Positions 1-64,000 of a DNA stretch of 64,000 nt are shown piece by piece. The stretch is taken from positions 1-64,000 of the forward strand of contig CAMYKU010000005.1 in the NCBI GenBank assembly GCA_947259105.1, written 5' to 3'. The notes below the pieces were generated by a model that had not been told where the DNA came from, did not search any database, and worked only from the letters and a program-made list of their open reading frames with translations. This DNA is from an uncultured Alphaproteobacteria bacterium. GTDB taxonomy: Bacteria; Pseudomonadota; Alphaproteobacteria; UBA8366; JADFVY01. Every line of letters begins with the position of its first letter. Position 1 is the stretch's first letter. Both the position numbers and the translations under genes were made by a program.

Positions 1-37
1 CGCCGGCGGGCGGTTTGCATCGAGGAGGCACAGGGCG

Positions 38-2473
38 ATGAAGGACACGGCGCGCGCGGTGGTGATCGGGGGCGGGGTGTGCGGCGTCGCGACGCTGTAC
101 CACCTGGCGAAGAAGGGCTGGACGGACTCGATATTGCTGGAGCGCACCGAGCTGACGGCCGGGTCCACCTGGCATGCCGCGGGGCTGCTGCCGCTGTTCA
201 ACATGTCGTATTCCGTCGGCCAGCTGCACAAGTATTCGGTCAACCTCTACCAGACGCTGGAGGCGGAGACCGGCCAGCCGGTCGGCTTCGCCCAGGTCGG
301 CAACCTGCGCCTCGCCACCAACCAGGACCGCATGGACGAATACCACCACTATGCCGGCACCGCGGCCACCATCGGCGTGAACGTCGAGTTCAAGACGCCG
401 GCCGAGATCCAGGAGATGGTGCCCTTCGCCAATATCGAGGGGCTGGTCGGCGCGATCTTCCACCCGGAGGACGGCTATATCCAGTCGGCGGACGTCACCA
501 TGGCGATGGCCAAGGGCGCGCGCGACATGGGCGCGACGATCCATCAGCAGACGCCGGTGACCGGCATCGGGCGCACGCCCTCCGGCGAATGGCTGGTGCA
601 GACCGAAAAGGGCGACATTCGCTGCGAGCATGTGGTTGCGGCCACCGGCAACTACGCGCGCCAGACCGGCCAGATGGTCGGCCTCGATATCCCGGTGGTC
701 CCGGTGCAGCACCAGTACATCGTCACCGAGGCGCACCCGCTCCTGCAGGAGCGCAAGGAAAAGGGGCTGCCGGAAATGCCGGTGTTCCGCGAATCCGACG
801 CCTCGTACTATTTGCGCGAGGAGCGCCAGGGGATGATCCTGGGGCCGTACGAGGTCGGCGCGCCGGCGGTCTTCCTCGATGGCGTGACGCCGGGCTTCGA
901 GAAGGATCTGTTCCCGGGCGACCTGGAGCGGCTGGAGCCGCATATCGAGGCCACCATCAACCGCGTGCCGATCTTCGCCGAGGCCGGCATCAAGGACGTG
1001 ATCAACGGGCCGATCGCCTATACGCCCGACGGCAACCCGATCGTCGGCCCGGCCTGGGGGCTGAAGAACTTCTGGCTCAGTGAGGGCCACAGCTTCGGCA
1101 TCACCGCGGCCGGCGGGGCGGGATGGCAGCTGGCCGAATGGATCGTCGAGGGCCAGCCGACCGTCGACATGCTGGGCGTCGACCCGCGGCGCTTCGGCGA
1201 CTACGCCTCGCGCGCGTATCTGCGGGCCAAGAACGAGGAGACCTACGCCAACGTCTTCACCATCCATTACCACGACGAGGAGCGGCCCGGCTGCCGGCCG
1301 CTGCGCACCACGCCCTGCTACGACCGCATGAAGGAAAAGGGTGCGGTGTTCGGCCACGTCTTCGGCTGGGAGCGCCCCAACTGGTTCGCGCCCGATGGCG
1401 TCGAGCCGAAGGACGTCTGGTCGTTCCGGCGCACCAACTATTTCGAGCATGTCGGCGCCGAGTGCAGGAACGTGATGGAGAACGCCGGCGTGCTCGACAT
1501 GTCGGCCTTCGCGAAGTTCCGGGTCTCCGGCCCGGGGGCGGAGGCGTGGCTCGACCATCTGGTGGCCAACCGGCTGCCGCAGAAGACCGGCCGGGTCGGG
1601 CTGTGCCACGCGCTGAACGAAAAGGGCGGCGTGCGCTCGGAATTCACGATCACCCGCGACGGGCCGGACGAGTTCTACCTCGTCTCGGCCGGCGCGCTGG
1701 AGCGCTTCGACGGGGATTACCTTTTCAAGAAGATGCCCGACGACGGTTCGGTGCGGCTCGAGAAGATCACCACGCAGCATGGCGTGCTGGTGGTCGCCGG
1801 GCCGAAATCGCGCGAACTGATGGGCCGGGTCTCCGACTGCGACTTCTCGAGTGCGGCCTTCCCGTGGCTGTCCTCGCGGTTCAGCGACGTCGGGGTCGCC
1901 CGGTGCCGGCTGGTGCGGGTCAACTTCGTCGGCGAGCTGGGCTGGGAGATCCACCACCCGATCGAGATGCAGAACCATATCTTCGACGCGCTGTTCGCGG
2001 CGGGCGGGGATCTGGGCCTGAAGCCCTTCGGCATCAGGGCGATGAACTCGATGCGGCTGGAAAAATCCTACCGGCTGGTCGGCACCGAGATGTCGATCGA
2101 ATACGCGGCCTACGAATCCGGGCTTGACCGCTTCGTGCATCCCAACAAGGGCGACTTCATCGGCCGCGACGCGCTGGTCGAATGGCAGCAGAAGGGGTTC
2201 GCCAACAAGTTCGTCACGCTGGAGGTGCACGGCGTCACCGATGCCGACGCGCTGGGCAACGAGCCGCTGTTCATTGGCGGCGAGATGGTCGGCCGCGCCA
2301 CCGCCGGCGGTTATGGCTGGCGCATTGGCAAGAGCCTCGCCATCGGCTTCCTGCGCCCGGAACACGCGGCGGTCGGCACGAAGGTCGAGATCGACGTGCT
2401 GGGAGAACTGCACAAGGCCACGGTCATCGAGGAAAGCCCTTACGATCCGAAAAACGAGAAGCTGCGGGCGTAG
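38..2473 (+). CDS. FAD-dependent demethylase of the dimethylglycine/sarcosine dehydrogenase family (DAO + FAO_M + GcvT)
   Basis: 811 aa. An N-terminal FAD-binding oxidoreductase domain (about residues 5-370) opens with the dinucleotide fold VVIGGGVCG. A central linker (about 375-430) leads into a GcvT-like folate-binding region (about 430-700) and a GcvT C-terminal barrel (about 710-805). The motif TAGSTWHAAGLL matches the flavinylation site of dimethylglycine dehydrogenase, so His46 is the likely covalent FAD attachment point. The family oxidatively removes N-methyl groups from glycine derivatives and passes the one-carbon unit to tetrahydrofolate. A GAGGAGG ribosome site lies about 9 nt before the ATG. 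The exact substrate (dimethylglycine, sarcosine, dimethylsulfoniopropionate-like or other methylated compound) cannot be told from sequence. Confidence 0.9.
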   Translation: MKDTARAVVIGGGVCGVATLYHLAKKGWTDSILLERTELTAGSTWHAAGLLPLFNMSYSVGQLHKYSVNLYQTLEAETGQPVGFAQVGNLRLATNQDRMDEYHHYAGTAATIGVNVEFKTPAEIQEMVPFANIEGLVGAIFHPEDGYIQSADVTMAMAKGARDMGATIHQQTPVTGIGRTPSGEWLVQTEKGDIRCEHVVAATGNYARQTGQMVGLDIPVVPVQHQYIVTEAHPLLQERKEKGLPEMPVFRESDASYYLREERQGMILGPYEVGAPAVFLDGVTPGFEKDLFPGDLERLEPHIEATINRVPIFAEAGIKDVINGPIAYTPDGNPIVGPAWGLKNFWLSEGHSFGITAAGGAGWQLAEWIVEGQPTVDMLGVDPRRFGDYASRAYLRAKNEETYANVFTIHYHDEERPGCRPLRTTPCYDRMKEKGAVFGHVFGWERPNWFAPDGVEPKDVWSFRRTNYFEHVGAECRNVMENAGVLDMSAFAKFRVSGPGAEAWLDHLVANRLPQKTGRVGLCHALNEKGGVRSEFTITRDGPDEFYLVSAGALERFDGDYLFKKMPDDGSVRLEKITTQHGVLVVAGPKSRELMGRVSDCDFSSAAFPWLSSRFSDVGVARCRLVRVNFVGELGWEIHHPIEMQNHIFDALFAAGGDLGLKPFGIRAMNSMRLEKSYRLVGTEMSIEYAAYESGLDRFVHPNKGDFIGRDALVEWQQKGFANKFVTLEVHGVTDADALGNEPLFIGGEMVGRATAGGYGWRIGKSLAIGFLRPEHAAVGTKVEIDVLGELHKATVIEESPYDPKNEKLRA

Positions 2474-2483
2474 GGCAAGGGGA

Positions 2484-2743
2484 ACCACAGAGGCACAGAG
2501 GCACAGAGAGACTGAGACAATCGAATTTCTTTGCGTAGCACCACGGCAAACGAGATTTGCATTGGCGCTCGTAACAGCGGCGCGACCTCATGCTGAGGAG
2601 GCGCGCAGCGCCGTCTCGAAGTATGAGGTCGCTCGATGCGGATGCCGAGCTACCCGAAAAGCTCTATTTAGCCGTAGAGGATTCACAAAACGCGCAGAGA
2701 TTATTTTTGCGGCCCTCTCTCCGTATCTCTGTGTCTCTGTGGT
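2484..2743. repeat. 260-bp element bounded by imperfect 28-bp inverted repeats
   Basis: The left end (2484-2511) is a run of ACCACAGAGGCACAGAGG type. The right end (about 2716-2743) is its reverse complement with 4 mismatches in 28. It sits between two genes and has no credible ORF. Such ends resemble short non-autonomous mobile elements seen repeatedly in unrelated bacterial genomes. Copy number here cannot be judged from one window. Confidence 0.65.
2582..2632. repeat. Nested REP-like palindrome inside the inverted-repeat element
   Basis: Perfect 10-bp arms GCGACCTCAT (2582-2591) and ATGAGGTCGC (2623-2632) surround an inner GGCGC/GCGCC stem with flanking CTGAGGA and GTCTCGAAG. The CTCATGCTGAGGAG...CGTCTCGAAG pattern is one I associate with intergenic palindromes common in Alphaproteobacteria. 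It lies wholly within the 2484-2743 element. Confidence 0.65.
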
Positions 2744-2775
2744 AATCTTACTTGGCGACTCAACGGGAGGAAACC

Positions 2776-3180
2776 ATGCCCAACGAGAACGGCGGACGCG
2801 GCGGGTGCCTGTGCGACGGGGTGCGTTATCGGGTGGACGGGACGCTGTCCGACGTCGGCGCCTGCCACTGTTCGCAATGCCGCAGGACGACGGGGCATTA
2901 TTTCGCCGCAGCGACCTGCGCCAAGGCGGATCTGCACTTCGAATCCGACGCAACGCTGGCCTGGTATGCGTCTTCGCCCGGCGTCGGGCGGGGGTTCTGT
3001 TCGCGGTGCGGGTCGAGCCTTTTCTGGCAGCGCGAGGACGCAGACAGGATCGACATCCTGGCCGGCACGCTCGACGCGCCGACGGGGCTGACGCTGACCG
3101 ACCATATCTTCGTCGCCGACAAGGGCGACTATTACGAGATTACGGACGGCCTCCCGCAGTATCCGCAGACGATGGAGTGA
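2776..3180 (+). CDS. GFA-family (Mss4-like) zinc-binding protein
   Basis: 134 aa. The zinc ligand pattern of the GFA/Mss4-like fold is complete: CxC at 11/13, CHCSQC at 30-35 and CSRC at 75-78. The founding member was described as a glutathione-dependent formaldehyde-activating enzyme, but most homologues have no proven reaction. The ATG at 2776 is preferred over one at 2752 because GGGAGG precedes it by 5 nt. A formaldehyde link with the upstream demethylase is possible, since demethylation releases one-carbon units, but the repeat element between them argues against a tight operon. Confidence 0.85.
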   Translation: MPNENGGRGGCLCDGVRYRVDGTLSDVGACHCSQCRRTTGHYFAAATCAKADLHFESDATLAWYASSPGVGRGFCSRCGSSLFWQREDADRIDILAGTLDAPTGLTLTDHIFVADKGDYYEITDGLPQYPQTME

Positions 3181-3223
3181 GAGGCTGCCGTCGCGGCCGG
3201 ATGCGATTTGCGCGGCGGAACGA

Positions 3224-4405
3224 TCAGAGGCCGGGCGCCCGCCACTGTTTCTTCGCCTTGTCGTAGCAGGACACGCCCGGAAAGTCCCGGCGCCGGTCCG
3301 CCCCGGAACGGCTGATCGTGTATGCGCGGCAGGGTTTGCCGTCCGGCCCCCTGAAGTCGCGGGTCACCCGGATCACGAAGCGCCCGGCGCCGGCAGGATC
3401 GCTCCAGACCGCCGGTTCGTTGCGGGCGCGGTTCGAGAGCGTGTCGCGCAGCACGCCTCGCAGCCCCTTCTGAACGGCCTTGCCGCCGCCGGGCAAGGCG
3501 GACACAAGCGTCAGGGATTCGATCTGCAATCCCGCCGTGTCGAGATCGTCGCGCCGAATATAGTGACCGAGCGAAGGCGCGTAATACCAGATGCGCTTGT
3601 GCCAGTCCCCGGCGGGAACGGGCCAGCGCTCGCAGGCAATGATGTCGACGGTAAACCGGCCGGCCGGCACTTCGGTCTCGCCCACCCCTTCATTCAGGCA
3701 TGACCAGCGAAGTTCGCTCTTCTGCCTCGGGGCGCCGTCGCCACCCTCGATCGTCCACTCTTCGCCGCGGACGTCGAACCCGACGGCGATTCCCCGCGCG
3801 GGCGGCCACGATGTTTCGCGATCCCGCGACGACTGGTTGCGGCCCCGCCAGGATCCGTATTCCCATTCGAGCACCGGCAACGCCACCGGGAGCGGGGCGG
3901 TGAAACGCTCACCCTCGGAGGTCTGCCATTTCGCCTGGCCGGGCCCGGTTTCGACGACGTCATGCGTGATGCCGCCCGCAAAGACATAGCGTTCGCCAAC
4001 TTCGTACCCGCCCGCCGCCGCGGCCGACTCAACGGAGAGAACCGCGGGCGCGGCCTTGGGCTGGCCCCGCAAATGGTCCAGCAGGTCGCGCGTCGCGATC
4101 CCCGTGCGCCCGAGACCCTTATCACGCTGATACTGATCGATGGCCGTTGCGGTGCGCCGGCCCAACAGGCCGTCGACCGGCCCCGGGTCATAGCCCTGTC
4201 GGGTGAGGAGCCGCTGGATTTCGGCGATCTGTGCGCGGGTCGGCGCTTCGCTCACCGCCGACGGGGAGCCGCCCTCAACACCCCCGGCGCGCTTCGTCTG
4301 CGGCCCACCGCAACCGCCCAGGAACAGCAGCATCGCCAATACCGCCAGCCCGGCGGCACGGCACCAGAAAAATGTTCGCGGATAGCCCCCGGTACGCCTG
4401 TTCAT
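3224..4405 (-). CDS. Lipoprotein with one peptidoglycan-binding domain and the array-specific C-terminal region (paralogue 0)
   Basis: 393 aa. The N-terminus is a lipoprotein signal ending in the lipobox LGGC. A PG_binding_1 domain follows at about residues 50-110 (RLLTRQGYDPGPVDGLLGRRT). The remaining ~270 residues form a region shared with the paralogues at 4425, 8273 and 12164: a VPAGRF...C segment, WYYAP..HYIRRDD, and a C-terminal CRAY...SCYD piece resembling the ending of 17-kDa rickettsial-type surface antigens. It starts 19 nt after the next paralogue and is the most divergent copy. It has no kinase of its own, so it looks like a tandem duplicate. Likely outer-membrane-anchored; function unknown. 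Confidence 0.85.
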   Translation of the reverse strand: MNRRTGGYPRTFFWCRAAGLAVLAMLLFLGGCGGPQTKRAGGVEGGSPSAVSEAPTRAQIAEIQRLLTRQGYDPGPVDGLLGRRTATAIDQYQRDKGLGRTGIATRDLLDHLRGQPKAAPAVLSVESAAAAGGYEVGERYVFAGGITHDVVETGPGQAKWQTSEGERFTAPLPVALPVLEWEYGSWRGRNQSSRDRETSWPPARGIAVGFDVRGEEWTIEGGDGAPRQKSELRWSCLNEGVGETEVPAGRFTVDIIACERWPVPAGDWHKRIWYYAPSLGHYIRRDDLDTAGLQIESLTLVSALPGGGKAVQKGLRGVLRDTLSNRARNEPAVWSDPAGAGRFVIRVTRDFRGPDGKPCRAYTISRSGADRRRDFPGVSCYDKAKKQWRAPGL

Positions 4406-4424
4406 AATCGCCAGCTGCCTCTCG

Positions 4425-5759
4425 TCAGCGCACGGCGGAAACTGGCGCGGCGGAGTCGTCCAACCCGGGGACGAGCCACTTGGCCTTTTCGGGATCCCAG
4501 CAGGCGATGGCGGGATAGACCCGCGGGGCCATGGGCTGGGTCTGAATCAGTGCGTATTTGCGGCAGCGCCTGTCACCCCGCGCCTTGAACTCCATCCCGG
4601 GCACAATGGTCAACTTGGTGCTGACACCCGAACTTCCCCATTCGACGCCGACGCCTTTTACTCCCGTGGTCAAAGTGTCCTGCACAGCCCAGTCCAGCCC
4701 TGCACGCGCCGCGGGCGGCCAGTCCCGCCAGGCCGGCCGCAGGCTCACCAGCCGGATGCGCCGGCGCGCGCCCGCGGCATCGAAGGTGTCACGCCTGACA
4801 TAGTGCCGGACCGCCGGCGCGTAATACCAGACCCGTTTTCGCCAGCTTCCATTGGGGACGGGCTTGCGGATACAGGTGACCACGATGGTTTCGAACCGGC
4901 CTGCCGGGACGTCGATCGTCCTGTCCTGGCCCCGCGAACAGCCCCAGGTCTCGACCGCCTCACTGACCGTTTCCTGTTCCAGTTTACGGCTGGTGTTGAG
5001 GACCTCGAACTCGATTTTCATGCCGGTCTTGAGCGGCCAGATCTCCAGAGGGCCGATTCCCATCTTCGACGAGCCCTCCATCGACCCGGTCTGCCACTCA
5101 ATGGGCGGCGCGGCGAAACTTCGAAACGCGGTACGGCCCGTCCCATCCGTCGAGCGCCACACCACATTGTCGGCGCCCACCCGCGCGACCCGGTCGACGT
5201 GGCCGCTCGACCAGACGAACGCATCGCCCAGGGTATAGATCGGCTGAGTATCGCCATACTCCGCACTGAAGGTGCCGTTTGCGGGCAGCGGCCGTTTCGC
5301 GATCGCAGCGGCCGCACCGGATGATCCGAGGGTCGCCGCCTGCACAGTCTGAGCCTGCTGTTTCCTGTGCTTGCCGGACTTGAGGCTCTGGATCAGCCGC
5401 CCGCTGACCCTGCCGTCGACGGGCAGTCCCGCAGCCTTTTGATACTCGCGGATCGCTTGCACGGTGCGGCTGCCCAGCAGGCCATCGGCCGGTCCCGGAT
5501 CGTATCCCAGCGCTGCAAGAAGCGTCTGCGCCTGGCGGACGGTCTTATCGGGCTGCACCGATCGGGTGGCGGTGCCTGCGGATCTCGCAGAGTTGGTTTT
5601 GCCGATGCCCTTGCCCGCAAGGTATTCGCACCCGGCCAACCCAACGGCCAGCAGGAGGATCACAGCGCAACGACCGGCAACCCGCGGCATGCGCGAAGCA
5701 CCCGCGAACACGCCCCTGCAGCCGATCCTGTGTCGCGTCGTCCCGAAAGCTGACATCAC
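4425..5759 (-). CDS. Lipoprotein with one peptidoglycan-binding domain and the array-specific C-terminal region (paralogue 1)
   Basis: 444 aa. Lipobox VGLAGC follows a hydrophobic stretch; an in-frame ATG at 5690 would give a more usual signal-peptide length. The PGBD (LLAALGYDPGPADGLLGSRT) lies at about residues 75-135. The C-terminal region has YTLGDAFVWSSGHVDRV...VGADNVVWRS, then VPAGRF...C, WYYAPAVRHYVRRD and a final RCRKY...YPAIACWD. It follows the kinase ending at 5872 by 112 nt on the same strand, so kinase and PGBD protein probably share a transcript. The binding target is presumably cell-wall peptidoglycan, by family. The C-terminal function is unknown. Confidence 0.85.
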   Translation of the reverse strand: MMSAFGTTRHRIGCRGVFAGASRMPRVAGRCAVILLLAVGLAGCEYLAGKGIGKTNSARSAGTATRSVQPDKTVRQAQTLLAALGYDPGPADGLLGSRTVQAIREYQKAAGLPVDGRVSGRLIQSLKSGKHRKQQAQTVQAATLGSSGAAAAIAKRPLPANGTFSAEYGDTQPIYTLGDAFVWSSGHVDRVARVGADNVVWRSTDGTGRTAFRSFAAPPIEWQTGSMEGSSKMGIGPLEIWPLKTGMKIEFEVLNTSRKLEQETVSEAVETWGCSRGQDRTIDVPAGRFETIVVTCIRKPVPNGSWRKRVWYYAPAVRHYVRRDTFDAAGARRRIRLVSLRPAWRDWPPAARAGLDWAVQDTLTTGVKGVGVEWGSSGVSTKLTIVPGMEFKARGDRRCRKYALIQTQPMAPRVYPAIACWDPEKAKWLVPGLDDSAAPVSAVR

Positions 5760-5871
5760 TCGCTGTTCTTCCGTCCCGGCAGATCGCAGAAACCTAACAA
5801 TGAATTGATTTAAAAACGATTACCGCGCCGTTCCCTGCGTCCGAAGACTCTGGCGATTTCTGGGACTTAAT

Positions 5872-8145
<2,274 letters not shown>

Positions 8146-8272
8146 CCTTCCTTGGTTATAGAGATCCCGTCTGGTCGAAACCCTTCGAGATCAAAGAATC
8201 AGTTGTGCCAACCTATTGAAAACATAACTGTTTTCTCCATGTCGCCAATCCAGTTATGCGGCGAAAACTGCA

Positions 8273-9589
8273 TCATCCCAGATTCATGACGACGCTGGCC
8301 GGCACGGCGCCATCATCCAGGACAGGGACAAGCCAGACCCCTGTTTCCCTGTTCTGGCAGGCAATCGCGGGGTAACTGCGGTCGTCCTCCCGGGACTGCC
8401 GGATAACAACGAACGTGCGACAGCCCTTGCCGTCGTCTGTTGTCCGGGATCCGGTCGGCATGATGCTGAATTTCGCCTGGATGCTTGTGCTGCTCCAAAC
8501 GGCTCGGGACCCGATGCGCTGCTCGTTCAGGGCATCCTGAATCGCCCAGTCCAGCCCTGCGCGAGCCGCCGCCGGCCATTCTTTTCCACCGGGGCGTATG
8601 GCGACGAGCCCGGTCGCCTGGACAGTGCCGTCGGAAAACCTATCGACGCGGCGGACATAGTGGCGCACCGCCGGGGCGTAGAACCAGGTGCGGTAACGCC
8701 ATTCGTCATCGGCGACCGCGCTGCGCCCACAGGTAATCACCTGCGTGTCAAACGTCCCTGCCGGAACGGTCACTTTCTTTCTGCCCTGGGGCAAACACGT
8801 CCAATCGCGTTCCGACTCGGTGCCCGACGGTCCGGTCGTCAGGACCCGGAAATTGACTCGTCTGCCTTGCTGGAACGGCCACAACTTGTCAACGTCCACG
8901 CTTACGGTCGTGCTTCCGGGACCGGACGCCCGGTCCCACGACGACGGTGGCATCACGAAGTTGCGATCCGCGTTGAAGCTTGCGCCATCGCTGCCGCGCC
9001 AGAAGATTCGATCCCCGCCGATGCGGATCACGGTTTCCACCAAGCCGTTCGACCAGGCGAAAACATCGCCGGTTTCGTATAGCGGCAGTAATGCCTTGTT
9101 CTTGCCGTCTATTACGACATCGTCCTTCGCGACTGCGCGCCCCGTATCCGGCGGTGGCAGCAAACCCAAGGTCATTGACGGCGGCGCCGGTACCGGGTTC
9201 GACCGCAGATTCGCCAGCAAGGCCGGCGAAATCTCGCCATTGACCGGCAGACCGGCCACGGCCTGATATCGGCGGATCGCAGACGTGGTGCTGGGCCCGG
9301 CGACCCCGTCGGCCGGACCAGGCGCGTATCCAAGATCGGCGAGTGCCCGCTGAACGGCGACGATGTCTTCTTTGTGCATCCCGGATCCCGGCCGTACCGC
9401 GGGATCCGCTATACGCCCCTCCCCACCGACCCCGAGGAGGGCATTCAGATCGCAGGCCGTCAGAGTGGACATGCCCAGCATGGCCAGGCCGAGCAAACCG
9501 AGGCGCCGCATGACCGCCCCGGCGCGGCGATCAGGCCAGCCGTATAGCGATATTTTCTTCATCCGGGCCCGCATTTGCATACCTCGCAT
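8273..9589 (-). CDS. Lipoprotein with one peptidoglycan-binding domain and the array-specific C-terminal region (paralogue 2)
   Basis: 438 aa. The lipobox is TLTAC after a hydrophobic segment. The PGBD (ALADLGYAPGPADGVAGPST) covers about residues 75-135. The C-terminal region again shows YETGDVFAWSNGLVETVIRIG..RIFWR, VPAGTF...C, WFYAPAVRHYVRR and CRTF...YPAIACQN. The ATG at 9589 directly abuts the stop of kinase 2 (TAG followed by ATG), so the two are probably translationally coupled. In-frame ATGs at 9574 (preceded by GAGG) and 9562 are alternative starts. This is the tightest kinase/PGBD pairing in the array. Confidence 0.87.
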   Translation of the reverse strand: MRGMQMRARMKKISLYGWPDRRAGAVMRRLGLLGLAMLGMSTLTACDLNALLGVGGEGRIADPAVRPGSGMHKEDIVAVQRALADLGYAPGPADGVAGPSTTSAIRRYQAVAGLPVNGEISPALLANLRSNPVPAPPSMTLGLLPPPDTGRAVAKDDVVIDGKNKALLPLYETGDVFAWSNGLVETVIRIGGDRIFWRGSDGASFNADRNFVMPPSSWDRASGPGSTTVSVDVDKLWPFQQGRRVNFRVLTTGPSGTESERDWTCLPQGRKKVTVPAGTFDTQVITCGRSAVADDEWRYRTWFYAPAVRHYVRRVDRFSDGTVQATGLVAIRPGGKEWPAAARAGLDWAIQDALNEQRIGSRAVWSSTSIQAKFSIMPTGSRTTDDGKGCRTFVVIRQSREDDRSYPAIACQNRETGVWLVPVLDDGAVPASVVMNLG

Positions 9590-11662
9590 CTATTCCGCCG
9601 CGATCGGGCGATCAATCGCGCGCTCAGGCGGGAAAACGGCGCGAGCGATCGTACCCTTGCCAGGTTCGCTCTCGATTTCCAGAACGCCGCCGTGCAAACC
9701 CACGAGGCTCTTGGTCAGCGGCAGGCCGAGGCCGGTCCCCTCGTATTTCCGGGCGAGCGACGAATCCACCTGTATGAAGGGTTTCAGAACTGTCTGCAGG
9801 TCCTGCTCGGAAATTCCGATACCGGTATCCGAAATGCCGACGGCCAGGCCCTTGCTAGGGTCATAACTGGCCGACACCGTGACATGCCCCTTGCGCGGCG
9901 TAAATTTGATCGCATTCGACAAGAGATTGAGGATGATCTGTTTGAGCGCGCGCTCGTCGGCATAGAGAATCGGCAGAGACTCGGCGATTTCGGTCCTCAG
10001 ACCAATACCGGAGTCTTGCGCCTTTCCTTCCACGAGATGCAGTGCGTCGGCGACGAGGTCGGACAGAACGATGTTCTGCTCATTGAGCTGGAACTTGTTG
10101 GCCTCCACCTTGGACAGGTCGAGGATGTTGTTGATCAGCCCCAGAAGGTGCAGGCCGCTGCTACGAATATCCTCTGCATATCCTCTGTAGCGATCATCGC
10201 CAATTGGCCCGAACATCTCGAAAATCAGCATTTCCGAAAATCCGATGACCGCATTCAGCGGTGTACGCAATTCGTGACTGACCATAGCCAGGAACTCCGA
10301 TTTCGCATGGCTTGCAACCTCGGCCTGTTCCTTGGCCATGCGGAGCTCTGATTCAACACGCGTGCGCTCGCTGATCTCTCGCTCGAGGGCGGCGTTGGAC
10401 TCGTTGGCGGCCAGCAGCTGTGCGGTCCGCTGCTCGACACGGCGCTCAATCACTTTCTGCCTGTTCTGGGCAGATACCAGGTAAAGCACCAACAGGCTCG
10501 TCAGCAGCAGGCCGGCCAGACCGACGCCCCATGGCACGATACCCTGATCGAAGCGCATGGTTCCAGGCACGGGCTTCACCAGGATCGACAGTTTCCAGTC
10601 CGCCAGTTGATGCTGCACCACAGCGGAGAACCCGCCACCGGCGTCCGCGACCAGCTGCAGCGGCTGATCTGCCGACCTGAGAAGCGAGGGCTGTATGTAG
10701 ATGAGACTGAAGGAGCCGTCATCCGCCTCTTCGAATACGAACGTATCGAGCCAGCCCGGTGCAGTGAACTCCAGCAATGTCTGCTCGACCAGCAGGTCCA
10801 CTTCAATGAGGCCGACGACGAACCCGATGGGCTCCGTTTCGGGTTGCTGCGACGAGTCGTCCGTCTCGCCGCCATCTTTGAGAAAAACGGGCCGGATCAG
10901 CAACAGGCTGTTCCCCGTTGTCCCGGCGCCGGACCGGCCGGCCCAGTCGGCGACGGTCATTCTGCCGGTCTCGCGCGCACGGTCGAGCGCAACCTTGTAG
11001 CTGCTCCGCGATCCAAGGTCGAAACCAAGGAGCTTGTCGTTCCCGTCAAACGGCTCCACATAGTAGACGGGCTCGTATACGGGACGTCTTGCTGCGGGGT
11101 ATGCGCTGTTTTCCACCCTCCATTCGTTGAAACTGAACCCGTGCACACCGTCCTCGCGGGCTCTTTGCTCATAAGCCGGCCGACCCGCGGCGGTCACTAC
11201 CGGGACCCAGGCGATGGCACGGAATCCGGGATGTATGTCCAGATTACGATCCGCGAATTTACCAAATTCCCAGCGGTCGATCGCTTGGCCATATTCAGAA
11301 AAGAGCTTCCCGGCAGACTTCAACACATCCGCATGCCGGTCGACGGCCTTCTCCAATGCAAGCAGATAATGGCCCGCCTGGCGGTCGAAATCGTGCCGAG
11401 CCGCGCCGCGATAAAGGTTCTGTACGACGATAATGCCCGCAACGGAGATCGCGATGCCGGCCACGGAGACCAGGACGGCCGCGCGGTGCTCCCGCAGCGT
11501 CCGTGCAGACCGCCGTGCGAAGCGCGCCAGACGCCCCGGCACGTCGGATTTCGGCGCCATCCACGCGCGCAGCCGCACGGGCAGCCACGCGCGCAGCCGT
11601 GTAGGCAGCCGCGCACGCAGAAGCGTTGCGAACTTCGCCGGGACGTTCTTCAGTCCACCCAT
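9590..11662 (-). CDS. CHASE-domain membrane histidine kinase (kinase 2)
   Basis: 690 aa from the ATG at 11662, chosen because GGGAG precedes it by 5 nt; a GTG at 11710 is in frame. The cytoplasmic N-terminus is again basic and internally repeated (RARLPTRLRAWLPVRLRAW). TM1 lies at about 62-80, CHASE at about 100-300 with YEPVYYVEPFDGNDKLLGFD, TM2 at about 378-396, then a coiled coil, HisKA SHELRTPLN (His463) and HATPase with DTGIGIS and GTGLGLP. There is no HAMP or receiver domain. The downstream lipoprotein begins at the next base after its stop. It is a paralogue of the kinases at 5872 and 14342; the signal and the partner regulator are unknown. Confidence 0.92.
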   Translation of the reverse strand: MGGLKNVPAKFATLLRARLPTRLRAWLPVRLRAWMAPKSDVPGRLARFARRSARTLREHRAAVLVSVAGIAISVAGIIVVQNLYRGAARHDFDRQAGHYLLALEKAVDRHADVLKSAGKLFSEYGQAIDRWEFGKFADRNLDIHPGFRAIAWVPVVTAAGRPAYEQRAREDGVHGFSFNEWRVENSAYPAARRPVYEPVYYVEPFDGNDKLLGFDLGSRSSYKVALDRARETGRMTVADWAGRSGAGTTGNSLLLIRPVFLKDGGETDDSSQQPETEPIGFVVGLIEVDLLVEQTLLEFTAPGWLDTFVFEEADDGSFSLIYIQPSLLRSADQPLQLVADAGGGFSAVVQHQLADWKLSILVKPVPGTMRFDQGIVPWGVGLAGLLLTSLLVLYLVSAQNRQKVIERRVEQRTAQLLAANESNAALEREISERTRVESELRMAKEQAEVASHAKSEFLAMVSHELRTPLNAVIGFSEMLIFEMFGPIGDDRYRGYAEDIRSSGLHLLGLINNILDLSKVEANKFQLNEQNIVLSDLVADALHLVEGKAQDSGIGLRTEIAESLPILYADERALKQIILNLLSNAIKFTPRKGHVTVSASYDPSKGLAVGISDTGIGISEQDLQTVLKPFIQVDSSLARKYEGTGLGLPLTKSLVGLHGGVLEIESEPGKGTIARAVFPPERAIDRPIAAE

Positions 11663-12163
11663 TTTTACTCCCGCATTGGAAATTATGCTGCGAGTTTTCC
11701 CTTTCCGCACTCATGCACCCATGGTTGTTTCAAGACCCCATCGATCACGGCATGTTTCCACATCATTTGGGTTTTTTTGAGGCTATCTTTCGGCAGCGCA
11801 CTAACGCCAGAAGGATATCATATTAATACTGTCTTAGTATTATCAATTAGTTAAACCTTATATACAATTTGGGCAAAATTCCTTTCTCTCTGTAACAACG
11901 TCAAAACCATCTCAACGGCCAGACCATCTCCAGTCACGATATCCTTGATGCCGGCCTCTGCGGCCCCATATGCCGCACAATTCGCGGGTCGTGCCGCCGC
12001 CCAACGGCGAATCAGGCTTGACCATCGCCGGAACGGACCCCCGTCAGCCCACTGCGCCGGGCTTCAACGGATGCGGGTGCGGGCCGGCTCATCATCCCCA
12101 CGTACCCGGGACGCATTTTACCAACGGGATGTGCTGGCAATGCCGGTCCGCCAACACATGGGA
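11663..12163. other. Intergenic region between modules 2 and 3
   Basis: About 500 bp without a confident gene. The part next to kinase 2 (about 11760-11890) is AT-rich against a GC-rich background and probably carries its promoter. It contains a perfect 7-bp inverted repeat, TAATACT/AGTATTA (11824-11842, 5-nt loop). The part at 11970-12163 is GC-rich and open on the plus strand (see findings), with no convincing ribosome site. Confidence 0.5.
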
Positions 12164-14140
12164 TCAGTTTGACACCAGCGGGCCAACCGCACCCTTGTCC
12201 CGGTCGAGAACTGGCACGAGCCACGGACCCGATTCCTTGCTCCGGCAGGCGACCGCCGGATAGGCGCGGGGTTTGGCGGACTGCGAGCGCACCAGGACAT
12301 AAGTCCGACAAGGCACGCCGTCCGGGCGATCGATTTCGCCGGTCGCCTCGATGACGAACGCTTCACCGACGGCGGTGCTTCCCCAACGGGTCTCGGTTCC
12401 GATCTCCCCGTTCTCCAGCATGTCCTGTACGCTCCGCTCCAGCCCGGCACGCACGGCGGGCGGCCAGTCGTGTCCCCCGGGCCTGATCGCCACCAGTTCG
12501 ACCCGATGTACGCCTTCGACACCGTCCAGAAGATCGTCCCGGCGGACATAGTGGCGCACCGCCGGCGCGTAGTACCAGACACGCGTGTGCCAGGTGCCCG
12601 GACGGGGATTGGATCGCTTGCAGACAACTGGGATCGTCTCGAAAGTGCCGGCGGCAACCGACACTCGCTCTCCGCCTTTCCGCCTGCATCCCCATGTTTC
12701 GGTCGTCTTGATCGCAGTGCCGGGGGCATCCGCGGGCGTCCAGAAAACACTGACGCCAAACGAGACGGCTTTGCGCCTTGTGTTCGGCCAGGCGTCGTCG
12801 GCATCCAGATCCACCGTCGCCTCGCCACTGCCGGCCGCGGTTTGCCACGCGATACGGGGCAGAATGAAGTTGCGGTGCGCGGTCTGGCTGGCACCGGCCC
12901 TTGTGCGCCACCAGACCCTGTCGCTGCCGACCCGGAGAACCGTCTCCACCCGGCCGTCCGAATAGGCGAACGCATCGCCGACCTCGTAGACCGGCTCGAA
13001 TTCGTCCCGCTGATATCCGATCACGACGTCGCCTGGTCCGGCATACGGGGCGTCGCGCGCCGGTATGGCGGCGGACGCATTGAGATGTTCGAGCAGGATC
13101 AGCGAAACCTTCCCGTCGACCGGCAGTCCGGCCCGTGTCTGATAGTCGCGAATTGCAGACGTCGTCTTGCGGCCCGGATAGCCGTCGGCCGGGCCGGGAT
13201 CGTAACCACGCGCCGCCAGCATCCGCTGCGCCGATCTGATGGTCTCGCGCGTCAGGTGATCGACCAGTTCCTGTGAGGGCTCGCCGTCAATTTCGAGCCC
13301 CGCCCGTTCCTGATACGCGCGGATCGCTGTCGTCGTCTTGCCGCCGGCCAGGCCGTCGATGACGCCGGCATCGTAGCCGAGCACGGCAAGCATCCGCTGC
13401 ACCGATCTTACGGTCTCGCGCAACATATGGTCGACCAGCGCATCGGTGGCCATGCCGTCGACCTCGAGGCCGGCCATGGCCTGATAGTCGCGAATCGCGG
13501 CCCTGGTCTTGCGGCCGGAAAACCCGTCGGCCGGACCGGGATCGTAACCGCTTTCGGCCAGCATGCGCTGTACCGTCGCCACGGTTTCGCGCTTGAGATG
13601 GTTGGCAAGTCCCTGGGTCGGCTTGCCGTCGACTCTCAGGCCGGCCTGGGCCTGATACAGCCTGATCGCCCTGACCGTCTTGCGCCCGGCGAAACCGTCG
13701 GCCGGGCCAGGATCATAGCCGCGCGCAAGCAGCCCGAGTTGTAGCGAGCGTACGGTCTCGCGGGTCATGTGGTCGATCAGAGCCTGCGACGCCCTGCCGT
13801 CGACCGGCAGGTCGGCCCGCTTCTGATAGCTGCGGATCGCGGCAGTCGTCTCGCTGCCGGCGTATCCGTTGATCTGCCCGACATCGTAGCCGCGCGCGGC
13901 CAACGCGTTCTGCACCGTTTCCACGATCTCGCGGGATGCCTCGCCCGGGTCCTGCGCCCGGGCATGCTTTGCGACGACCGAGCCAGCCACAAGAATACCC
14001 GCCACGAGCGCCATGAACACAGTGCGCATCAACAGCCCGCACGCTGGTTTTTCGCGCAGCTTGCGGCTCCGTGACGTGCCCGGTTTCACACCGGCCGCCC
14101 GGTGAATGGCCCGCGTGTCGTGTGAATCAACCCCGGTCAT
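12164..14140 (-). CDS. Exported protein with five peptidoglycan-binding domains and the array-specific C-terminal region (paralogue 3)
   Basis: 658 aa. A hydrophobic export segment (MRTVFMALVAGILVAGS, from the in-frame ATG at 14029) ends near ARAQ and has no lipobox cysteine, unlike the other three paralogues. Five tandem PG_binding_1 domains of about 57 residues follow, each with GYDxGxxxGxxGxxT and ending DHLTRET or similar. The C-terminal ~290 residues match the paralogues: YEVGDAFAYSDGRVETVLRVGSDRVWWR, VPAGTF-like AAGTFETIPVVC, WYYAPAVRHYVRRDD, CRTY...YPAVACRS. It lies 201 nt downstream of kinase 3. Probably periplasmic or wall-associated. The start may be 14140 or 14029. Confidence 0.88.
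   Translation of the reverse strand: MTGVDSHDTRAIHRAAGVKPGTSRSRKLREKPACGLLMRTVFMALVAGILVAGSVVAKHARAQDPGEASREIVETVQNALAARGYDVGQINGYAGSETTAAIRSYQKRADLPVDGRASQALIDHMTRETVRSLQLGLLARGYDPGPADGFAGRKTVRAIRLYQAQAGLRVDGKPTQGLANHLKRETVATVQRMLAESGYDPGPADGFSGRKTRAAIRDYQAMAGLEVDGMATDALVDHMLRETVRSVQRMLAVLGYDAGVIDGLAGGKTTTAIRAYQERAGLEIDGEPSQELVDHLTRETIRSAQRMLAARGYDPGPADGYPGRKTTSAIRDYQTRAGLPVDGKVSLILLEHLNASAAIPARDAPYAGPGDVVIGYQRDEFEPVYEVGDAFAYSDGRVETVLRVGSDRVWWRTRAGASQTAHRNFILPRIAWQTAAGSGEATVDLDADDAWPNTRRKAVSFGVSVFWTPADAPGTAIKTTETWGCRRKGGERVSVAAGTFETIPVVCKRSNPRPGTWHTRVWYYAPAVRHYVRRDDLLDGVEGVHRVELVAIRPGGHDWPPAVRAGLERSVQDMLENGEIGTETRWGSTAVGEAFVIEATGEIDRPDGVPCRTYVLVRSQSAKPRAYPAVACRSKESGPWLVPVLDRDKGAVGPLVSN
13090..13950. 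repeat. Five ~171-bp coding repeats (tandem PGBD units)
   Basis: Direct repeats of about 171 bp, each encoding one peptidoglycan-binding unit of the protein at 12164-14140. Units 3 and 5 (coding order) are especially alike at the DNA level (GGCCGGACCGGGATCG-type blocks), suggesting recent internal duplication or homogenisation. Confidence 0.8.
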
Positions 14141-14341
14141 TCGATGCGGTCCACAATGCCTGCTTCGCGCAGGTGTACATCCCGAATGGAACTGTCGGTG
14201 CCCCGGACGCGGTATGCGATTCTTCCCACACGCATGATCATTTTACGAAGGCCATTGTTAACAAACGAAAAAGGCCCCGACGCCCAATCGATACGTGCTC
14301 GTTCCGTTGTTCTGTTTCGCTGCGCCATGGACATCATCCTC

Positions 14342-16465
14342 CTATTCGGCCGCCGCGGCTGTCTTCCGGGCAATGACGCGCTCCTTGGGAAAGATGACCT
14401 TGACCGTCGTTCCCACGCCTTCCTTGCTCTTGAGCTCGAGTTCGCCATCGTGAAGCTCCACGAGGCTCTTGGTCAGTGGCAGCCCGAGGCCTGTTCCCTC
14501 GTATTCCCGCGAAATGGAGGAGTCTGCCTGGATGAACGGCTGGAAAATCCGCGCCTGGTCGCGCTTGGCGATCCCGACGCCGTTGTCCGATACCGTCGCG
14601 ACGAGCCGGCCCTTGTAGTCGATCCGCGCGCCGACCACGATCCGCCCGCCACGCGCGGTAAACTTGACCGCGTTCGACAGCAGGTTGAGGACAATCTGCT
14701 TCAGCGATCTGGCGTCGCCATAAACGACCAGGAACGGGTGGGCGTACGCCGTCTCTATTGTCACGCCAACGCTTTCCGCCTTGTCGCGCAGCAGGCTGAG
14801 CCCTTCCTCGATGATCTCGGTGATATCGATCTCCTGCTCGTCCAACTCGAATTTCTTCGCCTCAACCTTGGAGAGATCGAGAATGTTGTTGATGAGGCTC
14901 AGCAGGTGCAATCCGCTGTTGCGGATGTCCTGGCCATACTCCCGATACTTTTCGCTGACCGGCCCGAACAACTCGTAGACGGTCATCTCGGAAAATCCGA
15001 TGACCGCATTTAGCGGGGTCCGCAGTTCGTGACTGACCATAGCCAGGAATTCCGACTTCGCCCGGTTCGCCACGTCGGCCTGTTCCTTGGCCTCGCGCAG
15101 CTCTTTTTCGACGCGCTTGCGCTGGGCGATCTCCTTCCCCAGCGCCACGTTCGACGCGTTGGCCCGCGTGAGTTCCCTGGTTCGCTGTATCACGGCCCGC
15201 TCGATCAGCAACTGCCGATCGCGTGTCGATTTCAGGTGCATGACCAGCGCCAGGGTGAGCATGAGGCTGACCACGCCGAACCCCCACGGCGCGATACCGG
15301 ATCCGGATACCATTTGGCCGGGAACCGGCTTGACGACGATCGACCAGTCGCGATCGGCCAGCCTGAAACCGGCGGATGTGACGAACCCCGCGCGGACTCC
15401 CGCTTCATCTGCCGGCGCCGCGTGTTCGCTGCGCAGCTGCGACGGCCGATAGTACAAGAGGCGTTGGCCCTTGCCCGCATGTTCGTCGATCAGAAAGGTG
15501 TCCACCCAATCCGGCGTCGTGAACATCGCGAGGGTCGAGTCGATGATGGCGCCCACGTCGAGCACGCCAACCACGAAACCGACAAGTTTCTCGCGCCGGT
15601 CCGGGATGGTGAGCGGCGTATTGGCGGTGGTGTATACCGGCGAGATGACGAGCAGCGTCGCTTTGGTGTTGTTCCCCGCATCCGCCGGCGCCGCGAACGC
15701 GGTCGACGTCGTGCCGCTGTCACGCGCGCGGTCCAGGGCATTCAGATATGTCGGCCGAAACGCCAGGTCAAAGCCCAGAAAATCCTCATTCCCGTCGAAG
15801 GGTTCGACATAATAAACCGGCGAATATTCAGGGCGAGAGGCGGCCTCGATCACCGTTCCCTGGGCGCCGCGCTCGGTCACGTGGAACTTGAACAACCCGT
15901 CGTCGTTGGCGGCTTGTTCAAGGGCGGCCCGATCGGATTCCGCCACACGCGGCGCCCATGCCAGCGCCTTTATGCCGGGATATCCGGGCAGCCGGTCCTC
16001 GGTGAACTTGAAGAACTCCCATCGGTTGACCTGGCCACCGAATTCAGAGATCAAAGCGCCGACTTCGGAGACAACCTCGACGTACCGGTCGGCGGCCTTG
16101 CGCGAAACGAGCAGATGATGCGCCGCTTTCCTGTCGAACTCATGCCGGTCGGCAGCCTCGTCGTAATACCGGATGGTCAGAAACCCGGCCACCGCAATCA
16201 CGACACCCACCACCAGCACGATCGCTTCCGGCGCCCGCTCGCGCAGGAACGCAAGTACCCGCGCACGCAGAGGCTCCAGCGACGGCACGAATTCGCGCCA
16301 CCGCGCCGGCCCGGCAACGGTTCTGCCGAACACCCCGAGCACGCCCGCGAGCCGCATGGCCTTGCGGGCGGCAGATTGGAACAGTCCACCCGCGTAGGAA
16401 CGAACGGCAACGGCGTAAACGGTCATGCCTGCAAGAACCCGCCTGACGCGCGGATCACCACCCAT
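14342..16465 (-). CDS. CHASE-domain membrane histidine kinase (kinase 3)
   Basis: 707 aa. ACAGGAG precedes the ATG by 5 nt, and the first residues (MGG) match the chosen start of kinase 2. A basic N-terminal cytoplasmic region of about 80 residues leads to TM1 (about 81-98), CHASE (about 115-310, YSPVYYVEPFDGNEDFLGFD), TM2 (about 393-411), a coiled coil, HisKA SHELRTPLN (His479) and HATPase (DNGVGIA, GTGLGLP). As in the other two kinases there is no receiver domain. It probably heads the minus-strand array, with the five-PGBD protein 201 nt downstream. Short duplicated blocks such as the GYPGIKALAW region resemble kinase 1 (FPGIKAFPGIESLQW), supporting common descent. Confidence 0.92.
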   Translation of the reverse strand: MGGDPRVRRVLAGMTVYAVAVRSYAGGLFQSAARKAMRLAGVLGVFGRTVAGPARWREFVPSLEPLRARVLAFLRERAPEAIVLVVGVVIAVAGFLTIRYYDEAADRHEFDRKAAHHLLVSRKAADRYVEVVSEVGALISEFGGQVNRWEFFKFTEDRLPGYPGIKALAWAPRVAESDRAALEQAANDDGLFKFHVTERGAQGTVIEAASRPEYSPVYYVEPFDGNEDFLGFDLAFRPTYLNALDRARDSGTTSTAFAAPADAGNNTKATLLVISPVYTTANTPLTIPDRREKLVGFVVGVLDVGAIIDSTLAMFTTPDWVDTFLIDEHAGKGQRLLYYRPSQLRSEHAAPADEAGVRAGFVTSAGFRLADRDWSIVVKPVPGQMVSGSGIAPWGFGVVSLMLTLALVMHLKSTRDRQLLIERAVIQRTRELTRANASNVALGKEIAQRKRVEKELREAKEQADVANRAKSEFLAMVSHELRTPLNAVIGFSEMTVYELFGPVSEKYREYGQDIRNSGLHLLSLINNILDLSKVEAKKFELDEQEIDITEIIEEGLSLLRDKAESVGVTIETAYAHPFLVVYGDARSLKQIVLNLLSNAVKFTARGGRIVVGARIDYKGRLVATVSDNGVGIAKRDQARIFQPFIQADSSISREYEGTGLGLPLTKSLVELHDGELELKSKEGVGTTVKVIFPKERVIARKTAAAAE

Positions 16466-16734
16466 TACGACTCCTGTCCTAGCCCCTGTAGGGCCATCGA
16501 TCTCGAGCGGAAGCCTGTTGCGCTTCCCGGATTATTCTTTGGTCCCGAATACCGCCCTTATGCCCCGCGGTGTCTCGGGATATAACGAAACCAACCCCAT
16601 TTTATGTCATGGATTGTAGCAAATTATGGGGAACGAAACCTTACGAACGGTATGGGATTTTACTCAAATCCGCTTCAGTTGGCCGATCGCGGTCGGGCTT
16701 GGCGGCATCCGTGTTACGCGCTGTGCAGGAGCTT

Positions 16735-17442
16735 TCAGTCCAGAACCGATTCGATATCGAACACGCTGGCGATGACCCGGTCGGCGATCGGCGCCAGACC
16801 CTCGCGCGGGGTTGCGCCGGTAAGCACGGCGACGGCGAGTCCGGTGCCGGCGGCACGGGCCATGGTCATATCGCGGGCGGTATCGCCGACGACCAGGACG
16901 TCTGCCGGCGACACGCCGGCCGCAGCGCAAAACCCTCGAACCATGCCCGGCGCGGGCTTGGATCCATAGCCGCTGTCGTAGCCGCTGATGAACGACAGAA
17001 AATCCATTATTTCGAGGGATTTGGCGGTTGCGCGGGCCACGGCCTCGCCGTCCATGGTGGCCATGCCCAGCACCAGGCCGCGGCCGGCCAGACGGCGAAA
17101 CAGATCCGCGAGTCCGTCGGCAACGGGCACCGGGCGGGCGGTCACGTATTCGTCCATCTCATTGTGGAGTTCCCGCGACAGCTTCCGGCAATCCGCCACA
17201 CCCGCTTCCGCCGCCCACAGCTCGCAGATTTCCAGCGTCGTGCCACTCGCCAGAATGGAGTCCGGGTCGAGAGCGCCGGTCGCCGGGTCGTAACCCCCGA
17301 GCCGAAGCAGGCGATCGCCGAGAGCAGGATCGCCCGCCACCGCGGAGGCCAGGTCCGAGGCGGCACGGTAGGCGGGAATCCAGGTCTCGAAGAAGTCGAC
17401 CAGCGTGCCGTCCTTGTCGAACAATATGCCCCTGATCGGCAT
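16735..17442 (-). CDS. HAD-family hydrolase (phosphoglycolate phosphatase-like)
   Basis: 235 aa. Motif I is DKDGTLVDF, motif II is centred on ATMDGEA, and motif III/IV is GSKPAPG followed by VVGDTARDM, the full HAD phosphatase set with a cap of the subclass I type. Such enzymes hydrolyse small phosphorylated metabolites such as 2-phosphoglycolate; the substrate here is not determinable. The ATG at 17442 follows GGAAGGGCAAGG. The gene is divergent from the pirin gene with a shared 180-bp promoter region. Confidence 0.88.
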   Translation of the reverse strand: MPIRGILFDKDGTLVDFFETWIPAYRAASDLASAVAGDPALGDRLLRLGGYDPATGALDPDSILASGTTLEICELWAAEAGVADCRKLSRELHNEMDEYVTARPVPVADGLADLFRRLAGRGLVLGMATMDGEAVARATAKSLEIMDFLSFISGYDSGYGSKPAPGMVRGFCAAAGVSPADVLVVGDTARDMTMARAAGTGLAVAVLTGATPREGLAPIADRVIASVFDIESVLD

Positions 17443-17533
17443 CGCGGCCTTGCCCTTCCGTTGCGTCGCTTCCCGTGGCTGTCCCGCGCGTCGGAGCGCA
17501 TACGTCCACGGGCACGATTGTTCGAAAAGAATA

Positions 17534-17545
17534 AACAATATTGTT
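17534..17545. promoter_or_regulatory. Perfect palindrome AACAATATTGTT between divergent HAD and pirin genes
   Basis: A 12-bp perfect palindrome within an AT-rich patch of the divergent promoter region (17443-17622). Its position suits an operator for a dimeric regulator, but no regulator gene is adjacent. Confidence 0.4.
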
Positions 17546-17622
17546 CCCTGCCGAGGGATTATATTCGCCGCAAGGCGGGTTATCTTCAGCTCGTCGGCGG
17601 CGGGCAGCGGAGGAGACGGGCG

Positions 17623-18495
17623 ATGACGACAAACTGGCGGACGGTGAAAGGCGTAACCTGGGGGCGCGAAACAAGCGACGGCGCGGGGGTGCGGCTGAAA
17701 CGCGTCATCGGCCAGCCGGAACTGGATTTCCTGGACCCGTTCCTCATGCTCGACGCCTTTGGCTCGGACGAGGCGGACGACTATATTGCGGGATTCCCGC
17801 CACATCCGCATCGCGGCATCGAGACGGTGACGTACATGCTGGCCGGACGCATGCGGCACGAGGACGATGCCGGCCACGCGGGCACTCTCGGTCCCGGCGG
17901 GGTGCAATGGATGACCGCCGGCCGCGGCATCATCCACTCCGAAATGCCGGAGCAGGAAGAGGGTGAAATGCGGGGCTTCCAGCTTTGGGTGAACCTGCCG
18001 GCAAAGGACAAGATGTGCACGCCGCGCTATCAGAACATCGAGCCCGGCGAGATTCCGGAGGTGACCCGCGATAGCGGCGCCACGGTCAGGATCATCGCCG
18101 GCACGGTGTATGGCGTCGAAGGGCCTGTGCGGGGGATCGCCGCCGCGCCGCTCTATATCGACGAGACGCTGCCGGCGGACACGGTGAGCGATCATCCGGT
18201 GGCCCCGGATCACAACGCCTTTTCGTACGTCTTTGCGGGAACGGCAGAGATCGGCGCCACCGAAGCGGCGCCGGGCAAGCTGGTGCGCAGCGGCGAGCTG
18301 GCGGTGCTCGGTCAGGGCGATGCCGTGCGTATCCGGGCCGGGCAGGATGGAGCGCGGCTGATCCTTGTGGCCGGACAACCTCTGGGCGAACCCATCGTCA
18401 AGTACGGCCCCTTCGTGATGAACAGCAAGGACGAAATCCTGCAAGCCATCAACGACTACCAGAACGGCACGTTCAGCAACCCGCCGGCAGAGTGA
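17623..18495 (+). CDS. Pirin family protein
   Basis: 290 aa with the bicupin pirin layout. The N-terminal cupin holds the metal-binding pattern HPHRGIETVTYML...H..D...H.G.L.PGGVQWMTAGRGIIHSE, and a C-terminal pirin domain follows (about 170-275). Bacterial pirins have been linked to quercetinase activity and redox-sensitive regulation, but the role of this one is open. The ATG at 17623 follows GGAGGAGAC closely; the open frame extends far upstream but without coding character. Confidence 0.9.
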   Translation: MTTNWRTVKGVTWGRETSDGAGVRLKRVIGQPELDFLDPFLMLDAFGSDEADDYIAGFPPHPHRGIETVTYMLAGRMRHEDDAGHAGTLGPGGVQWMTAGRGIIHSEMPEQEEGEMRGFQLWVNLPAKDKMCTPRYQNIEPGEIPEVTRDSGATVRIIAGTVYGVEGPVRGIAAAPLYIDETLPADTVSDHPVAPDHNAFSYVFAGTAEIGATEAAPGKLVRSGELAVLGQGDAVRIRAGQDGARLILVAGQPLGEPIVKYGPFVMNSKDEILQAINDYQNGTFSNPPAE

Positions 18496-18569
18496 TCGAG
18501 AGACCGCAGACGCGGTCTTGAGCGCGGGCCCGATATGCTCTACACCGTGGGGCAAATCAAGGGTGCAAA

Positions 18570-21011
18570 ATGACCGACCACAAACCGCTGCCGGTTGAAG
18601 AGCTGTTCCGGGCGTGCGACCCGTCGCGCCTCGGTTTCAAGACGACATCCGAGCTGGAGCCGCTGGAAGAGTTGATTGGGCAGGACCGCGCGGTCGAGGC
18701 GGTGGCGTTCGGCATCGGCATCCGGCGCGACGGCTTCAACCTGTTCGCCGCCGGCCCGGCCGGTACCGGCAAGCACACGCTGATCGGCGAATTCCTGCAG
18801 CGCCAGGCGCGCACCGGACCGGTCCCGGACGACTGGTGTTATGTTTACAACTTCCAGGAACCGCGGCGGCCCTACGCGTTGCGATTGCCTGCCGGGCGCG
18901 CCCATCCGCTGGCCCGGGACATGGAACGCCTGACCCTGGATCTGCGCGCCGCCCTGCAAACGACCTTCGAAAGCGAGGATTACCGCAATCGCCGCGAAGC
19001 CCTGGCCCAGGAATTCAAAGAGCGCCAGGAACAGGCGTTCGAAGAGATTCAGCAGCGCGCCAAGGAGCACAGCGTCGCGCTGGTGCGCACGCCGCTTGGA
19101 CTCGCGCTGGCGCCGCTGCGGGAGGGCCAGGTGCTGAGCCCCGAAGAGTTCGAGGCACTGCCGGAGGCAGAGCGCGACAAGACCAAGGCGGACCTCAAGG
19201 TGCTCGAAGAGGAGCTTCAGGCGACGCTGCGCCAGGCGCCGCGCTGGGAGCGCGAGCACCGCGACCGCGTCCGCGAGATCAACCGCGAGGTCAGCAGCCT
19301 CGCGGTGGGCCATCTGATCGAGGAGATCCGCAAGAAGCACGCGGATCTCCCGGACGTCATCGAATGGCTCCGGGTGGTTGAGGAAGACGTGGTCGACAAG
19401 GCCGAGACGCTGCTTGCCGGGCCACAACAGACATCCGGCGAGGCGGGCCATCAGCCGCAGACCGCGCATGCGCCGGCCCAGGACGGGGCGATGCGTCACT
19501 ACACCGTCAACGTGCTGGTCGGCAGCGACGGCAGCGACGGCGCGCCGGTCGTTTACGAAGATCACCCGACCTATGGCAACCTGCTGGGCCGGATCGAGCA
19601 CCGTTCGGAGTTCGGCACTCTCGTCACCGACTTCACGCTGATCAAGGCGGGAGCGCTGCACCGCGCCAATGGCGGCTACATGGTGGTGGATGCATACAAG
19701 CTGCTGACCCAGCCGTTCAGCTGGGACGGGCTGAAGCGGGTCCTGCGGGCAGGAGAGATCAGCATCGAGCCGCTGGGCCAGACGTTGAGCCTCGTCGACA
19801 CCGTGTCGCTGGACCCGCAGCCGATTCCGCTGGACATCAAGATCGTGCTGGTCGGCGAGCGGATGCTGTACTACCTGCTCTGCGCCTACGATCCGGATTT
19901 CAACGAGTTATTCAAGGTCCAGGCGGATTTCGAGGAGGAAATGCCGCGCGACGGGGCCAATGTGGACCTTTACGCCCGGCTGATCGGCACCATCGTGCGC
20001 AACGAGGGTATGCACCCGTTCGACGCCGGCGCAGTGGCCCGCGTGATCGAGCGCGCGGCGCGGCTTGCGCACGACCGCGGAAAACTGACCACCCACATGC
20101 GCAGCATCGCCGACCTGTTGCACGAGGCCGACTACTGGGCGGAAACCGCCGGGCACGAAACGGTGACGGCCGCGGACGTGACGCGGGCCATCGACGCCCA
20201 TATCCGCCGCTCCGACCGGCTGCGCGAAAAGGTGCAGGACTCGATTGCCGAGGGCATCGTGCTGATCGACAGCGCGGGCGCCAAGCCCGGCCAGCTGAAC
20301 GGCCTGTCGGTGATGCAGCTCGGCGGATATTCGTTCGGCCGGCCGAGTCGAATCACGGCGCGCGTCAGCATGGGCCGCGGCCGGGTCATCGACATCGAAC
20401 GCGAGGTCAAGCTGGGCGGTCCGCTGCATTCCAAGGGTGTGCTGATCCTGTCGGGATTCCTTGCCGACCGGTTCGGGCGGGATCGCCCGCTGGCCCTGGC
20501 CGCAAGCCTGGTCTTCGAGCAGTCCTACGGCGGCGTGGACGGTGACAGCGCCTCCTCGACCGAGCTGTACGCCCTGATGTCGGCGCTTTCCGGGGTGCCG
20601 GTCAAGCAGGGTTTCGCGGTCACCGGTTCGGTCAACCAGCGTGGCGAGGTCCAGGCGATCGGCGGCGCCAACGAGAAGATCGAGGGCTTCTTCGACGTCT
20701 GCGAGGCGCGCGGGCTGACCGGCGAACAGGGCGTCCTGATCCCGGCGTCGAACGTGCGTCACCTGATGCTGCGCGAAGACGTGGTCGAGGCCTGCCGCAA
20801 GGGCGATTTCGCGATCTACGGCGTGGAATCCGTTGACCAGGGCCTGGAGATTCTGACCGGCGTGCCGGCCGGCGAGCCGGACCAGGACGGCGTCTATCCG
20901 GACGGCACGATCAACCGCATGGTCGCCGACCGGCTGGAGGATTTCGCCGAGAAGGTCCGAAAACTGGGCGGTGAAGGCAGGAACGGGAACAACAACGAAA
21001 AAAACGGCTAA
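18570..21011 (+). CDS. LonB-like AAA+ ATP-dependent protease (S16 family)
   Basis: 813 aa. The Walker A motif GPAGTGKHT (about 62-70) belongs to a split AAA domain with a long coiled-coil insertion (about 120-290). The C-terminal Lon-type protease domain has the catalytic pair Ser660 (DGDSASS) and Lys703 (GGANEKIEGF), 43 residues apart as in Lon. There is no Lon substrate-binding N-domain and no transmembrane segment, so it fits the soluble bacterial Lon-related group rather than archaeal membrane LonB. Substrates are unknown. It is followed after 4 nt by the convergent glycosylase gene. Confidence 0.92.
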   Translation: MTDHKPLPVEELFRACDPSRLGFKTTSELEPLEELIGQDRAVEAVAFGIGIRRDGFNLFAAGPAGTGKHTLIGEFLQRQARTGPVPDDWCYVYNFQEPRRPYALRLPAGRAHPLARDMERLTLDLRAALQTTFESEDYRNRREALAQEFKERQEQAFEEIQQRAKEHSVALVRTPLGLALAPLREGQVLSPEEFEALPEAERDKTKADLKVLEEELQATLRQAPRWEREHRDRVREINREVSSLAVGHLIEEIRKKHADLPDVIEWLRVVEEDVVDKAETLLAGPQQTSGEAGHQPQTAHAPAQDGAMRHYTVNVLVGSDGSDGAPVVYEDHPTYGNLLGRIEHRSEFGTLVTDFTLIKAGALHRANGGYMVVDAYKLLTQPFSWDGLKRVLRAGEISIEPLGQTLSLVDTVSLDPQPIPLDIKIVLVGERMLYYLLCAYDPDFNELFKVQADFEEEMPRDGANVDLYARLIGTIVRNEGMHPFDAGAVARVIERAARLAHDRGKLTTHMRSIADLLHEADYWAETAGHETVTAADVTRAIDAHIRRSDRLREKVQDSIAEGIVLIDSAGAKPGQLNGLSVMQLGGYSFGRPSRITARVSMGRGRVIDIEREVKLGGPLHSKGVLILSGFLADRFGRDRPLALAASLVFEQSYGGVDGDSASSTELYALMSALSGVPVKQGFAVTGSVNQRGEVQAIGGANEKIEGFFDVCEARGLTGEQGVLIPASNVRHLMLREDVVEACRKGDFAIYGVESVDQGLEILTGVPAGEPDQDGVYPDGTINRMVADRLEDFAEKVRKLGGEGRNGNNNEKNG

Positions 21012-21015
21012 GGCG

Positions 21016-21609
21016 TCAACGCAGCGACGTCCGCACCCGCTTCCGCAGATCCGGCAACAGATCCGATTCGAACCACGGGTTCCTTCGCAGCCAGGCCGTA
21101 TTGCGCCAACTGGGATGCGGCAGCGGCAAATACTCGGGGAGGTAATCGCGCCAGGCGGCGACGGTTTCGGTCAGGCTGCGGCGGCGCCGGCGGCCCAGAT
21201 AGTGCGCCTGGGCATACTGACCGACCAGCAGGACCAGGCCGAGATCGGGCATGTGGGTGGTCAGGCGCCGGTGCCACAGCGGCGCACATTCGCGTCGCGG
21301 CGGCAGGTCGCCGCCGCGCTCATACCGCCCCGGATAGCAGAATCCGATCGGCAGGATGGCAATGCGGGCCTCGTCGTAGAAAGTCTTGCCGTCCACCGCC
21401 AGCCAGTCGCGCAAGCGGTCTCCGGAGCGATCGTTCCACGGAATCCCGGTGTCGTGCACGCGCGTGCCCGGCGCCTGCCCGACAATCAGCAGCCGCGCCG
21501 TCGGCGACGCCCGGAAGACGGGGCGCGGTCCCAGAGGCAGATGAGCCATACACAGCGTGCAGGCGCGTGCCGCTTCGACCGCCTGGTCAATCGTTTCCCG
21601 GCCGCTCAC
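21016..21609 (-). CDS. Uracil-DNA glycosylase superfamily protein
   Basis: 197 aa. It carries the family motif GQAPGTRVHDTGIPWND and a late HPSWRN motif, the two active-site elements of the UDG fold; a CTLC pair near the N-terminus may be part of a metal site. The closest named families are UDG families 4 and 5, but the full four-cysteine Fe-S pattern is not evident, so it is best called a superfamily member. The GTG start at 21609 overlaps the sirtuin stop in GTGA, indicating coupled translation. This suits a housekeeping DNA repair role but does not prove uracil excision. Confidence 0.8.
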   Translation of the reverse strand: MSGRETIDQAVEAARACTLCMAHLPLGPRPVFRASPTARLLIVGQAPGTRVHDTGIPWNDRSGDRLRDWLAVDGKTFYDEARIAILPIGFCYPGRYERGGDLPPRRECAPLWHRRLTTHMPDLGLVLLVGQYAQAHYLGRRRRRSLTETVAAWRDYLPEYLPLPHPSWRNTAWLRRNPWFESDLLPDLRKRVRTSLR

Positions 21610-22325
21610 GCCATCCCGTCCCGGGCCAGCGTCCCGAACCAGTCCGGCACGAGGGTTCCGGCCGGGCCGTAGATCGCTTCCTCGAACAGGGTCGCGCCCT
21701 CGGACGGCTCCAGATTCAGTTCCACCGTCCGTGCGCCGGCCATGCGGGCCGACTGCACGAAACCGGCGGCGGGGTATACGTTGCCGGACGTGCCGATCGA
21801 GACGAACAGATCGCACGCCTCGAGCGCCGCATAGATGCGGTCCATTTCGAACGGCATCTCGCCGAACCAGACCACGTGCGGGCGCATGACTCCCAGCTCG
21901 CCGCAGGCAGCGCACGGAGTCTCGACGAGCAGATCGGCGCGGCATTCCACGATATTGCCGCAGCGGTCGCAGCGCGCCTTCAGCATTTCGCCATGCATGT
22001 GGATCAGGTTGCGGCTGCCGGCGCGCTCGTGGAGATCGTCGATATTCTGGGTCACCAGCAGGAACGCCCCCGGCCAGCCGGCTTCGAATTCGGCCAGCGC
22101 CAGATGCGCCGGGTTCGGCGCGATCTCGTTGCTCACCAGTTTGCGCCGCCGCGTGTTGTAGAACTCCTGCACGCGTATGGGATTGCGCCGGAACGCCTCG
22201 GGCGTGGCGACGTCCTCGATCTTCACCGTGGCCCAGATGCCGTCGGCATCGCGGAAGGTGTGCAGGCCCGACTCGCGGGATATCCCGGCGCCGGTCAGCA
22301 CGACGATTGAGCGGGGTTCAGCCAT
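21606..22325 (-). CDS. cobB: NAD-dependent protein deacylase (sirtuin, CobB type)
   Basis: 239 aa. Sirtuin motifs are present: GAGISRESGLHTFRD, TQNIDDLHERAG, the catalytic histidine in HMHGEM, and a zinc ribbon CDRCG...CAACG. The YNTRRR segment supplies the Tyr-x-x-Arg pair that in class III sirtuins recognises succinyl and malonyl lysine, so desuccinylase activity is likely as well as deacetylation. Start at 22325; a longer open frame exists upstream but crosses the divergent phosphatase promoter. It is divergent from the LMW phosphatase/fructosamine-kinase pair. Confidence 0.9.
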   Translation of the reverse strand: MAEPRSIVVLTGAGISRESGLHTFRDADGIWATVKIEDVATPEAFRRNPIRVQEFYNTRRRKLVSNEIAPNPAHLALAEFEAGWPGAFLLVTQNIDDLHERAGSRNLIHMHGEMLKARCDRCGNIVECRADLLVETPCAACGELGVMRPHVVWFGEMPFEMDRIYAALEACDLFVSIGTSGNVYPAAGFVQSARMAGARTVELNLEPSEGATLFEEAIYGPAGTLVPDWFGTLARDGMA

Positions 22326-22374
22326 AACGCCGGGCATGCTAAACCAAACGCCCGAAACCGCAAACGGGAAGCGC

Positions 22375-22848
22375 ATGATCCGGATCCTGTTCGTCTGCAC
22401 CGGCAATATCTGCCGCTCGCCTACCGCCGAAGGCGTGTTCCGGCATTTGGTGGCCGAGGCCGGCCTGGCAGACAAGATTGCAACCGACTCCGTCGGCCTC
22501 GAAGGCTGGCACGTGGGCAGCCCGCCGGATTCGCGCTCTACCCGGGCGGCGGCGCAACGCGGGTTCGATATCGCCGACCTGCGCGCCCGGCTGCTGATAC
22601 GCGACGACTTCGACCGCTTCGACCTGCTGCTGGCCATGGATAACGGCCATTTCCGGGACATGGCCGGCCGCGCACCGCGGCAGCATGCCGGCAAAGTGCG
22701 CATGTTCATGGAGGCCGCGCACGGCGACGCGGCGCTATCGGTGCCCGACCCCTATTACGGCGCAAGCGACGGATTCGAGCAGGCGCTCGACATGATCGAC
22801 GAAGGCGCGCGCGCCTGGCTGAAGGAGCTGGAGGAGAACTGGCTGTGA
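22375..22848 (+). CDS. Low-molecular-weight protein-tyrosine-phosphatase family protein
   Basis: 157 aa. The P-loop VCTGNICRSPTAEG (C-x5-R-S) near the N-terminus and the general-acid motif DPYYG near the C-terminus are intact. GGGAAG precedes the ATG. The stop overlaps the GTG start of the fructosamine-kinase gene (GTGA). LMW-PTP-A in humans was identified as a protein-ribulosamine-5-phosphatase, so in this coupling the enzyme may dephosphorylate sugar-phosphate adducts on proteins instead of phosphotyrosine. That assignment is inference from context. Confidence 0.9.
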   Translation: MIRILFVCTGNICRSPTAEGVFRHLVAEAGLADKIATDSVGLEGWHVGSPPDSRSTRAAAQRGFDIADLRARLLIRDDFDRFDLLLAMDNGHFRDMAGRAPRQHAGKVRMFMEAAHGDAALSVPDPYYGASDGFEQALDMIDEGARAWLKELEENWL

Positions 22849-23699
22849 CGCCCGCCGCGCGCCGGGCGGTAACGGAGGCCGCGGGTGCCGCGGTCAGCCA
22901 TGCAAGCCCGGTTTCCGGCGGCTGCATCGGTGAGGTCTGGCGGGTGACGCTCGCCGACGGGCGGGAACTGGCGGCCAAGACCGCGGGTCCCGACGGAACG
23001 CTCGATATCGAAGGCTACATGCTGGACTATCTCGCACGTACGAACACCGTGCCCGTGCCGGACGTCATCCACGCCGCGCCGGGCCTGCTCGTCATCTCGT
23101 GGATCGCGACCGCCGGGCACCTGACGGGCAGCGCACAGGAGCATGCGGCGGACCTGCTGGCCGCGCTGCACGGCATCACGGCCGATGCGTACGGGCATGA
23201 ACGGGATACGCTGATCGGCCCGCTGCACCAGCCCAACCCCTGGACCGGCTCCTGGATCGCCTTCTTCCGCGACCACCGGCTGCTTCACATGGGGCGGCAA
23301 GCCTTGGACAAAGGGACGTTGCGGCGCGAAACGTACGGCCGCCTGGAGGCGTTCTGCACCAACAGGATCGACACGTACATCGAGGAGCCGGACCGGCCGT
23401 CGCTGATCCATGGCGACATGTGGGGCGGCAACGTGCTGGTCCGCGATGACCGCATCGCCGGTTTCATCGACCCGGCGATCTACCACGCCGATCCCGAGAT
23501 CGAGCTCGCCTTTTCCACCCTGTTCGGCACATACGGCGATCCGTTCTTCCGGCGCTATCAAGAGCACCGCCCGATCCGCCCCGGCTTCTTCGAGGCCCGC
23601 CGCGACATCTACAACCTCTACCCGCTGCTGGTGCACACAAGGCTGTTCGGCGGGCATTACGCATCACAGGTAGACGGGATTCTGCGGCGGTTCGGGTAA
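22845..23699 (+). CDS. Fructosamine/ketosamine-3-kinase family protein
   Basis: 284 aa with an aminoglycoside-phosphotransferase-like kinase fold. The catalytic loop HGDMWGGNVL and the metal-binding region GFIDPAIYHADPEIELA are typical of the fructosamine kinase family. Bacterial members mostly phosphorylate ribulosamines or erythrulosamines at C3, after which the adduct falls off the lysine: a protein-deglycation repair step. The GTG start lies inside the stop of the LMW phosphatase gene. Length matches the family (about 290 aa). Confidence 0.9.
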   Translation: MTPAARRAVTEAAGAAVSHASPVSGGCIGEVWRVTLADGRELAAKTAGPDGTLDIEGYMLDYLARTNTVPVPDVIHAAPGLLVISWIATAGHLTGSAQEHAADLLAALHGITADAYGHERDTLIGPLHQPNPWTGSWIAFFRDHRLLHMGRQALDKGTLRRETYGRLEAFCTNRIDTYIEEPDRPSLIHGDMWGGNVLVRDDRIAGFIDPAIYHADPEIELAFSTLFGTYGDPFFRRYQEHRPIRPGFFEARRDIYNLYPLLVHTRLFGGHYASQVDGILRRFG

Positions 23700-23720
23700 C
23701 GCTCGATGTGGATTGAAAAT

Positions 23721-23742
23721 TAAGATCAATCTATTGATCTTA
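23721..23742. promoter_or_regulatory. Palindromic operator candidate 1 (TAAGATCAAT-CT-ATTGATCTTA)
   Basis: Perfect 10-bp arms with a 2-nt centre. The right arm contains the -35 box TTGATC (23734-23739). The half-site TAAGATCA recurs in the second palindrome. Confidence 0.7.
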
Positions 23743-23762
23743 TCAAAACATCGAGTTATATT
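23734..23762 (+). promoter_or_regulatory. Sigma-70-type promoter of the AAA/DUF4143 gene
   Basis: TTGATC (23734-23739), a 17-nt spacer, then TATATT (23757-23762). The predicted start is near 23769, giving a leader of about 25 nt. One palindrome overlaps the -35 box and another overlaps the -10 box and start site. Confidence 0.6.
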
Positions 23763-23786
23763 AAGATCAACGAAATGATCTTAATA
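23759..23786. promoter_or_regulatory. Palindromic operator candidate 2 (TATTAAGATCA/TGATCTTAATA)
   Basis: Perfect 11-bp arms around ACGAAA, ending 7 nt before the ATG. It shares TAAGATCA half-sites with palindrome 1. In RNA the same arms could form a hairpin against the ribosome site, an alternative explanation. Confidence 0.7.
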
Positions 23787-23793
23787 GGATGCC

Positions 23794-25407
23794 ATGCGCG
23801 AAATCACTCAAGTTGAAATCAAGAAACGTCTCGCCTTCGACAATCCATGGTGGGAGAGCGGCACGGTGGACGCGCGTTTCCGAGACTGGCCCAAGCGCGC
23901 CTATTTCGATGGTTTTATGGCATTGTTGGAGCAGGTCAATGTACGGCGCGCCATTGTTCTGATGGGACCGCGCCGGGTTGGCAAGACGGTAATGATCCAG
24001 CAGTCGATCCACCGCCTTATCGATGACGGTACGGAACCGCGGTCGATCCTTTACGCCTCTGTCGATACACCGATTTACACTGGATTAAGCCTCGAACATC
24101 TATTCGATCTCTTTTGTGAGATACATGGACATGACCGCAGGACGAAGCTCTTCGTACTCTATGACGAGATCCAGTATCATCCTGACTGGGAACGGCACCT
24201 CAAGTCACTCGTCGATTCATTCTCGTCCGTGAAATTCGTGGCTTCCGGATCAGCCGCCGCAGCCCTCAAAATGAAGAGTCAGGAATCCGGTGCGGGCCGG
24301 TTCACCGAGTTTCTTTTGCCGCCACTCAGCTTCGGGGAATTCCTGAAGTTTCGCCCAGACGTATCCGACTTCGAAATGGCGCTGACCGATCCGACCCGTC
24401 CTGACCGATTAAACCCAGATTTTGTCGACTATATCAACTTTGGCGGCTTCCCAGAGGCGGTTCTGGATGAACAAGTGCGCGACACAATGGACCGGTATAT
24501 CGCCAACGATATCATAGATAAGGTGTTGCTGCGCGACTTGCCGAGCTTGTACGGCATAGCTGACACACAGGAACTCAAGCGATTTTTCTCTGTGCTTGCC
24601 TATAATTCTGGTGGGGAAATCAGCCTGGAAGGGCTTTCCAAATCCTCGGGTGTGGCCAAGAATACAATCCGGAAGTATCTCGACTACCTGGAAGCTGCAT
24701 TCCTGATTCACCGCTTGTACCGGGTCGATGAGAATGCGCGACGATTCAAGCGAAATAGTTTCTTCAAGGTCTATCTGACCAACCCATCGATCCGCTCGGC
24801 CCTGTTCGAGCCGGTTGGACCGGACGACGAGGCGATGGGCGGTATGGCCGAAACAGCGGTCGTGGCCCAGATAGCACAAACGGCATGGTCGGAAACATTC
24901 CATTATGCTCGCTGGAAACATGGCAAAAATGAAGGAGAAGTTGATCTAGTAGTGCTTGACGCACGTGGTCAACGTGCCGCCTTGGCAGTCGAGATCAAAT
25001 GGGCTGATCGTGCTGTAGAGCGGCCCGCCCGGGAGCACCACAGCCTCATCGACTTCTGCGAACGAAATCGGCTGACTCTCGCTTTTGCGTCAACGCGAAG
25101 CAAGTTCGGGCGGCATGAAACGGACGAGCTACTACTGTACTTCGTGCCAACCGCCTTCATTTGCCTCAATTTCGCGGAGGTGCTTGATATGCTGCTACGC
25201 AGTGGCGTCCATCCTGCTACCGACGAACTTCTCGGTGATGAAGGCAAGGCGACGGCGGCTGTCGCTAAGAAACTAAAGGAAATCGATCGTTTGGACCGGC
25301 GTACATTTGAGAGGTGGATGACCGACCCAGACGGGGTGGAGGCCTTTCGCAAGGTTCTTGAAAAGGTACCGGACCACCCGCCAATCGAAGGCGACGAGAC
25401 CGCGTAA
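23794..25407 (+). CDS. AAA ATPase with C-terminal DUF4143 (nuclease-like fold)
   Basis: 537 aa. Walker A MGPRRVGKT (about 57-65) and a Walker B-like KLFVLYDEIQ open an AAA_14-type domain; a winged-helix segment lies in the middle (about 265-310). The C-terminal DUF4143 part carries EVDLVV...AVEIKW, the D...ExK core of a PD-(D/E)xK nuclease fold. Proteins of this type are widespread in mobile gene pools with no settled function. The gene is visibly less GC-rich than its neighbours and has its own palindrome-flanked promoter, consistent with horizontal acquisition. It ends 6 nt before the convergent thpR. Confidence 0.88.
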   Translation: MREITQVEIKKRLAFDNPWWESGTVDARFRDWPKRAYFDGFMALLEQVNVRRAIVLMGPRRVGKTVMIQQSIHRLIDDGTEPRSILYASVDTPIYTGLSLEHLFDLFCEIHGHDRRTKLFVLYDEIQYHPDWERHLKSLVDSFSSVKFVASGSAAAALKMKSQESGAGRFTEFLLPPLSFGEFLKFRPDVSDFEMALTDPTRPDRLNPDFVDYINFGGFPEAVLDEQVRDTMDRYIANDIIDKVLLRDLPSLYGIADTQELKRFFSVLAYNSGGEISLEGLSKSSGVAKNTIRKYLDYLEAAFLIHRLYRVDENARRFKRNSFFKVYLTNPSIRSALFEPVGPDDEAMGGMAETAVVAQIAQTAWSETFHYARWKHGKNEGEVDLVVLDARGQRAALAVEIKWADRAVERPAREHHSLIDFCERNRLTLAFASTRSKFGRHETDELLLYFVPTAFICLNFAEVLDMLLRSGVHPATDELLGDEGKATAAVAKKLKEIDRLDRRTFERWMTDPDGVEAFRKVLEKVPDHPPIEGDETA

Positions 25408-25413
25408 CCCGCC

Positions 25414-25953
25414 CTACCCGTCCAGCGGGTAGCGCGCCTCTTCGACATAGATCGCGCCGCTGGATGACAGGAAGCTGGAGAACAGCACGAACCGCTCCAC
25501 CGGAAACGGGGCGGAGCGGAAGGCGCCGTGCGCCGTCGCCCAGTCCTCGACGCGGCCCTTGCGGATGTCCTTGAGGCGCGCGATCGTCACGTGGGGCGAA
25601 AACTTGCGGCTCTCAGGCTCCAGCCCCGCCCGCACCAGCGCCGATTCGATCTTCGACTGCAGGCGCGCCAGCGGCTCCGATTTCGCCACCCCCACCCACA
25701 GCGCGTGGGGATGCTTGCCGCGGGCGAAATTGCCGATACCGTCCAGCTGAAGCGTGAATCCCGGCGCGCCGATACCCGCCAGCGCAAGGTCGATATCGCC
25801 GGCGATATCGTTCGGCACGTCGCCGATGAAGCGGAGCGTCAGGTGGATATTCTCCGGCTTGATCCAGCGTGCGCCCTGCAATCCGGACTGCAGCATCGAG
25901 AGTTGCGTGCGGATCGTGCCGGGCAGCGGAATCGCCACGAACAGTCTGATCAT
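25414..25953 (-). CDS. thpR: RNA 2',3'-cyclic phosphodiesterase (2H family)
   Basis: 179 aa. The two catalytic HxTx motifs, HLTL (after WIKPENI) and HVTI (after SRKFSP), are at the expected spacing of about 85 residues, and the length is typical. It opens 2',3'-cyclic phosphates at RNA ends to 2'-phosphates; the enzyme was earlier called LigT. It lies 16 nt downstream of the FIST gene and is probably the last gene of a tesA-like/FIST/thpR transcript. Confidence 0.92.
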   Translation of the reverse strand: MIRLFVAIPLPGTIRTQLSMLQSGLQGARWIKPENIHLTLRFIGDVPNDIAGDIDLALAGIGAPGFTLQLDGIGNFARGKHPHALWVGVAKSEPLARLQSKIESALVRAGLEPESRKFSPHVTIARLKDIRKGRVEDWATAHGAFRSAPFPVERFVLFSSFLSSSGAIYVEEARYPLDG

Positions 25954-25969
25954 AATCTGAAGACGTATA

Positions 25970-27097
25970 TTACAGGAACAGCGTGAGCACGCCCGAATAG
26001 CCGTATAGGCGATTGTGGTTGATTTCGCCGTTGGCGAACAGGCCGGCGATCGGGAATTCGCCCAGTTCGTCGGCGATGATCTTCATCTCGCGGCTGCCCG
26101 GCCCGAACTGGTTCGGCCCCCGGGCGACGCAGGTATAGTAAAGCGCGCCCCGGACGCCGTTCGCGGTACGCTGCTTCAGGCGGCCAAGCATGCGGCGCAG
26201 ATCTTCGCTGGCGCTGCTTTCGTCGCGGCGGCAGAACATGACCCGGTCCCCCGCCGACACCACGTCGCCGATCGCCAGCAATCCGTTGTCGCGGTCGATG
26301 CCCATCAGGTTGCGCACCAGGTAGTCGCCGGTATCGGACCCGGTCACCGGCAGCGCCGCGAAGATATATCCCCCGACCCGCCGCAGGTCACGGGCCAGGA
26401 CATCGCCGATATCGTCCTGGAAAACCTCCAGCGCCGGCTGGTCGTCCAGTTCGATCAGCACATTGCCGTCGGCGCGGGTCACGGTATGGGCCGGCCCGAT
26501 GGGCGAGCATCCCTGGGTCAGGCCGACGGCAACCGGCAGCGCGTAGGGCGAGAGCAGCACGCCCGACAGCCCGCCCGACATGGCGCCGCCCGCGACCTGC
26601 ATCGCACCGGTCTCGCCGGAGGTCAGCCCGCCGACCAGGTAGGCGTTGGCGCGTTCGGAAAATTCGCCGACCAGATCCTGCACCTGCATATTCCCGGGAT
26701 CGGCGTGCACCACGGCAAGCGGCGGGTCGTTGGCGGCCAGCCAGTCCCGGTTCTCTTCCACCACCTCCCCGACGCCAGTTTTGACGCCGCCGAACAGGCG
26801 ATACCCCTCTGCATCGATCGGCATCACCAGCACCGAAATCGCGGGCTCGTCGAAGTACTCTGCGCGGAAGCCGCATACGCCCATGCCCACGGCGCCGACC
26901 CAGTGCGGCACGCCGGTGCTCTGACGCAGCAGCACCTCTATGTCCGCCAGCTCCGCGGCAAAGGACTCGGTCACGTAGACGAAGCCCAGCTGGTGCTCGG
27001 GGCCGAGCTTGCCGAGACCAACGACAATCTTGCCTACGGCATCCTGCCAGCGCGGCGTCGCCGCCGCGGCCGCCCTGAATTCGCCCGTATCGCTCAT
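25970..27097 (-). CDS. FIST N- and C-domain sensory protein
   Basis: 375 aa without signal peptide or membrane segments. The N-terminal FIST domain (about 30-225) and FIST_C (about 230-355, with GALYYTCVARG and GLFANGEI) are recognisable. FIST domains are predicted small-ligand sensors, often near signalling or amino-acid metabolism genes; no output domain is attached here. The ATG overlaps the esterase stop in ATGA, so the two are translationally coupled. Confidence 0.88.
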   Translation of the reverse strand: MSDTGEFRAAAAATPRWQDAVGKIVVGLGKLGPEHQLGFVYVTESFAAELADIEVLLRQSTGVPHWVGAVGMGVCGFRAEYFDEPAISVLVMPIDAEGYRLFGGVKTGVGEVVEENRDWLAANDPPLAVVHADPGNMQVQDLVGEFSERANAYLVGGLTSGETGAMQVAGGAMSGGLSGVLLSPYALPVAVGLTQGCSPIGPAHTVTRADGNVLIELDDQPALEVFQDDIGDVLARDLRRVGGYIFAALPVTGSDTGDYLVRNLMGIDRDNGLLAIGDVVSAGDRVMFCRRDESSASEDLRRMLGRLKQRTANGVRGALYYTCVARGPNQFGPGSREMKIIADELGEFPIAGLFANGEINHNRLYGYSGVLTLFL

Positions 27098-27786
27098 CGC
27101 CCGGCCTCCGTCAGCGCATTCGTCACCACCGGCAGGATGTTCTCGACGATGACGGCTATTCCCTCTGCCGTTGGATGAATACCGTCCTCCTGGTTCAGCG
27201 CCGGGTTCGCCGCCACCCCCTCGAGGAAAAACGGATAATAGGCGACGTCATGCTTTTCCGCGAGCTCGGTGTAGAGCGCCGAAAACGCCGCGCCGTACTC
27301 CGACCCCAGATTCGGGGGCGCCCGCATGCCGGCCAGAACGACGTCGGCGCCGGCCGCACGGATGCGCGCGACGATCGCATCCAGATTGCGGCGCGTGACG
27401 GCGGGGTCCAGGCCCCTCAGGCTGTCATTCGCGCCAAGCTCGACGATCACGAGGTCGGGTCTCTCCGCGAGCAGCCAGTCCAGCCGCGCGAGGCCGCCCG
27501 CACTGGTATCGCCCGACACCCCACCGTTGAGGACCCGTGCGGCGACGCCGTTGCGCGCCAATGCGGCTTCCAGCTGCGACGGGAAGCTTTTCTCCGGCGC
27601 CAGTCCATAGCCCGCCGTCAGGCTGTCGCCAAGCGCCAGAATAACCGGGGATCCTCTCATCTCCGCAGCCGCCGGGGCGGCAAGAAACGCAATCAGGATA
27701 ATCGCAGGCAGCAGAACCCGGGCCGGATTGAATCTCGACCCGGCAGCGCAATATATGGTGGAGCCGTGGCGCGGTTTCGGGTTCAT
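27094..27786 (-). CDS. Periplasmic GDSL esterase/lysophospholipase (TesA-like arylesterase)
   Basis: 230 aa from the ATG at 27786 (a longer in-frame start exists at 27819). A signal peptide (VLLPAIILIAFLAAPAAAE) is followed by SGNH blocks: ALGDSLTAGYG (Ser), GGVSGD, GAND (Asn) and DGIHP (Asp, His). The position divergent from a YbbA/YbbP-type ABC system reproduces the tesA-ybbAP arrangement known in Escherichia coli, supporting the TesA-like assignment. The physiological substrate is probably a lysolipid or ester in the periplasm. Confidence 0.88.
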   Translation of the reverse strand: MNPKPRHGSTIYCAAGSRFNPARVLLPAIILIAFLAAPAAAEMRGSPVILALGDSLTAGYGLAPEKSFPSQLEAALARNGVAARVLNGGVSGDTSAGGLARLDWLLAERPDLVIVELGANDSLRGLDPAVTRRNLDAIVARIRAAGADVVLAGMRAPPNLGSEYGAAFSALYTELAEKHDVAYYPFFLEGVAANPALNQEDGIHPTAEGIAVIVENILPVVTNALTEAGR

Positions 27787-27856
27787 CGACGGTCCTGTCG
27801 TGCGTCCATCTGCAAACAACGAAGATATAACGGACGAATTCCCTATCTAATTGGCT

Positions 27857-28585
27857 ATGCAGGATCGATCGACAACCCCCCTACAGGGCCAGCTGCCCAT
27901 CGTCGCGCTGTCCGGGCTGGAACTGACCCTTTCCAGCGCCGCCGGGGCAGTCGAGATCCTGCGCGGAATCGATCTGGAGATCGGGCCGGGCGAGCAGGTC
28001 GCCCTGGTGGGCGCGTCGGGGGCGGGGAAATCCTCGATGATGATGATCATCGGCGGCCTGGAGCGGGCCTCCGCCGGCTCGGTCCGGGTTGCGGAGTATG
28101 ACCTGACCGGCATGAGCGAGGACGAACTCGCCCTGTTCCGCCGCGAGAACGTCGGCATCGTCTTCCAGTCGTTCCACCTGATACCGACGATGACCGCGCT
28201 GGAGAACGTGGCGATACCGCTTGAATTCGCCGGCCATGCCGATGCATTCGCGCTGGCCGCGGCCGAGCTCGCGGCGGTCGGGCTGGGCCACCGCACGGGG
28301 CATTATCCGGGTCAGCTTTCCGGCGGCGAACAGCAGCGCGTGGCGCTGGCCCGCGCCTTCGTGACCGAGCCGCGACTGCTGCTTGCGGACGAGCCGACCG
28401 GCAATCTGGACGGCGACACCGGCGAACAGATCATCGACCTGATGTTCGGCCTGTCCGAGCAAAAGGGTACGACGTTGTTGCTGATTACGCACGACCCTGC
28501 TTTGGCGTCCCGCTGCGCCCGCGAACTGCGCATTGCCGACGGCCGGATCGTCGGCGACGTGACGCGCGCGGTCGCGGAACGATGA
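27857..28585 (+). CDS. ABC transporter ATP-binding protein (YbbA/LolD type)
   Basis: 242 aa. Walker A is GASGAGKSS, the Q-loop is GIVFQSFHLIP, the signature is LSGGEQQRVALARA and Walker B is LLLADEPTGNLD, as in the MacB/LolD/FtsE group that drives mechanotransmission rather than classical transport. The ATG at 27857 is preferred; a TTG two codons earlier is possible. Its stop overlaps the permease start in ATGA. Confidence 0.92.
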   Translation: MQDRSTTPLQGQLPIVALSGLELTLSSAAGAVEILRGIDLEIGPGEQVALVGASGAGKSSMMMIIGGLERASAGSVRVAEYDLTGMSEDELALFRRENVGIVFQSFHLIPTMTALENVAIPLEFAGHADAFALAAAELAAVGLGHRTGHYPGQLSGGEQQRVALARAFVTEPRLLLADEPTGNLDGDTGEQIIDLMFGLSEQKGTTLLLITHDPALASRCARELRIADGRIVGDVTRAVAER

Positions 28586-31140
28586 CTCTGTCCGCCGGCA
28601 CACGGCCGCCGTTCTTTCTGACCTGGCGGCTGGCGCGGCGCGAACTGCGCGGCGGCCTTCACAGCCGGTTTCGGGGATTCCGGATCTTCCTGTCATGCCT
28701 GGCGCTGGGCACGGCGGCGATCGCCGCGGTCGGGTCGGTCTCGTCCTCGATCGGGGCGGGGCTTCAAGGCGACGCGCGGCTGCTTCTTGGCGGCGACATC
28801 GAGCTGCGCATCCATCACCGTCCGGCGACACCGGAGCAGCGCGCGTGGCTGGCCTCGTCCGGGCGCCTTTCGGAGATCGTGGGGCTCCGCGCCATGGCCA
28901 GCCGGATCGACGGGACCGACCGCCGCCTGGTCGAGCTGAAGGCGGTCGACGACGCCTATCCGCTGGTCGGAGCCGTCGCGCTGCAGGGCGGCCAGTCGCT
29001 GGCGGATGCGCTGGCGCCGCGCGACGGCGCGCGCGGCCTGGTCGCGGTGGACTCGCTGCTGAACCGGCTGGACCTGGCGGTCGGCGACCGGGTGACGGTT
29101 GGCGATGCGACGTTCCGCGTCACCGGTGTGCTGGTCGGCGAGCCCGACCGCGCAACCCGCGGCATCCAGCTGGGGCCACGGGTGATCGTCTCCCGGGCGG
29201 CGCTCGATGCGACGCAGCTGCTGAAGCCGGGGGCACTGTCCGAGTATTATTACCGCGTTCTCCTGCCGGCGGGAACGCAGAGTGGAGACTTCCGAGCCCG
29301 CCTCGCCCAGGCGTTTCCCGACGCACCCTGGCGGGTGCGCGGACCGGCCGAGGCCGCCCCGGGCCTGACGCGCTTTATCGAGCGTCTTACACTGTTCCTG
29401 ACCCTGGTCGGGCTGTCGGCGCTGCTGATCGGCGGGATCGGTGTCGGCAACGCGGTGCATGCGTTCCTCACCCAGCGGCGGCCGACCATCGCCACGCTGA
29501 AATGCCTCGGCGCGCCGGCCGGGCTGGTGCTGCGCATGTACCTTGCGCAGATCGTGCTGCTGGCGGCACTGGGAATCGCGCTCGGCCTTGCGCTCGGCGC
29601 GTTGTCGCCACTGGCCGCCGCGCCGCTGGTTGCGGACTTGCTGCCGGTCGGCCTGAAAGCCGGGATTTATCCGCGGCCGCTTGCCCTGGCCGCGGTGTTC
29701 GGCCTGCTTACGACCCTGGTGTTTTCCCTCGGACCGCTGATGCTGGCGCGTGACGTGCCGGCGGCAGCACTGTTCCGGCAGGCCGTGGCCCCGGCGCGGC
29801 GACGGCTGCGGATCCGCCATGTTGCGGTCATGGGGACGCTCGTCCTGGGCCTTGCCACGCTGACCGTGCTGAGCGCCGCGAACAAACCGCTGGCGATCTG
29901 GTTCGTCGGCGGTGCGATGGCCACGTTCGCGGTCTTCCGGCTGGCCGGCTTCGGGGTGACACGACTGGCCGCCTGGTGGCCGCATCCGCGGCATCCGCAG
30001 ATCCGGCTGGCGCTCGCGAACCTGCACCGGCCGGGTGCGCCGACCAACAGCGTGGTGTTGTCGCTGGGCATGGGGATCACGGTCCTGGTTGCGATCATGA
30101 TGATCGAGCGGAACCTGGGCGAACGCATTGCGGAGGTCGTCGAGGAGCAGGCGCCCGCCTTTTTCTTCATCGACATCCAGCCGCAGCAGACCGACGATTT
30201 CGACGCCCTGGTCAAGTCGTTTCCCGGGGCCGGCGCGGTGCGGCAGGTACCGATGCTGCGCGGCCGCATCACCGCGATGGCCGGCGTGCCGGTATCGGAA
30301 ATCGCGCCGCCGCCGCACCACGCCTGGGTCACGCGCGGCGACCGGGGGCTGACCTGGGCGCGCACGCCGCCGGAAAGCGGCAGCCGCATCGTCGAGGGCG
30401 AATGGTGGCCTGCGGATTACGACGGACCGCCGCTCATCTCGTTCGACGCCGAAGCGGCGAAGGCCTACCGGCTCAAGATCGGCGACGAGGTCGCGTTCAA
30501 CATTCTGGGCCGGCAGTTCGTCGCGACGATCGCCAATCTGCGCCGTATCGACTGGGCCTCGCTCGGCATGAATTTCGTCGTGATCTTCTCGCCCGGGGCG
30601 CTGGAACGCGCACCGCAGGTCAGCATCGCCACCGTGCAGATCGACATCGACTCCGAGGACGCGCTGGAAGCGGCAGTCAATACGCAATTCCCGAATATAT
30701 CGGCGATCCGGGTGCGCGACGTGCTGGCGGACGTCAGCCGGATCATGGAATCGATCGACATCGCGATGAAGGTGGTCGCGGCGGTGGCGATCATTGCCGG
30801 CGTGCTGGTCCTGTCCGGCGCGGTCGCCGCAGGCCGGCGCCAGCGCATCTACGACGCCGTCGTGCTGAAGACCCTGGGTGCGACCCGGCGCAACGTACTG
30901 ACCGCCTATCTCATCGAGTTCACCCTGCTCGGCCTGGTGACCGCCGCCATCGCCGCCGCCGCGGGCAGCCTGGCCGCATGGGCCGTGACCACGGGCCTGA
31001 TGCATATCGACTGGGCCTTCACCCCTGGCGCGATGATCTGGACCACGCTGGTCTGCGTCGGCGCGACGCTGTTCTTCGGCGCCATCGGCGCCTGGCGCGC
31101 GCTCGGCAGGAAAGCCGCGCCGCTGCTGCGCAACGAGTGA
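28582..31140 (+). CDS. ABC transporter permease, FtsX/YbbP type
   Basis: 852 aa. It has one N-terminal TM, a periplasmic MacB_PCD-like domain (about 45-230), a first FtsX domain (about 265-400), additional TMs, a second periplasmic domain (about 495-690) and a second FtsX domain (about 720-850). This ten-TM double layout matches YbbP. With the overlapping ATPase it forms a complete complex of unresolved function, possibly lipid-related given the divergent TesA-like esterase. Confidence 0.9.
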   Translation: MTLSAGTRPPFFLTWRLARRELRGGLHSRFRGFRIFLSCLALGTAAIAAVGSVSSSIGAGLQGDARLLLGGDIELRIHHRPATPEQRAWLASSGRLSEIVGLRAMASRIDGTDRRLVELKAVDDAYPLVGAVALQGGQSLADALAPRDGARGLVAVDSLLNRLDLAVGDRVTVGDATFRVTGVLVGEPDRATRGIQLGPRVIVSRAALDATQLLKPGALSEYYYRVLLPAGTQSGDFRARLAQAFPDAPWRVRGPAEAAPGLTRFIERLTLFLTLVGLSALLIGGIGVGNAVHAFLTQRRPTIATLKCLGAPAGLVLRMYLAQIVLLAALGIALGLALGALSPLAAAPLVADLLPVGLKAGIYPRPLALAAVFGLLTTLVFSLGPLMLARDVPAAALFRQAVAPARRRLRIRHVAVMGTLVLGLATLTVLSAANKPLAIWFVGGAMATFAVFRLAGFGVTRLAAWWPHPRHPQIRLALANLHRPGAPTNSVVLSLGMGITVLVAIMMIERNLGERIAEVVEEQAPAFFFIDIQPQQTDDFDALVKSFPGAGAVRQVPMLRGRITAMAGVPVSEIAPPPHHAWVTRGDRGLTWARTPPESGSRIVEGEWWPADYDGPPLISFDAEAAKAYRLKIGDEVAFNILGRQFVATIANLRRIDWASLGMNFVVIFSPGALERAPQVSIATVQIDIDSEDALEAAVNTQFPNISAIRVRDVLADVSRIMESIDIAMKVVAAVAIIAGVLVLSGAVAAGRRQRIYDAVVLKTLGATRRNVLTAYLIEFTLLGLVTAAIAAAAGSLAAWAVTTGLMHIDWAFTPGAMIWTTLVCVGATLFFGAIGAWRALGRKAAPLLRNE

Positions 31141-31144
31141 GCCG

Positions 31145-31924
31145 TTAGCTGGTCAGTGACTCGGTGTGGCCGTCGACGGCAAGCGCCTGGCCGGAGATTT
31201 TCGCGCCGGCGGCGGAACACACGAACAGCGCCATGCCGGCAATGTCCCGCATGTCCACGAACGTGCGCATCGACGCCTGGGCGACGTAGGCTGCCCGCAC
31301 GTCCGCCGGGTCGAGCCCCCTTGCCGCCGCGTCCGCCGCGATGACCCGGTCCATCCGCGGGCCGGCGACGCTTCCCGGGCAGATCGCGTTGACGCGGATG
31401 CCGTACGGGCCGAGCTCCATGGCGAGTGTCTTGGTCAGGCCGATCAAGCCCCACTTGGCCGCGGCGTAGGGACTGCGGTTGGGGAAGCCGAACAGCCCGG
31501 CGGTCGACGAGATGTTGACGATCGAACCGCCGCCGGCTCCTTTCAGCAGGGGAATCGCACGCCGGGCGCAGTGGAACGCCCCGTCCAGGTCGACGGCGAT
31601 GGTGCGGCGCCAGTCCTCGGGCGCGATCTCCTCGGCCGGCGCCGTGGGACCGGCGATCCCGGCGTTGTTGACCAGGATGTCGAGCCCGCCGAGCGAGTCC
31701 CGCGCCGCGTCGAACAGGCGGTCAACCGCGTCGGCATCGGCAACGTCGGCGAGCGTCCCGCCGAGGCCCGGCAGCGAATCTTTCGCCGCCGAAAGCCTCG
31801 CTTCGTCCGAATCGCAGATATGGACGCGGGCGCCCGCTGCCATGAAGGTCTCCACGATCGCCCGGCCGATGCCGCCGGCCCCGGCGGTCACCACCGCGCG
31901 CTGGCCCTCAAGCCCAGTTTCCAA
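31145..31924 (-). CDS. SDR family oxidoreductase
   Basis: 259 aa. The NAD(P)-binding TAGAGGIGR motif, NNAG, the catalytic Ser in NISSTAG and YxxxK in YAAAKWG mark a classical short-chain dehydrogenase. Asp residues after beta-2 (HICDSD) suggest NAD(H) preference. The start is a TTG with AAGGAG six nt upstream. The closest functional types are 3-oxoacyl or hydroxyacid/polyol dehydrogenases; the substrate is unknown. It converges on the ybbP-like gene with a 4-nt gap. Confidence 0.88.
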   Translation of the reverse strand: METGLEGQRAVVTAGAGGIGRAIVETFMAAGARVHICDSDEARLSAAKDSLPGLGGTLADVADADAVDRLFDAARDSLGGLDILVNNAGIAGPTAPAEEIAPEDWRRTIAVDLDGAFHCARRAIPLLKGAGGGSIVNISSTAGLFGFPNRSPYAAAKWGLIGLTKTLAMELGPYGIRVNAICPGSVAGPRMDRVIAADAAARGLDPADVRAAYVAQASMRTFVDMRDIAGMALFVCSAAGAKISGQALAVDGHTESLTS

Positions 31925-32060
31925 ACCGTTCTCCTTCTTGAAACGCGTCGAAAATGCCGTAAATCGGCACCGGTTGTTGTTGATTCATTAACGTGATATG
32001 CCAATATTAGATCAGTCGTAACAACTGCTTTTCCGTAGTTGGCATAGAGAGAGAGGAAAA

Positions 32061-32777
32061 ATGGCACTCGATCCGCGCACACAGGTTGTGACACCGGTCG
32101 GAGCACGGGCAGGCGAAATCGACGAGGGCCTGCGTTCGCACATGCTTCGCGTGTACAACTACATGTCGCTGGGCCTCGCGGTCACGGGGCTTGTCGCCTA
32201 CTTTACGTCCCAGTCAACGACCATGCTTAACGCGATTTATGGCACGCCCCTGCAGTGGGTGGTGATGCTGGCGCCGCTGGGCATGGTGTTCTTCATGAGT
32301 TTCCGCATCAACAAGATCAGCGCCGCCGGCGCGCAGCTTGCGTTCTGGATCTTCAGCGGGCTGATGGGGCTGTCGCTGGCATATATCTTCCTGGTGTATA
32401 CCGGCGCGTCGATTACCCGCGTGTTCCTGATCACGACGGCGACCTTCGCGGGGATGAGCCTGTACGGCTACACCACGAAGCGCGACCTTACGGGCATCGG
32501 CTCTTTCCTGATCATGGGGCTGATCGGTCTGATTGTCGCCATGGTCGTCAACATCTTCCTGCAGAGCGCCGCTTTCGATTGGGCATTGTCCGTCGTCGGC
32601 GTGCTGATTTTCGTCGGCCTGACCGCTTACGATACGCAGAAGATTCGCAGGATGTACTACGAGGCAGATGGCCAGGACGTCATCACTAAAAAGGCGATCA
32701 TGGGCGCGCTGACGCTCTATCTGGACTTCATCAACCTGTTCCTGTTCATGCTGCGGCTGTTCGGCAACCGCAACTGA
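32061..32777 (+). CDS. Bax inhibitor-1 (BI-1/YccA) family membrane protein
   Basis: 238 aa with seven predicted TM helices and the family signatures TRVFLITTATFAGMSLYGYTT-like block (about 115-135) and the C-terminal D..NLFLFMLRLFG. Bacterial members include YccA, an inhibitor of FtsH, and YetJ, a pH-sensitive calcium channel. GAGAGAGGAAAA precedes the ATG. A strong terminator follows 30 nt after the stop. Confidence 0.92.
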   Translation: MALDPRTQVVTPVGARAGEIDEGLRSHMLRVYNYMSLGLAVTGLVAYFTSQSTTMLNAIYGTPLQWVVMLAPLGMVFFMSFRINKISAAGAQLAFWIFSGLMGLSLAYIFLVYTGASITRVFLITTATFAGMSLYGYTTKRDLTGIGSFLIMGLIGLIVAMVVNIFLQSAAFDWALSVVGVLIFVGLTAYDTQKIRRMYYEADGQDVITKKAIMGALTLYLDFINLFLFMLRLFGNRN

Positions 32778-32806
32778 CCGGCAACGCCGTACAGGCGTTC
32801 GAATCC

Positions 32807-32836
32807 AAACCGCCCGAAGGAAACTTCGGGCGGTTT
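32807..32836. terminator. Rho-independent terminator after the BI-1 gene
   Basis: A perfect 13-bp stem (AAACCGCCCGAAG/CTTCGGGCGGTTT) with loop GAAA, followed by CTTCTT. The A-rich and T-rich ends make it usable in both directions, so it may also end the convergent small gene at 32872. Confidence 0.9.
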
Positions 32837-32871
32837 CTTCTTGTGCCGCAAGGTACGCGGGCGCCGTCGGT

Positions 32872-33072
32872 TCAGACTTCGAAGTCGTTACAGGCGTCTA
32901 TGTAGCTCTGGATTTTGGCTTTCCATTCAGGCGTGGAGAGATCCTCGCCCTGCCCGCACATCGAACAGACATACTCGGCATTGTCGACCAGCCAGGAGAC
33001 CGGCTTTTTCACCTTGTGGCCGCACTGGCCACAAACGATCTCCGCTTCGACCTGATCCATCAACTTATCCAT
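32872..33072 (-). CDS. Small zinc-ribbon protein, function unknown
   Basis: 66 aa from ATG 33072 (GAGGAGGGG lies upstream); an ATG at 33102 would add 10 residues but lacks a ribosome site. Two CxxC knuckles, CGQCG and CSMCG, 20 residues apart with VKKPVSWL between them, indicate a small zinc ribbon. No catalytic domain is attached. Its closeness to the SDR gene upstream on the same strand (48 nt) suggests co-transcription. Function unknown. Confidence 0.75.
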   Translation of the reverse strand: MDKLMDQVEAEIVCGQCGHKVKKPVSWLVDNAEYVCSMCGQGEDLSTPEWKAKIQSYIDACNDFEV

Positions 33073-33120
33073 CGGGTGAGTTTGCCCCTCCTCAGCCTGC
33101 ATGTAAAGTTAATGGTCGCT

Positions 33121-33867
33121 TCAAATGCAGCGGCCGCCGTCGACCTCAAGGCATACGCCGGTCAGGAACTGCGCCTCGTCGGAGCACAGGAACAGCGCCG
33201 AATCCGCGACGTCCCGCGGGGTGCTGAAACGGCCAAGCGGGATCGTGGAGACGAACTCCCGGCGGCGCTCCGGCGTATCCGCACCCATGAAAAGGTGCAG
33301 CATGCCCGTCTCGCCCGCCACCGGATTGAGCGCGCAGACGCGAATTGAATCGGGCGCAAGCTCCACCGCCATCGATTTGGTGATCGTGATCACGGCGCCC
33401 TTCGAACCGTTATACCAGACCAGACCGGGACGCGGGCGCACGCCGGCCGTCGATGCGATGTTCAGGATCACCCCGCCGCCGCGTTCACGAAACACAGGAA
33501 CGGCGCTCTTCGCCCCAAAATAAAGCGATTTCACATTCACCGCGTGGATACGGTCGATTTCCTCTTCCGTCACATCCAGCATCGGGCCGTTGCGATGTGT
33601 GAAGCCGGCATTGTTGACGAGAATGTCGAGCCCGCCAAAGGAGTCCAGCGCCGCCGCAACCATGCCGGCCATTTCGTCGCCACGGCTTACGTCCGTGTGA
33701 ACGAACCGGCCCGCTGCGCCCAACGAGTCGGCGACGGCCTGGCCGTTTGAATCGTCGATATCGGCGACGATCACCTTCGCACCTTCATCGACGAACCTGC
33801 GGGCGATGCCCTCGCCGAATCCGGACCCGGCGCCCGTTACGGCTGCAACCTTTCCGTTAAGACGCAC
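33121..33867 (-). CDS. SDR family oxidoreductase (glucose 1-dehydrogenase-like)
   Basis: 248 aa. TGAGSGFGEGIA, NNAG, NIASTAG (catalytic Ser) and YNGSKG (Tyr-x3-Lys) are all present, and VIVADIDD after beta-2 suggests NAD(H). The GTG start has a GGGGGG tract 7 nt upstream. This subgroup includes dehydrogenases for sugars, cyclic alcohols and 3-hydroxyacids; the substrate is not predictable. It is only distantly similar to the SDR at 31145. Confidence 0.88.
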   Translation of the reverse strand: MRLNGKVAAVTGAGSGFGEGIARRFVDEGAKVIVADIDDSNGQAVADSLGAAGRFVHTDVSRGDEMAGMVAAALDSFGGLDILVNNAGFTHRNGPMLDVTEEEIDRIHAVNVKSLYFGAKSAVPVFRERGGGVILNIASTAGVRPRPGLVWYNGSKGAVITITKSMAVELAPDSIRVCALNPVAGETGMLHLFMGADTPERRREFVSTIPLGRFSTPRDVADSALFLCSDEAQFLTGVCLEVDGGRCI

Positions 33868-33947
33868 TGTCGCACCCCCCTATGAATTGAGTCGCATTCA
33901 AGATAATTTCCTCCTCCCCGGTTGGAAAACAAGTCGCCGCAACGTAT

Positions 33948-33953
33948 TATAAT
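33948..33953 (+). promoter_or_regulatory. Possible -10 element upstream of the sigma-54 regulator gene
   Basis: A perfect TATAAT lies in the AT-richer part of the 256-bp intergenic region 33868-34123, but no -35 box stands at standard spacing (TTGGAA is 20 nt upstream). The region is otherwise featureless. Confidence 0.3.
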
Positions 33954-34123
33954 CGCATATTGCATTCGCCGGGACACGCTGCCGAACAAAAAGGCCTGAA
34001 CACGCACCACCTGTATCTGGTATCTTCGCGATGGGATTTATACAGTTATGGCAGTGGGATTTTTTGGGCCGTTGTTCGTATTCCTGGCGTGGCGGTTCGA
34101 GTTCGGGAAGTAAAGGTTAAAGG

Positions 34124-35551
34124 ATGAGTAGCGGTACCATATTACTGGTCGAAGACACGCCCTCGCTGGCGCGCCTGTACCAACAGTACCTCGACGGCGA
34201 AGACGCGGACGTGATTGCGGTTGGCACCGGGAAGGAGGCGCTGAAAGCGTTGAGCGGGGAAGCGCCGTCGGTGGTGCTGCTCGACCTCAGGCTGCCGGAC
34301 ATGGACGGGCTGGACATCCTGAAGGAAATGCAGGCGCGCGAGTTGCCGAGCGAAGTGGTGGTGATTACGGCGCACGGCTCGATCAACGTCGCGGTCGAGG
34401 CCATGCGTGCGGGCGCATACGATTTCCTGGTCAAGCCGTTCAACGCGGAACGGCTGCTCGTTACCGTGCGCAACGCCCTGAAACACGGGTCGCTGTCGGC
34501 GATCGTCAAGAAAATCACCGATGTCTCGCGCGACAGCTATTTCGGGTTCATCGGCTCGTCGCTGGCGATGCAGGCGGTGTACCGCACCGTCGATGCCGCG
34601 GCGACATCGAAAGCGACGGTGTTCATCACCGGCGAATCGGGCACCGGCAAGGAAGTGGCGGCCGAGGCAATTCACAGGCAGAGCCCCCGCAAGAACGGGC
34701 CCTTCGTTGCGATCAATTGCGGCGCAATCCCCAAGGATTTGATGGAATCAGAGATCTTCGGCCATGTGAAAGGCGCCTTTACCGGCGCGCATGTGGAACG
34801 CGACGGCGCGGCGTCCCGGGCCTCCGGCGGCACTCTGTTTCTGGATGAAATCTGCGAGATGGACCTGGCCCTGCAGACCAAATTGCTGCGATTCATCCAG
34901 ACCGGCACCTTCCAGAAGGTCGGCGGCTCGAAGACCGAGAAGGTCGATGTGCGTTTCGTCTGCGCCACCAACCGGGACCCGCTGGCCGAGGTCGAGGCCG
35001 GGAATTTCCGTGAGGATCTGTATTACCGGCTGCATGTCATCCCGCTGCACCTTCCGGCACTGCACGACCGCAACGGCGACGTTATCGAGATCGCGCGGCA
35101 TTTCCTCGCTGCGTACGCAGCGGAGGAAGGCAAGCTGTTCGCCAGCTTCAGCCCGGAGGCGGAGCAGATCATCGGGCAATTCAGTTGGCCGGGCAACATC
35201 CGGCAGGTCCAGAACGTTATCCGGAACGTCGTGGTGCTGAACGACGGCGACGTCGTCACGGCCGATATGCTGCCGCCGCCGTTGAACCAGCCGGCATCGG
35301 CCGCCAAGCCCGGGTCGACTGCCGAGCGGCAACCCGAACAGCCCGAGGACGCGGAAAGGGGCGCCGGCACAGCCGTGGCCGGCGGCGACGGCGACATCGT
35401 ACCGTTGTGGAAGGTGGAGAAGGATGTGATCGAGCGCGCCATCGAGAGCTGTGACGGAAATATCCCGAAAGCGGCGGCCAAGCTGGGGATTTCGCCTTCG
35501 ACCATTTACCGCAAAAAGTTGAGCTGGGACGCCGAGGACGTCGGGTCTTAA
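34124..35551 (+). CDS. Sigma-54-dependent response regulator (NtrC family, LuxO-like)
   Basis: 475 aa. A receiver domain (about 5-120) with phospho-acceptor Asp54 (VLLDLRLPDMDG) is followed by an AAA+ domain (about 140-370) with Walker A GESGTGKE and the sigma-54 contact loop GAFTGA, then a Fis-type HTH at the C-terminus (about 430-470, AAAKLGISPSTIYRK). It activates sigma-54 promoters when phosphorylated. It converges on a REC-HPt protein whose HPt resembles LuxU, mirroring the LuxU-LuxO phosphorelay pair of vibrios. No ordinary sensor kinase is adjacent. Confidence 0.9.
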   Translation: MSSGTILLVEDTPSLARLYQQYLDGEDADVIAVGTGKEALKALSGEAPSVVLLDLRLPDMDGLDILKEMQARELPSEVVVITAHGSINVAVEAMRAGAYDFLVKPFNAERLLVTVRNALKHGSLSAIVKKITDVSRDSYFGFIGSSLAMQAVYRTVDAAATSKATVFITGESGTGKEVAAEAIHRQSPRKNGPFVAINCGAIPKDLMESEIFGHVKGAFTGAHVERDGAASRASGGTLFLDEICEMDLALQTKLLRFIQTGTFQKVGGSKTEKVDVRFVCATNRDPLAEVEAGNFREDLYYRLHVIPLHLPALHDRNGDVIEIARHFLAAYAAEEGKLFASFSPEAEQIIGQFSWPGNIRQVQNVIRNVVVLNDGDVVTADMLPPPLNQPASAAKPGSTAERQPEQPEDAERGAGTAVAGGDGDIVPLWKVEKDVIERAIESCDGNIPKAAAKLGISPSTIYRKKLSWDAEDVGS

Positions 35552-35562
35552 CGGATGACGCT

Positions 35563-37401
35563 CTACTCCGGCGGCGGGTAACCGGCGCGAGCGAATTCGC
35601 GCCAACTCTCTGCCACCAGGCCGGGCATCCCGTTCAGGAGGTCGGACGCCAGGCTCGCATCGTTCCCGGTCGCTGCCGCTTCAAGCCGTTCCACCAGCAT
35701 TTGCAGACGCAGCGCACCGAATGTCCCGGAACTGCTCTTCATCGCATGCGCTTCGGCAGCGATCGAATCCAGGTCCCCGGCTTGCATGGCCGCCTGCATG
35801 CGCAGCAGGCGCTCGTCGGTCTCGGTCATGAACGATGCGATCAACTCGCGTACCAGTACCGGACCCGCGTCGTCTCGCAACTGTTCCAGGGTCGCGTTGT
35901 CGGCCAGGGTGGCATCGGCCGCACCGGCCTCGGTGCCTTCCGGCACGCTGTCGCCGTCATCGGCGCCGTCGGCACCGGGCGGACCGACCAGGCGGTGCAA
36001 CACCGAAGACAGAACGCGCCGATCGACGGGCTTGGAGACGTGATCATCCATTCCTGACTCGAGGCAAAGCTGCCGATCTTCGGGATTGACGTGCGCCGTC
36101 ATGGCCACGATGGGGACCGAACGGCCGGGTTCGGCAAGGCTCCGTATCTTCGCGGTTGCTTCGAAGCCATCCATCCCGGGCATCCTGATATCCATCAGTA
36201 CCAGCCCGTACGTTCCTTCCCGCACAGCGTCGACGGCCTGTTGCCCATTCTCCACCGCATCGCATTCATACCCCATCTTCTTGAGGATCGTGACCCCGAG
36301 CAGCCGATTGGTCTGACTGTCATCCACCAGCAATATGCGTTGACTTCGCGCATCGGACGGATCGATCACGCGCGCCGACGTGGCGGGCGCCGCGACCGCC
36401 GTCACTTCCGCTGGCACCGCGTCGAAGACGCCGACGCCGCAGTAACCCAGAAACACGCCGTCGTCGCCGATCCGGGGCACGCCACTCAGGCGCACGCCAC
36501 GAGTCCGTTCGCCGTCCTGCAGAATCAGGCCGACCTGGTTCAGCCTGCGATGCTCTTGCATGTCCTCGATGCATTTCGACAGGGCGGAGTCATCGGCGGC
36601 CGCGGCCGGCAACCCCAATTCCGCAAGACCACGGCCAATCATCCAGCGAAGCTCATCGCGGTTCAACTCGCTGCGGACAGGAATGGCGCGCGAAATTCGG
36701 TGCAGCACATCTGTTTCCCAAATCCACGCGCCGGCGGCGGAGATGGTCAGGCGCAGTTTTTCCCGTTCGGCACGCGCTTCCGACGTGCGTGTGCGCTCCT
36801 CAGTTATATCGCTGACGCTAACGAGGACCCCGCCGCCATCCAGCCTCGACTCGTCGAACCGCACCCACGTTCCGCCGTCAAGTTGTCGCTCGCCGGCAAG
36901 ACTGGCTCCGGGGCCGCCGGGCGCCCGCCTGCCCGAGATCCGAAGCACGGTGTCGCCGTACAAGCTGCCAACCAATGCGAGTCCCTCCATGTCCGCAAAT
37001 AGCCTGCGCCACGGCTTGTTGCAGAACACGAGCCGCCCGTCGGTGTCATACACGGCAAATCCCGTCGGAACCGTATCCAAGATGCCGCCCCAGCTCGCGG
37101 CCGGCGGGCCCAAGCCGTCGCTATCGGAGTGATCGCGCCTGGAAGGGCGTACTGCCACAAATGCAAGTCCGGCGCCGGCCAGTACCGTCGCACCGAGCCA
37201 GGGTGCCAGCACAAGCACGGACTCGCCGTCGGCCGCCATACCGGCGAGCCGGGCGACAAGCCCCGCCAGCGATGCAAGAAACAAAACCGCCAAACCGGTG
37301 AATGCTAGAACTCGCGATCTCAAACCCGAAACTTCCTCCGGCTGCTCAAAGGGCCCATGGCAGAGCCCGCCGCGTGAATGCTCTCCCCCAATTCGGGCCA
37401 C
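35563..37401 (-). CDS. Membrane PAS-PAS-REC-HPt phosphorelay protein without a kinase domain
   Basis: 612 aa. Two TM helices (about 31-52 and 62-84) precede a PAS domain (about 104-200), a second PAS-like segment (about 211-330, AGAWIWETD), a receiver domain (about 355-470, Asp404 in LVLMDIRMPGMDG) and a C-terminal HPt (about 505-600, His552 in AEAHAMKSSSGTFG). No HisKA His-box and no HATPase N/G boxes are found, so it cannot autophosphorylate and must receive phosphate from another kinase. The HPt would then pass it on, most simply to the LuxO-like regulator 11 nt away and convergent. The start is a GTG and uncertain. Confidence 0.87.
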   Translation of the reverse strand: MARIGGEHSRGGLCHGPFEQPEEVSGLRSRVLAFTGLAVLFLASLAGLVARLAGMAADGESVLVLAPWLGATVLAGAGLAFVAVRPSRRDHSDSDGLGPPAASWGGILDTVPTGFAVYDTDGRLVFCNKPWRRLFADMEGLALVGSLYGDTVLRISGRRAPGGPGASLAGERQLDGGTWVRFDESRLDGGGVLVSVSDITEERTRTSEARAEREKLRLTISAAGAWIWETDVLHRISRAIPVRSELNRDELRWMIGRGLAELGLPAAAADDSALSKCIEDMQEHRRLNQVGLILQDGERTRGVRLSGVPRIGDDGVFLGYCGVGVFDAVPAEVTAVAAPATSARVIDPSDARSQRILLVDDSQTNRLLGVTILKKMGYECDAVENGQQAVDAVREGTYGLVLMDIRMPGMDGFEATAKIRSLAEPGRSVPIVAMTAHVNPEDRQLCLESGMDDHVSKPVDRRVLSSVLHRLVGPPGADGADDGDSVPEGTEAGAADATLADNATLEQLRDDAGPVLVRELIASFMTETDERLLRMQAAMQAGDLDSIAAEAHAMKSSSGTFGALRLQMLVERLEAAATGNDASLASDLLNGMPGLVAESWREFARAGYPPPE

Positions 37402-37458
37402 GCGTCAAGGAAAGACAGACCGCTTGCCAGCTTTCGTCACGCGATGCATTAGTGACGG

Positions 37459-38184
37459 ATGATCCTGATTTTCACGGATTTCGGGCTTTCGGGACCCTAC
37501 GCGGGCCAGATGCGGACGGCTGTGCTGGCGCAAGATCCCGATGCCGCGATCGTCGACCTGATGCATGACGCGCCGCGCGGCAACCCGCGGGCCGCCGCCT
37601 ACCTGCTGGCCGCGCTGGCCGAGCGAATGCCGGCGGAGTGCGTATGCGTTGCCGTCGTCGACCCAGGCGTCGGCGGCGACCGGCCACCGCTTGTCGTTCA
37701 GGCCGGCACCCGCTATTTCGTCGGGCCCGGCAACGGGTTGCTGGACGTCTTGGGCCGTCGCGCGGAAGACGCGCGGGTCTGGCGTATCGACTGGCGGCCC
37801 GAGTCCATGTCGGATACGTTTCATGGCCGCGACCTGTTCGCCCCGGTCGCCGCAATGCTGGCGACGGGCGTGTTTCCGCAAGCTACCGAAATCGGGTGGG
37901 ACAGCCCGGGCGCAGGCTGGCCCGACGACCTGCCGGAGGCAATCTATACCGATGGATTCGGGAACGTCATGAGCGGCCTGCGGGCGTCTCGCATGGCTAA
38001 CGGCGTACGGATCGCCGCCGCGGGGCATCTCTTGCGCCGCGCCCGCACGTTTTCCGATGTCGCGGCGGGCGAGGCGTTCTGGTACGAAAATTCCATCGGG
38101 CTTGTGGAAATCGCCGTCAATCGGGGCAGCGCGGCCGATATTCTGGATTTGAAGCCCGGCGATCCCGTATATCCCGCGCCCTGA
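37459..38184 (+). CDS. SAM hydrolase (S-adenosyl-L-methionine hydroxide adenosyltransferase family)
   Basis: 241 aa. Family landmarks: TDFGLSGPYAGQM at the N-terminus, VVDPGVGGDR, FVGPGNGLL, and DTFHGRDLFAPVAA. These enzymes cleave SAM to adenosine and methionine with water as nucleophile (the fluorinase/chlorinase fold). Halogenase members have insertions and extra residues that I do not see, so hydrolase is the safer call. The gene begins 57 nt from the divergent HPt protein gene. Confidence 0.88.
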   Translation: MILIFTDFGLSGPYAGQMRTAVLAQDPDAAIVDLMHDAPRGNPRAAAYLLAALAERMPAECVCVAVVDPGVGGDRPPLVVQAGTRYFVGPGNGLLDVLGRRAEDARVWRIDWRPESMSDTFHGRDLFAPVAAMLATGVFPQATEIGWDSPGAGWPDDLPEAIYTDGFGNVMSGLRASRMANGVRIAAAGHLLRRARTFSDVAAGEAFWYENSIGLVEIAVNRGSAADILDLKPGDPVYPAP

Positions 38185-38202
38185 CCGAAGGAGGCCTGCG
38201 AC

Positions 38203-39129
38203 ATGGACCGCGGCGCACATGCATTCACTGACGATCCCCGCAATCAGTCGGTTCTTGTTTACGTCAACGGCCAACTGATGCCCCGAGGCGAAGCCGTGGT
38301 TTCGGTTTTCGACAGCGGTTTCCTCATGGGCGACGGGGTATGGGAAGGGATGCGGCTGCACAATGGCAGGATCGCGTTTGTGGAGCGGCACCTCGACCGG
38401 CTGTACGAGGGCGCGAAGGCAATCGACCTCGATATCGGCATGAGCCGGGATACGTTGACCGGGGCGCTTTACGATACGGTCGTGGCAAACGGCATGGAGT
38501 CCGGCGTTCATATCCGCCTGATGGTGACGCGGGGCCTGAAATCCACGCCCTATCAGAGCCCGAATGTGAATGTCGGCGGGCCAACGGTGGTCATCATTGC
38601 CGAGCACAAGGCCGCCAGCGAAAGGGTGATGGCGCAAGGCCTCAAACTGTTCACCGTGCATGTTCGCCGCGGCGCGCCGGATGTTCTCGACCCGAAGCTC
38701 AACATGCATTCCAAGCTCAACTGCATCACGGCGGCGATTCAGGCCGACAAGGCGGGGGCGGATGAGGGCCTGATGCTGGACCCGCACGGGTTCGTCGCCA
38801 CCTGCAACTCGACGAATTTCTTCATCGTGCGGCGCGGCGCGGTATGGACCTCCACCGGGCGCTACTGCATGAACGGCATCACGAGGGCAAATATGCTGGC
38901 GCTGGCGAGCCAGAACGGGATTCCGGCGGAAGAGAGGGACTTCTCGCTGACCGAGGCCTACAGCGCTGACGAGGCTTTCGTGACCGGCACGTTCGGCGGG
39001 CTGACGCCGGTGCGCGAAATCGACGGGCGTACGATCGGCGACGAGGCGCCCGGCCCCGTTTCCCGGCGGCTGATCGAACTCTACCGCGCGCTGATCGAGC
39101 GCGAATGCCCGCCGCCGCTGCAGGCCTGA
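38203..39129 (+). CDS. Class IV PLP-dependent aminotransferase (branched-chain/D-amino-acid type)
   Basis: 308 aa. The PLP lysine lies in NMHSKLNCITAAIQADKAG, followed by EGLMLDPHGFVATCNSTNFFIV and TGTFGGLTPV, the class IV core. The CNSTNFF segment and the absence of IlvE-specific features leave the branched-chain, D-alanine and 4-amino-4-deoxychorismate lyase groups open. GAAGGAGG lies about 9 nt before the ATG. It sits 18 nt after the SAM hydrolase and 5 nt before a sulfotransferase-like gene, so the three are probably one operon. Confidence 0.87.
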   Translation: MDRGAHAFTDDPRNQSVLVYVNGQLMPRGEAVVSVFDSGFLMGDGVWEGMRLHNGRIAFVERHLDRLYEGAKAIDLDIGMSRDTLTGALYDTVVANGMESGVHIRLMVTRGLKSTPYQSPNVNVGGPTVVIIAEHKAASERVMAQGLKLFTVHVRRGAPDVLDPKLNMHSKLNCITAAIQADKAGADEGLMLDPHGFVATCNSTNFFIVRRGAVWTSTGRYCMNGITRANMLALASQNGIPAEERDFSLTEAYSADEAFVTGTFGGLTPVREIDGRTIGDEAPGPVSRRLIELYRALIERECPPPLQA

Positions 39130-39134
39130 GCGCC

Positions 39135-39866
39135 ATGGCCGCAACGCGGATCGCCATGTGGTCGGGGCCGCGCAACGTCTCGACGGCGCTGCTGCGTTCG
39201 TGGGGCAACCGGGCCGACACGGCAGTGTGGGACGAGCCGCTCTATGCCCATTACCTGACGCGATGCACGCCCGATCATCCGGGCATCGAGGAGGTCGTTG
39301 CCGCGCACGAGACCGACTGGCGCAAGGTGGCGGCACGCATTCTGGGACCGGTCCCCGGCGGCCGTGCGATTTTCTACCAGAAGCACATGGCGCACCACAT
39401 GCTGCCGCATATCGGGGATGAGTGGCTTGCGGAGTTGTCCAACGCCTTCCTGATCCGCGATCCGGCCGAAGTGCTGCTGTCCATGTCCAGGACCATGCGG
39501 GTGGTGACCCTGCAGGACACCGGATTTCCCGACCAGTTTCGACTGTTCGAACGGGTGCGCGCGTTGACGGGCGCAGCCCCGCCGGTGATCGACGCAAGAG
39601 ATATCGGCACCGACGCGGAGGGGACGCTGCGGGCGCTATGCGACGAGCTGTCCGTCCCGTTCGACGATGCCATGCTGTCGTGGCCGCCGGGCCCGCGGCA
39701 GACCGACGGCGTCTGGGGCCGGCACTGGTATGACCGGGTCAACGCATCCACTGGCTTCAGGCCGTGGAAAGCCCGCAGCGAGCCACTGCCGGACCGCGTC
39801 CGGCCGCTTCTGGACGAACTGATGGGGCTATACGAATCATTGTACCGGCAAAGGTTGCAACCTTGA
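39135..39866 (+). CDS. Sulfotransferase-like P-loop protein
   Basis: 243 aa. The N-terminal MWSGPRNVSTALLRSW resembles the 5'-phosphosulfate loop of PAPS-dependent sulfotransferases (degenerate P-loop), and NAFLIRDPAEVLLSM resembles their 3'-phosphate-binding R-D-P region. Start at 39135, 5 nt after the aminotransferase stop. From memory, eukaryotic branched-chain-aminotransferase-like proteins carry both domains fused, which supports a functional pairing; the reaction is not known to me. Confidence 0.75.
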   Translation: MAATRIAMWSGPRNVSTALLRSWGNRADTAVWDEPLYAHYLTRCTPDHPGIEEVVAAHETDWRKVAARILGPVPGGRAIFYQKHMAHHMLPHIGDEWLAELSNAFLIRDPAEVLLSMSRTMRVVTLQDTGFPDQFRLFERVRALTGAAPPVIDARDIGTDAEGTLRALCDELSVPFDDAMLSWPPGPRQTDGVWGRHWYDRVNASTGFRPWKARSEPLPDRVRPLLDELMGLYESLYRQRLQP

Positions 39867-39875
39867 CCCCGCTGG

Positions 39876-41009
39876 TCACTCCCGCCCCTCGAGGTCCATC
39901 TTGAGGCCGATCAGGTGGAGCAGGTCCTTGAGCGTGACCAGGCCGACCAGCCGGCCGTTCTCCACCACCATCAGCCGGCTGTTGCCGGTGCGCCGCATGA
40001 GCTTCAGCGCCTCGATCGCATCCCGTCCGGCCTCGATCGTATTCTCCGGCGAGGTCGGCGACATGATCTCGAAGACCCGCGCAAGCTCCCATTTCTCGCG
40101 CGGAACCTGCTTGATCTGGCCGATTCCCACGCACCCGAGCAGGCCGGACTCGTCGACGACCGGGAAGAGCTCATGATAATGGACGTAGACATGATCGTTC
40201 ACCAGCCGCTGGATGGTGATGTCCGGCGGCACGGTAACCGGGTCACTCACCATGAAGCGGCGGACGGGCTCGCCCTCGAACACACGGCGGGTCTGAAGCT
40301 GCATGTATGAACTCGCGGCGGCGGCCCGTATGAACATGCCGATCAACGCATACCAGACCCCGCCGATCACGTTGCCGTTGATGAAATTCAGCAGCCCCAG
40401 CCCGATCAGCACGAATCCGAAGATCGACCCGGCATTGGCCGACAGCCGCGTCGCCCATTGCAGATTGCCCGTCCAGTGCCACAGCGCGGCCCGCAGCATG
40501 CGCCCCCCGTCGAGCGGGAAGGCGGGGACCAGGTTGAAGACCGCCAGCATCGTATTGACGAAGGCAAGCCACCCGGCAACGGCGAGCACCGGAACCGGAG
40601 CCGCGATGCCCGCCCCGAGCAGACCGGCGAGATGGAACGACACGGCAAGCACACCGCTCGCGATCGGCCCGGCGATGGCCATCAGAAATTCCGCCTGGGC
40701 GGTCGGCGGCTCGTCCTCCATCTCGGCGACGCCGCCGAAGATGAACAGCGTGATCCCCCGGATCGGCATGCCATACTGGCGGGCCACCAGCGAGTGGCTG
40801 AGTTCGTGGAGTATGATCGACGCGAACAGACCCAGCGCCCCGGCCACACCCATCCAGAGATACGATGCGGGCGTCAGGTCCTGATAATTCTGGGGGAAGT
40901 AACCGCCGGCCAGCGACCAGGTCACCAGCACCGCCAGGATCAGCCAGCTGGCGTCGATCTTGACCTCGAATCCAAGAATTTCGAAAAGCCTGATCCCGCG
41001 CCCAAACAT
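39876..41009 (-). CDS. Site-2-protease-type M50 metalloprotease with two CBS domains
   Basis: 377 aa. The zinc motif HELSH (His68, Glu69, His72) lies in a membrane helix, and NLVPAFPLDGGRM supplies the third ligand. About six TMs span residues 20-225, and a CBS pair occupies about 245-375. CBS domains usually sense adenosyl ligands or ions; the nearby SAM hydrolase makes adenosine, but a link is speculative. The ATG at 41009 is preferred over the TTG just before it. The substrate, probably a membrane regulator, is unknown. Confidence 0.9.
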   Translation of the reverse strand: MFGRGIRLFEILGFEVKIDASWLILAVLVTWSLAGGYFPQNYQDLTPASYLWMGVAGALGLFASIILHELSHSLVARQYGMPIRGITLFIFGGVAEMEDEPPTAQAEFLMAIAGPIASGVLAVSFHLAGLLGAGIAAPVPVLAVAGWLAFVNTMLAVFNLVPAFPLDGGRMLRAALWHWTGNLQWATRLSANAGSIFGFVLIGLGLLNFINGNVIGGVWYALIGMFIRAAAASSYMQLQTRRVFEGEPVRRFMVSDPVTVPPDITIQRLVNDHVYVHYHELFPVVDESGLLGCVGIGQIKQVPREKWELARVFEIMSPTSPENTIEAGRDAIEALKLMRRTGNSRLMVVENGRLVGLVTLKDLLHLIGLKMDLEGRE

Positions 41010-41044
41010 CAATCAAACTCCGGGGTCCATTCCAGCCGAAACCA

Positions 41045-41317
41045 TCATCCGTCGTCCTTGCGATGGCCGATCTGCGTGCGCCCGCGCCACTGCCGTCGCC
41101 GGGGGACGACCCGGTGCAACCATCCGCGCAGCCGGCGCCGCAGCGTCGGCACATCCAGCGCGATCAGCATCGCACCCAGCGGGACCATCCAGAACCCGAG
41201 CACCGGCAGGAAACCGAATATCCCGCCCACCATCAACAATAACCCCAATACGGTGCGCAGGCCGACGGGAAGTTTCAGCCGACCCCATGCGAATGCGCGG
41301 CGCAACCGGCGCAGCAA
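41045..41317 (-). CDS. Small conserved membrane protein, function unknown
   Basis: About 90 aa with one long hydrophobic region (VLGLLLMVGGIFGFLPVLG then FWMVPLGAMLIALDVP) forming probably two helices, and a very basic C-terminus. The GGIFGFLPVLGFWMVPLG pattern recurs in small alphaproteobacterial membrane proteins as I recall them. The start is uncertain: TTG at 41317 is used, with GGAGG somewhat further upstream and no ATG in frame. It precedes the M50 protease gene by 35 nt. Confidence 0.6.
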   Translation of the reverse strand: MLRRLRRAFAWGRLKLPVGLRTVLGLLLMVGGIFGFLPVLGFWMVPLGAMLIALDVPTLRRRLRGWLHRVVPRRRQWRGRTQIGHRKDDG

Positions 41318-41430
41318 ACCATTCTTGCGGTCTTCGGACAGTATGAAACGGGCCTCCGGTCAGGGTTTCCGCACGCCGTGGAAATGGGGCGATCGTCCGT
41401 TATGTGAGTCTCCACGGGGCCGACTGCAAG

Positions 41431-42348
41431 TCAAACCACGCCTATCGGCGGCGGTCGCCGGCGCATGCCGCTCAGCGCCTGGCCGGTAATCGCCAGCAGC
41501 AGAATGGCGCCGCCCAGCAGGGTCGGCAGGCCGGGAACTTCGGAAAAGGCAAGCCATACCCAGACCGGACCCAGCACCACCTCGGTCAGCGCAAGCAACA
41601 TCAGCTCTGCCGCCGGCACATGGCGCGACCCGAAGGTGTAGACGGCAAGGCTCCCGGCGATGGCCACCGCGCCATATACGAGACAGATCGCCAGGTCGGT
41701 AGCGGTGACGGCGAATCCCGAACCTCCGGCCGCGATCGCCAGTCCTGCGGCCAGGGCCCCGGCCAGCCCGGCCAGGCAGGTGGCGGGCATCATGTCGGCC
41801 CCGCGCCCGCCGCGCAGCGCCACCGCGTAGCCGGCAAATCCGATCGCCGCGCCCAGGGCGGTCAGGTCCCCGAACGGATCGCCGGCCGCGACACCGTCGC
41901 CCACCATCACCGCGACGCCCAGTGCGGCGGCAGCCATCGCAATCCAGGTCGCGCGGCGCACCGCCTCGCCAAGCAGGAGGCGGGCCAGGATGGCCGCGAT
42001 GAACGGGCCCGCACTCAGCAGGAACAACGTGTTCGCCACCGTCGTATGGGTCATCGAGAATACGAAGCAGGTAAATCCGGCGGCCAGGCACAGCCCCGCG
42101 ATCACGCCGGCGCGCCCGGCCCCGCGGAAAGCGGCCGCCACCTTACCCTGGCTGCGGAACGCGATGAGAACCAGCAGCGCCGCGGCCAGGCCGAGCGATC
42201 GCCAGAACAGGATCTGCCATTCATCGGCGGCTTCGATGGAACGAATGAACAGACCGCCGAGGCTCATACCGGCCCCGGCGACCAGAACCAGAATTCGGCC
42301 GCGCAACAGGACGGCGCGGTCCGCCGCAGCTGCACCAATGTCACTCAA
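41431..42348 (-). CDS. DMT superfamily transporter (EamA domains)
   Basis: 305 aa with ten predicted TM helices in two EamA repeats (about 15-145 and 155-290). The second repeat ends with the usual pattern LALTEVVLGPVWVWLAFSE. Such proteins export metabolites, amino acids or drugs; the substrate is unknown. It lies 57 nt after the YeeE/YedE gene on the same strand. Confidence 0.88.
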   Translation of the reverse strand: MSDIGAAAADRAVLLRGRILVLVAGAGMSLGGLFIRSIEAADEWQILFWRSLGLAAALLVLIAFRSQGKVAAAFRGAGRAGVIAGLCLAAGFTCFVFSMTHTTVANTLFLLSAGPFIAAILARLLLGEAVRRATWIAMAAAALGVAVMVGDGVAAGDPFGDLTALGAAIGFAGYAVALRGGRGADMMPATCLAGLAGALAAGLAIAAGGSGFAVTATDLAICLVYGAVAIAGSLAVYTFGSRHVPAAELMLLALTEVVLGPVWVWLAFSEVPGLPTLLGGAILLLAITGQALSGMRRRPPPIGVV

Positions 42349-42405
42349 GGGTTGCCAGGATCCCTTCCTGCCGGGCTCTCCCGGGATTCGCGCCAGCGAA
42401 CAGCT

Positions 42406-43506
42406 CTAACCGCGTGAAAACATCGCGGTCAGAGCGCCGCCGAAGCTTCCCTCCTCCAGATACTTCATGCCGCAGATTCCGCCCGCGATGATCGAGACCA
42501 GCGCGATCAGCGAGCCGATGGCCAGAGTCGATACGCCGGTAATGCCCTGGCCGATGGTGCAGCCCAGCGCCAGGATGCCGCCGGTACCCATCAGGGCGCC
42601 GCCAATCAAATGCCGGATCATGTCACTCGCATCGGTGAAGCTTTCGATGCTGAAGGTCCGTGTCGCCATCGCCATGACGAAGGAACCCACGATCACCCCG
42701 CCGACCGTGGCGATGCCGAAATTGATCGTCGCGCCCGAGAAGGTCATCAGATAGACGAGGCTTTCGCCGGTCGGGTTCACGAAGGTGAAGGAGGCCAGTT
42801 GCGTCGGCTCGAAATCGTCATAGCCGATCACGCCGGTCGCATACCAGGCCGCCGGAATCAACAGGCCGATGATGAGGCCGGCTGCGGTATCGCGCCTCGA
42901 GGCGCGGAATTCCGCATCCTTGAAGCAGAAGACGAACAATGCGCCGGCCAGAACGAGCGTCGCCACCCACCGGATGATGTCGGCCGACGCGCCGGTCAGG
43001 CCGGCCAGCAGGTCCGGGATCCCCTGCGAGTCGAATGATCCGGAAAGATCGATATTGGTGGCCGCTTCCAGTTCCACGCGGCCCAGCCCGATCAGCCCGC
43101 GCAGCGTCATATACGCGAATATACCGAGCACGATGGCGACAACCAGGGACTTCAGGTTGCCGGCGCCGAGCCGCACCAGCGTCTTGTTCCCGCAACCGCC
43201 GCCCAGCGTCATGCCGAACCCGAACATCAGGCCGCCGAGTATGGCGCCGAGCCAGCCGAGATTCGTGGTCAGGTAGATGGATTCGGTCAGGTCGACCACT
43301 TCGAGGGCAAACATGCCCTGGCTGACGAGCATCGCCGTTGCGATTGCCAGCATCCAGGCGCGAAAGCGGTTCCAGTTGCCCATGAACACCATGTCGGAAA
43401 TGGCGCCCATGGTGCAGAAGTTGGTGCGCTGGGCCGTCGCGCCGAAAATTCCGCCAAGCCCGAATCCCAGCAGGGCGACGACGGTGCCGATCGGCATATC
43501 TTCCAT
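42406..43506 (-). CDS. YeeE/YedE family sulfur-compound transporter (TsuA-like)
   Basis: About 366 aa and many TM helices. Three conserved cysteine motifs of the thiosulfate transporter TsuA/YeeE are visible: NFCTMGA, GGGCGNKT and GCTIGQG. These cysteines line the substrate path in YeeE and relay thiosulfate. The second ATG (43506) fits the GAGAGGAAG ribosome site better than the first (43512). With the two flavocytochrome c flavoproteins downstream it gives the window a reduced-sulfur theme, though they are 11 kb apart. Confidence 0.88.
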   Translation of the reverse strand: MEDMPIGTVVALLGFGLGGIFGATAQRTNFCTMGAISDMVFMGNWNRFRAWMLAIATAMLVSQGMFALEVVDLTESIYLTTNLGWLGAILGGLMFGFGMTLGGGCGNKTLVRLGAGNLKSLVVAIVLGIFAYMTLRGLIGLGRVELEAATNIDLSGSFDSQGIPDLLAGLTGASADIIRWVATLVLAGALFVFCFKDAEFRASRRDTAAGLIIGLLIPAAWYATGVIGYDDFEPTQLASFTFVNPTGESLVYLMTFSGATINFGIATVGGVIVGSFVMAMATRTFSIESFTDASDMIRHLIGGALMGTGGILALGCTIGQGITGVSTLAIGSLIALVSIIAGGICGMKYLEEGSFGGALTAMFSRG

Positions 43507-43578
43507 TGGCATCTTCCTCTCTTTCAGACGTCATGCTCAAACCCACCCCACCCTTGCGGGCCGGCGGGCCGGCGGGCT

Positions 43579-43629
43579 GCAGATTACGTCCGTCTTAATT
43601 AGTTACGAAAAATCGAATATGTAATCTGC
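43579..43629. repeat. 9-bp inverted repeat upstream of the acidic repeat-protein gene
   Basis: GCAGATTAC (43579-43587) and GTAATCTGC (43621-43629) are perfect complements around a 33-nt AT-rich centre. GC-rich sequence continues partial pairing outside. It lies between divergent genes and could be regulatory or a small mobile palindrome. Confidence 0.5.
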
Positions 43630-43783
43630 CACCGGCAGGCGCCGGGATGCAAGCCCGTATCGTACCGCCATGGCGACGGCCGGCCAATGCGCTCAAACCG
43701 ATCGCCCGTTCGGATCTGGTGTGGCCGATTAAGGAAGTCGTTAAGATTCGGGTATAATCTGCATGGTTCTGGAAGCAAGAACC

Positions 43784-46006
43784 ATGACCGCACTCGAAGC
43801 GAACCAGCAGCACGACCTGTGGGTCGACCGGTGCCGACAGCAACTCGAACGAGGCGCGGCCGGCAATGCGCTTGCCGCCTGGATGCAGTCCGAAGGCGTC
43901 AGCGCCGACATGGCTGCAGCCATCCTGCAGGCTGCACGGGGCGGACCGGTGGCGGAGTCCGGACAACCGGTCCACGCGGACCCCGCACCCGCCGCGTCGC
44001 CCGAAACCACTGTTCAGGAAACCACGGCGCCGGAAACGACGGTGCCGGAACCAACGGGATCGGAAACGACGGTGCCGGACACGACGGCCCCGCAGGGGGA
44101 GACCGCGCAGTCCCCCGGCGCGGACACTGCCGTCCCGAACCTGGATGGCGCGTCCGCGGAACACGCGGCGGCTACCACGCCGGCACACACCCCCTGCACG
44201 CCCGACAACGCAGCCGCCGTATTCGCCAAGGCGTTCGGCAAGTCGGGCAAGACGGCCCCTGGCGAGGCAACGCCGGCGCCGCCAGATCCCAGCCAACCGG
44301 ATGCCGTACCGGCCGTTGAACCGGCACCGGCCGCGACGGTCCCGTCCCCGGCTGCGCCGCAACCGCCAGCGCAGGCCGTGTTGCCGCAGGAGCCGCCAAC
44401 AGTGCCGCAGGATCTTGGCGTACATCCGGAGTCCCCGGCGCCAAGCGACCCGGCGCCGGCCACCGCGGTGCCGGTCACGCCGCCGCTGCCGCAGACCGTT
44501 GTGCCGCAGGAACACTCGGTCAACCCGGCGCCGTCGACCGTGCCTCCGAATCCGTTTGGCACGCCGCGCCCTCCAATCGTATTTCAACCTGTCCCGGCGC
44601 CGGCCGAGGACATTCCGCGGCAGGATGACGCACTATCGGAATCGCCCCACCAGGAGACTCCTGACATTACAGAGACGAGGGACGGTGCGCGCGAGGACGG
44701 AGAGCCGCCGCCAGGCGACGATACCGATGGAACAACTCCGGACGAGTCGGGCACTTTCATAACGGAGCCCGACCCGGACTCCAGTTCGGATGTCGATCAT
44801 CGGCCGGATGCCGGCCCGATACCAGGCGATGATGCCGATGAAGCGCTGCTCGAGGGGTCAGACACCGCCGTGACGGAGCCCGACCCGGAGCCCGGCATGG
44901 ACGCAGACACTCCCCCGGATGACGGTGCGCCGGCCGATTTGGCGCACGAACGTCATCCCGAGGATCCTGAAATATCGGCGCCAGACGAACAGGACGCCCC
45001 GGCGGACGATCTGGAGCCGTCCGGCGGCGACGACGCTGACGAATTCGATGAAGACGAGCCCGCAGATGCCCATGCTGCTGCGTTCGACGCGATCGAACAT
45101 CCGTTAGCAATGGAGCCTCCCGCCGAGGCGCCGGCGCCGGACTCGTCCCTGGACGAACCGCAGCCGGACGACGCATCCTCCGGCGTGGCCGAGCCCGATG
45201 AACCATATCGATTCGAGGACTCGCTGGAGGAAGCCGCATCGCGCATGGGGATGGACCTGCGTCACGACGCGCGCCAGACGCCGGCCGAATCATACGATGA
45301 TTTCATCGACCAGGAACAACAGCGCGTTCCGGAGCCGTCAAACGGATCCGCCGACGAATTCGGTGTTGAACCAATCGGTGAAACCGGTGCTGGACCGGAT
45401 GACGAACCCCACCGGACCGCGCAGGAAGCTGCCGAACGACGCACGTTCGGCCGGCGCGACAATAGCGGTCCGGCGTCCGACGACGCCACCGGTGAGCCTG
45501 CTGAGGCGATGCCCGACGCGGGCGACCAGGAACCCAGCCCCCGGCCGTCGACTCCGGCGGAAGGTGCCGAAGGGGAACTGGCCCGCACCATCCGCGAAGC
45601 TGAACGGGGCACCGACGGCGAGCCCGACCCCGCGCCCCAGTGGCAGGAGCCGAAAACCGAAGAGGAACTGGCTGCCGCGGCGAAGAAACTGGGGATCAGC
45701 TTCCGGGACGAACCCGAAGCCGGCCAGTCGCCCGCACCCGATGCGCAGGAAGACGAGATGAAGCGCGCAGCGCGTGAACTGGGAATCAGCTTTCGGGACG
45801 AACCCGCCGGCCCGGACCCTGCGGCCCCGGACGATGCCATCGCCAAGGCGGCGCAGGAACTGGGGATCAGCTTTCGCGATGCCTATGAGCCCGAGGCGAA
45901 ACAGAAGAGCCTTCTGGCACGGTTCTGGCCCGTCATTCTGGTGATGGTGCTTGCCGCGATCGCCATGCCAATTATCGGGGCATATTTGATGTTCGCCGGA
46001 AACTAG
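43784..46006 (+). CDS. Acidic, low-complexity repeat protein with a C-terminal membrane anchor, function unknown
   Basis: About 740 aa. A short N-terminal folded segment (LWVDRCRQQLERGAAGNALAAWMQSEGVSADMAAAILQ-like region, first ~50 residues) is followed by a very long stretch rich in Pro, Thr, Glu and Asp, including ETTVPETT-type repeats. Near the C-terminus are four copies of an about 25-residue motif: LEEAASRMGMDLRHD, then LAAAAKKLGISFRDE, MKRAARELGISFRDE and IAKAAQELGISFRDA. A single TM helix (FWPVILVMVLAAIAMPIIGAY) ends the protein with only a few residues beyond, so it looks tail-anchored with the bulk in the cytoplasm. I recognise no family. Confidence 0.75.
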   Translation: MTALEANQQHDLWVDRCRQQLERGAAGNALAAWMQSEGVSADMAAAILQAARGGPVAESGQPVHADPAPAASPETTVQETTAPETTVPEPTGSETTVPDTTAPQGETAQSPGADTAVPNLDGASAEHAAATTPAHTPCTPDNAAAVFAKAFGKSGKTAPGEATPAPPDPSQPDAVPAVEPAPAATVPSPAAPQPPAQAVLPQEPPTVPQDLGVHPESPAPSDPAPATAVPVTPPLPQTVVPQEHSVNPAPSTVPPNPFGTPRPPIVFQPVPAPAEDIPRQDDALSESPHQETPDITETRDGAREDGEPPPGDDTDGTTPDESGTFITEPDPDSSSDVDHRPDAGPIPGDDADEALLEGSDTAVTEPDPEPGMDADTPPDDGAPADLAHERHPEDPEISAPDEQDAPADDLEPSGGDDADEFDEDEPADAHAAAFDAIEHPLAMEPPAEAPAPDSSLDEPQPDDASSGVAEPDEPYRFEDSLEEAASRMGMDLRHDARQTPAESYDDFIDQEQQRVPEPSNGSADEFGVEPIGETGAGPDDEPHRTAQEAAERRTFGRRDNSGPASDDATGEPAEAMPDAGDQEPSPRPSTPAEGAEGELARTIREAERGTDGEPDPAPQWQEPKTEEELAAAAKKLGISFRDEPEAGQSPAPDAQEDEMKRAARELGISFRDEPAGPDPAAPDDAIAKAAQELGISFRDAYEPEAKQKSLLARFWPVILVMVLAAIAMPIIGAYLMFAGN

Positions 46007-46131
46007 CGTCGTGGTTTCGACGTTCGAGACGCCAAATGAGTCGATCTTAACGGATATTCGCGCGCATTAACCTGATGGCAACCGGGACAGTATATCGTTC
46101 AAGCGGGGGCTATCATCGGGTGGAGTCCACC

Positions 46132-46587
46132 ATGCGTTTAGAGATTGGCGTTTTCGTTGCGGAAACCCCCCTTACCGACAAGGATGCGCTGCAAAGATTT
46201 TGCGCCCAGCGCAGCGACCGAAGTCCGGACCGATCGAGCGAACCCGCGCCCGGCATCGCCGCCTTCATGACCGACCTGACGGATCGCTATCCGCGTCTCG
46301 AGTCGTTGCCCGAGGAGGGGCGGATGGAGTCGCCCTGGTCCGGCGATTTCGACGTCTGCGATGGGCAGGTACTGATTGCAATGGGCGGCAGCCAGTGTGG
46401 GGATGCGGTCGAATTCATCATGGAGCTTGCCGAGAAACACGGTCTCGTCTGCTTCGACCCGAAGACCTGCTCGATTCTCACCGCACCGCCTGGCATTCAC
46501 ATGGAAAAACAGTCGGATACGGCGATGTGGCCGCTCACGCTCGCGACCTTGTCGCTGGCGATTTTCGGGCTGCTGTGGCTGCGCTGA
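46132..46587 (+). CDS. Conserved hypothetical protein with C-terminal TM helix
   Basis: 151 aa. The ATG at 46132 is chosen because GGAG lies 6 nt upstream. The core shows SPWSGDFDVCDGQVLIAM and FIMELAEKHGLVCFDPKT, a pattern I recall from uncharacterised bacterial proteins, and the C-terminus ends in one TM helix (WPLTLATLSLAIFGLLWL). Enzymatic motifs are not evident. Possibly co-transcribed with the bacteriohemerythrin gene 93 nt downstream. Confidence 0.7.
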   Translation: MRLEIGVFVAETPLTDKDALQRFCAQRSDRSPDRSSEPAPGIAAFMTDLTDRYPRLESLPEEGRMESPWSGDFDVCDGQVLIAMGGSQCGDAVEFIMELAEKHGLVCFDPKTCSILTAPPGIHMEKQSDTAMWPLTLATLSLAIFGLLWLR

Positions 46588-46680
46588 TGGCGGACTGCCG
46601 CGACAAGGCGGGCTATCGCTTGCCGCGCCGCGTGCTACATTGAGCCGAGCGATCCGGCACGACCACGAGCAAGGTGGGTC

Positions 46681-47058
46681 ATGGCAGTCATGGAATGGAA
46701 AGATTCGTTCAGCGTCGGCAACGAGAAGATGGATGCCCAGCACAAGGGGTTGATCGACCTGGTCAATCTGCTGGATGACGAGGACATGACAGGTATCGCG
46801 CTTGAGCGGCTGAAGAGCTATGTCCAGGAGCATTTCCGCGACGAGGAGAGAATGCTGGAGGCGGCCGGTTACCCCGGTCTCGACGACCAGAAGACGCAGC
46901 ACCAGGAATTCGAGGACTGGCTGGCGCAGACCCACCAGAGCTACGTAACCGGCAGCGGCCCCAAGACCCTGAGGGAAGACGTGCAGGACTACCTGAAGGG
47001 CTGGCTGACCGAGCACATCCTGGATTCGGACAAGGCCTACTCCTCCTGGATCAAATAA
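46681..47058 (+). CDS. Bacteriohemerythrin
   Basis: 125 aa, the standard single-domain length. The diiron ligands are in place: His in DAQHKGLIDL, His and Glu in HFRDEERML, two His in QKTQHQEFE, and His/Asp in WLTEHILDSD. It reversibly binds dioxygen and serves in oxygen sensing, storage or delivery. No chemoreceptor domain is fused to it, although a chemoreceptor gene lies at 58300. Confidence 0.93.
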   Translation: MAVMEWKDSFSVGNEKMDAQHKGLIDLVNLLDDEDMTGIALERLKSYVQEHFRDEERMLEAAGYPGLDDQKTQHQEFEDWLAQTHQSYVTGSGPKTLREDVQDYLKGWLTEHILDSDKAYSSWIK

Positions 47059-47126
47059 GCACGGCCGCCGGGGCGGTGGCGGGCATGGTCCGTCCGGTGC
47101 CGGAATTACGGCCCGATGCGCCCGTC

Positions 47127-47651
47127 CTATTGCGGCCGCACTTCGAACAGGCAGTGGTCCTGCCCGTCCTCGGCCGCACACCGCGCCTCCATGCAGGTCG
47201 TCAAATAGCTGCGGCCCATGGTATCGCCGACCCAATTCGTGGCGGCGGCGAATGCGCCGTCGAACATATAGCAGACGCGACGGCCCGACTTCCCGAAACC
47301 GGCGGCGATGGCGGAATGGTCGAGGCGCGCCCGGGCGGTGCCGGCCTCCCAATCCGCCTCGACGAGCGAGAACCGGCCCCAGCCGCGCTTCGACAGCCGG
47401 TCCAGGTAATGGCGAAAGACCGCCGGCCCCGAGATTTCGTGCAGCGCCGCCTGCGTGCCGCACCAGTCGTAGGTCGCCTCGTAGGCCGCCTTGTAGAGCC
47501 GTTGGCGGTACTCCTCTGCGCCGATCGCATCCTCGACCGCTCTTTGAATGTTCACAAAGAACGCACGCGGCGTATAGATCATCGGGACGCCGTCGGTTGT
47601 CCAGTGGCCGGTGGCGGAATCGACCTCGATCGGGACGTCCGGTGCGGTCAT
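47127..47651 (-). CDS. V4R-like (4-vinyl-reductase-fold) protein, function unknown
   Basis: 174 aa from ATG 47651, preceded by AAGGAG at 6 nt; an upstream ATG at 47666 includes that site and is less likely. The layout of an N-terminal helical part, a central WCGTQAALHEISGPAVF, and a C-terminal SYLTTCMEARCAAEDGQDHCLFEV resembles small-ligand V4R domains, whose conserved C-terminal cysteines bind metal or ligand. I recall related proteins beside methylated-glycine catabolism genes, but cannot confirm that here. Divergent from the exported hydratase-like gene. Confidence 0.6.
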   Translation of the reverse strand: MTAPDVPIEVDSATGHWTTDGVPMIYTPRAFFVNIQRAVEDAIGAEEYRQRLYKAAYEATYDWCGTQAALHEISGPAVFRHYLDRLSKRGWGRFSLVEADWEAGTARARLDHSAIAAGFGKSGRRVCYMFDGAFAAATNWVGDTMGRSYLTTCMEARCAAEDGQDHCLFEVRPQ

Positions 47652-47755
47652 TGCAGTCTCCTTCATGGCGTGGTTCGCCTCGCTGGACGATGCTGGGCAG
47701 ATACGACCACGCTGGTCCATACTATCGTAGCGGCACCACGCAAACAGGGGAATCG

Positions 47756-48625
47756 ATGGCTATACGCATCATGGCGAAACCGGCACGTCGCGTTCCCGGC
47801 ATTCTGGCCTGCCTGATCGCTCTCAACTTTATCGCGCCGCCCGCACGCGCGGACGACGCGGCGCTGGCCGAGGCGATCTGGCAGGCCAATGCGGCCGGCA
47901 CGGAGACACCGCGGGTCTCGGTGCTCGATCCGGGGATCGACCTCGGCGGCGCCTACCGGGTCCAGCAGCTCGTCGTCGACCGAACACTCGCGGCGGGCGG
48001 CTCGGTCGCGGGCTATAAGGCGGGGCTGACGGGCAAACTGGCGCGCTGGTGGTTCGGCATCGAAGATCCCGTATTCGGCGTGATCCCCGCCTCCGGCCTG
48101 CGCCGGAGCGGCGACATGATCGCCGAGCCGCCCGGCCGGCACATGCTGCTGGAGACCGAAATCGCCTTCGTCGCTGGCGCGCGAATCGACAAGCCGATCG
48201 AGGACGTGGCGGCGCTGAAGCCCCTGATCCGCGGCGTCGCGCCGGTGATCGAGGCGCCCGCCGGCGGTTTTCCCAAGAGCCAGGCCCGCAAGCTGACCGT
48301 AACCGATATTGTCGCCAACAACGTCTCCGCCCATGTCCTGATCGTCGGCGATGAGCGCCCGGCCGAAGGCCTGAACCTGAAGAAACTGAGGGCCACCCTG
48401 TCCCGCAACGGCAAGCAGGTCAGCAAGGGGACCGGCGCGGACGCCATGGGCGACCCGTGGACGGCCGCCCTGTGGCTCGTCAACGTCGCGGTCGCGCAGG
48501 GCCGCGTCATCGAGCCCGGACATTACCTCTCCACCGGCGTCATCGGCGAGCGCGTGGAGAGCGAGCCGGGCCACTACAGCGCCGATTTCGGGGAATTGGG
48601 GACGATAGAATTCGAGGTCAGATAG
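47756..48625 (+). CDS. 2-keto-4-pentenoate hydratase family protein with a signal peptide
   Basis: 289 aa. A clear Sec signal peptide (VPGILACLIALNFIAPPARAD) precedes a fumarylacetoacetate-hydrolase/MhpD-type domain: GYKAGLTGK, FGVIPAS, LETEIAFVAG and the C-terminal G.GVIGE..ESEPGHYSADFG-like ending. The MhpD family is normally cytoplasmic and hydrates 2-oxopent-4-enoates in aromatic degradation, so export is unusual. Its metal-binding acidic residues (LETEIAF) look intact. No aromatic-degradation genes are nearby, so the periplasmic role is unknown. Confidence 0.82.
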   Translation: MAIRIMAKPARRVPGILACLIALNFIAPPARADDAALAEAIWQANAAGTETPRVSVLDPGIDLGGAYRVQQLVVDRTLAAGGSVAGYKAGLTGKLARWWFGIEDPVFGVIPASGLRRSGDMIAEPPGRHMLLETEIAFVAGARIDKPIEDVAALKPLIRGVAPVIEAPAGGFPKSQARKLTVTDIVANNVSAHVLIVGDERPAEGLNLKKLRATLSRNGKQVSKGTGADAMGDPWTAALWLVNVAVAQGRVIEPGHYLSTGVIGERVESEPGHYSADFGELGTIEFEVR

Positions 48626-48636
48626 CCGGGACCGTC

Positions 48637-48804
48637 TCAGGCGGTATCGTAGAACTGATGCTTGCGAGGCTCGGCGTCTTGCTGGAAGGCCAGCGATTCG
48701 GGCGCGAAATGCACGACGCGTTCGAGTTCCCGCCCGAAATGGCCGAAGCGGTCGACACTGTGCGCCGGCGTCACGTTTTCGCCCTTGCCGCCGATATGCC
48801 GCGC
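48637..48804 (-). pseudogene. Possible 3' remnant of an unidentified gene
   Basis: A minus-strand reading frame of about 55 codons ends in TGA at 48637 and reads like real protein (for example FGHFGRELERVVHFAPESLA), but an in-frame TAG stands immediately upstream and there is no ATG. It fills the gap between two intact genes. It could be the decayed tail of a lost gene; I do not recognise the family. Confidence 0.3.
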
Positions 48805-48827
48805 CTATAGCGCGATGGAATGCAGGG

Positions 48828-49430
48828 TCAGCCCGACGCTCCAGTCATTGTTATATCGGCCAGAAACGTGTGAATTTCCCGCCGGCCACCTCCAAGCACC
48901 CACGCAAATAACCGGACAATGATGTAGCCGATCACCGCGAAAAACAGACCACCAACGAGAACACCCGCCGCATTCCTGGAGTAGCCGCAGTAATCACCGT
49001 CGACCATTAGACAGCCGCCAGTCTGGTAGACAACGACCGATAGGTCGATGAGCAGAAAGACAAGAATCAAATTGACGAAAAGGAGCAGGAATGCCCTCGG
49101 AAAGGCCGACTGCCTCAATCGTCCCTTCAAGGTGCCGTCGGCCAATACGCCGGAGAAATACATGCCGCCGAACAGGCGGGGTATGAGCCACCAGCCGCCC
49201 CCGAAGATCTCGATTCTGTTCGATACCATGACGTAGACGCTAAATGTGCGCCATGGGGAGACCCAGACTACCACCCCCTTCGGCGCCGGTTTCCTGTTCA
49301 GCCGATCATCGATCGCATCGATCAGATCAGCCAGATCAAGGAAAGCATCGAAGACCCATTCCTCTTCCCGCAGAAAGACCCGCGCCTGCCAAGCCAAGAA
49401 GCGCCGCAACCCATGCAGGAGACCGCGCAT
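48828..49430 (-). CDS. Hypothetical membrane protein with two or three TM helices
   Basis: 200 aa. The ATG at 49430 overlaps the aminopeptidase stop (TGATG), so translation is probably coupled. An N-terminal amphipathic region (about 1-50) is followed by a soluble segment, a TM at about 110-135 (AFLLLFVNLILVFLLIDLSVV) and another at about 155-180. Four cysteines could pair outside the membrane. No family recognised. Confidence 0.7.
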   Translation of the reverse strand: MRGLLHGLRRFLAWQARVFLREEEWVFDAFLDLADLIDAIDDRLNRKPAPKGVVVWVSPWRTFSVYVMVSNRIEIFGGGWWLIPRLFGGMYFSGVLADGTLKGRLRQSAFPRAFLLLFVNLILVFLLIDLSVVVYQTGGCLMVDGDYCGYSRNAAGVLVGGLFFAVIGYIIVRLFAWVLGGGRREIHTFLADITMTGASG

Positions 49431-51196
49431 CAGCCCGTTGCCCGGGTCGCCTGCTCCAGCCACTTCGCCGTATCCTCGTCGACCAGCGGCGCCAGGGTTT
49501 CCCGCACCCGCGCTTGGTAGTCGTTGAGCCAGACGATCTCGGCCGGCAACAACAGCGACGGTTCGACGAGGTTGAGGTCGATCGGCGCAAGGGTCAGGGT
49601 CTCGAAGCCGAGCATCGGCTTTTCCGCGCCGGCGATCTCGACCGGCACGACCGTCACCAGGTTCTCGATGCGGATGCCGTATTCACCGGCCTTGTAATAG
49701 CCCGGCTCGTTGGAGACGATCATGCCGGGCTTCAGCGCCACCGTGTTTGGGATCTTGGAAATCCGCTGCGGGCCCTCATGGACGCCGAGGTAGCTGCCGA
49801 CCCCGTGGCCGGTGCCGTGGTCGTAGTCGAGACCCGCCTGCCACAGCGCCCCGCGCGCCAGCGCGTCGAGCTGCGAGCCCGTGGTGCCTTCGGGAAAATG
49901 TGCGGTGGCCAGCGCGATATGGCCCTTGAGCACGCGGGTGAAGCGGTCGCGCATCTCGGCCGTGGGCTCGCCGATGGCGACGGTGCGGGTGACATCGGTG
50001 GTGCCGTCGAGATACTGCCCGCCGGAATCGACGAGATAGAGCTCGCCCGCCCCGAGTTTTCGGTCGCTCTCCTCTGTCACCGAGTAGTGCACGATGGCGC
50101 CGTTCGGGCCGGAGCCCGATATGGTGCGGAAACTGAGGTCGGAGATACGGTCGTTCTCGAGGCGGAAGCTTTTCAGCTTCTCGGCCGCCGCGATCTCCGA
50201 AATGCCGGGCGCTTCCGCCGTGAGCCAGCCGAGAAAGCGGGTCAGCGCCGCGCCGTCGCGGCGATGGGCGGCGCGCGTGCCTTCGATCTCGACCGCGTTC
50301 TTGCAGGCCTTGGGCAGCTGGCAGGGATCGGGTTCCTTGACGATCTTCGCCCCCGCCTTGCCGAGGCGGTCGAGCACCAGCGCCGCGGTGCCGGCCGGGT
50401 CGGCCAGCACCCGGGAATTGCCCAGCGCCCAGAGCGCCGGCTCGAACTCGTTCCGTCCGCGGACCGTTACCTCGTCGCCGAGATGGGCGGCCAGCGCCGG
50501 GCTGGTCTTGGCGGGATCGACGAACCACTCGACGCGGCCATTGGCATAGAGAATGGCGAAGGACAGCGGCAGCGGCGTGTGATCCACGTCGCCGCCGCGA
50601 ACGTTCAGCAGCCAGGCGATCGAATCCGGCGCGGTGATTACGGCGGCATCCGCGTCCTGTTCCGGCAACGCCTCACCGACCCTCTTGCGCTTGGCGGCGG
50701 CGCTTTCGCCGGCAAAGGCAAGATCGTGCGGCACGATCGGCGCGGCGGGTTCGGCGGGGCGGTCGGTCCACACCGCATCCAGCGGGTTGGTCTCCGCCGC
50801 GACCAGCACGCCGCCCGCCTTTTCAGCCGCCTTGCGCCAGGTTTCCAGCGCCTTAACCGTATGCAGCCACGGATCGTAGCCGAGGCGGCCGCCTTCGGGC
50901 AGGTTCGCGGCGATCCAGTCCTTCGGCGGCTCTTCGGTGATGTGGCGGATGTCGTACAGCGCTGCGTCGACCTGCTCGCGGATCTGCAGCGTATAGCGCC
51001 CGTCGGTGAAGACCGCGGCCTTTTCGGCCAGCACCACGGCGACGCCTGCGGACCCGGTGAAGCCGGTCAGCCAGGCGAGCCGCTCGGCCGAAGGCGGCAG
51101 GTATTCGTTCTGAAACTCGTCGGAATGGGGAACGATGAAGCCGTCCAGCCCCTGCCGTGCCAGTTCGCTTCGCAATGACTCCAGCCGCTCTCGCAT
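49430..51196 (-). CDS. Xaa-Pro aminopeptidase (M24B, aminopeptidase P family)
   Basis: 588 aa, with two N-terminal creatinase-like domains (about 1-300) and a C-terminal M24 pita-bread catalytic domain. Metal ligands appear in VDSGGQYLDGTTDVTRT (two Asp), HGTGHGVGSYLGVHEGP (His), and NEPGYYKAGEYGIRIENL (Glu, Glu). It removes N-terminal residues ahead of proline. The three-domain length matches cytosolic eukaryote-like APP1 and many alphaproteobacterial homologues, longer than Escherichia coli PepP. Followed by an overlapping membrane protein gene. Confidence 0.93.
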   Translation of the reverse strand: MRERLESLRSELARQGLDGFIVPHSDEFQNEYLPPSAERLAWLTGFTGSAGVAVVLAEKAAVFTDGRYTLQIREQVDAALYDIRHITEEPPKDWIAANLPEGGRLGYDPWLHTVKALETWRKAAEKAGGVLVAAETNPLDAVWTDRPAEPAAPIVPHDLAFAGESAAAKRKRVGEALPEQDADAAVITAPDSIAWLLNVRGGDVDHTPLPLSFAILYANGRVEWFVDPAKTSPALAAHLGDEVTVRGRNEFEPALWALGNSRVLADPAGTAALVLDRLGKAGAKIVKEPDPCQLPKACKNAVEIEGTRAAHRRDGAALTRFLGWLTAEAPGISEIAAAEKLKSFRLENDRISDLSFRTISGSGPNGAIVHYSVTEESDRKLGAGELYLVDSGGQYLDGTTDVTRTVAIGEPTAEMRDRFTRVLKGHIALATAHFPEGTTGSQLDALARGALWQAGLDYDHGTGHGVGSYLGVHEGPQRISKIPNTVALKPGMIVSNEPGYYKAGEYGIRIENLVTVVPVEIAGAEKPMLGFETLTLAPIDLNLVEPSLLLPAEIVWLNDYQARVRETLAPLVDEDTAKWLEQATRATG

Positions 51197-51260
51197 GCGC
51201 CACTCTCTCTCCCGCCGTCTTTCGACAAGCTAGGCGCGCCCCGGCCTGCGGGCAAGGGGG

Positions 51261-52481
51261 TTAGCGCAGGAGCTGCAGCGCCAGGAAAGCCGTGCTGACG
51301 GCAAAGCCGACCGCCGGAATCCAGATCGGAAAGGTGCGGACGCTTTCGGGTGGCGGCGTGCCGCGACGCTTGATCAGCACCAGGGCCAGGTTCACCAGGG
51401 CGAAGACAATCAGGACGATGACGGACGTCGTCTCAGCCAGGCGCTCCAGCGGGAAAAACAGCGCCAACGCCAGGATGACCCCTGCGACCAACGCCGTTGC
51501 AACCAGCGGCGTGCGACGGCGCGGATGCACCCAGGCCAGCGCGGCCGGCAGTTCGCCCTGGTCGGCGAGGCCGTAGATCACGCGCGAGGCCATGATCATC
51601 TGGATCAGCGCGCCGTTCAACACGGCAAACACGGCGATCGCGCTGACCGCGCCGGAGCCGCCGCCGGTCCCCCGTTCGTAGATCATGGCGAGCGGCGCGG
51701 CGCTTTCGGCGAGTTCGGCCGGAGAGACGGTCAGAACCGCGGCCAGGGACACCAGCACGTAGAACAGCGTCGTGACGACGAGGGTCAGCAGGATGGCCAG
51801 CGGCATGGTGCGGGTGACGTCCTTCGCCTCCTCGGCCACGTTGACCAGGTCCTCGAAGCCGAGGAAGGCATAGAAGGCCAGCATCGCCCCCGCCATGACC
51901 CCGATCCATGCCGCGCCCTCCAGCGGCGGCAGCAGTTCGCCCGCTCGCGCCGGCAGGTCCGCGAAACTACCCTTCGCGGCCCAGATCACCAGCACCAGGC
52001 CGCCGATCTCCAGCACCGTGAAGACAGCCGCCGCGGCCACCGATTCGCCGATACCCCAGGCGGCGAGCGCGGCAAGCAACGCCAGAATCAGGAGGACACC
52101 GAGCGCATGGGGCAGGGCCACAAATTCGTTGAGATAACCGACCGAGCCGTTGACGATGGCGGCCGACGAGACGACGCCGGACAGCGCCACCATCAATCCG
52201 ACGGCAAGCGCCAGGCGGTGAGAGCGAAACCCTTCGCGGACATAGATGGCCTCGCCGGCGCTGCGCGGATAGCGCGCCACCAGCTCGGCGAACGAGAACG
52301 CGGTAAAGGCGGCGAGCAGCGATGCGGCCAGGAACGAGACCGGCGCCCACATGCCGGCGCGTCCCGCCACCTTTCCAACCAGAACGAAGATGCCCGCGCC
52401 GATCGTCGTGCCGAGCCCGTAGAGGACGAGCAGCGGAAGATTGAGGCGGCGGCTGAGCGGAGCATGCATCCGGCCGGTCAT
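51261..52481 (-). CDS. APC family amino-acid permease
   Basis: 406 aa from the ATG at 52481. Twelve or so TM helices; the first contains GLGTTIGAGIFVLVG, the APC substrate-binding GxG motif, and helix 6 contains FYAFLGFEDLVNVAEE, typical of the cationic amino-acid/amino-acid transporter branch. The substrate cannot be fixed. The open frame extends upstream to 52754 without coding character. The 235-bp region 52482-52716 between it and the next gene holds no feature I can support. Confidence 0.88.
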   Translation of the reverse strand: MTGRMHAPLSRRLNLPLLVLYGLGTTIGAGIFVLVGKVAGRAGMWAPVSFLAASLLAAFTAFSFAELVARYPRSAGEAIYVREGFRSHRLALAVGLMVALSGVVSSAAIVNGSVGYLNEFVALPHALGVLLILALLAALAAWGIGESVAAAAVFTVLEIGGLVLVIWAAKGSFADLPARAGELLPPLEGAAWIGVMAGAMLAFYAFLGFEDLVNVAEEAKDVTRTMPLAILLTLVVTTLFYVLVSLAAVLTVSPAELAESAAPLAMIYERGTGGGSGAVSAIAVFAVLNGALIQMIMASRVIYGLADQGELPAALAWVHPRRRTPLVATALVAGVILALALFFPLERLAETTSVIVLIVFALVNLALVLIKRRGTPPPESVRTFPIWIPAVGFAVSTAFLALQLLR

Positions 52482-52716
52482 GATCCGCGATGCTGATCCG
52501 CTGCCGCAAGCGCAGCAATGATCCAGCGCAAAGCCAAGAGATAAAGAGGGGCCGGGTGCGGCGGCGTCCGGCCAGGCTCTCACACGGGCAATGCGGCTTG
52601 AGCCTCGTCCGCGGCCGCCGGCCCGGCCCGATCGGCCCGGACAGCCACCGCGTGTCCGGGCCGGGCGGGGAAGCACGGGCTTCCCCGTGGGCTGAACGGC
52701 TTGTCCTTCCCGGCTC

Positions 52717-52983
52717 TCATACTGGCTGGCCGGGTTCGCAGTTCGCCTCCCCAATTTCCAGCGTCCGCAACAGATCGCCGTAGGTGCGGATCCTGTCGAT
52801 CTGTTCGTCGCGCGCGATCACCCCGTACAGCTCTTCGGCCGCGATGACGACGCGTACGAGGTCGAGACCGTCGAGGCCGAGGACCCGGCGCAGGCAGTCG
52901 CCCGGCCTGAGGGCCCGCACGTCACGCCCGGTCAGCCTGGCGATCAATCCCCGCAGCAATCCATCGTTGCGTTTCGTTGCCAT
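52717..52983 (-). CDS. Acyl-carrier-protein-like protein lacking the phosphopantetheine serine
   Basis: 88 aa. The region RRVLGLDGLDLVRVVIAAEELYGV aligns with the ACP motif LGxDSLDxVELVxxxEExF, but the serine that carries phosphopantetheine is glycine (codon GGT). The rest of the four-helix ACP pattern, including the C-terminal I.TYGDLLRTL, is kept. It therefore cannot be a conventional carrier; a structural, regulatory or decayed role is possible. No fatty-acid or polyketide synthase genes are adjacent. Confidence 0.75.
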   Translation of the reverse strand: MATKRNDGLLRGLIARLTGRDVRALRPGDCLRRVLGLDGLDLVRVVIAAEELYGVIARDEQIDRIRTYGDLLRTLEIGEANCEPGQPV

Positions 52984-53381
52984 GACCGTGACTCCTCCGT
53001 GTCGACACTGCTACACGCTGTCATGGAAATGAGGAACGTTTTCACTTCCACCAGAACGGCGCCGCGGCATTGCGCCCCGGCGGTGTATCGTACTGTCGAG
53101 AGCCGTGATGTCCATACACCTATGGAGCCACTGCGGCGCTGAAATGCGAAGCGCTTCGGATTTCCCGGACCCGTCCGGCCGGGCGGAACAACCCCATGCA
53201 CCGGCGATTTCCGCGGGTTCGGGGCCGTTGCCGCGGCACCCCGGACCGGATATCTTTTGCCGATACTGTCGACTCCGCCGTTCATTGCGCGAAATCTTAA
53301 CTTTTGCGCAATCCGGTTGCGGGACAATGGTAAGGTGATTGCGGACCATCCAGGCACCGCACGAATGCAGGAGATGGAGCC
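52984..53381. other. Intergenic region with a 7-bp inverted repeat
   Basis: About 400 bp without a supported gene between divergent transcripts. It contains ATTGCGC (53284-53290) and GCGCAAT (53306-53312) as a perfect inverted repeat about 70 bp before the next ATG, a plausible operator or promoter site. Nothing else stands out. Confidence 0.35.
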
Positions 53382-53867
53382 ATGACCGCCCCCAGGCGAG
53401 CCGGGCGGCCCACGCTATACGCGCTGCGGCCGGTGGAGCCCGGCAATCTGCTGCTCGGCCTGTTCGTGCTGTTCGTCACGCAGATCGTGGCCGTCGCGCT
53501 GTGGCAATGGCTGATCGGGCTGTTTCAGGGCACGCTGGGCGGCCCGGTGCAGCCGTTCGTTGCCGCCATGGCCTGTTCCCTGAATGCGTTCATCACCACG
53601 GTGCTGAGCCGCCCGGACGGCCCCCGGGAGAGTCTCGTTGCCTGCGGCGTCGCGACGCTGAGCGCCGTCGCGGTGGCCGGCGGCGTGGTGCTGGCGGCCC
53701 TGGCGGCGCAGGCGGCCGTTCCCGAATACAGCAGCAGCCGGCTGGTCCAGGCGTTCGTCGCCACCGTGGGATTCTGGAGCGGCACGCCGGTGATCTACGG
53801 CGCGGTGGTGCGGCTTGGCCTGCGCCGGGTCGACGACCAGCCCGGCAACGGCGGACCGGAACTGTGA
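53382..53867 (+). CDS. Hypothetical membrane protein (first of a coupled pair)
   Basis: 161 aa with four likely TM helices (about 24-45, 55-75, 85-110 and 125-145). AGGAGATGGAG precedes the ATG. It overlaps the next gene by GTGA. I recognise no family; the pair looks like a two-subunit membrane module or a duplicated membrane unit. Confidence 0.7.
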   Translation: MTAPRRAGRPTLYALRPVEPGNLLLGLFVLFVTQIVAVALWQWLIGLFQGTLGGPVQPFVAAMACSLNAFITTVLSRPDGPRESLVACGVATLSAVAVAGGVVLAALAAQAAVPEYSSSRLVQAFVATVGFWSGTPVIYGAVVRLGLRRVDDQPGNGGPEL

Positions 53868-54403
53868 GCGGGCAGGAACGCGACGCGGCCGGGACCGCCG
53901 CCGCGAAAACGCCGGCACGGGCGCCGCTGATCGTGAAAATCCTGCTGGCGCTGGGCGGTTTCGCCGCACTGGCGATCACGCTTGAGGGCGCCCGGACCTG
54001 GAGCTGGTGGGCGAGCGCGGTGCTCACCTCATGGAACGTCGGCGGCATGCCGGCGGCGCCGGAACTGTTCATCTATCCCGCCTTCTTCACGGCGGTGCTG
54101 GCGCTCTCGCGGCCGGCGCCGGGGACAGCGACCGCGCGCTTCCTGCTCGTCGGGATATTGTGGAGCGCAGCGCTGTTTCTGGCCGACCCGGCGCTGCGAA
54201 CGGCGATCCATGCCGTCGCCCCCGAAGCGCAGCACTCGCTCGCCGCGGAAACGGTGCGGGGCACGCTGCTCTACGGCCTGCTGTTCGCCTGGATGTACCT
54301 GACCTTCCGCCATCTGGTCCCACGCGGGAAAAACCCGGCGACGCCGGATTCGAGGGGAACGGGCAAGGCCGAGGCCCCGGCAAGCAGAGATGGCGCGGGA
54401 TGA
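53864..54403 (+). CDS. Hypothetical membrane protein (second of a coupled pair)
   Basis: 179 aa beginning at a GTG inside the previous stop codon. Four likely TM helices (about 22-43, 60-80, 90-110 and 130-155), with a lumenal WSWWASAVLTSWNVGG segment after the first. The basic, Pro-rich C-terminus is cytoplasmic. No recognisable family or catalytic motif. The 179-bp region 54404-54582 downstream, before the convergent fccB, shows no clear terminator. Confidence 0.68.
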   Translation: MSGQERDAAGTAAAKTPARAPLIVKILLALGGFAALAITLEGARTWSWWASAVLTSWNVGGMPAAPELFIYPAFFTAVLALSRPAPGTATARFLLVGILWSAALFLADPALRTAIHAVAPEAQHSLAAETVRGTLLYGLLFAWMYLTFRHLVPRGKNPATPDSRGTGKAEAPASRDGAG

Positions 54404-54582
54404 GCATGCCAGACGGCTGGGCGTGGCGCTTGGCGCCGCAACGGGGATTGACGCTGCCCGCCCGGCCCGCGAACAGGGTTACGGCTCTGCGGGGACGCGC
54501 AAGCGCCTGATTCGCCAACAAACCGGGGGACAACCGTTCGGCTGCCCCCCACAAGAGAATCCCCGCAGGAAACGAGGGGCGT

Positions 54583-55851
54583 TCAGCCGAAAATGTCGGC
54601 GGAGATTCCGGCGTACCAGCCCTCCGCCTCCTCTGCGGTGGCGGTGCGCATCGCCGCATCCTCGCCGGTCTTGCTGATGAAGGTGTCGGTGCTGGCAATT
54701 TTCTCCCTGGTCGCCTTGTAGGACGCGCCGACCTTCACCCCATCGCCGGATGCGATCATGCTCCAGCAAGTGTTGCTGTAACGCGGCTCGAAGGCCCGCG
54801 AGCCGGTCAGCTCGGCGCGGATTGCCATGGCGCAGGCCTTGGCCTGGCTGTTGGCGGCAAATCCCGATTTCGGCATCGCGGCAGCGATGCTGGAATCGCC
54901 CAGCACATAGACGTGCGGCGCGCGGGTCGAGGCCATGGTGAAAGGATCGATCGGGCACCAGCCGGTTTCGTTCGCAAGGCCGGCCGCGGTGGCGATGGCG
55001 CCCGCCTTCTGCGGCGGAATGACGTTGATGACGTCGCCCTTGAAGCTTTCGCCGCCGGTGTGCAGCGTCATGCCCTTCTCGTCGACCGCCTTGACGCCGC
55101 CGGTGATGTTCAGCGGCAGCCATTCGATCATGCCGTCGTAGTATTTCGCCCAGCCTTCCTCGAACAGCGCCTGCTTGGAGAACTTGTCCTTGGCGTCAAC
55201 CGCGATGATCTTCGACTTCGGCTTGTTCCGCTTGAGGTACTGGGCGACCAGCGCGATCCGCTCATACGGCCCGGGCGGGCAGCGGAACGGATTCGGCGGC
55301 GGGGCGATCAGGAAGACGCCGCCATCGTCCATCGCCTCGAGCTGACGGCGCAGAATCTGCGACTGCGGCCCGGCCTGCCAGGCATGCGGAATCGTCTCGG
55401 CCACCTCTTTGCTGTAGCCCTCGTAGGCCTCGTACTTGAAGTCGATGCCGGGGGCGACCACCAGCTTGTCGTAGGAGACGGACTGACCGCCCGCGACGGT
55501 GACGATACGTTTGGCCGTGTCGACGCTGGTGGCGAAGCCCGTCACGACGTTGATGCCGTGGTCGGATGCCAGCTTGTCGTATCCGTGGGTGATCGAATCG
55601 AAACTGCGCAGCCCGCCGATATAGAGGTTGCTGAAGAAGCAGGTGGTGTGGCGCGCATTCGCCTCGATCAGCGTGACGTCCACAGCGCCCTTGGAATCCT
55701 TTGCGATATAACGGGCGGCTGTCGCGCCGCCGGGCCCGCCGCCGATGACCACGACTTTCGGCTTGCCCTGGGCGATCGCCGGGGCCGCAAGGGTCGACGC
55801 GGCAACGCCCGCCATTATCCCGAATTCGCGCCTCGTGAATTTCCTGTCCAT
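54583..55851 (-). CDS. fccB: Flavocytochrome c sulfide dehydrogenase flavoprotein subunit
   Basis: 422 aa. A Tat signal (RREFGIMAGVAASTLAAPAIA) leads into an FAD fold starting VVVIGGGPGGATAA and ends in the FCSD flavin-binding domain (WYAGISADIFG). Cys191 (FRCPPGPYER) and Cys362 (NTCWS) sit where the redox-active disulfide of FccB is expected. The enzyme oxidises sulfide in the periplasm and passes electrons to the haem subunit. It starts 5 nt after the cytochrome gene, forming a minimal fccAB operon. A second flavoprotein paralogue lies at 61182. Confidence 0.92.
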   Translation of the reverse strand: MDRKFTRREFGIMAGVAASTLAAPAIAQGKPKVVVIGGGPGGATAARYIAKDSKGAVDVTLIEANARHTTCFFSNLYIGGLRSFDSITHGYDKLASDHGINVVTGFATSVDTAKRIVTVAGGQSVSYDKLVVAPGIDFKYEAYEGYSKEVAETIPHAWQAGPQSQILRRQLEAMDDGGVFLIAPPPNPFRCPPGPYERIALVAQYLKRNKPKSKIIAVDAKDKFSKQALFEEGWAKYYDGMIEWLPLNITGGVKAVDEKGMTLHTGGESFKGDVINVIPPQKAGAIATAAGLANETGWCPIDPFTMASTRAPHVYVLGDSSIAAAMPKSGFAANSQAKACAMAIRAELTGSRAFEPRYSNTCWSMIASGDGVKVGASYKATREKIASTDTFISKTGEDAAMRTATAEEAEGWYAGISADIFG

Positions 55852-55856
55852 GCCTG

Positions 55857-56186
55857 TTACTCCTGTTGTCCCTGTTTCCCGAAATATACGGCGAGCGCCT
55901 GCATGTCCTCGTCGCCCAATCGGCTGGCGACGTTTTGCATCAGCGCATGATCGCGCTCGCCTTCCTTGTAGGCCGTCATGACCATAACGAATGATTCGAC
56001 CGGCCAGCCCGTGATAGGAGGGATACCGGGCGCCCGGCCTTCCAGCTGGTGGCAGGCCGTGCAGTCTCCCGCGAGATATTCGCCGAGCTCGTAAAGCTCG
56101 TCCGCCGAGGCGGGTGCGCAAAGAAAGCCACCGGCGCAAAGGCCGGCCAATAGGGTCATCGCGGTCTTCGTGCGGCGATATCTCAT
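55857..56186 (-). CDS. fccA: Monohaem cytochrome c, partner of the sulfide dehydrogenase flavoprotein
   Basis: 109 aa. A signal peptide ends near APASA, followed by one haem-binding CTACH and a possible axial Met in the C-terminal half (SFVMVMTAY). AAGGGAG precedes the ATG. This is a single-haem class I subunit, about half the size of the dihaem Allochromatium FccA. It accepts electrons from the FAD subunit encoded immediately downstream and delivers them to the respiratory or photosynthetic chain. Confidence 0.9.
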   Translation of the reverse strand: MRYRRTKTAMTLLAGLCAGGFLCAPASADELYELGEYLAGDCTACHQLEGRAPGIPPITGWPVESFVMVMTAYKEGERDHALMQNVASRLGDEDMQALAVYFGKQGQQE

Positions 56187-56491
56187 TGACGCTCCCTTGT
56201 CTTTCTCTCCCCCGCCAGGGTGGAGGCCTCAAGGGACGGGACCGGACCCGGCCCTTTAGGTCTTCAACGCTTATCCTTATAAGTAATTACACACATTTCT
56301 TATTGCAGAATCAAGCGCGGATCGGCAGCGGATGGCTCGCCCTCCATTTCCGCCTGTTACGCCACGCATGCGCCGGCTTGCCCGCGAGGACGGGCAGCGC
56401 AATGGGCATACGCCACGAATATCGGGAAGTTCAACGGACAGGGCCGCCGCGGGGAAACATCCCCCCCGGCGGCCCCAGCTCGTCGAAACGA
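56187..56491. other. Intergenic region upstream of fccA, with a long hairpin
   Basis: About 305 bp. The part at 56270-56320 is AT-rich and is the likely fccA promoter region. At 56441-56475 GGGCCGCCG and CGGCGGCCC pair with further inner GGGG/CCCC, a very stable stem just after the stop of the upstream beta-propeller gene; it may act as a terminator although no long T-run follows on the minus strand. Confidence 0.45.
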
Positions 56492-58186
56492 CTAGTCGGA
56501 CCCGTGCTGGTGGTGTCCGTGTCCGCGCCCATGGCCGCGGTGGTGGCCGTAGCCGTGGCCGTTGGACGTCCCACGAACCCTGGCCAGTTCACCCCAGAAC
56601 GGCGTCACTTCGAAGACACTGACCACGCCGCTGCCTTCGTTGGCGGCATAGACGAACAGCGAACCGTCCGATCTGAGGTAACCAATGCCTTCCGGCGCCT
56701 GGCTGCCCAACTCGGTTCCCGGATTGACCGGGGCCACGTTGACCACGGCCGGATTCGCGGGATCGGCCAGCGAAACGAGCGCGACGGAGTCGGCCCGCTC
56801 CAGCCCGACGGCGGCATAGGTGGTGCCGTGATAGCGGAACGTCACGAGGTTCTCCGGCTCGGACCCCTTGCTGTCGCTGCGGCCGTCCGGATAGACACCC
56901 GGGAACGGGATGCCGTCGATCTCATAGGCCGCGGCGAAGTCGATCTGGTTGCCGGTATCGCCGAGCAGGTCACCCGTTTCCGCATCGAACACGCTGACGG
57001 TGCGGCCTCCGGCGGTCGGCAGACCAGCCGGTGTCTTCGAGGCCTTCGGATCGGTATCGCCCTCGTCGGCGGTTACGAAATACCGGCCGTCGGGAGTGAC
57101 CGCGATGCCGTCGGGCTCGCGAAGCGCGACCAGCGTATCGCTGAAATCGACAAATGCCGGATCGTCGTCGGACAGGTCGGCGGCATGCGTCGTGATGCCA
57201 AGACCGTAGCATACGACGAGTTTACCATCCTCTACGTCGATCACCGCAACGCCGTTATTCTCCTGCAGGACGACATACGCTGTCTCGCCGTCACTGGAAA
57301 ACGCTGCGAGTTCCGGCTCGAGGAATCTTGGCGAATTGTCGAGCAGCGGGATCATCACCAGTTCGCCCGCTTCCTCGTTCCCCCACACTTCTTGGCCGTC
57401 GATGAAACCGGCCAGGAAATCCAGATCCTCGATCACGCCGTTGCCGTTGTAATCGAAGCCACCCACGCCGTCTTCGAACTCGTCGGCGATTTCGCCGTCG
57501 CCGTTCAGATCGACTCCGCGCTCCAGGAAGCGGTTGTGGGCACTGCTGACCATGCCTTCAGTACCAGTTTCGTCGGTGAGCGCAACCTGAGTCGCGGTCG
57601 CGTCTTCAGGGCCATCCTCCAGATCGACGATCGTCACGCTGCCGTCCGGCGAGCTGAACTCACCGGTCGCGGAATTGAAGGTGAACGATTCTCCCTCGTT
57701 CGACACCACGGCGTAATCGCCCTGCCGGTTGATTACCACGGCATCGGGCTCGGAGCCCGACACGAGGCATTTCAGCACCGCTCCGCTGCTCGCATCGCGG
57801 ATCTCGATCCGGCTGTTCGGCACGCCGCCCTTGTCGCAGCTTTTGCCGGTGCCGCCCTCGACTTCGATCGCAACGATGAAATAGTCGTCGTCCGGGTGGA
57901 ACGCGACGGAGGTGATGCCCTCACCGGAGCCCAGGCCCAGGTCGAAAACGGCGGCCGTTGCCGGCGCAGCCGGATCGCTCAGATCCAGGATGGTAATGGT
58001 GCCTTCCGCCGAGTTGGTCAGCGCGGCGCGGGCAGTCGAGCCCTGCACGCTGATGACTTCCGTTCCCTCGCCGGTTCCACTGTCCCAGTGGCCGACGAGA
58101 TTCAGGCCTGGCTCGGCCAGAACGGGTGAACCGGACGCCAGAATCAGCGCCAGGCCCGCACAAAACGTCGTTGAAATATTCCTCAT
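56492..58186 (-). CDS. Secreted beta-propeller protein of the choice-of-anchor-I type with a His-rich tail
   Basis: 564 aa from the ATG at 58186, preceded by GGAG at 6 nt. After a signal peptide (LILASGSPVLAEP) there is a WD/YVTN-like propeller with repeats such as GITSVAFHPDDDYFIVA and DGIAVTPDGRYFVTADEGD. Two calcium-loop-like segments, DLNGDGEI and DYNGNGVI, lie in an insertion. The C-terminus ends in about 22 residues rich in Gly and His (GHGYGHHRGHGRGHGHHQHG), a probable metal-binding tail. Such proteins are periplasmic or surface-bound with unknown roles. Confidence 0.85.
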   Translation of the reverse strand: MRNISTTFCAGLALILASGSPVLAEPGLNLVGHWDSGTGEGTEVISVQGSTARAALTNSAEGTITILDLSDPAAPATAAVFDLGLGSGEGITSVAFHPDDDYFIVAIEVEGGTGKSCDKGGVPNSRIEIRDASSGAVLKCLVSGSEPDAVVINRQGDYAVVSNEGESFTFNSATGEFSSPDGSVTIVDLEDGPEDATATQVALTDETGTEGMVSSAHNRFLERGVDLNGDGEIADEFEDGVGGFDYNGNGVIEDLDFLAGFIDGQEVWGNEEAGELVMIPLLDNSPRFLEPELAAFSSDGETAYVVLQENNGVAVIDVEDGKLVVCYGLGITTHAADLSDDDPAFVDFSDTLVALREPDGIAVTPDGRYFVTADEGDTDPKASKTPAGLPTAGGRTVSVFDAETGDLLGDTGNQIDFAAAYEIDGIPFPGVYPDGRSDSKGSEPENLVTFRYHGTTYAAVGLERADSVALVSLADPANPAVVNVAPVNPGTELGSQAPEGIGYLRSDGSLFVYAANEGSGVVSVFEVTPFWGELARVRGTSNGHGYGHHRGHGRGHGHHQHGSD

Positions 58187-58223
58187 CACTGTCTCCAATT
58201 TCCTTTTTCCAAGAAATTATTTC

Positions 58224-58242
58224 ATGGTCGGACCTCGACCAT
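58224..58242. terminator. Hairpin between the chemoreceptor and the propeller gene
   Basis: ATGGTCG (58224-58230) and CGACCAT (58236-58242) form a perfect 7-bp stem with a 5-nt loop in the 113-bp gap. On the minus strand it is followed by GAAATAATTTC, not a clean T-run, so terminator is a weak call; it could also be an operator. Confidence 0.3.
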
Positions 58243-58299
58243 CCACCCGGTACTCCTCGTTGTTGAACCCAGCTTTCCATTGTATGTGCGGCGGCGGGC

Positions 58300-60003
58300 C
58301 TAGCTTGCCAGCCGGCCCCCCGCGCCATCCTTCAATACGTGGCCGGAGGATGCCTCCCCCGTGATCTTCAATCCCTCGAGAAACGTCTCGATTTCCTTGT
58401 TCAGCAGGTCGGACTGTCCGGAAAGGCTCTCCGCCGCCTCCAGAACCTGGGCCGCCGAGGCGCCGGTCTCTCCGGCGACCTGACGGACCTCCTCGATACT
58501 GTTCGAGACCACCTGGGTCCCGGCTGCCGCCTCCTGCACGCTGCGGGCGATCTCCTGCGTCGAGGAATCCTGTTCCTCGATGGCCGCCGCGATGGCCGCC
58601 GAATTGTCGCTGATTCGCTGGATGATCCCGAGAATTCCGTGGGTCGCCTCCACGGTCTTGCCCGTCGCCTGCTGCACTTCCTCGACCTGCATGGCGATCT
58701 CGCCGGTTGCATGCGCGGTTTGCTTGGCGAGGTTCTTGACCTCCTGGGCGACCACCGCGAAGCCCTTGCCGGCCTCGCCGGCGCGGGCCGCCTCGATCGT
58801 CGCATTGAGCGCCAGCAGATTGATCTTGCTCGCGATCTTGTTGATCAAATCGACAACCTGGCTGATCCTTTCCGCAGCGCGCGCAAGATCCTGCACGGTC
58901 ACATCGATTTCCTTGGCGGCGGATGTCGCCCGCGCGGCCACCTGGCTGGAGTCCACGATCTGGCGACTGATTTCCTTGACGGAACTCGACAATTGCTCGG
59001 TCGCCGTGGCCGCGGTCTGAACATTCATCGACGACTCCTCCGAGGCGCTGGCCACGGCAGTCGATTGCTGGTTGTTGTGGTCGGCATAGGCTGTCATCGA
59101 CTTTGCGGTTGCCTCCAGCTGCGTGGACGCGGTCGAAACGCTGGTGACAATCGCCTTGACACTGGCGTCGAAGTGCCTGGCCAGACGCTCCATGGTCTGG
59201 CGTTTCTCCCGGCGAAGATCCTCCTCGATCTGGTCCTGCTCGGCCTCGATACGTTCCTTTTCGTCGATGGCGTCTCTGAACACCCGGACGGCGTGGGCCA
59301 TCTGGACGATTTCATTTTCCTCCGAGCGATCGGCCAGCGTCACGTCGCCGTGCGCGCGGGCCAGGTCCAGAAGTTGCTCGATAATGCGGGCCAGCGGCGC
59401 GCTGACCAGCCGCCGGAACATGACGATGAGGAAGGCGATGGACCCCAGCAGGATCGCGGCCGACAGCATGGACGATCTTTGCCACGAAGCGGTGAGGCCG
59501 GCTTCGACTCCTCTGAAATCCCAGAAGATCAGCACGTGGCCGGCGGGCACGACCTTGCTGTACTTGGCCTGGTAATAGACCGAAGGGGCGGAAACGACGG
59601 CGTAGCTATCCGCCATGCGATGCTCGGGCTTGTCGGAAAGCGCAACGACATTATCCGACAAGCTGTCGGGTAACAGGTCCGCGTCCTTGTCGCGCCATTC
59701 ATACACCACCGTGCCACTGCTGTTGAGCGCGACGACCGCCAGCAGGTCAGTCATCGTCTCCAGCGCCAGCGTTTCATGGACCTGACCGAACACGGCACTT
59801 TTCCGCCACCGCAATGCCCCCGCCATGGCGGAGGCGAGCAGGCCGGTCTGCACTTTCTTGTTCTCGATGACCAGGTCGGTGGCGCTGGACCGTTCATTCA
59901 TGCCTTGAACGGCGATCAGGATCGCGAAAGACACGGCGAAAATTCCGGCGACCACCATGATCGCGCGTCCCTGGAAACTCTTTGTTCCAAATTTCGAAAA
60001 CAT
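58300..60003 (-). CDS. Methyl-accepting chemotaxis protein
   Basis: 567 aa. TM1 (about 13-35) and TM2 (about 180-200) flank a periplasmic sensor domain of about 140 residues. A HAMP (about 200-255) is followed by the signalling domain, whose hairpin tip [16 protein letters not shown] is the canonical receptor contact for CheA and CheW. Start at 60003 with AAGG 8 nt upstream. The gene directly downstream of a secreted Cache-like protein on the same strand suggests a joint sensory role. No che genes are in the window. Confidence 0.92.
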
Positions 60004-60230
60004 GATCGCAACCTTCCCCCTGGACGGCTTCGACAAATGCCGCGTCCGTAATTTTGTTACGTTCGCAAATACGCACCGGCAGCACGCCGTCGCTGTATCT
60101 GCGCCTCACTGATCCGTATCAAACCTCTCTGTTGGCCCCGTTCGGTCGCATTGCTTCACGCTTCACGGCAGACCCGCTCCGTCGCGGGACCCGGCTGGCC
60201 GGGTACCGCGACGGCAGCGTTCCGCCTGGT

Positions 60231-60806
60231 TCACAAATCGTCGATATTGATGCCCACGGTCACGGCGCCGATGGCCTTGCCCGTGTCCGGGTCCCTGACA
60301 GTGAAATTGGCCTGGGACTGCATCGCCTGGGTCGAATTGTCGAACTCGACCTCGTCGACGAACACGGCGTCCGGACCGACCTGGAAGGTTTTCGTGAACT
60401 TCACTTCTTCGCCTTGCCAGATATCGGAATTCGGGCTGGACTGCGCGATGCTGAGACCCATCGCGTCGATCACGCCGATTTCGTTGATCCTGTTGCCGTC
60501 GCTCTCGATCACCTTGCGCATGCGCGCGGCCAGCGAATTCTCGACGACGCTGTCGATCAGCGGGCGGCTGGAACTGTCGATTTCCTTCTGCCAGACCGCT
60601 TCAAGCTTGTCGATGTCCGACTGGGTCATTTGGCTGCGCTTGGCATTCGAGGCGCGCAGCGCTTCGATCAGGTCGTCCTGCACGATCATCGACATGATTT
60701 CGGGCAGGGCATTCTTGATGGGTTTGACATGAGGGTCTTCCGCGAAAGCGGGCGATCCTGCAATCGCTATGAGGCCCGCCGTAATGATTGTAATGGCGCG
60801 TAGCAT
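60231..60806 (-). CDS. Secreted Cache-like sensor-domain protein
   Basis: 191 aa. A signal peptide (IITAGLIAIAGSPAFAE) is followed by a helix-rich segment and a PAS/Cache-type beta sheet: IDAMGLSIAQSSPNSDIWQGEEVKF and DPDTGKAIGAVTVGIN (close to the single-Cache pattern of membrane receptors). There is no TM helix or output domain, so it is a free periplasmic sensor domain. GGAAGAGG precedes the ATG. It lies 227 nt upstream of the chemoreceptor and may deliver a ligand to it. Confidence 0.75.
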   Translation of the reverse strand: MLRAITIITAGLIAIAGSPAFAEDPHVKPIKNALPEIMSMIVQDDLIEALRASNAKRSQMTQSDIDKLEAVWQKEIDSSSRPLIDSVVENSLAARMRKVIESDGNRINEIGVIDAMGLSIAQSSPNSDIWQGEEVKFTKTFQVGPDAVFVDEVEFDNSTQAMQSQANFTVRDPDTGKAIGAVTVGINIDDL

Positions 60807-61181
60807 ACCGTCCTCTTCCTTAGCAGTTTCACAGTGTACGAATTTCTACCGTAGAGTGCCCCGAAACTTATTAATAAATCGTTGATCGAAATAAAAACTG
60901 CACGAGTTATTATTTTACAGTCTATTAGACATTTTCCGTCATGTTAACCATATCGTTTAAGGAGAGAAACTTAGCGATAATTGCTTTTTCAGAATTGCAG
61001 TGGGTTCGATAAAATTTTGTCGTAAAAATTGTATAAATCATGCTGGCGGGATTTAACGGACGCTCCCCAAAGAGCGCCCTGGCGTTGTACAGGCCGATAT
61101 TTCAGCGGAGATTCGCCGGCCGGGCGAAGGCAGGGTGAGGGCCCGGAGTGCCGCGAGCGTGGCTTCGCCTTGCGATCCGCT
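60807..61181. other. AT-rich intergenic region
   Basis: About 375 bp. The stretch 60840-61050 is markedly AT-rich in a GC-rich genome and probably holds the promoter of the Cache-like protein gene on the minus strand. I find no clean -35/-10 pair. The rest (61050-61181) is GC-rich with no gene; a short stem CGCTC/GAGCG occurs near 61057-61072. Confidence 0.4.
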
Positions 61182-62453
61182 CTAGCCGAAAATGTCGGCA
61201 GTGATGCCGGCGTACCAGGCCTCGCCGGCCAAGCCCGCCGCGGCCCGAGTCGAATCGCTCTCGCCGGTCGGGCTGATATCCAGTTCGATACGCTGCAGCG
61301 CGCCGGCAACCGCGGCGAATGCCGCCCGTTCATACACCGCATGAGCGGGGGCGACATGGCTCCAGCAGGCGCCGCCCAGCACGGTCGCCTCCGCCTTATC
61401 CCCGGAAAAGGCCTCCAGGATCGCCCGGGCGCAGGCTTTCGCCTGCTGGTACGCGGCATAGGCCGCCTTGGGCATGGGCGATGCCAGCGCAGCATCGCCG
61501 ATGACGTGGATGCCCGGCTGATGCGTGGATTCGAACGTCATGGGATCGACGGGGCACCAGCCGCGCCGGTCCGCCAGATCCGACTGCAGGGCGATCCGTC
61601 CGGCCGTTTGCGGCGGGATCACGTTGGCGACGGCAACCTCGAACGCCTCGTCCACGGCCATGACGGTCATGGTCGACGGATTCACCCCTTTGACGCCACC
61701 CGAGAAATCGGCGGGCAGGACCTCGATCATGCCGGGATAAAACCGCGTCCACGCCTCTTCGAACAGGTCCTGCAGCGGAAAATTGTTCTTGGCATCCAGG
61801 ATGATGATCCTGGCATTCGGCTTCTCGCGCTTGAAATAATGCGCGACCAGCGATGCCCTCTCATAAGGCGCGGTCGGGCAGCGATAGGGCGTGTCCGGCG
61901 GCGCGATCAGGAACGTGCCGCCGTCTTCCATGGCCTCCAGCTGCCGGCGCAGCAGTTCCGTCTGCTCGCCGCCCTGCCAGGCATGCGGCATGATCTTCGC
62001 CGCCTCGGGGCCATAGCCGTCGATCGCGTCCCACCGGAAGTCAATGCCGGGCGCAACGATCAGCCGGTCCCAGGGCAGCACATCTCCGCCGGCGAGGCGC
62101 ACCGTCCGCCCGGCCGGATCGATCGCGACCGCCACCTGGTGCATGAGCTTCACGCCATAGCGTTCCGACACGGCGTCATAGCTATGGGTCAGAGATTCCA
62201 GCGAGCGCAGCCCGCCGATATACAGGTTGGAAAAGAAACAGGTTACGTAGTTGCTCTTGGGCTCGACCAGGGTGATATCCAGCCCCTTGCCGGCCGCCGC
62301 GAGCGACCGTGCCGCCGTCGCGCCGCCCGCGCCGCCTCCGATCACCACGACCCGGCCATTGGCGGCCCGCGCGTCCCGCCGCCACAGGTAGGGTGCGGCG
62401 ACCAGTGCCGCACCCGTCGCCTTCAGGAAGTGTCGCCGCCGCGTCCCTGCCAT
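61182..62453 (-). CDS. Second FccB-type flavoprotein (sulfide dehydrogenase family) without adjacent cytochrome
   Basis: 423 aa. Tat signal TRRRHFLKATG, FAD fold VVVIGGGAGGATAA, disulfide cysteines in YRCPTAPYER and GGACWSH, and the same C-terminal WYAGITADIFG as the fccB at 54583. It aligns with that paralogue end to end but has no cytochrome gene next to it, so it either shares FccA or uses another electron acceptor. ATG at 62453; an upstream ATG at 62462 is also in frame. Confidence 0.9.
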   Translation of the reverse strand: MAGTRRRHFLKATGAALVAAPYLWRRDARAANGRVVVIGGGAGGATAARSLAAAGKGLDITLVEPKSNYVTCFFSNLYIGGLRSLESLTHSYDAVSERYGVKLMHQVAVAIDPAGRTVRLAGGDVLPWDRLIVAPGIDFRWDAIDGYGPEAAKIMPHAWQGGEQTELLRRQLEAMEDGGTFLIAPPDTPYRCPTAPYERASLVAHYFKREKPNARIIILDAKNNFPLQDLFEEAWTRFYPGMIEVLPADFSGGVKGVNPSTMTVMAVDEAFEVAVANVIPPQTAGRIALQSDLADRRGWCPVDPMTFESTHQPGIHVIGDAALASPMPKAAYAAYQQAKACARAILEAFSGDKAEATVLGGACWSHVAPAHAVYERAAFAAVAGALQRIELDISPTGESDSTRAAAGLAGEAWYAGITADIFG

Positions 62454-62596
62454 GCATCCCATCCGACCAAGCCAGAGGCGGGCGCCTCCAGACCGCCACT
62501 ATACATTCGAAATTTCGCATGTTAAGGGCGATATCGTGCCGCCGGTCTGCGATTTCGCAGGACCGCCCGTGCGCGGATCTTGATCCCGCCGGGGTT

Positions 62597-63292
62597 TCAG
62601 GCGGTGCGTGTTCTGCCCGGCGGCGCGCTGCGGCCGCTGCCGGCCGCCACCTCGATGATCTCCCAGCCCCGGGCCCGCGCTTCGCCGGCGAGGCGCCGAT
62701 CGGGGCGGACCGCAACCGGCCGCGCGACTTGCGCCAGCAGCGGGAGGTCGTGGATCGAATCGGCATAGGCCGCTGCCTCGGCAAGGCGTGCCCCGTGCCG
62801 GGCGCAGAGATCGGCCGCCGCTGTCACCTTCTCCTCCCCCAGCGGGTGGAAGATCGGCGGTGTTGCGACAAAGCGTCGCGCCTGCAGGGCATAGCGGGCG
62901 GCCTGCCAGCCGTCGGCGCCGACCCGTTCCGCCAGTGGACCGGCCAGGAACTCCGGGGTCCCGGTCAGCAGCAGGATGGCGTCGCCGGCACGGCGGTGCT
63001 CGTCCATGCGCTGCAACAACACCCGGTCGATCAAGGCATCCAGATCCCGTTCGACGAAGTCCCGCGCGATGGCGGCCACGTCGTCGAGCGCGAGGCCGGC
63101 GAGATAAGCCTTGTTCCTGCGAAAGACATGCCGCCCGTAGCGCAGCCCGTTGGCCAGCGTGAACCAGCCGGCGGCGACCGCCTGCCGCGGCCCGATCGCA
63201 CCGCGCCGCAGAAGATGGCGTATGAACAGGGCTTCGCTGCTGTGCGATCCGGTCAGCAGTGTTCCGTCGACATCGAATAGCGCTGCGTTCAC
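62597..63292 (-). CDS. HAD-IB family phosphatase (SerB-like)
   Basis: 231 aa. The nucleophile motif DVDGTLLTGSHS, motif II LLTGTPEFLA and motif IV AYADSIHDLPLL identify an HAD-IB hydrolase of the phosphoserine phosphatase type. The GTG start overlaps the stop of the CDP-alcohol phosphatidyltransferase gene (GTGA), so a lipid head-group phosphate, for example a phosphatidylglycerophosphate-like intermediate, is a reasonable substrate guess. Confidence 0.85.
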   Translation of the reverse strand: MNAALFDVDGTLLTGSHSSEALFIRHLLRRGAIGPRQAVAAGWFTLANGLRYGRHVFRRNKAYLAGLALDDVAAIARDFVERDLDALIDRVLLQRMDEHRRAGDAILLLTGTPEFLAGPLAERVGADGWQAARYALQARRFVATPPIFHPLGEEKVTAAADLCARHGARLAEAAAYADSIHDLPLLAQVARPVAVRPDRRLAGEARARGWEIIEVAAGSGRSAPPGRTRTA

Positions 63293-63939
63293 TCCGCCGC
63301 CTCGTGATAGATCCTCTCAGGCGCCGGCGCCGCCGCGGAGGCCGGCTTCGCACCCAGGAACTCTATCACAACGGGCGCGCCGCGCACGAGGCACAGAGCC
63401 ACCGAGATCCACACCAGAACGGTCAGAACGGCGCCGGCCGGGCCACCGGCCTCCGCCCAGAAACCGGGGTAAAGCACGGGCAGGGGCTGAAGCAGCAGCG
63501 CAAGGCCGAACGTGGCCATCTTGACGGTGTTGTAGAAGCCGCGCATGAAACGACCGCCCACCAGAAACCGGCCGACGGGCGACTGCATCATTTCGAACGG
63601 CGCAACGCCTTCGGACGCGGCGGCGGAATTGCGGATCGCGTCGACGATATTGCCGCGCAGGATGAACACGATGGCGGCCCAGATCGGCACCAGCCCGATA
63701 TGGCCCAGCACGACCCACAGAACCGTTTCGACCACCCGGTCGGCGGCGATGTCGAAGGTCGCGCCGAACAGCGACGTTTCGCCGAAAGCGCGGGCGACGA
63801 ACCCGTCCAGCGCATCCATCAGCATGATGAGGACCAGCAGCGGAAGGCTCCACAATTGCCATGCCGGCGGCGCCCAGTAGATCATGCCCACCAGGACGAA
63901 GAGCAACAAGAGCCGGCAGAGTGTGACCAGATTTGCCAT
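63289..63939 (-). CDS. CDP-alcohol phosphatidyltransferase family membrane protein
   Basis: 216 aa with five or six TM helices. The complete catalytic signature D-x2-D-G-x2-A-R-x8-G-x3-D-x3-D is present (DALDGFVAR...FDIAADR, about residues 40-66). GGAGG lies 7 nt before the ATG at 63939. The family joins CDP-diacylglycerol or a CDP-alcohol to an acceptor in phospholipid synthesis; the acceptor is not predictable. The coupled HAD phosphatase downstream suggests a two-step transfer and dephosphorylation. Confidence 0.9.
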   Translation of the reverse strand: MANLVTLCRLLLLFVLVGMIYWAPPAWQLWSLPLLVLIMLMDALDGFVARAFGETSLFGATFDIAADRVVETVLWVVLGHIGLVPIWAAIVFILRGNIVDAIRNSAAASEGVAPFEMMQSPVGRFLVGGRFMRGFYNTVKMATFGLALLLQPLPVLYPGFWAEAGGPAGAVLTVLVWISVALCLVRGAPVVIEFLGAKPASAAAPAPERIYHEAAE

Positions 63940-64000
63940 GTGGGTGCCTCCGCATTGCGTGCGCATCGCGCGCCGGTCCAGTCCGGGCGGGCGATGCCGT

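Follow-up and report, generated by a model that had tools for sequence, protein, structure and literature searches.

An open reading frame in the window (the whole stretch of 64,000 nucleotides that was analysed, from an uncultured alphaproteobacterium) encodes a real, conserved and scaffold-like protein that is restricted to one lineage among the genomes searched. Judged from its sequence, the protein is tail-anchored and carries a private, threefold repeated motif that probably serves in docking; neighbouring bacteriohemerythrins are a weak candidate for the partner. From the N- to the C-terminus it consists of a helical domain, a Pro-rich stretch, an acidic stretch, the three repeats, the basic segment KQKSLLAR and one transmembrane (TM) helix (Table 1). 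The reading that we favour, and hold to be moderately probable, is that of a tail-anchored, multivalent inner-membrane scaffold that docks a partner via its repeats. As the original prediction had it, the protein matches no known family: searches of Pfam, NCBIfam and PDB sequences returned only chance matches and a fragment of HTH_8 that is spurious (see below), and Foldseek with the full-length model gave no match.

Support for the ATG at 43784 as the start comes from the sister genome G001, the closest relative: its DNA aligns with the window through the start region but lacks the alternative ATG at 43763. Directly 5′ of this start lies TTAA-N8-TTAA followed by TATAAT (43729–43758), and the TTAA pair is kept in G001; in genus g3 the conserved block upstream is another one, containing TTAAC and GCGATA.

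Table 1 Features of the scaffold gene, its surroundings and its N-domain paralogues. Positions are those of the window except where a locus handle precedes them.
Feature	Residues (aa)	Position	Strand	Evidence
Whole gene, orphan tail-anchored scaffold-like protein	740 in total	43784..46006	+	ORF; start alignment with G001; pN/pS <1 in frame
N-terminal three-helix domain	1–52	43784..43939	+	AlphaFold; homologues in G001, G004, G005, G006
Disordered linker, Pro-rich then acidic	55–620	43946..45643	+	Composition, pLDDT, fast evolution
Conserved linker motif TPDNAAAVFAKAFGK	139–153	44198..44242	+	AAVFAxAFGK also in G004, G005, G006
Conserved linker motif PPIVFQPVP	263–271	44570..44596	+	LV[FY]EP[LI]P in G004, G005, G006
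Degenerate repeat-like segment SLEEAASRMGMDLRHD	480–495	45221..45268	+	Window only
Repeat R1 EELAAAAKKLGISFRDE	627–643	45662..45712	+	
Repeat R2 DEMKRAARELGISFRDE	657–673	45752..45802	+	
Repeat R3 DAIAKAAQELGISFRDA	684–700	45833..45883	+	
C-terminal TM helix, after basic KQKSLLAR	715–739	45926..46000	+	Hydropathy, AlphaFold helix
Small downstream protein, C-terminal hydrophobic helix		46132..46587	+	54% identical orthologue, same place in G001
Bacteriohemerythrin, candidate functional neighbour		46681..47058	+	NF033749, 1.4e-30
Small N-domain paralogues, genus g3, just upstream of scaffold gene		L018 11247-11660; L046 748-1212; L020 6846-7193		

Predicted disordered linker and membrane anchor

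The linker that separates the N-terminal domain from the repeats comprises ~565 residues with a net charge of −104. It evolves fast, and nearly all of it is at pLDDT <50 in the AlphaFold2 model, which was built from a four-sequence alignment. The original prediction of about 500 disordered and strongly acidic residues is upheld for the disorder throughout and for the acidity mainly in aa 290–620, where Asp and Glu account for 25–34% of residues; aa 55–290 are Pro/Ala/Thr-rich (24% Pro) and only mildly acidic. The window and genus g3 share AAVFAxAFGK and LV[FY]EP[LI]P in this region, and an FGRR motif is common to the window, G001 and G002. Conserved short motifs are therefore found inside otherwise fast-evolving disorder, as in a multi-motif disordered membrane scaffold.

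The single TM helix foreseen at the very end of the protein is borne out both by hydropathy, with a best 19-residue Kyte-Doolittle mean of 2.6, and by a confident helix in the AlphaFold2 model. Because basic residues precede this helix and no other hydrophobic segment is present, we infer that all but the C-terminal helix is cytoplasmic.

Three conserved repeats precede the anchor

The word LGISFRD occurs exactly three times in the protein, at aa 636, 666 and 693; among 2,000 composition shuffles, one contained a word of at least 7 residues three or more times. A fourth repeat had been counted earlier, but the segment concerned, MGMDLRHD (aa 488–495), is degenerate and sits ~140 residues further upstream, and the orthologues contain nothing that corresponds to it, so that the count is three. 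The motif consensus spans ~15 residues, (E/D)-x-A-x-x-A-x-x-L-G-I-S-F-R-(D/E), and reads as an Ala-rich amphipathic helix (E/D-x-A-x-x-A-x-x-L), a Gly stop and then I-S-F-R-D/E. The AlphaFold model places helices at 626–635, 654–665 and 682–692, each of which stops at a repeat's LG, with moderate confidence (pLDDT ~60–70). Across the 18 copies from the orthologues described below, A, L, F and R are invariant, and G and I are each present in 17 of 18. Profile searches of the family genomes, by which the privacy of the motif was established, found its three copies in the scaffold to be the only strong matches per genome, and LGISFRD was not found in the literature searched.

For the pair G000–G001, pN/pS is 0.12 in the repeats, and other pairs mostly give 0.12–0.33 with a maximum of 0.48, against 0.58–0.97 in the linkers between repeats and 0.31–0.95 in the tail and TM helix; synonymous differences are high and near saturation in distant pairs, so that these values are indicative rather than exact, although the contrast holds for each pair. 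By this measure purifying selection acts strongly on the repeat codons but not on the linkers between them, and the repeats are well conserved, as had been anticipated, rather than freely varying between relatives. Because repeat number and position are shared, and because, between species, copies at the same position resemble each other slightly more than copies at different positions do (58% versus 52%), the triplication is probably older than the split of the family, whose orthologues span three genera. The same observations bear on whether the gene is a low-complexity by-product, either a spurious ORF or a recent, functionless duplication of repeats. The ORF is indeed high in GC, rich in Ala, Pro and Asp, and overlapped by ORFs on the opposite strand. 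Nevertheless, the sequence is conserved in three genera, synonymous changes dominate in the repeats, and repeat number and positions are the same across genera, which puts the triplication before the genera arose. These points effectively refute a by-product, whose probability we take to be negligible.

The repeats could also be degenerate DNA-binding helix-turn-helix (HTH) units of the Fis type, since the C-terminal region on its own scores above the cut-off of Pfam HTH_8 (PF02954), with 30.9 versus 22 bits. The best match, however, covers only 13 of the 42 profile positions. A complete HTH takes ~40 residues, and the true HTH_8 of the window, in the sigma-54 regulator at 34124–35551, covers profile positions 2–38. 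Moreover, the repeats are followed by Pro/Gly-rich linkers, and the model has no recognition helix. The match at 45662–46003 arises because the helix-Gly turn AAxxLGIS, the sole likeness, also occurs in Fis-type HTH proteins; the repeats have no second helix. A canonical domain is refuted by the partial 13-residue match and the missing second helix, and HTH units of any degenerate kind are extremely improbable. For annotation, HTH_8 exceeding its gathering score on repeats without any HTH is a false positive that calls for caution.

Alternatively, the repeats could bind no protein and instead rest as amphipathic helices on the surface of the membrane. In favour of this alternative, all three fall within ~90 residues before the TM helix, the AlphaFold model shows them as helices, and the motif helices of PEX5 offer an example of such short elements in contact with membranes (PMC8086558). 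The repeat helices are nonetheless Ala-rich and neutral or acidic (mean net charge −0.6), with a mean hydrophobicity of 0.22 and a modest mean moment of 0.32, and Phe-Arg conserved so strictly would point to a specific binding site more than to contact with lipids. Low hydrophobicity and charge make binding to the membrane surface less likely, and we give it a small probability. The conservation of the repeats, the helix ending at each LG and the basic residues before the TM helix instead support docking helices for a cytoplasmic partner, as first proposed; we infer both the docking and the avidity that three copies would confer.

Orthologues define a constant core

The family of the window was represented by seven genomes, G000 (the window) to G006. 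Orthologues are present in six of them (G000, G001, G002, G004, G005 and G006; records include CP070634.1, from Rhodospirillales MAG bin96, CAMYNJ010000035.1 and JAOUMF010000025.1), a sample of six only, from metagenome-derived or draft genomes of which some are fragmented. Searches of the family genomes detected no copy in G003, which is 96% complete; the gene may be dispensable there, lost, or in an assembly gap. All six orthologues have exactly three repeats, 24–31 residues apart and followed by the TM helix, and the last repeat ends 41–51 residues before the C-terminus.

A search for the repeat pattern across Alphaproteobacteria had been proposed as a check, with a lack of repeats in the homologues as a refutation. 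Every orthologue with a readable C-terminus in fact has them, and orthologues were found within the family of the window only. Neither a repeat profile nor an 18-copy single-motif profile found anything real in 385 genomes across the class. The sole class-wide match of the repeat profile, L048, is antisense to a purH-like gene and was rejected. A scan of ~85,000 species with degenerate patterns, too narrow to catch divergent forms like the one in G002, found none beyond the family, and a search of viral contigs for distant relatives found none that were real.

The version in G002 has 215 aa and consists of a short basic/Pro N-terminus, the three repeats and the TM helix, without the N-terminal domain and the long linker. 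Its orthology is supported by its position near a DAO/GCV_T-domain dehydrogenase and a conserved protein of unknown function, as in genus g3. Since this version keeps the repeats and the TM helix, these form the constant core, and the N-terminal domain and giant linker are accessory. The draft genome G005 (6% contamination) has two different N-terminal gene copies (L019 3283-3900 and L020 7444-8151), representing either a paralogue or a contaminant contig.

The N-terminal domain is predicted to be a compact three-helix fold

A confident three-helix domain at the N-terminus had been overlooked in the original prediction. It is compact over aa 3–51, with helices at 3–22, 27–36 and 41–51 and a pLDDT mostly >90 in the AlphaFold2 model, and its sequence is 75–98% identical within a genus and 26–36% between genera. 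The domain has no Pfam match, and its profile found no real match in 289 genomes across the class; matches at L050 and L051 were examined and dismissed. Directly upstream of the scaffold gene, genus g3 has a small separate gene that encodes a paralogue of the domain, and one of the three paralogues, searched against Pfam, gave no match. With Foldseek, the top matches of the domain model are PEX14 N-domains, at a probability of 0.91, a sub-threshold E of at least 0.29 and a TM-score of ~0.5 by target.

Because the PEX14 N-domain binds short helices, this faint resemblance raises the idea that the N-terminal domain binds the repeats, so that the protein would assemble head to tail into a membrane-associated network. 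The fold match is below significance, however, and the Pex14_N profile (PF04695) misses the domain, with no match at the scaffold locus at E up to 10. G002 has the repeats without any homologue of the domain anywhere in its genome at E up to 0.05, and between genera it is the domains that diverge, not the repeats. We therefore rate such self-assembly as very unlikely. For the docking scaffold, the lack of an N-domain homologue in G002 means that the repeats need not bind this domain, and since the motif evolves more slowly than the domain, the partner is probably a conserved protein of the window's family.

Neighbouring genes and the hemerythrin candidate

The small protein encoded just downstream has no Pfam match, and its gene is possibly an operon partner, co-transcribed with the scaffold gene. 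Beyond it lies a bacteriohemerythrin in which Gln replaces the first His of the H-x3-H pair (DDQKTQH); the adjacent downstream hemerythrins of G004–G006 keep this His (e.g. VAHKQQH). A protein with DUF5943 and a weak V4R domain is encoded on the minus strand at 47127–47720, and a similar one adjoins the locus in G001.

One more specific version of the scaffold model would have the repeats or N-terminal domain recruit neighbouring bacteriohemerythrins to the inner membrane, giving a tethered platform for oxygen storage or delivery. Hemerythrin genes adjoin the scaffold gene on both sides in G004, where these two are the only hemerythrin-domain matches of the genome, and ~80–115 nt downstream on the same strand in G005 and G006; the window has one downstream. 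G003, without the scaffold gene, has a single HHE match, of a longer type. In G001 and G002, by contrast, the scaffold gene has no hemerythrin neighbour even though the genomes encode several hemerythrins, and the repeats, the most conserved part of the protein, persist without one. In addition, the hemerythrin of the window is 45–49% identical to the adjacent ones of the other genus, about the same as between paralogues. Hemerythrins are thus a weak candidate for the partner, and we regard their recruitment as unlikely.

Comparison with known systems

In its logic the protein may be likened to SpmX, PopZ and the RNase E tail, but it lacks those of their defining sequence features that were checked and is a member of no family tested. 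SpmX, a polar scaffold of Caulobacter, has a folded N-domain, a negatively charged Pro-rich middle and a C-terminal membrane tether (PMC5347347). The likeness, which is one of architecture only, extends to the folded N-terminal domain, the acidic Pro-rich disordered middle and the C-terminal TM anchor of our protein. The N-domain of SpmX, however, is lysozyme-like rather than a ~50-aa three-helix fold without a Pfam match, and SpmX has two TM segments rather than one and no LGISFRD repeats described. PopZ has no TM anchor, and its family model is not among the Pfam or NCBIfam matches of the whole scaffold protein. PopZ serves as a disordered hub for several recruited partners and is acidic and Pro-rich (cited in PMC5347347), and our protein is likewise acidic, Pro-rich and disordered. 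The C-terminal scaffold of RNase E is likewise long, disordered and associated with the membrane, and its short motifs for partner binding are in part duplicated (PMC11964227). Our protein differs in that it has no RNase domain, and the REER repeats of RNase E bind RNA and vary in number, whereas the scaffold motif is fixed at three copies and is not Arg-rich. PEX14 and PEX5 are comparable in having a small helical domain and, along a disordered chain, several short helical motifs; the fold similarity of the N-terminal domain is weak, and the motif is not WxxxF.

Proposed mechanism and implications

In the docking scaffold that we favour, the predicted C-terminal helix would sit in the inner membrane and display near it three copies of the motif, each a short helix, a Gly stop and an invariant Phe-Arg. 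Through these, the scaffold would engage as many as three molecules of a single conserved partner, or else an oligomer at three sites, and the triple motif would give avidity and membrane recruitment, with repeats and TM helix as the minimal core. The long acidic/Pro linker would serve as a flexible spacer bearing further short motifs, and the N-terminal domain would add a second, more lineage-specific contact. A bolder version, to which we assign a low probability, is an undescribed membrane-organising system in which the private triple helix-Gly-Phe-Arg motif gathers a partner, possibly hemerythrins, and a PEX14-shaped, peptide-binding N-terminal domain cross-links the scaffold.

The protein is a clean example of how a short linear motif can be private and strictly conserved although the disordered bacterial protein around it evolves fast, and the natural 215-aa version of G002 is a ready minimal construct. 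If its partner were found, this would show how an uncultured lineage organises its inner-membrane proteins.
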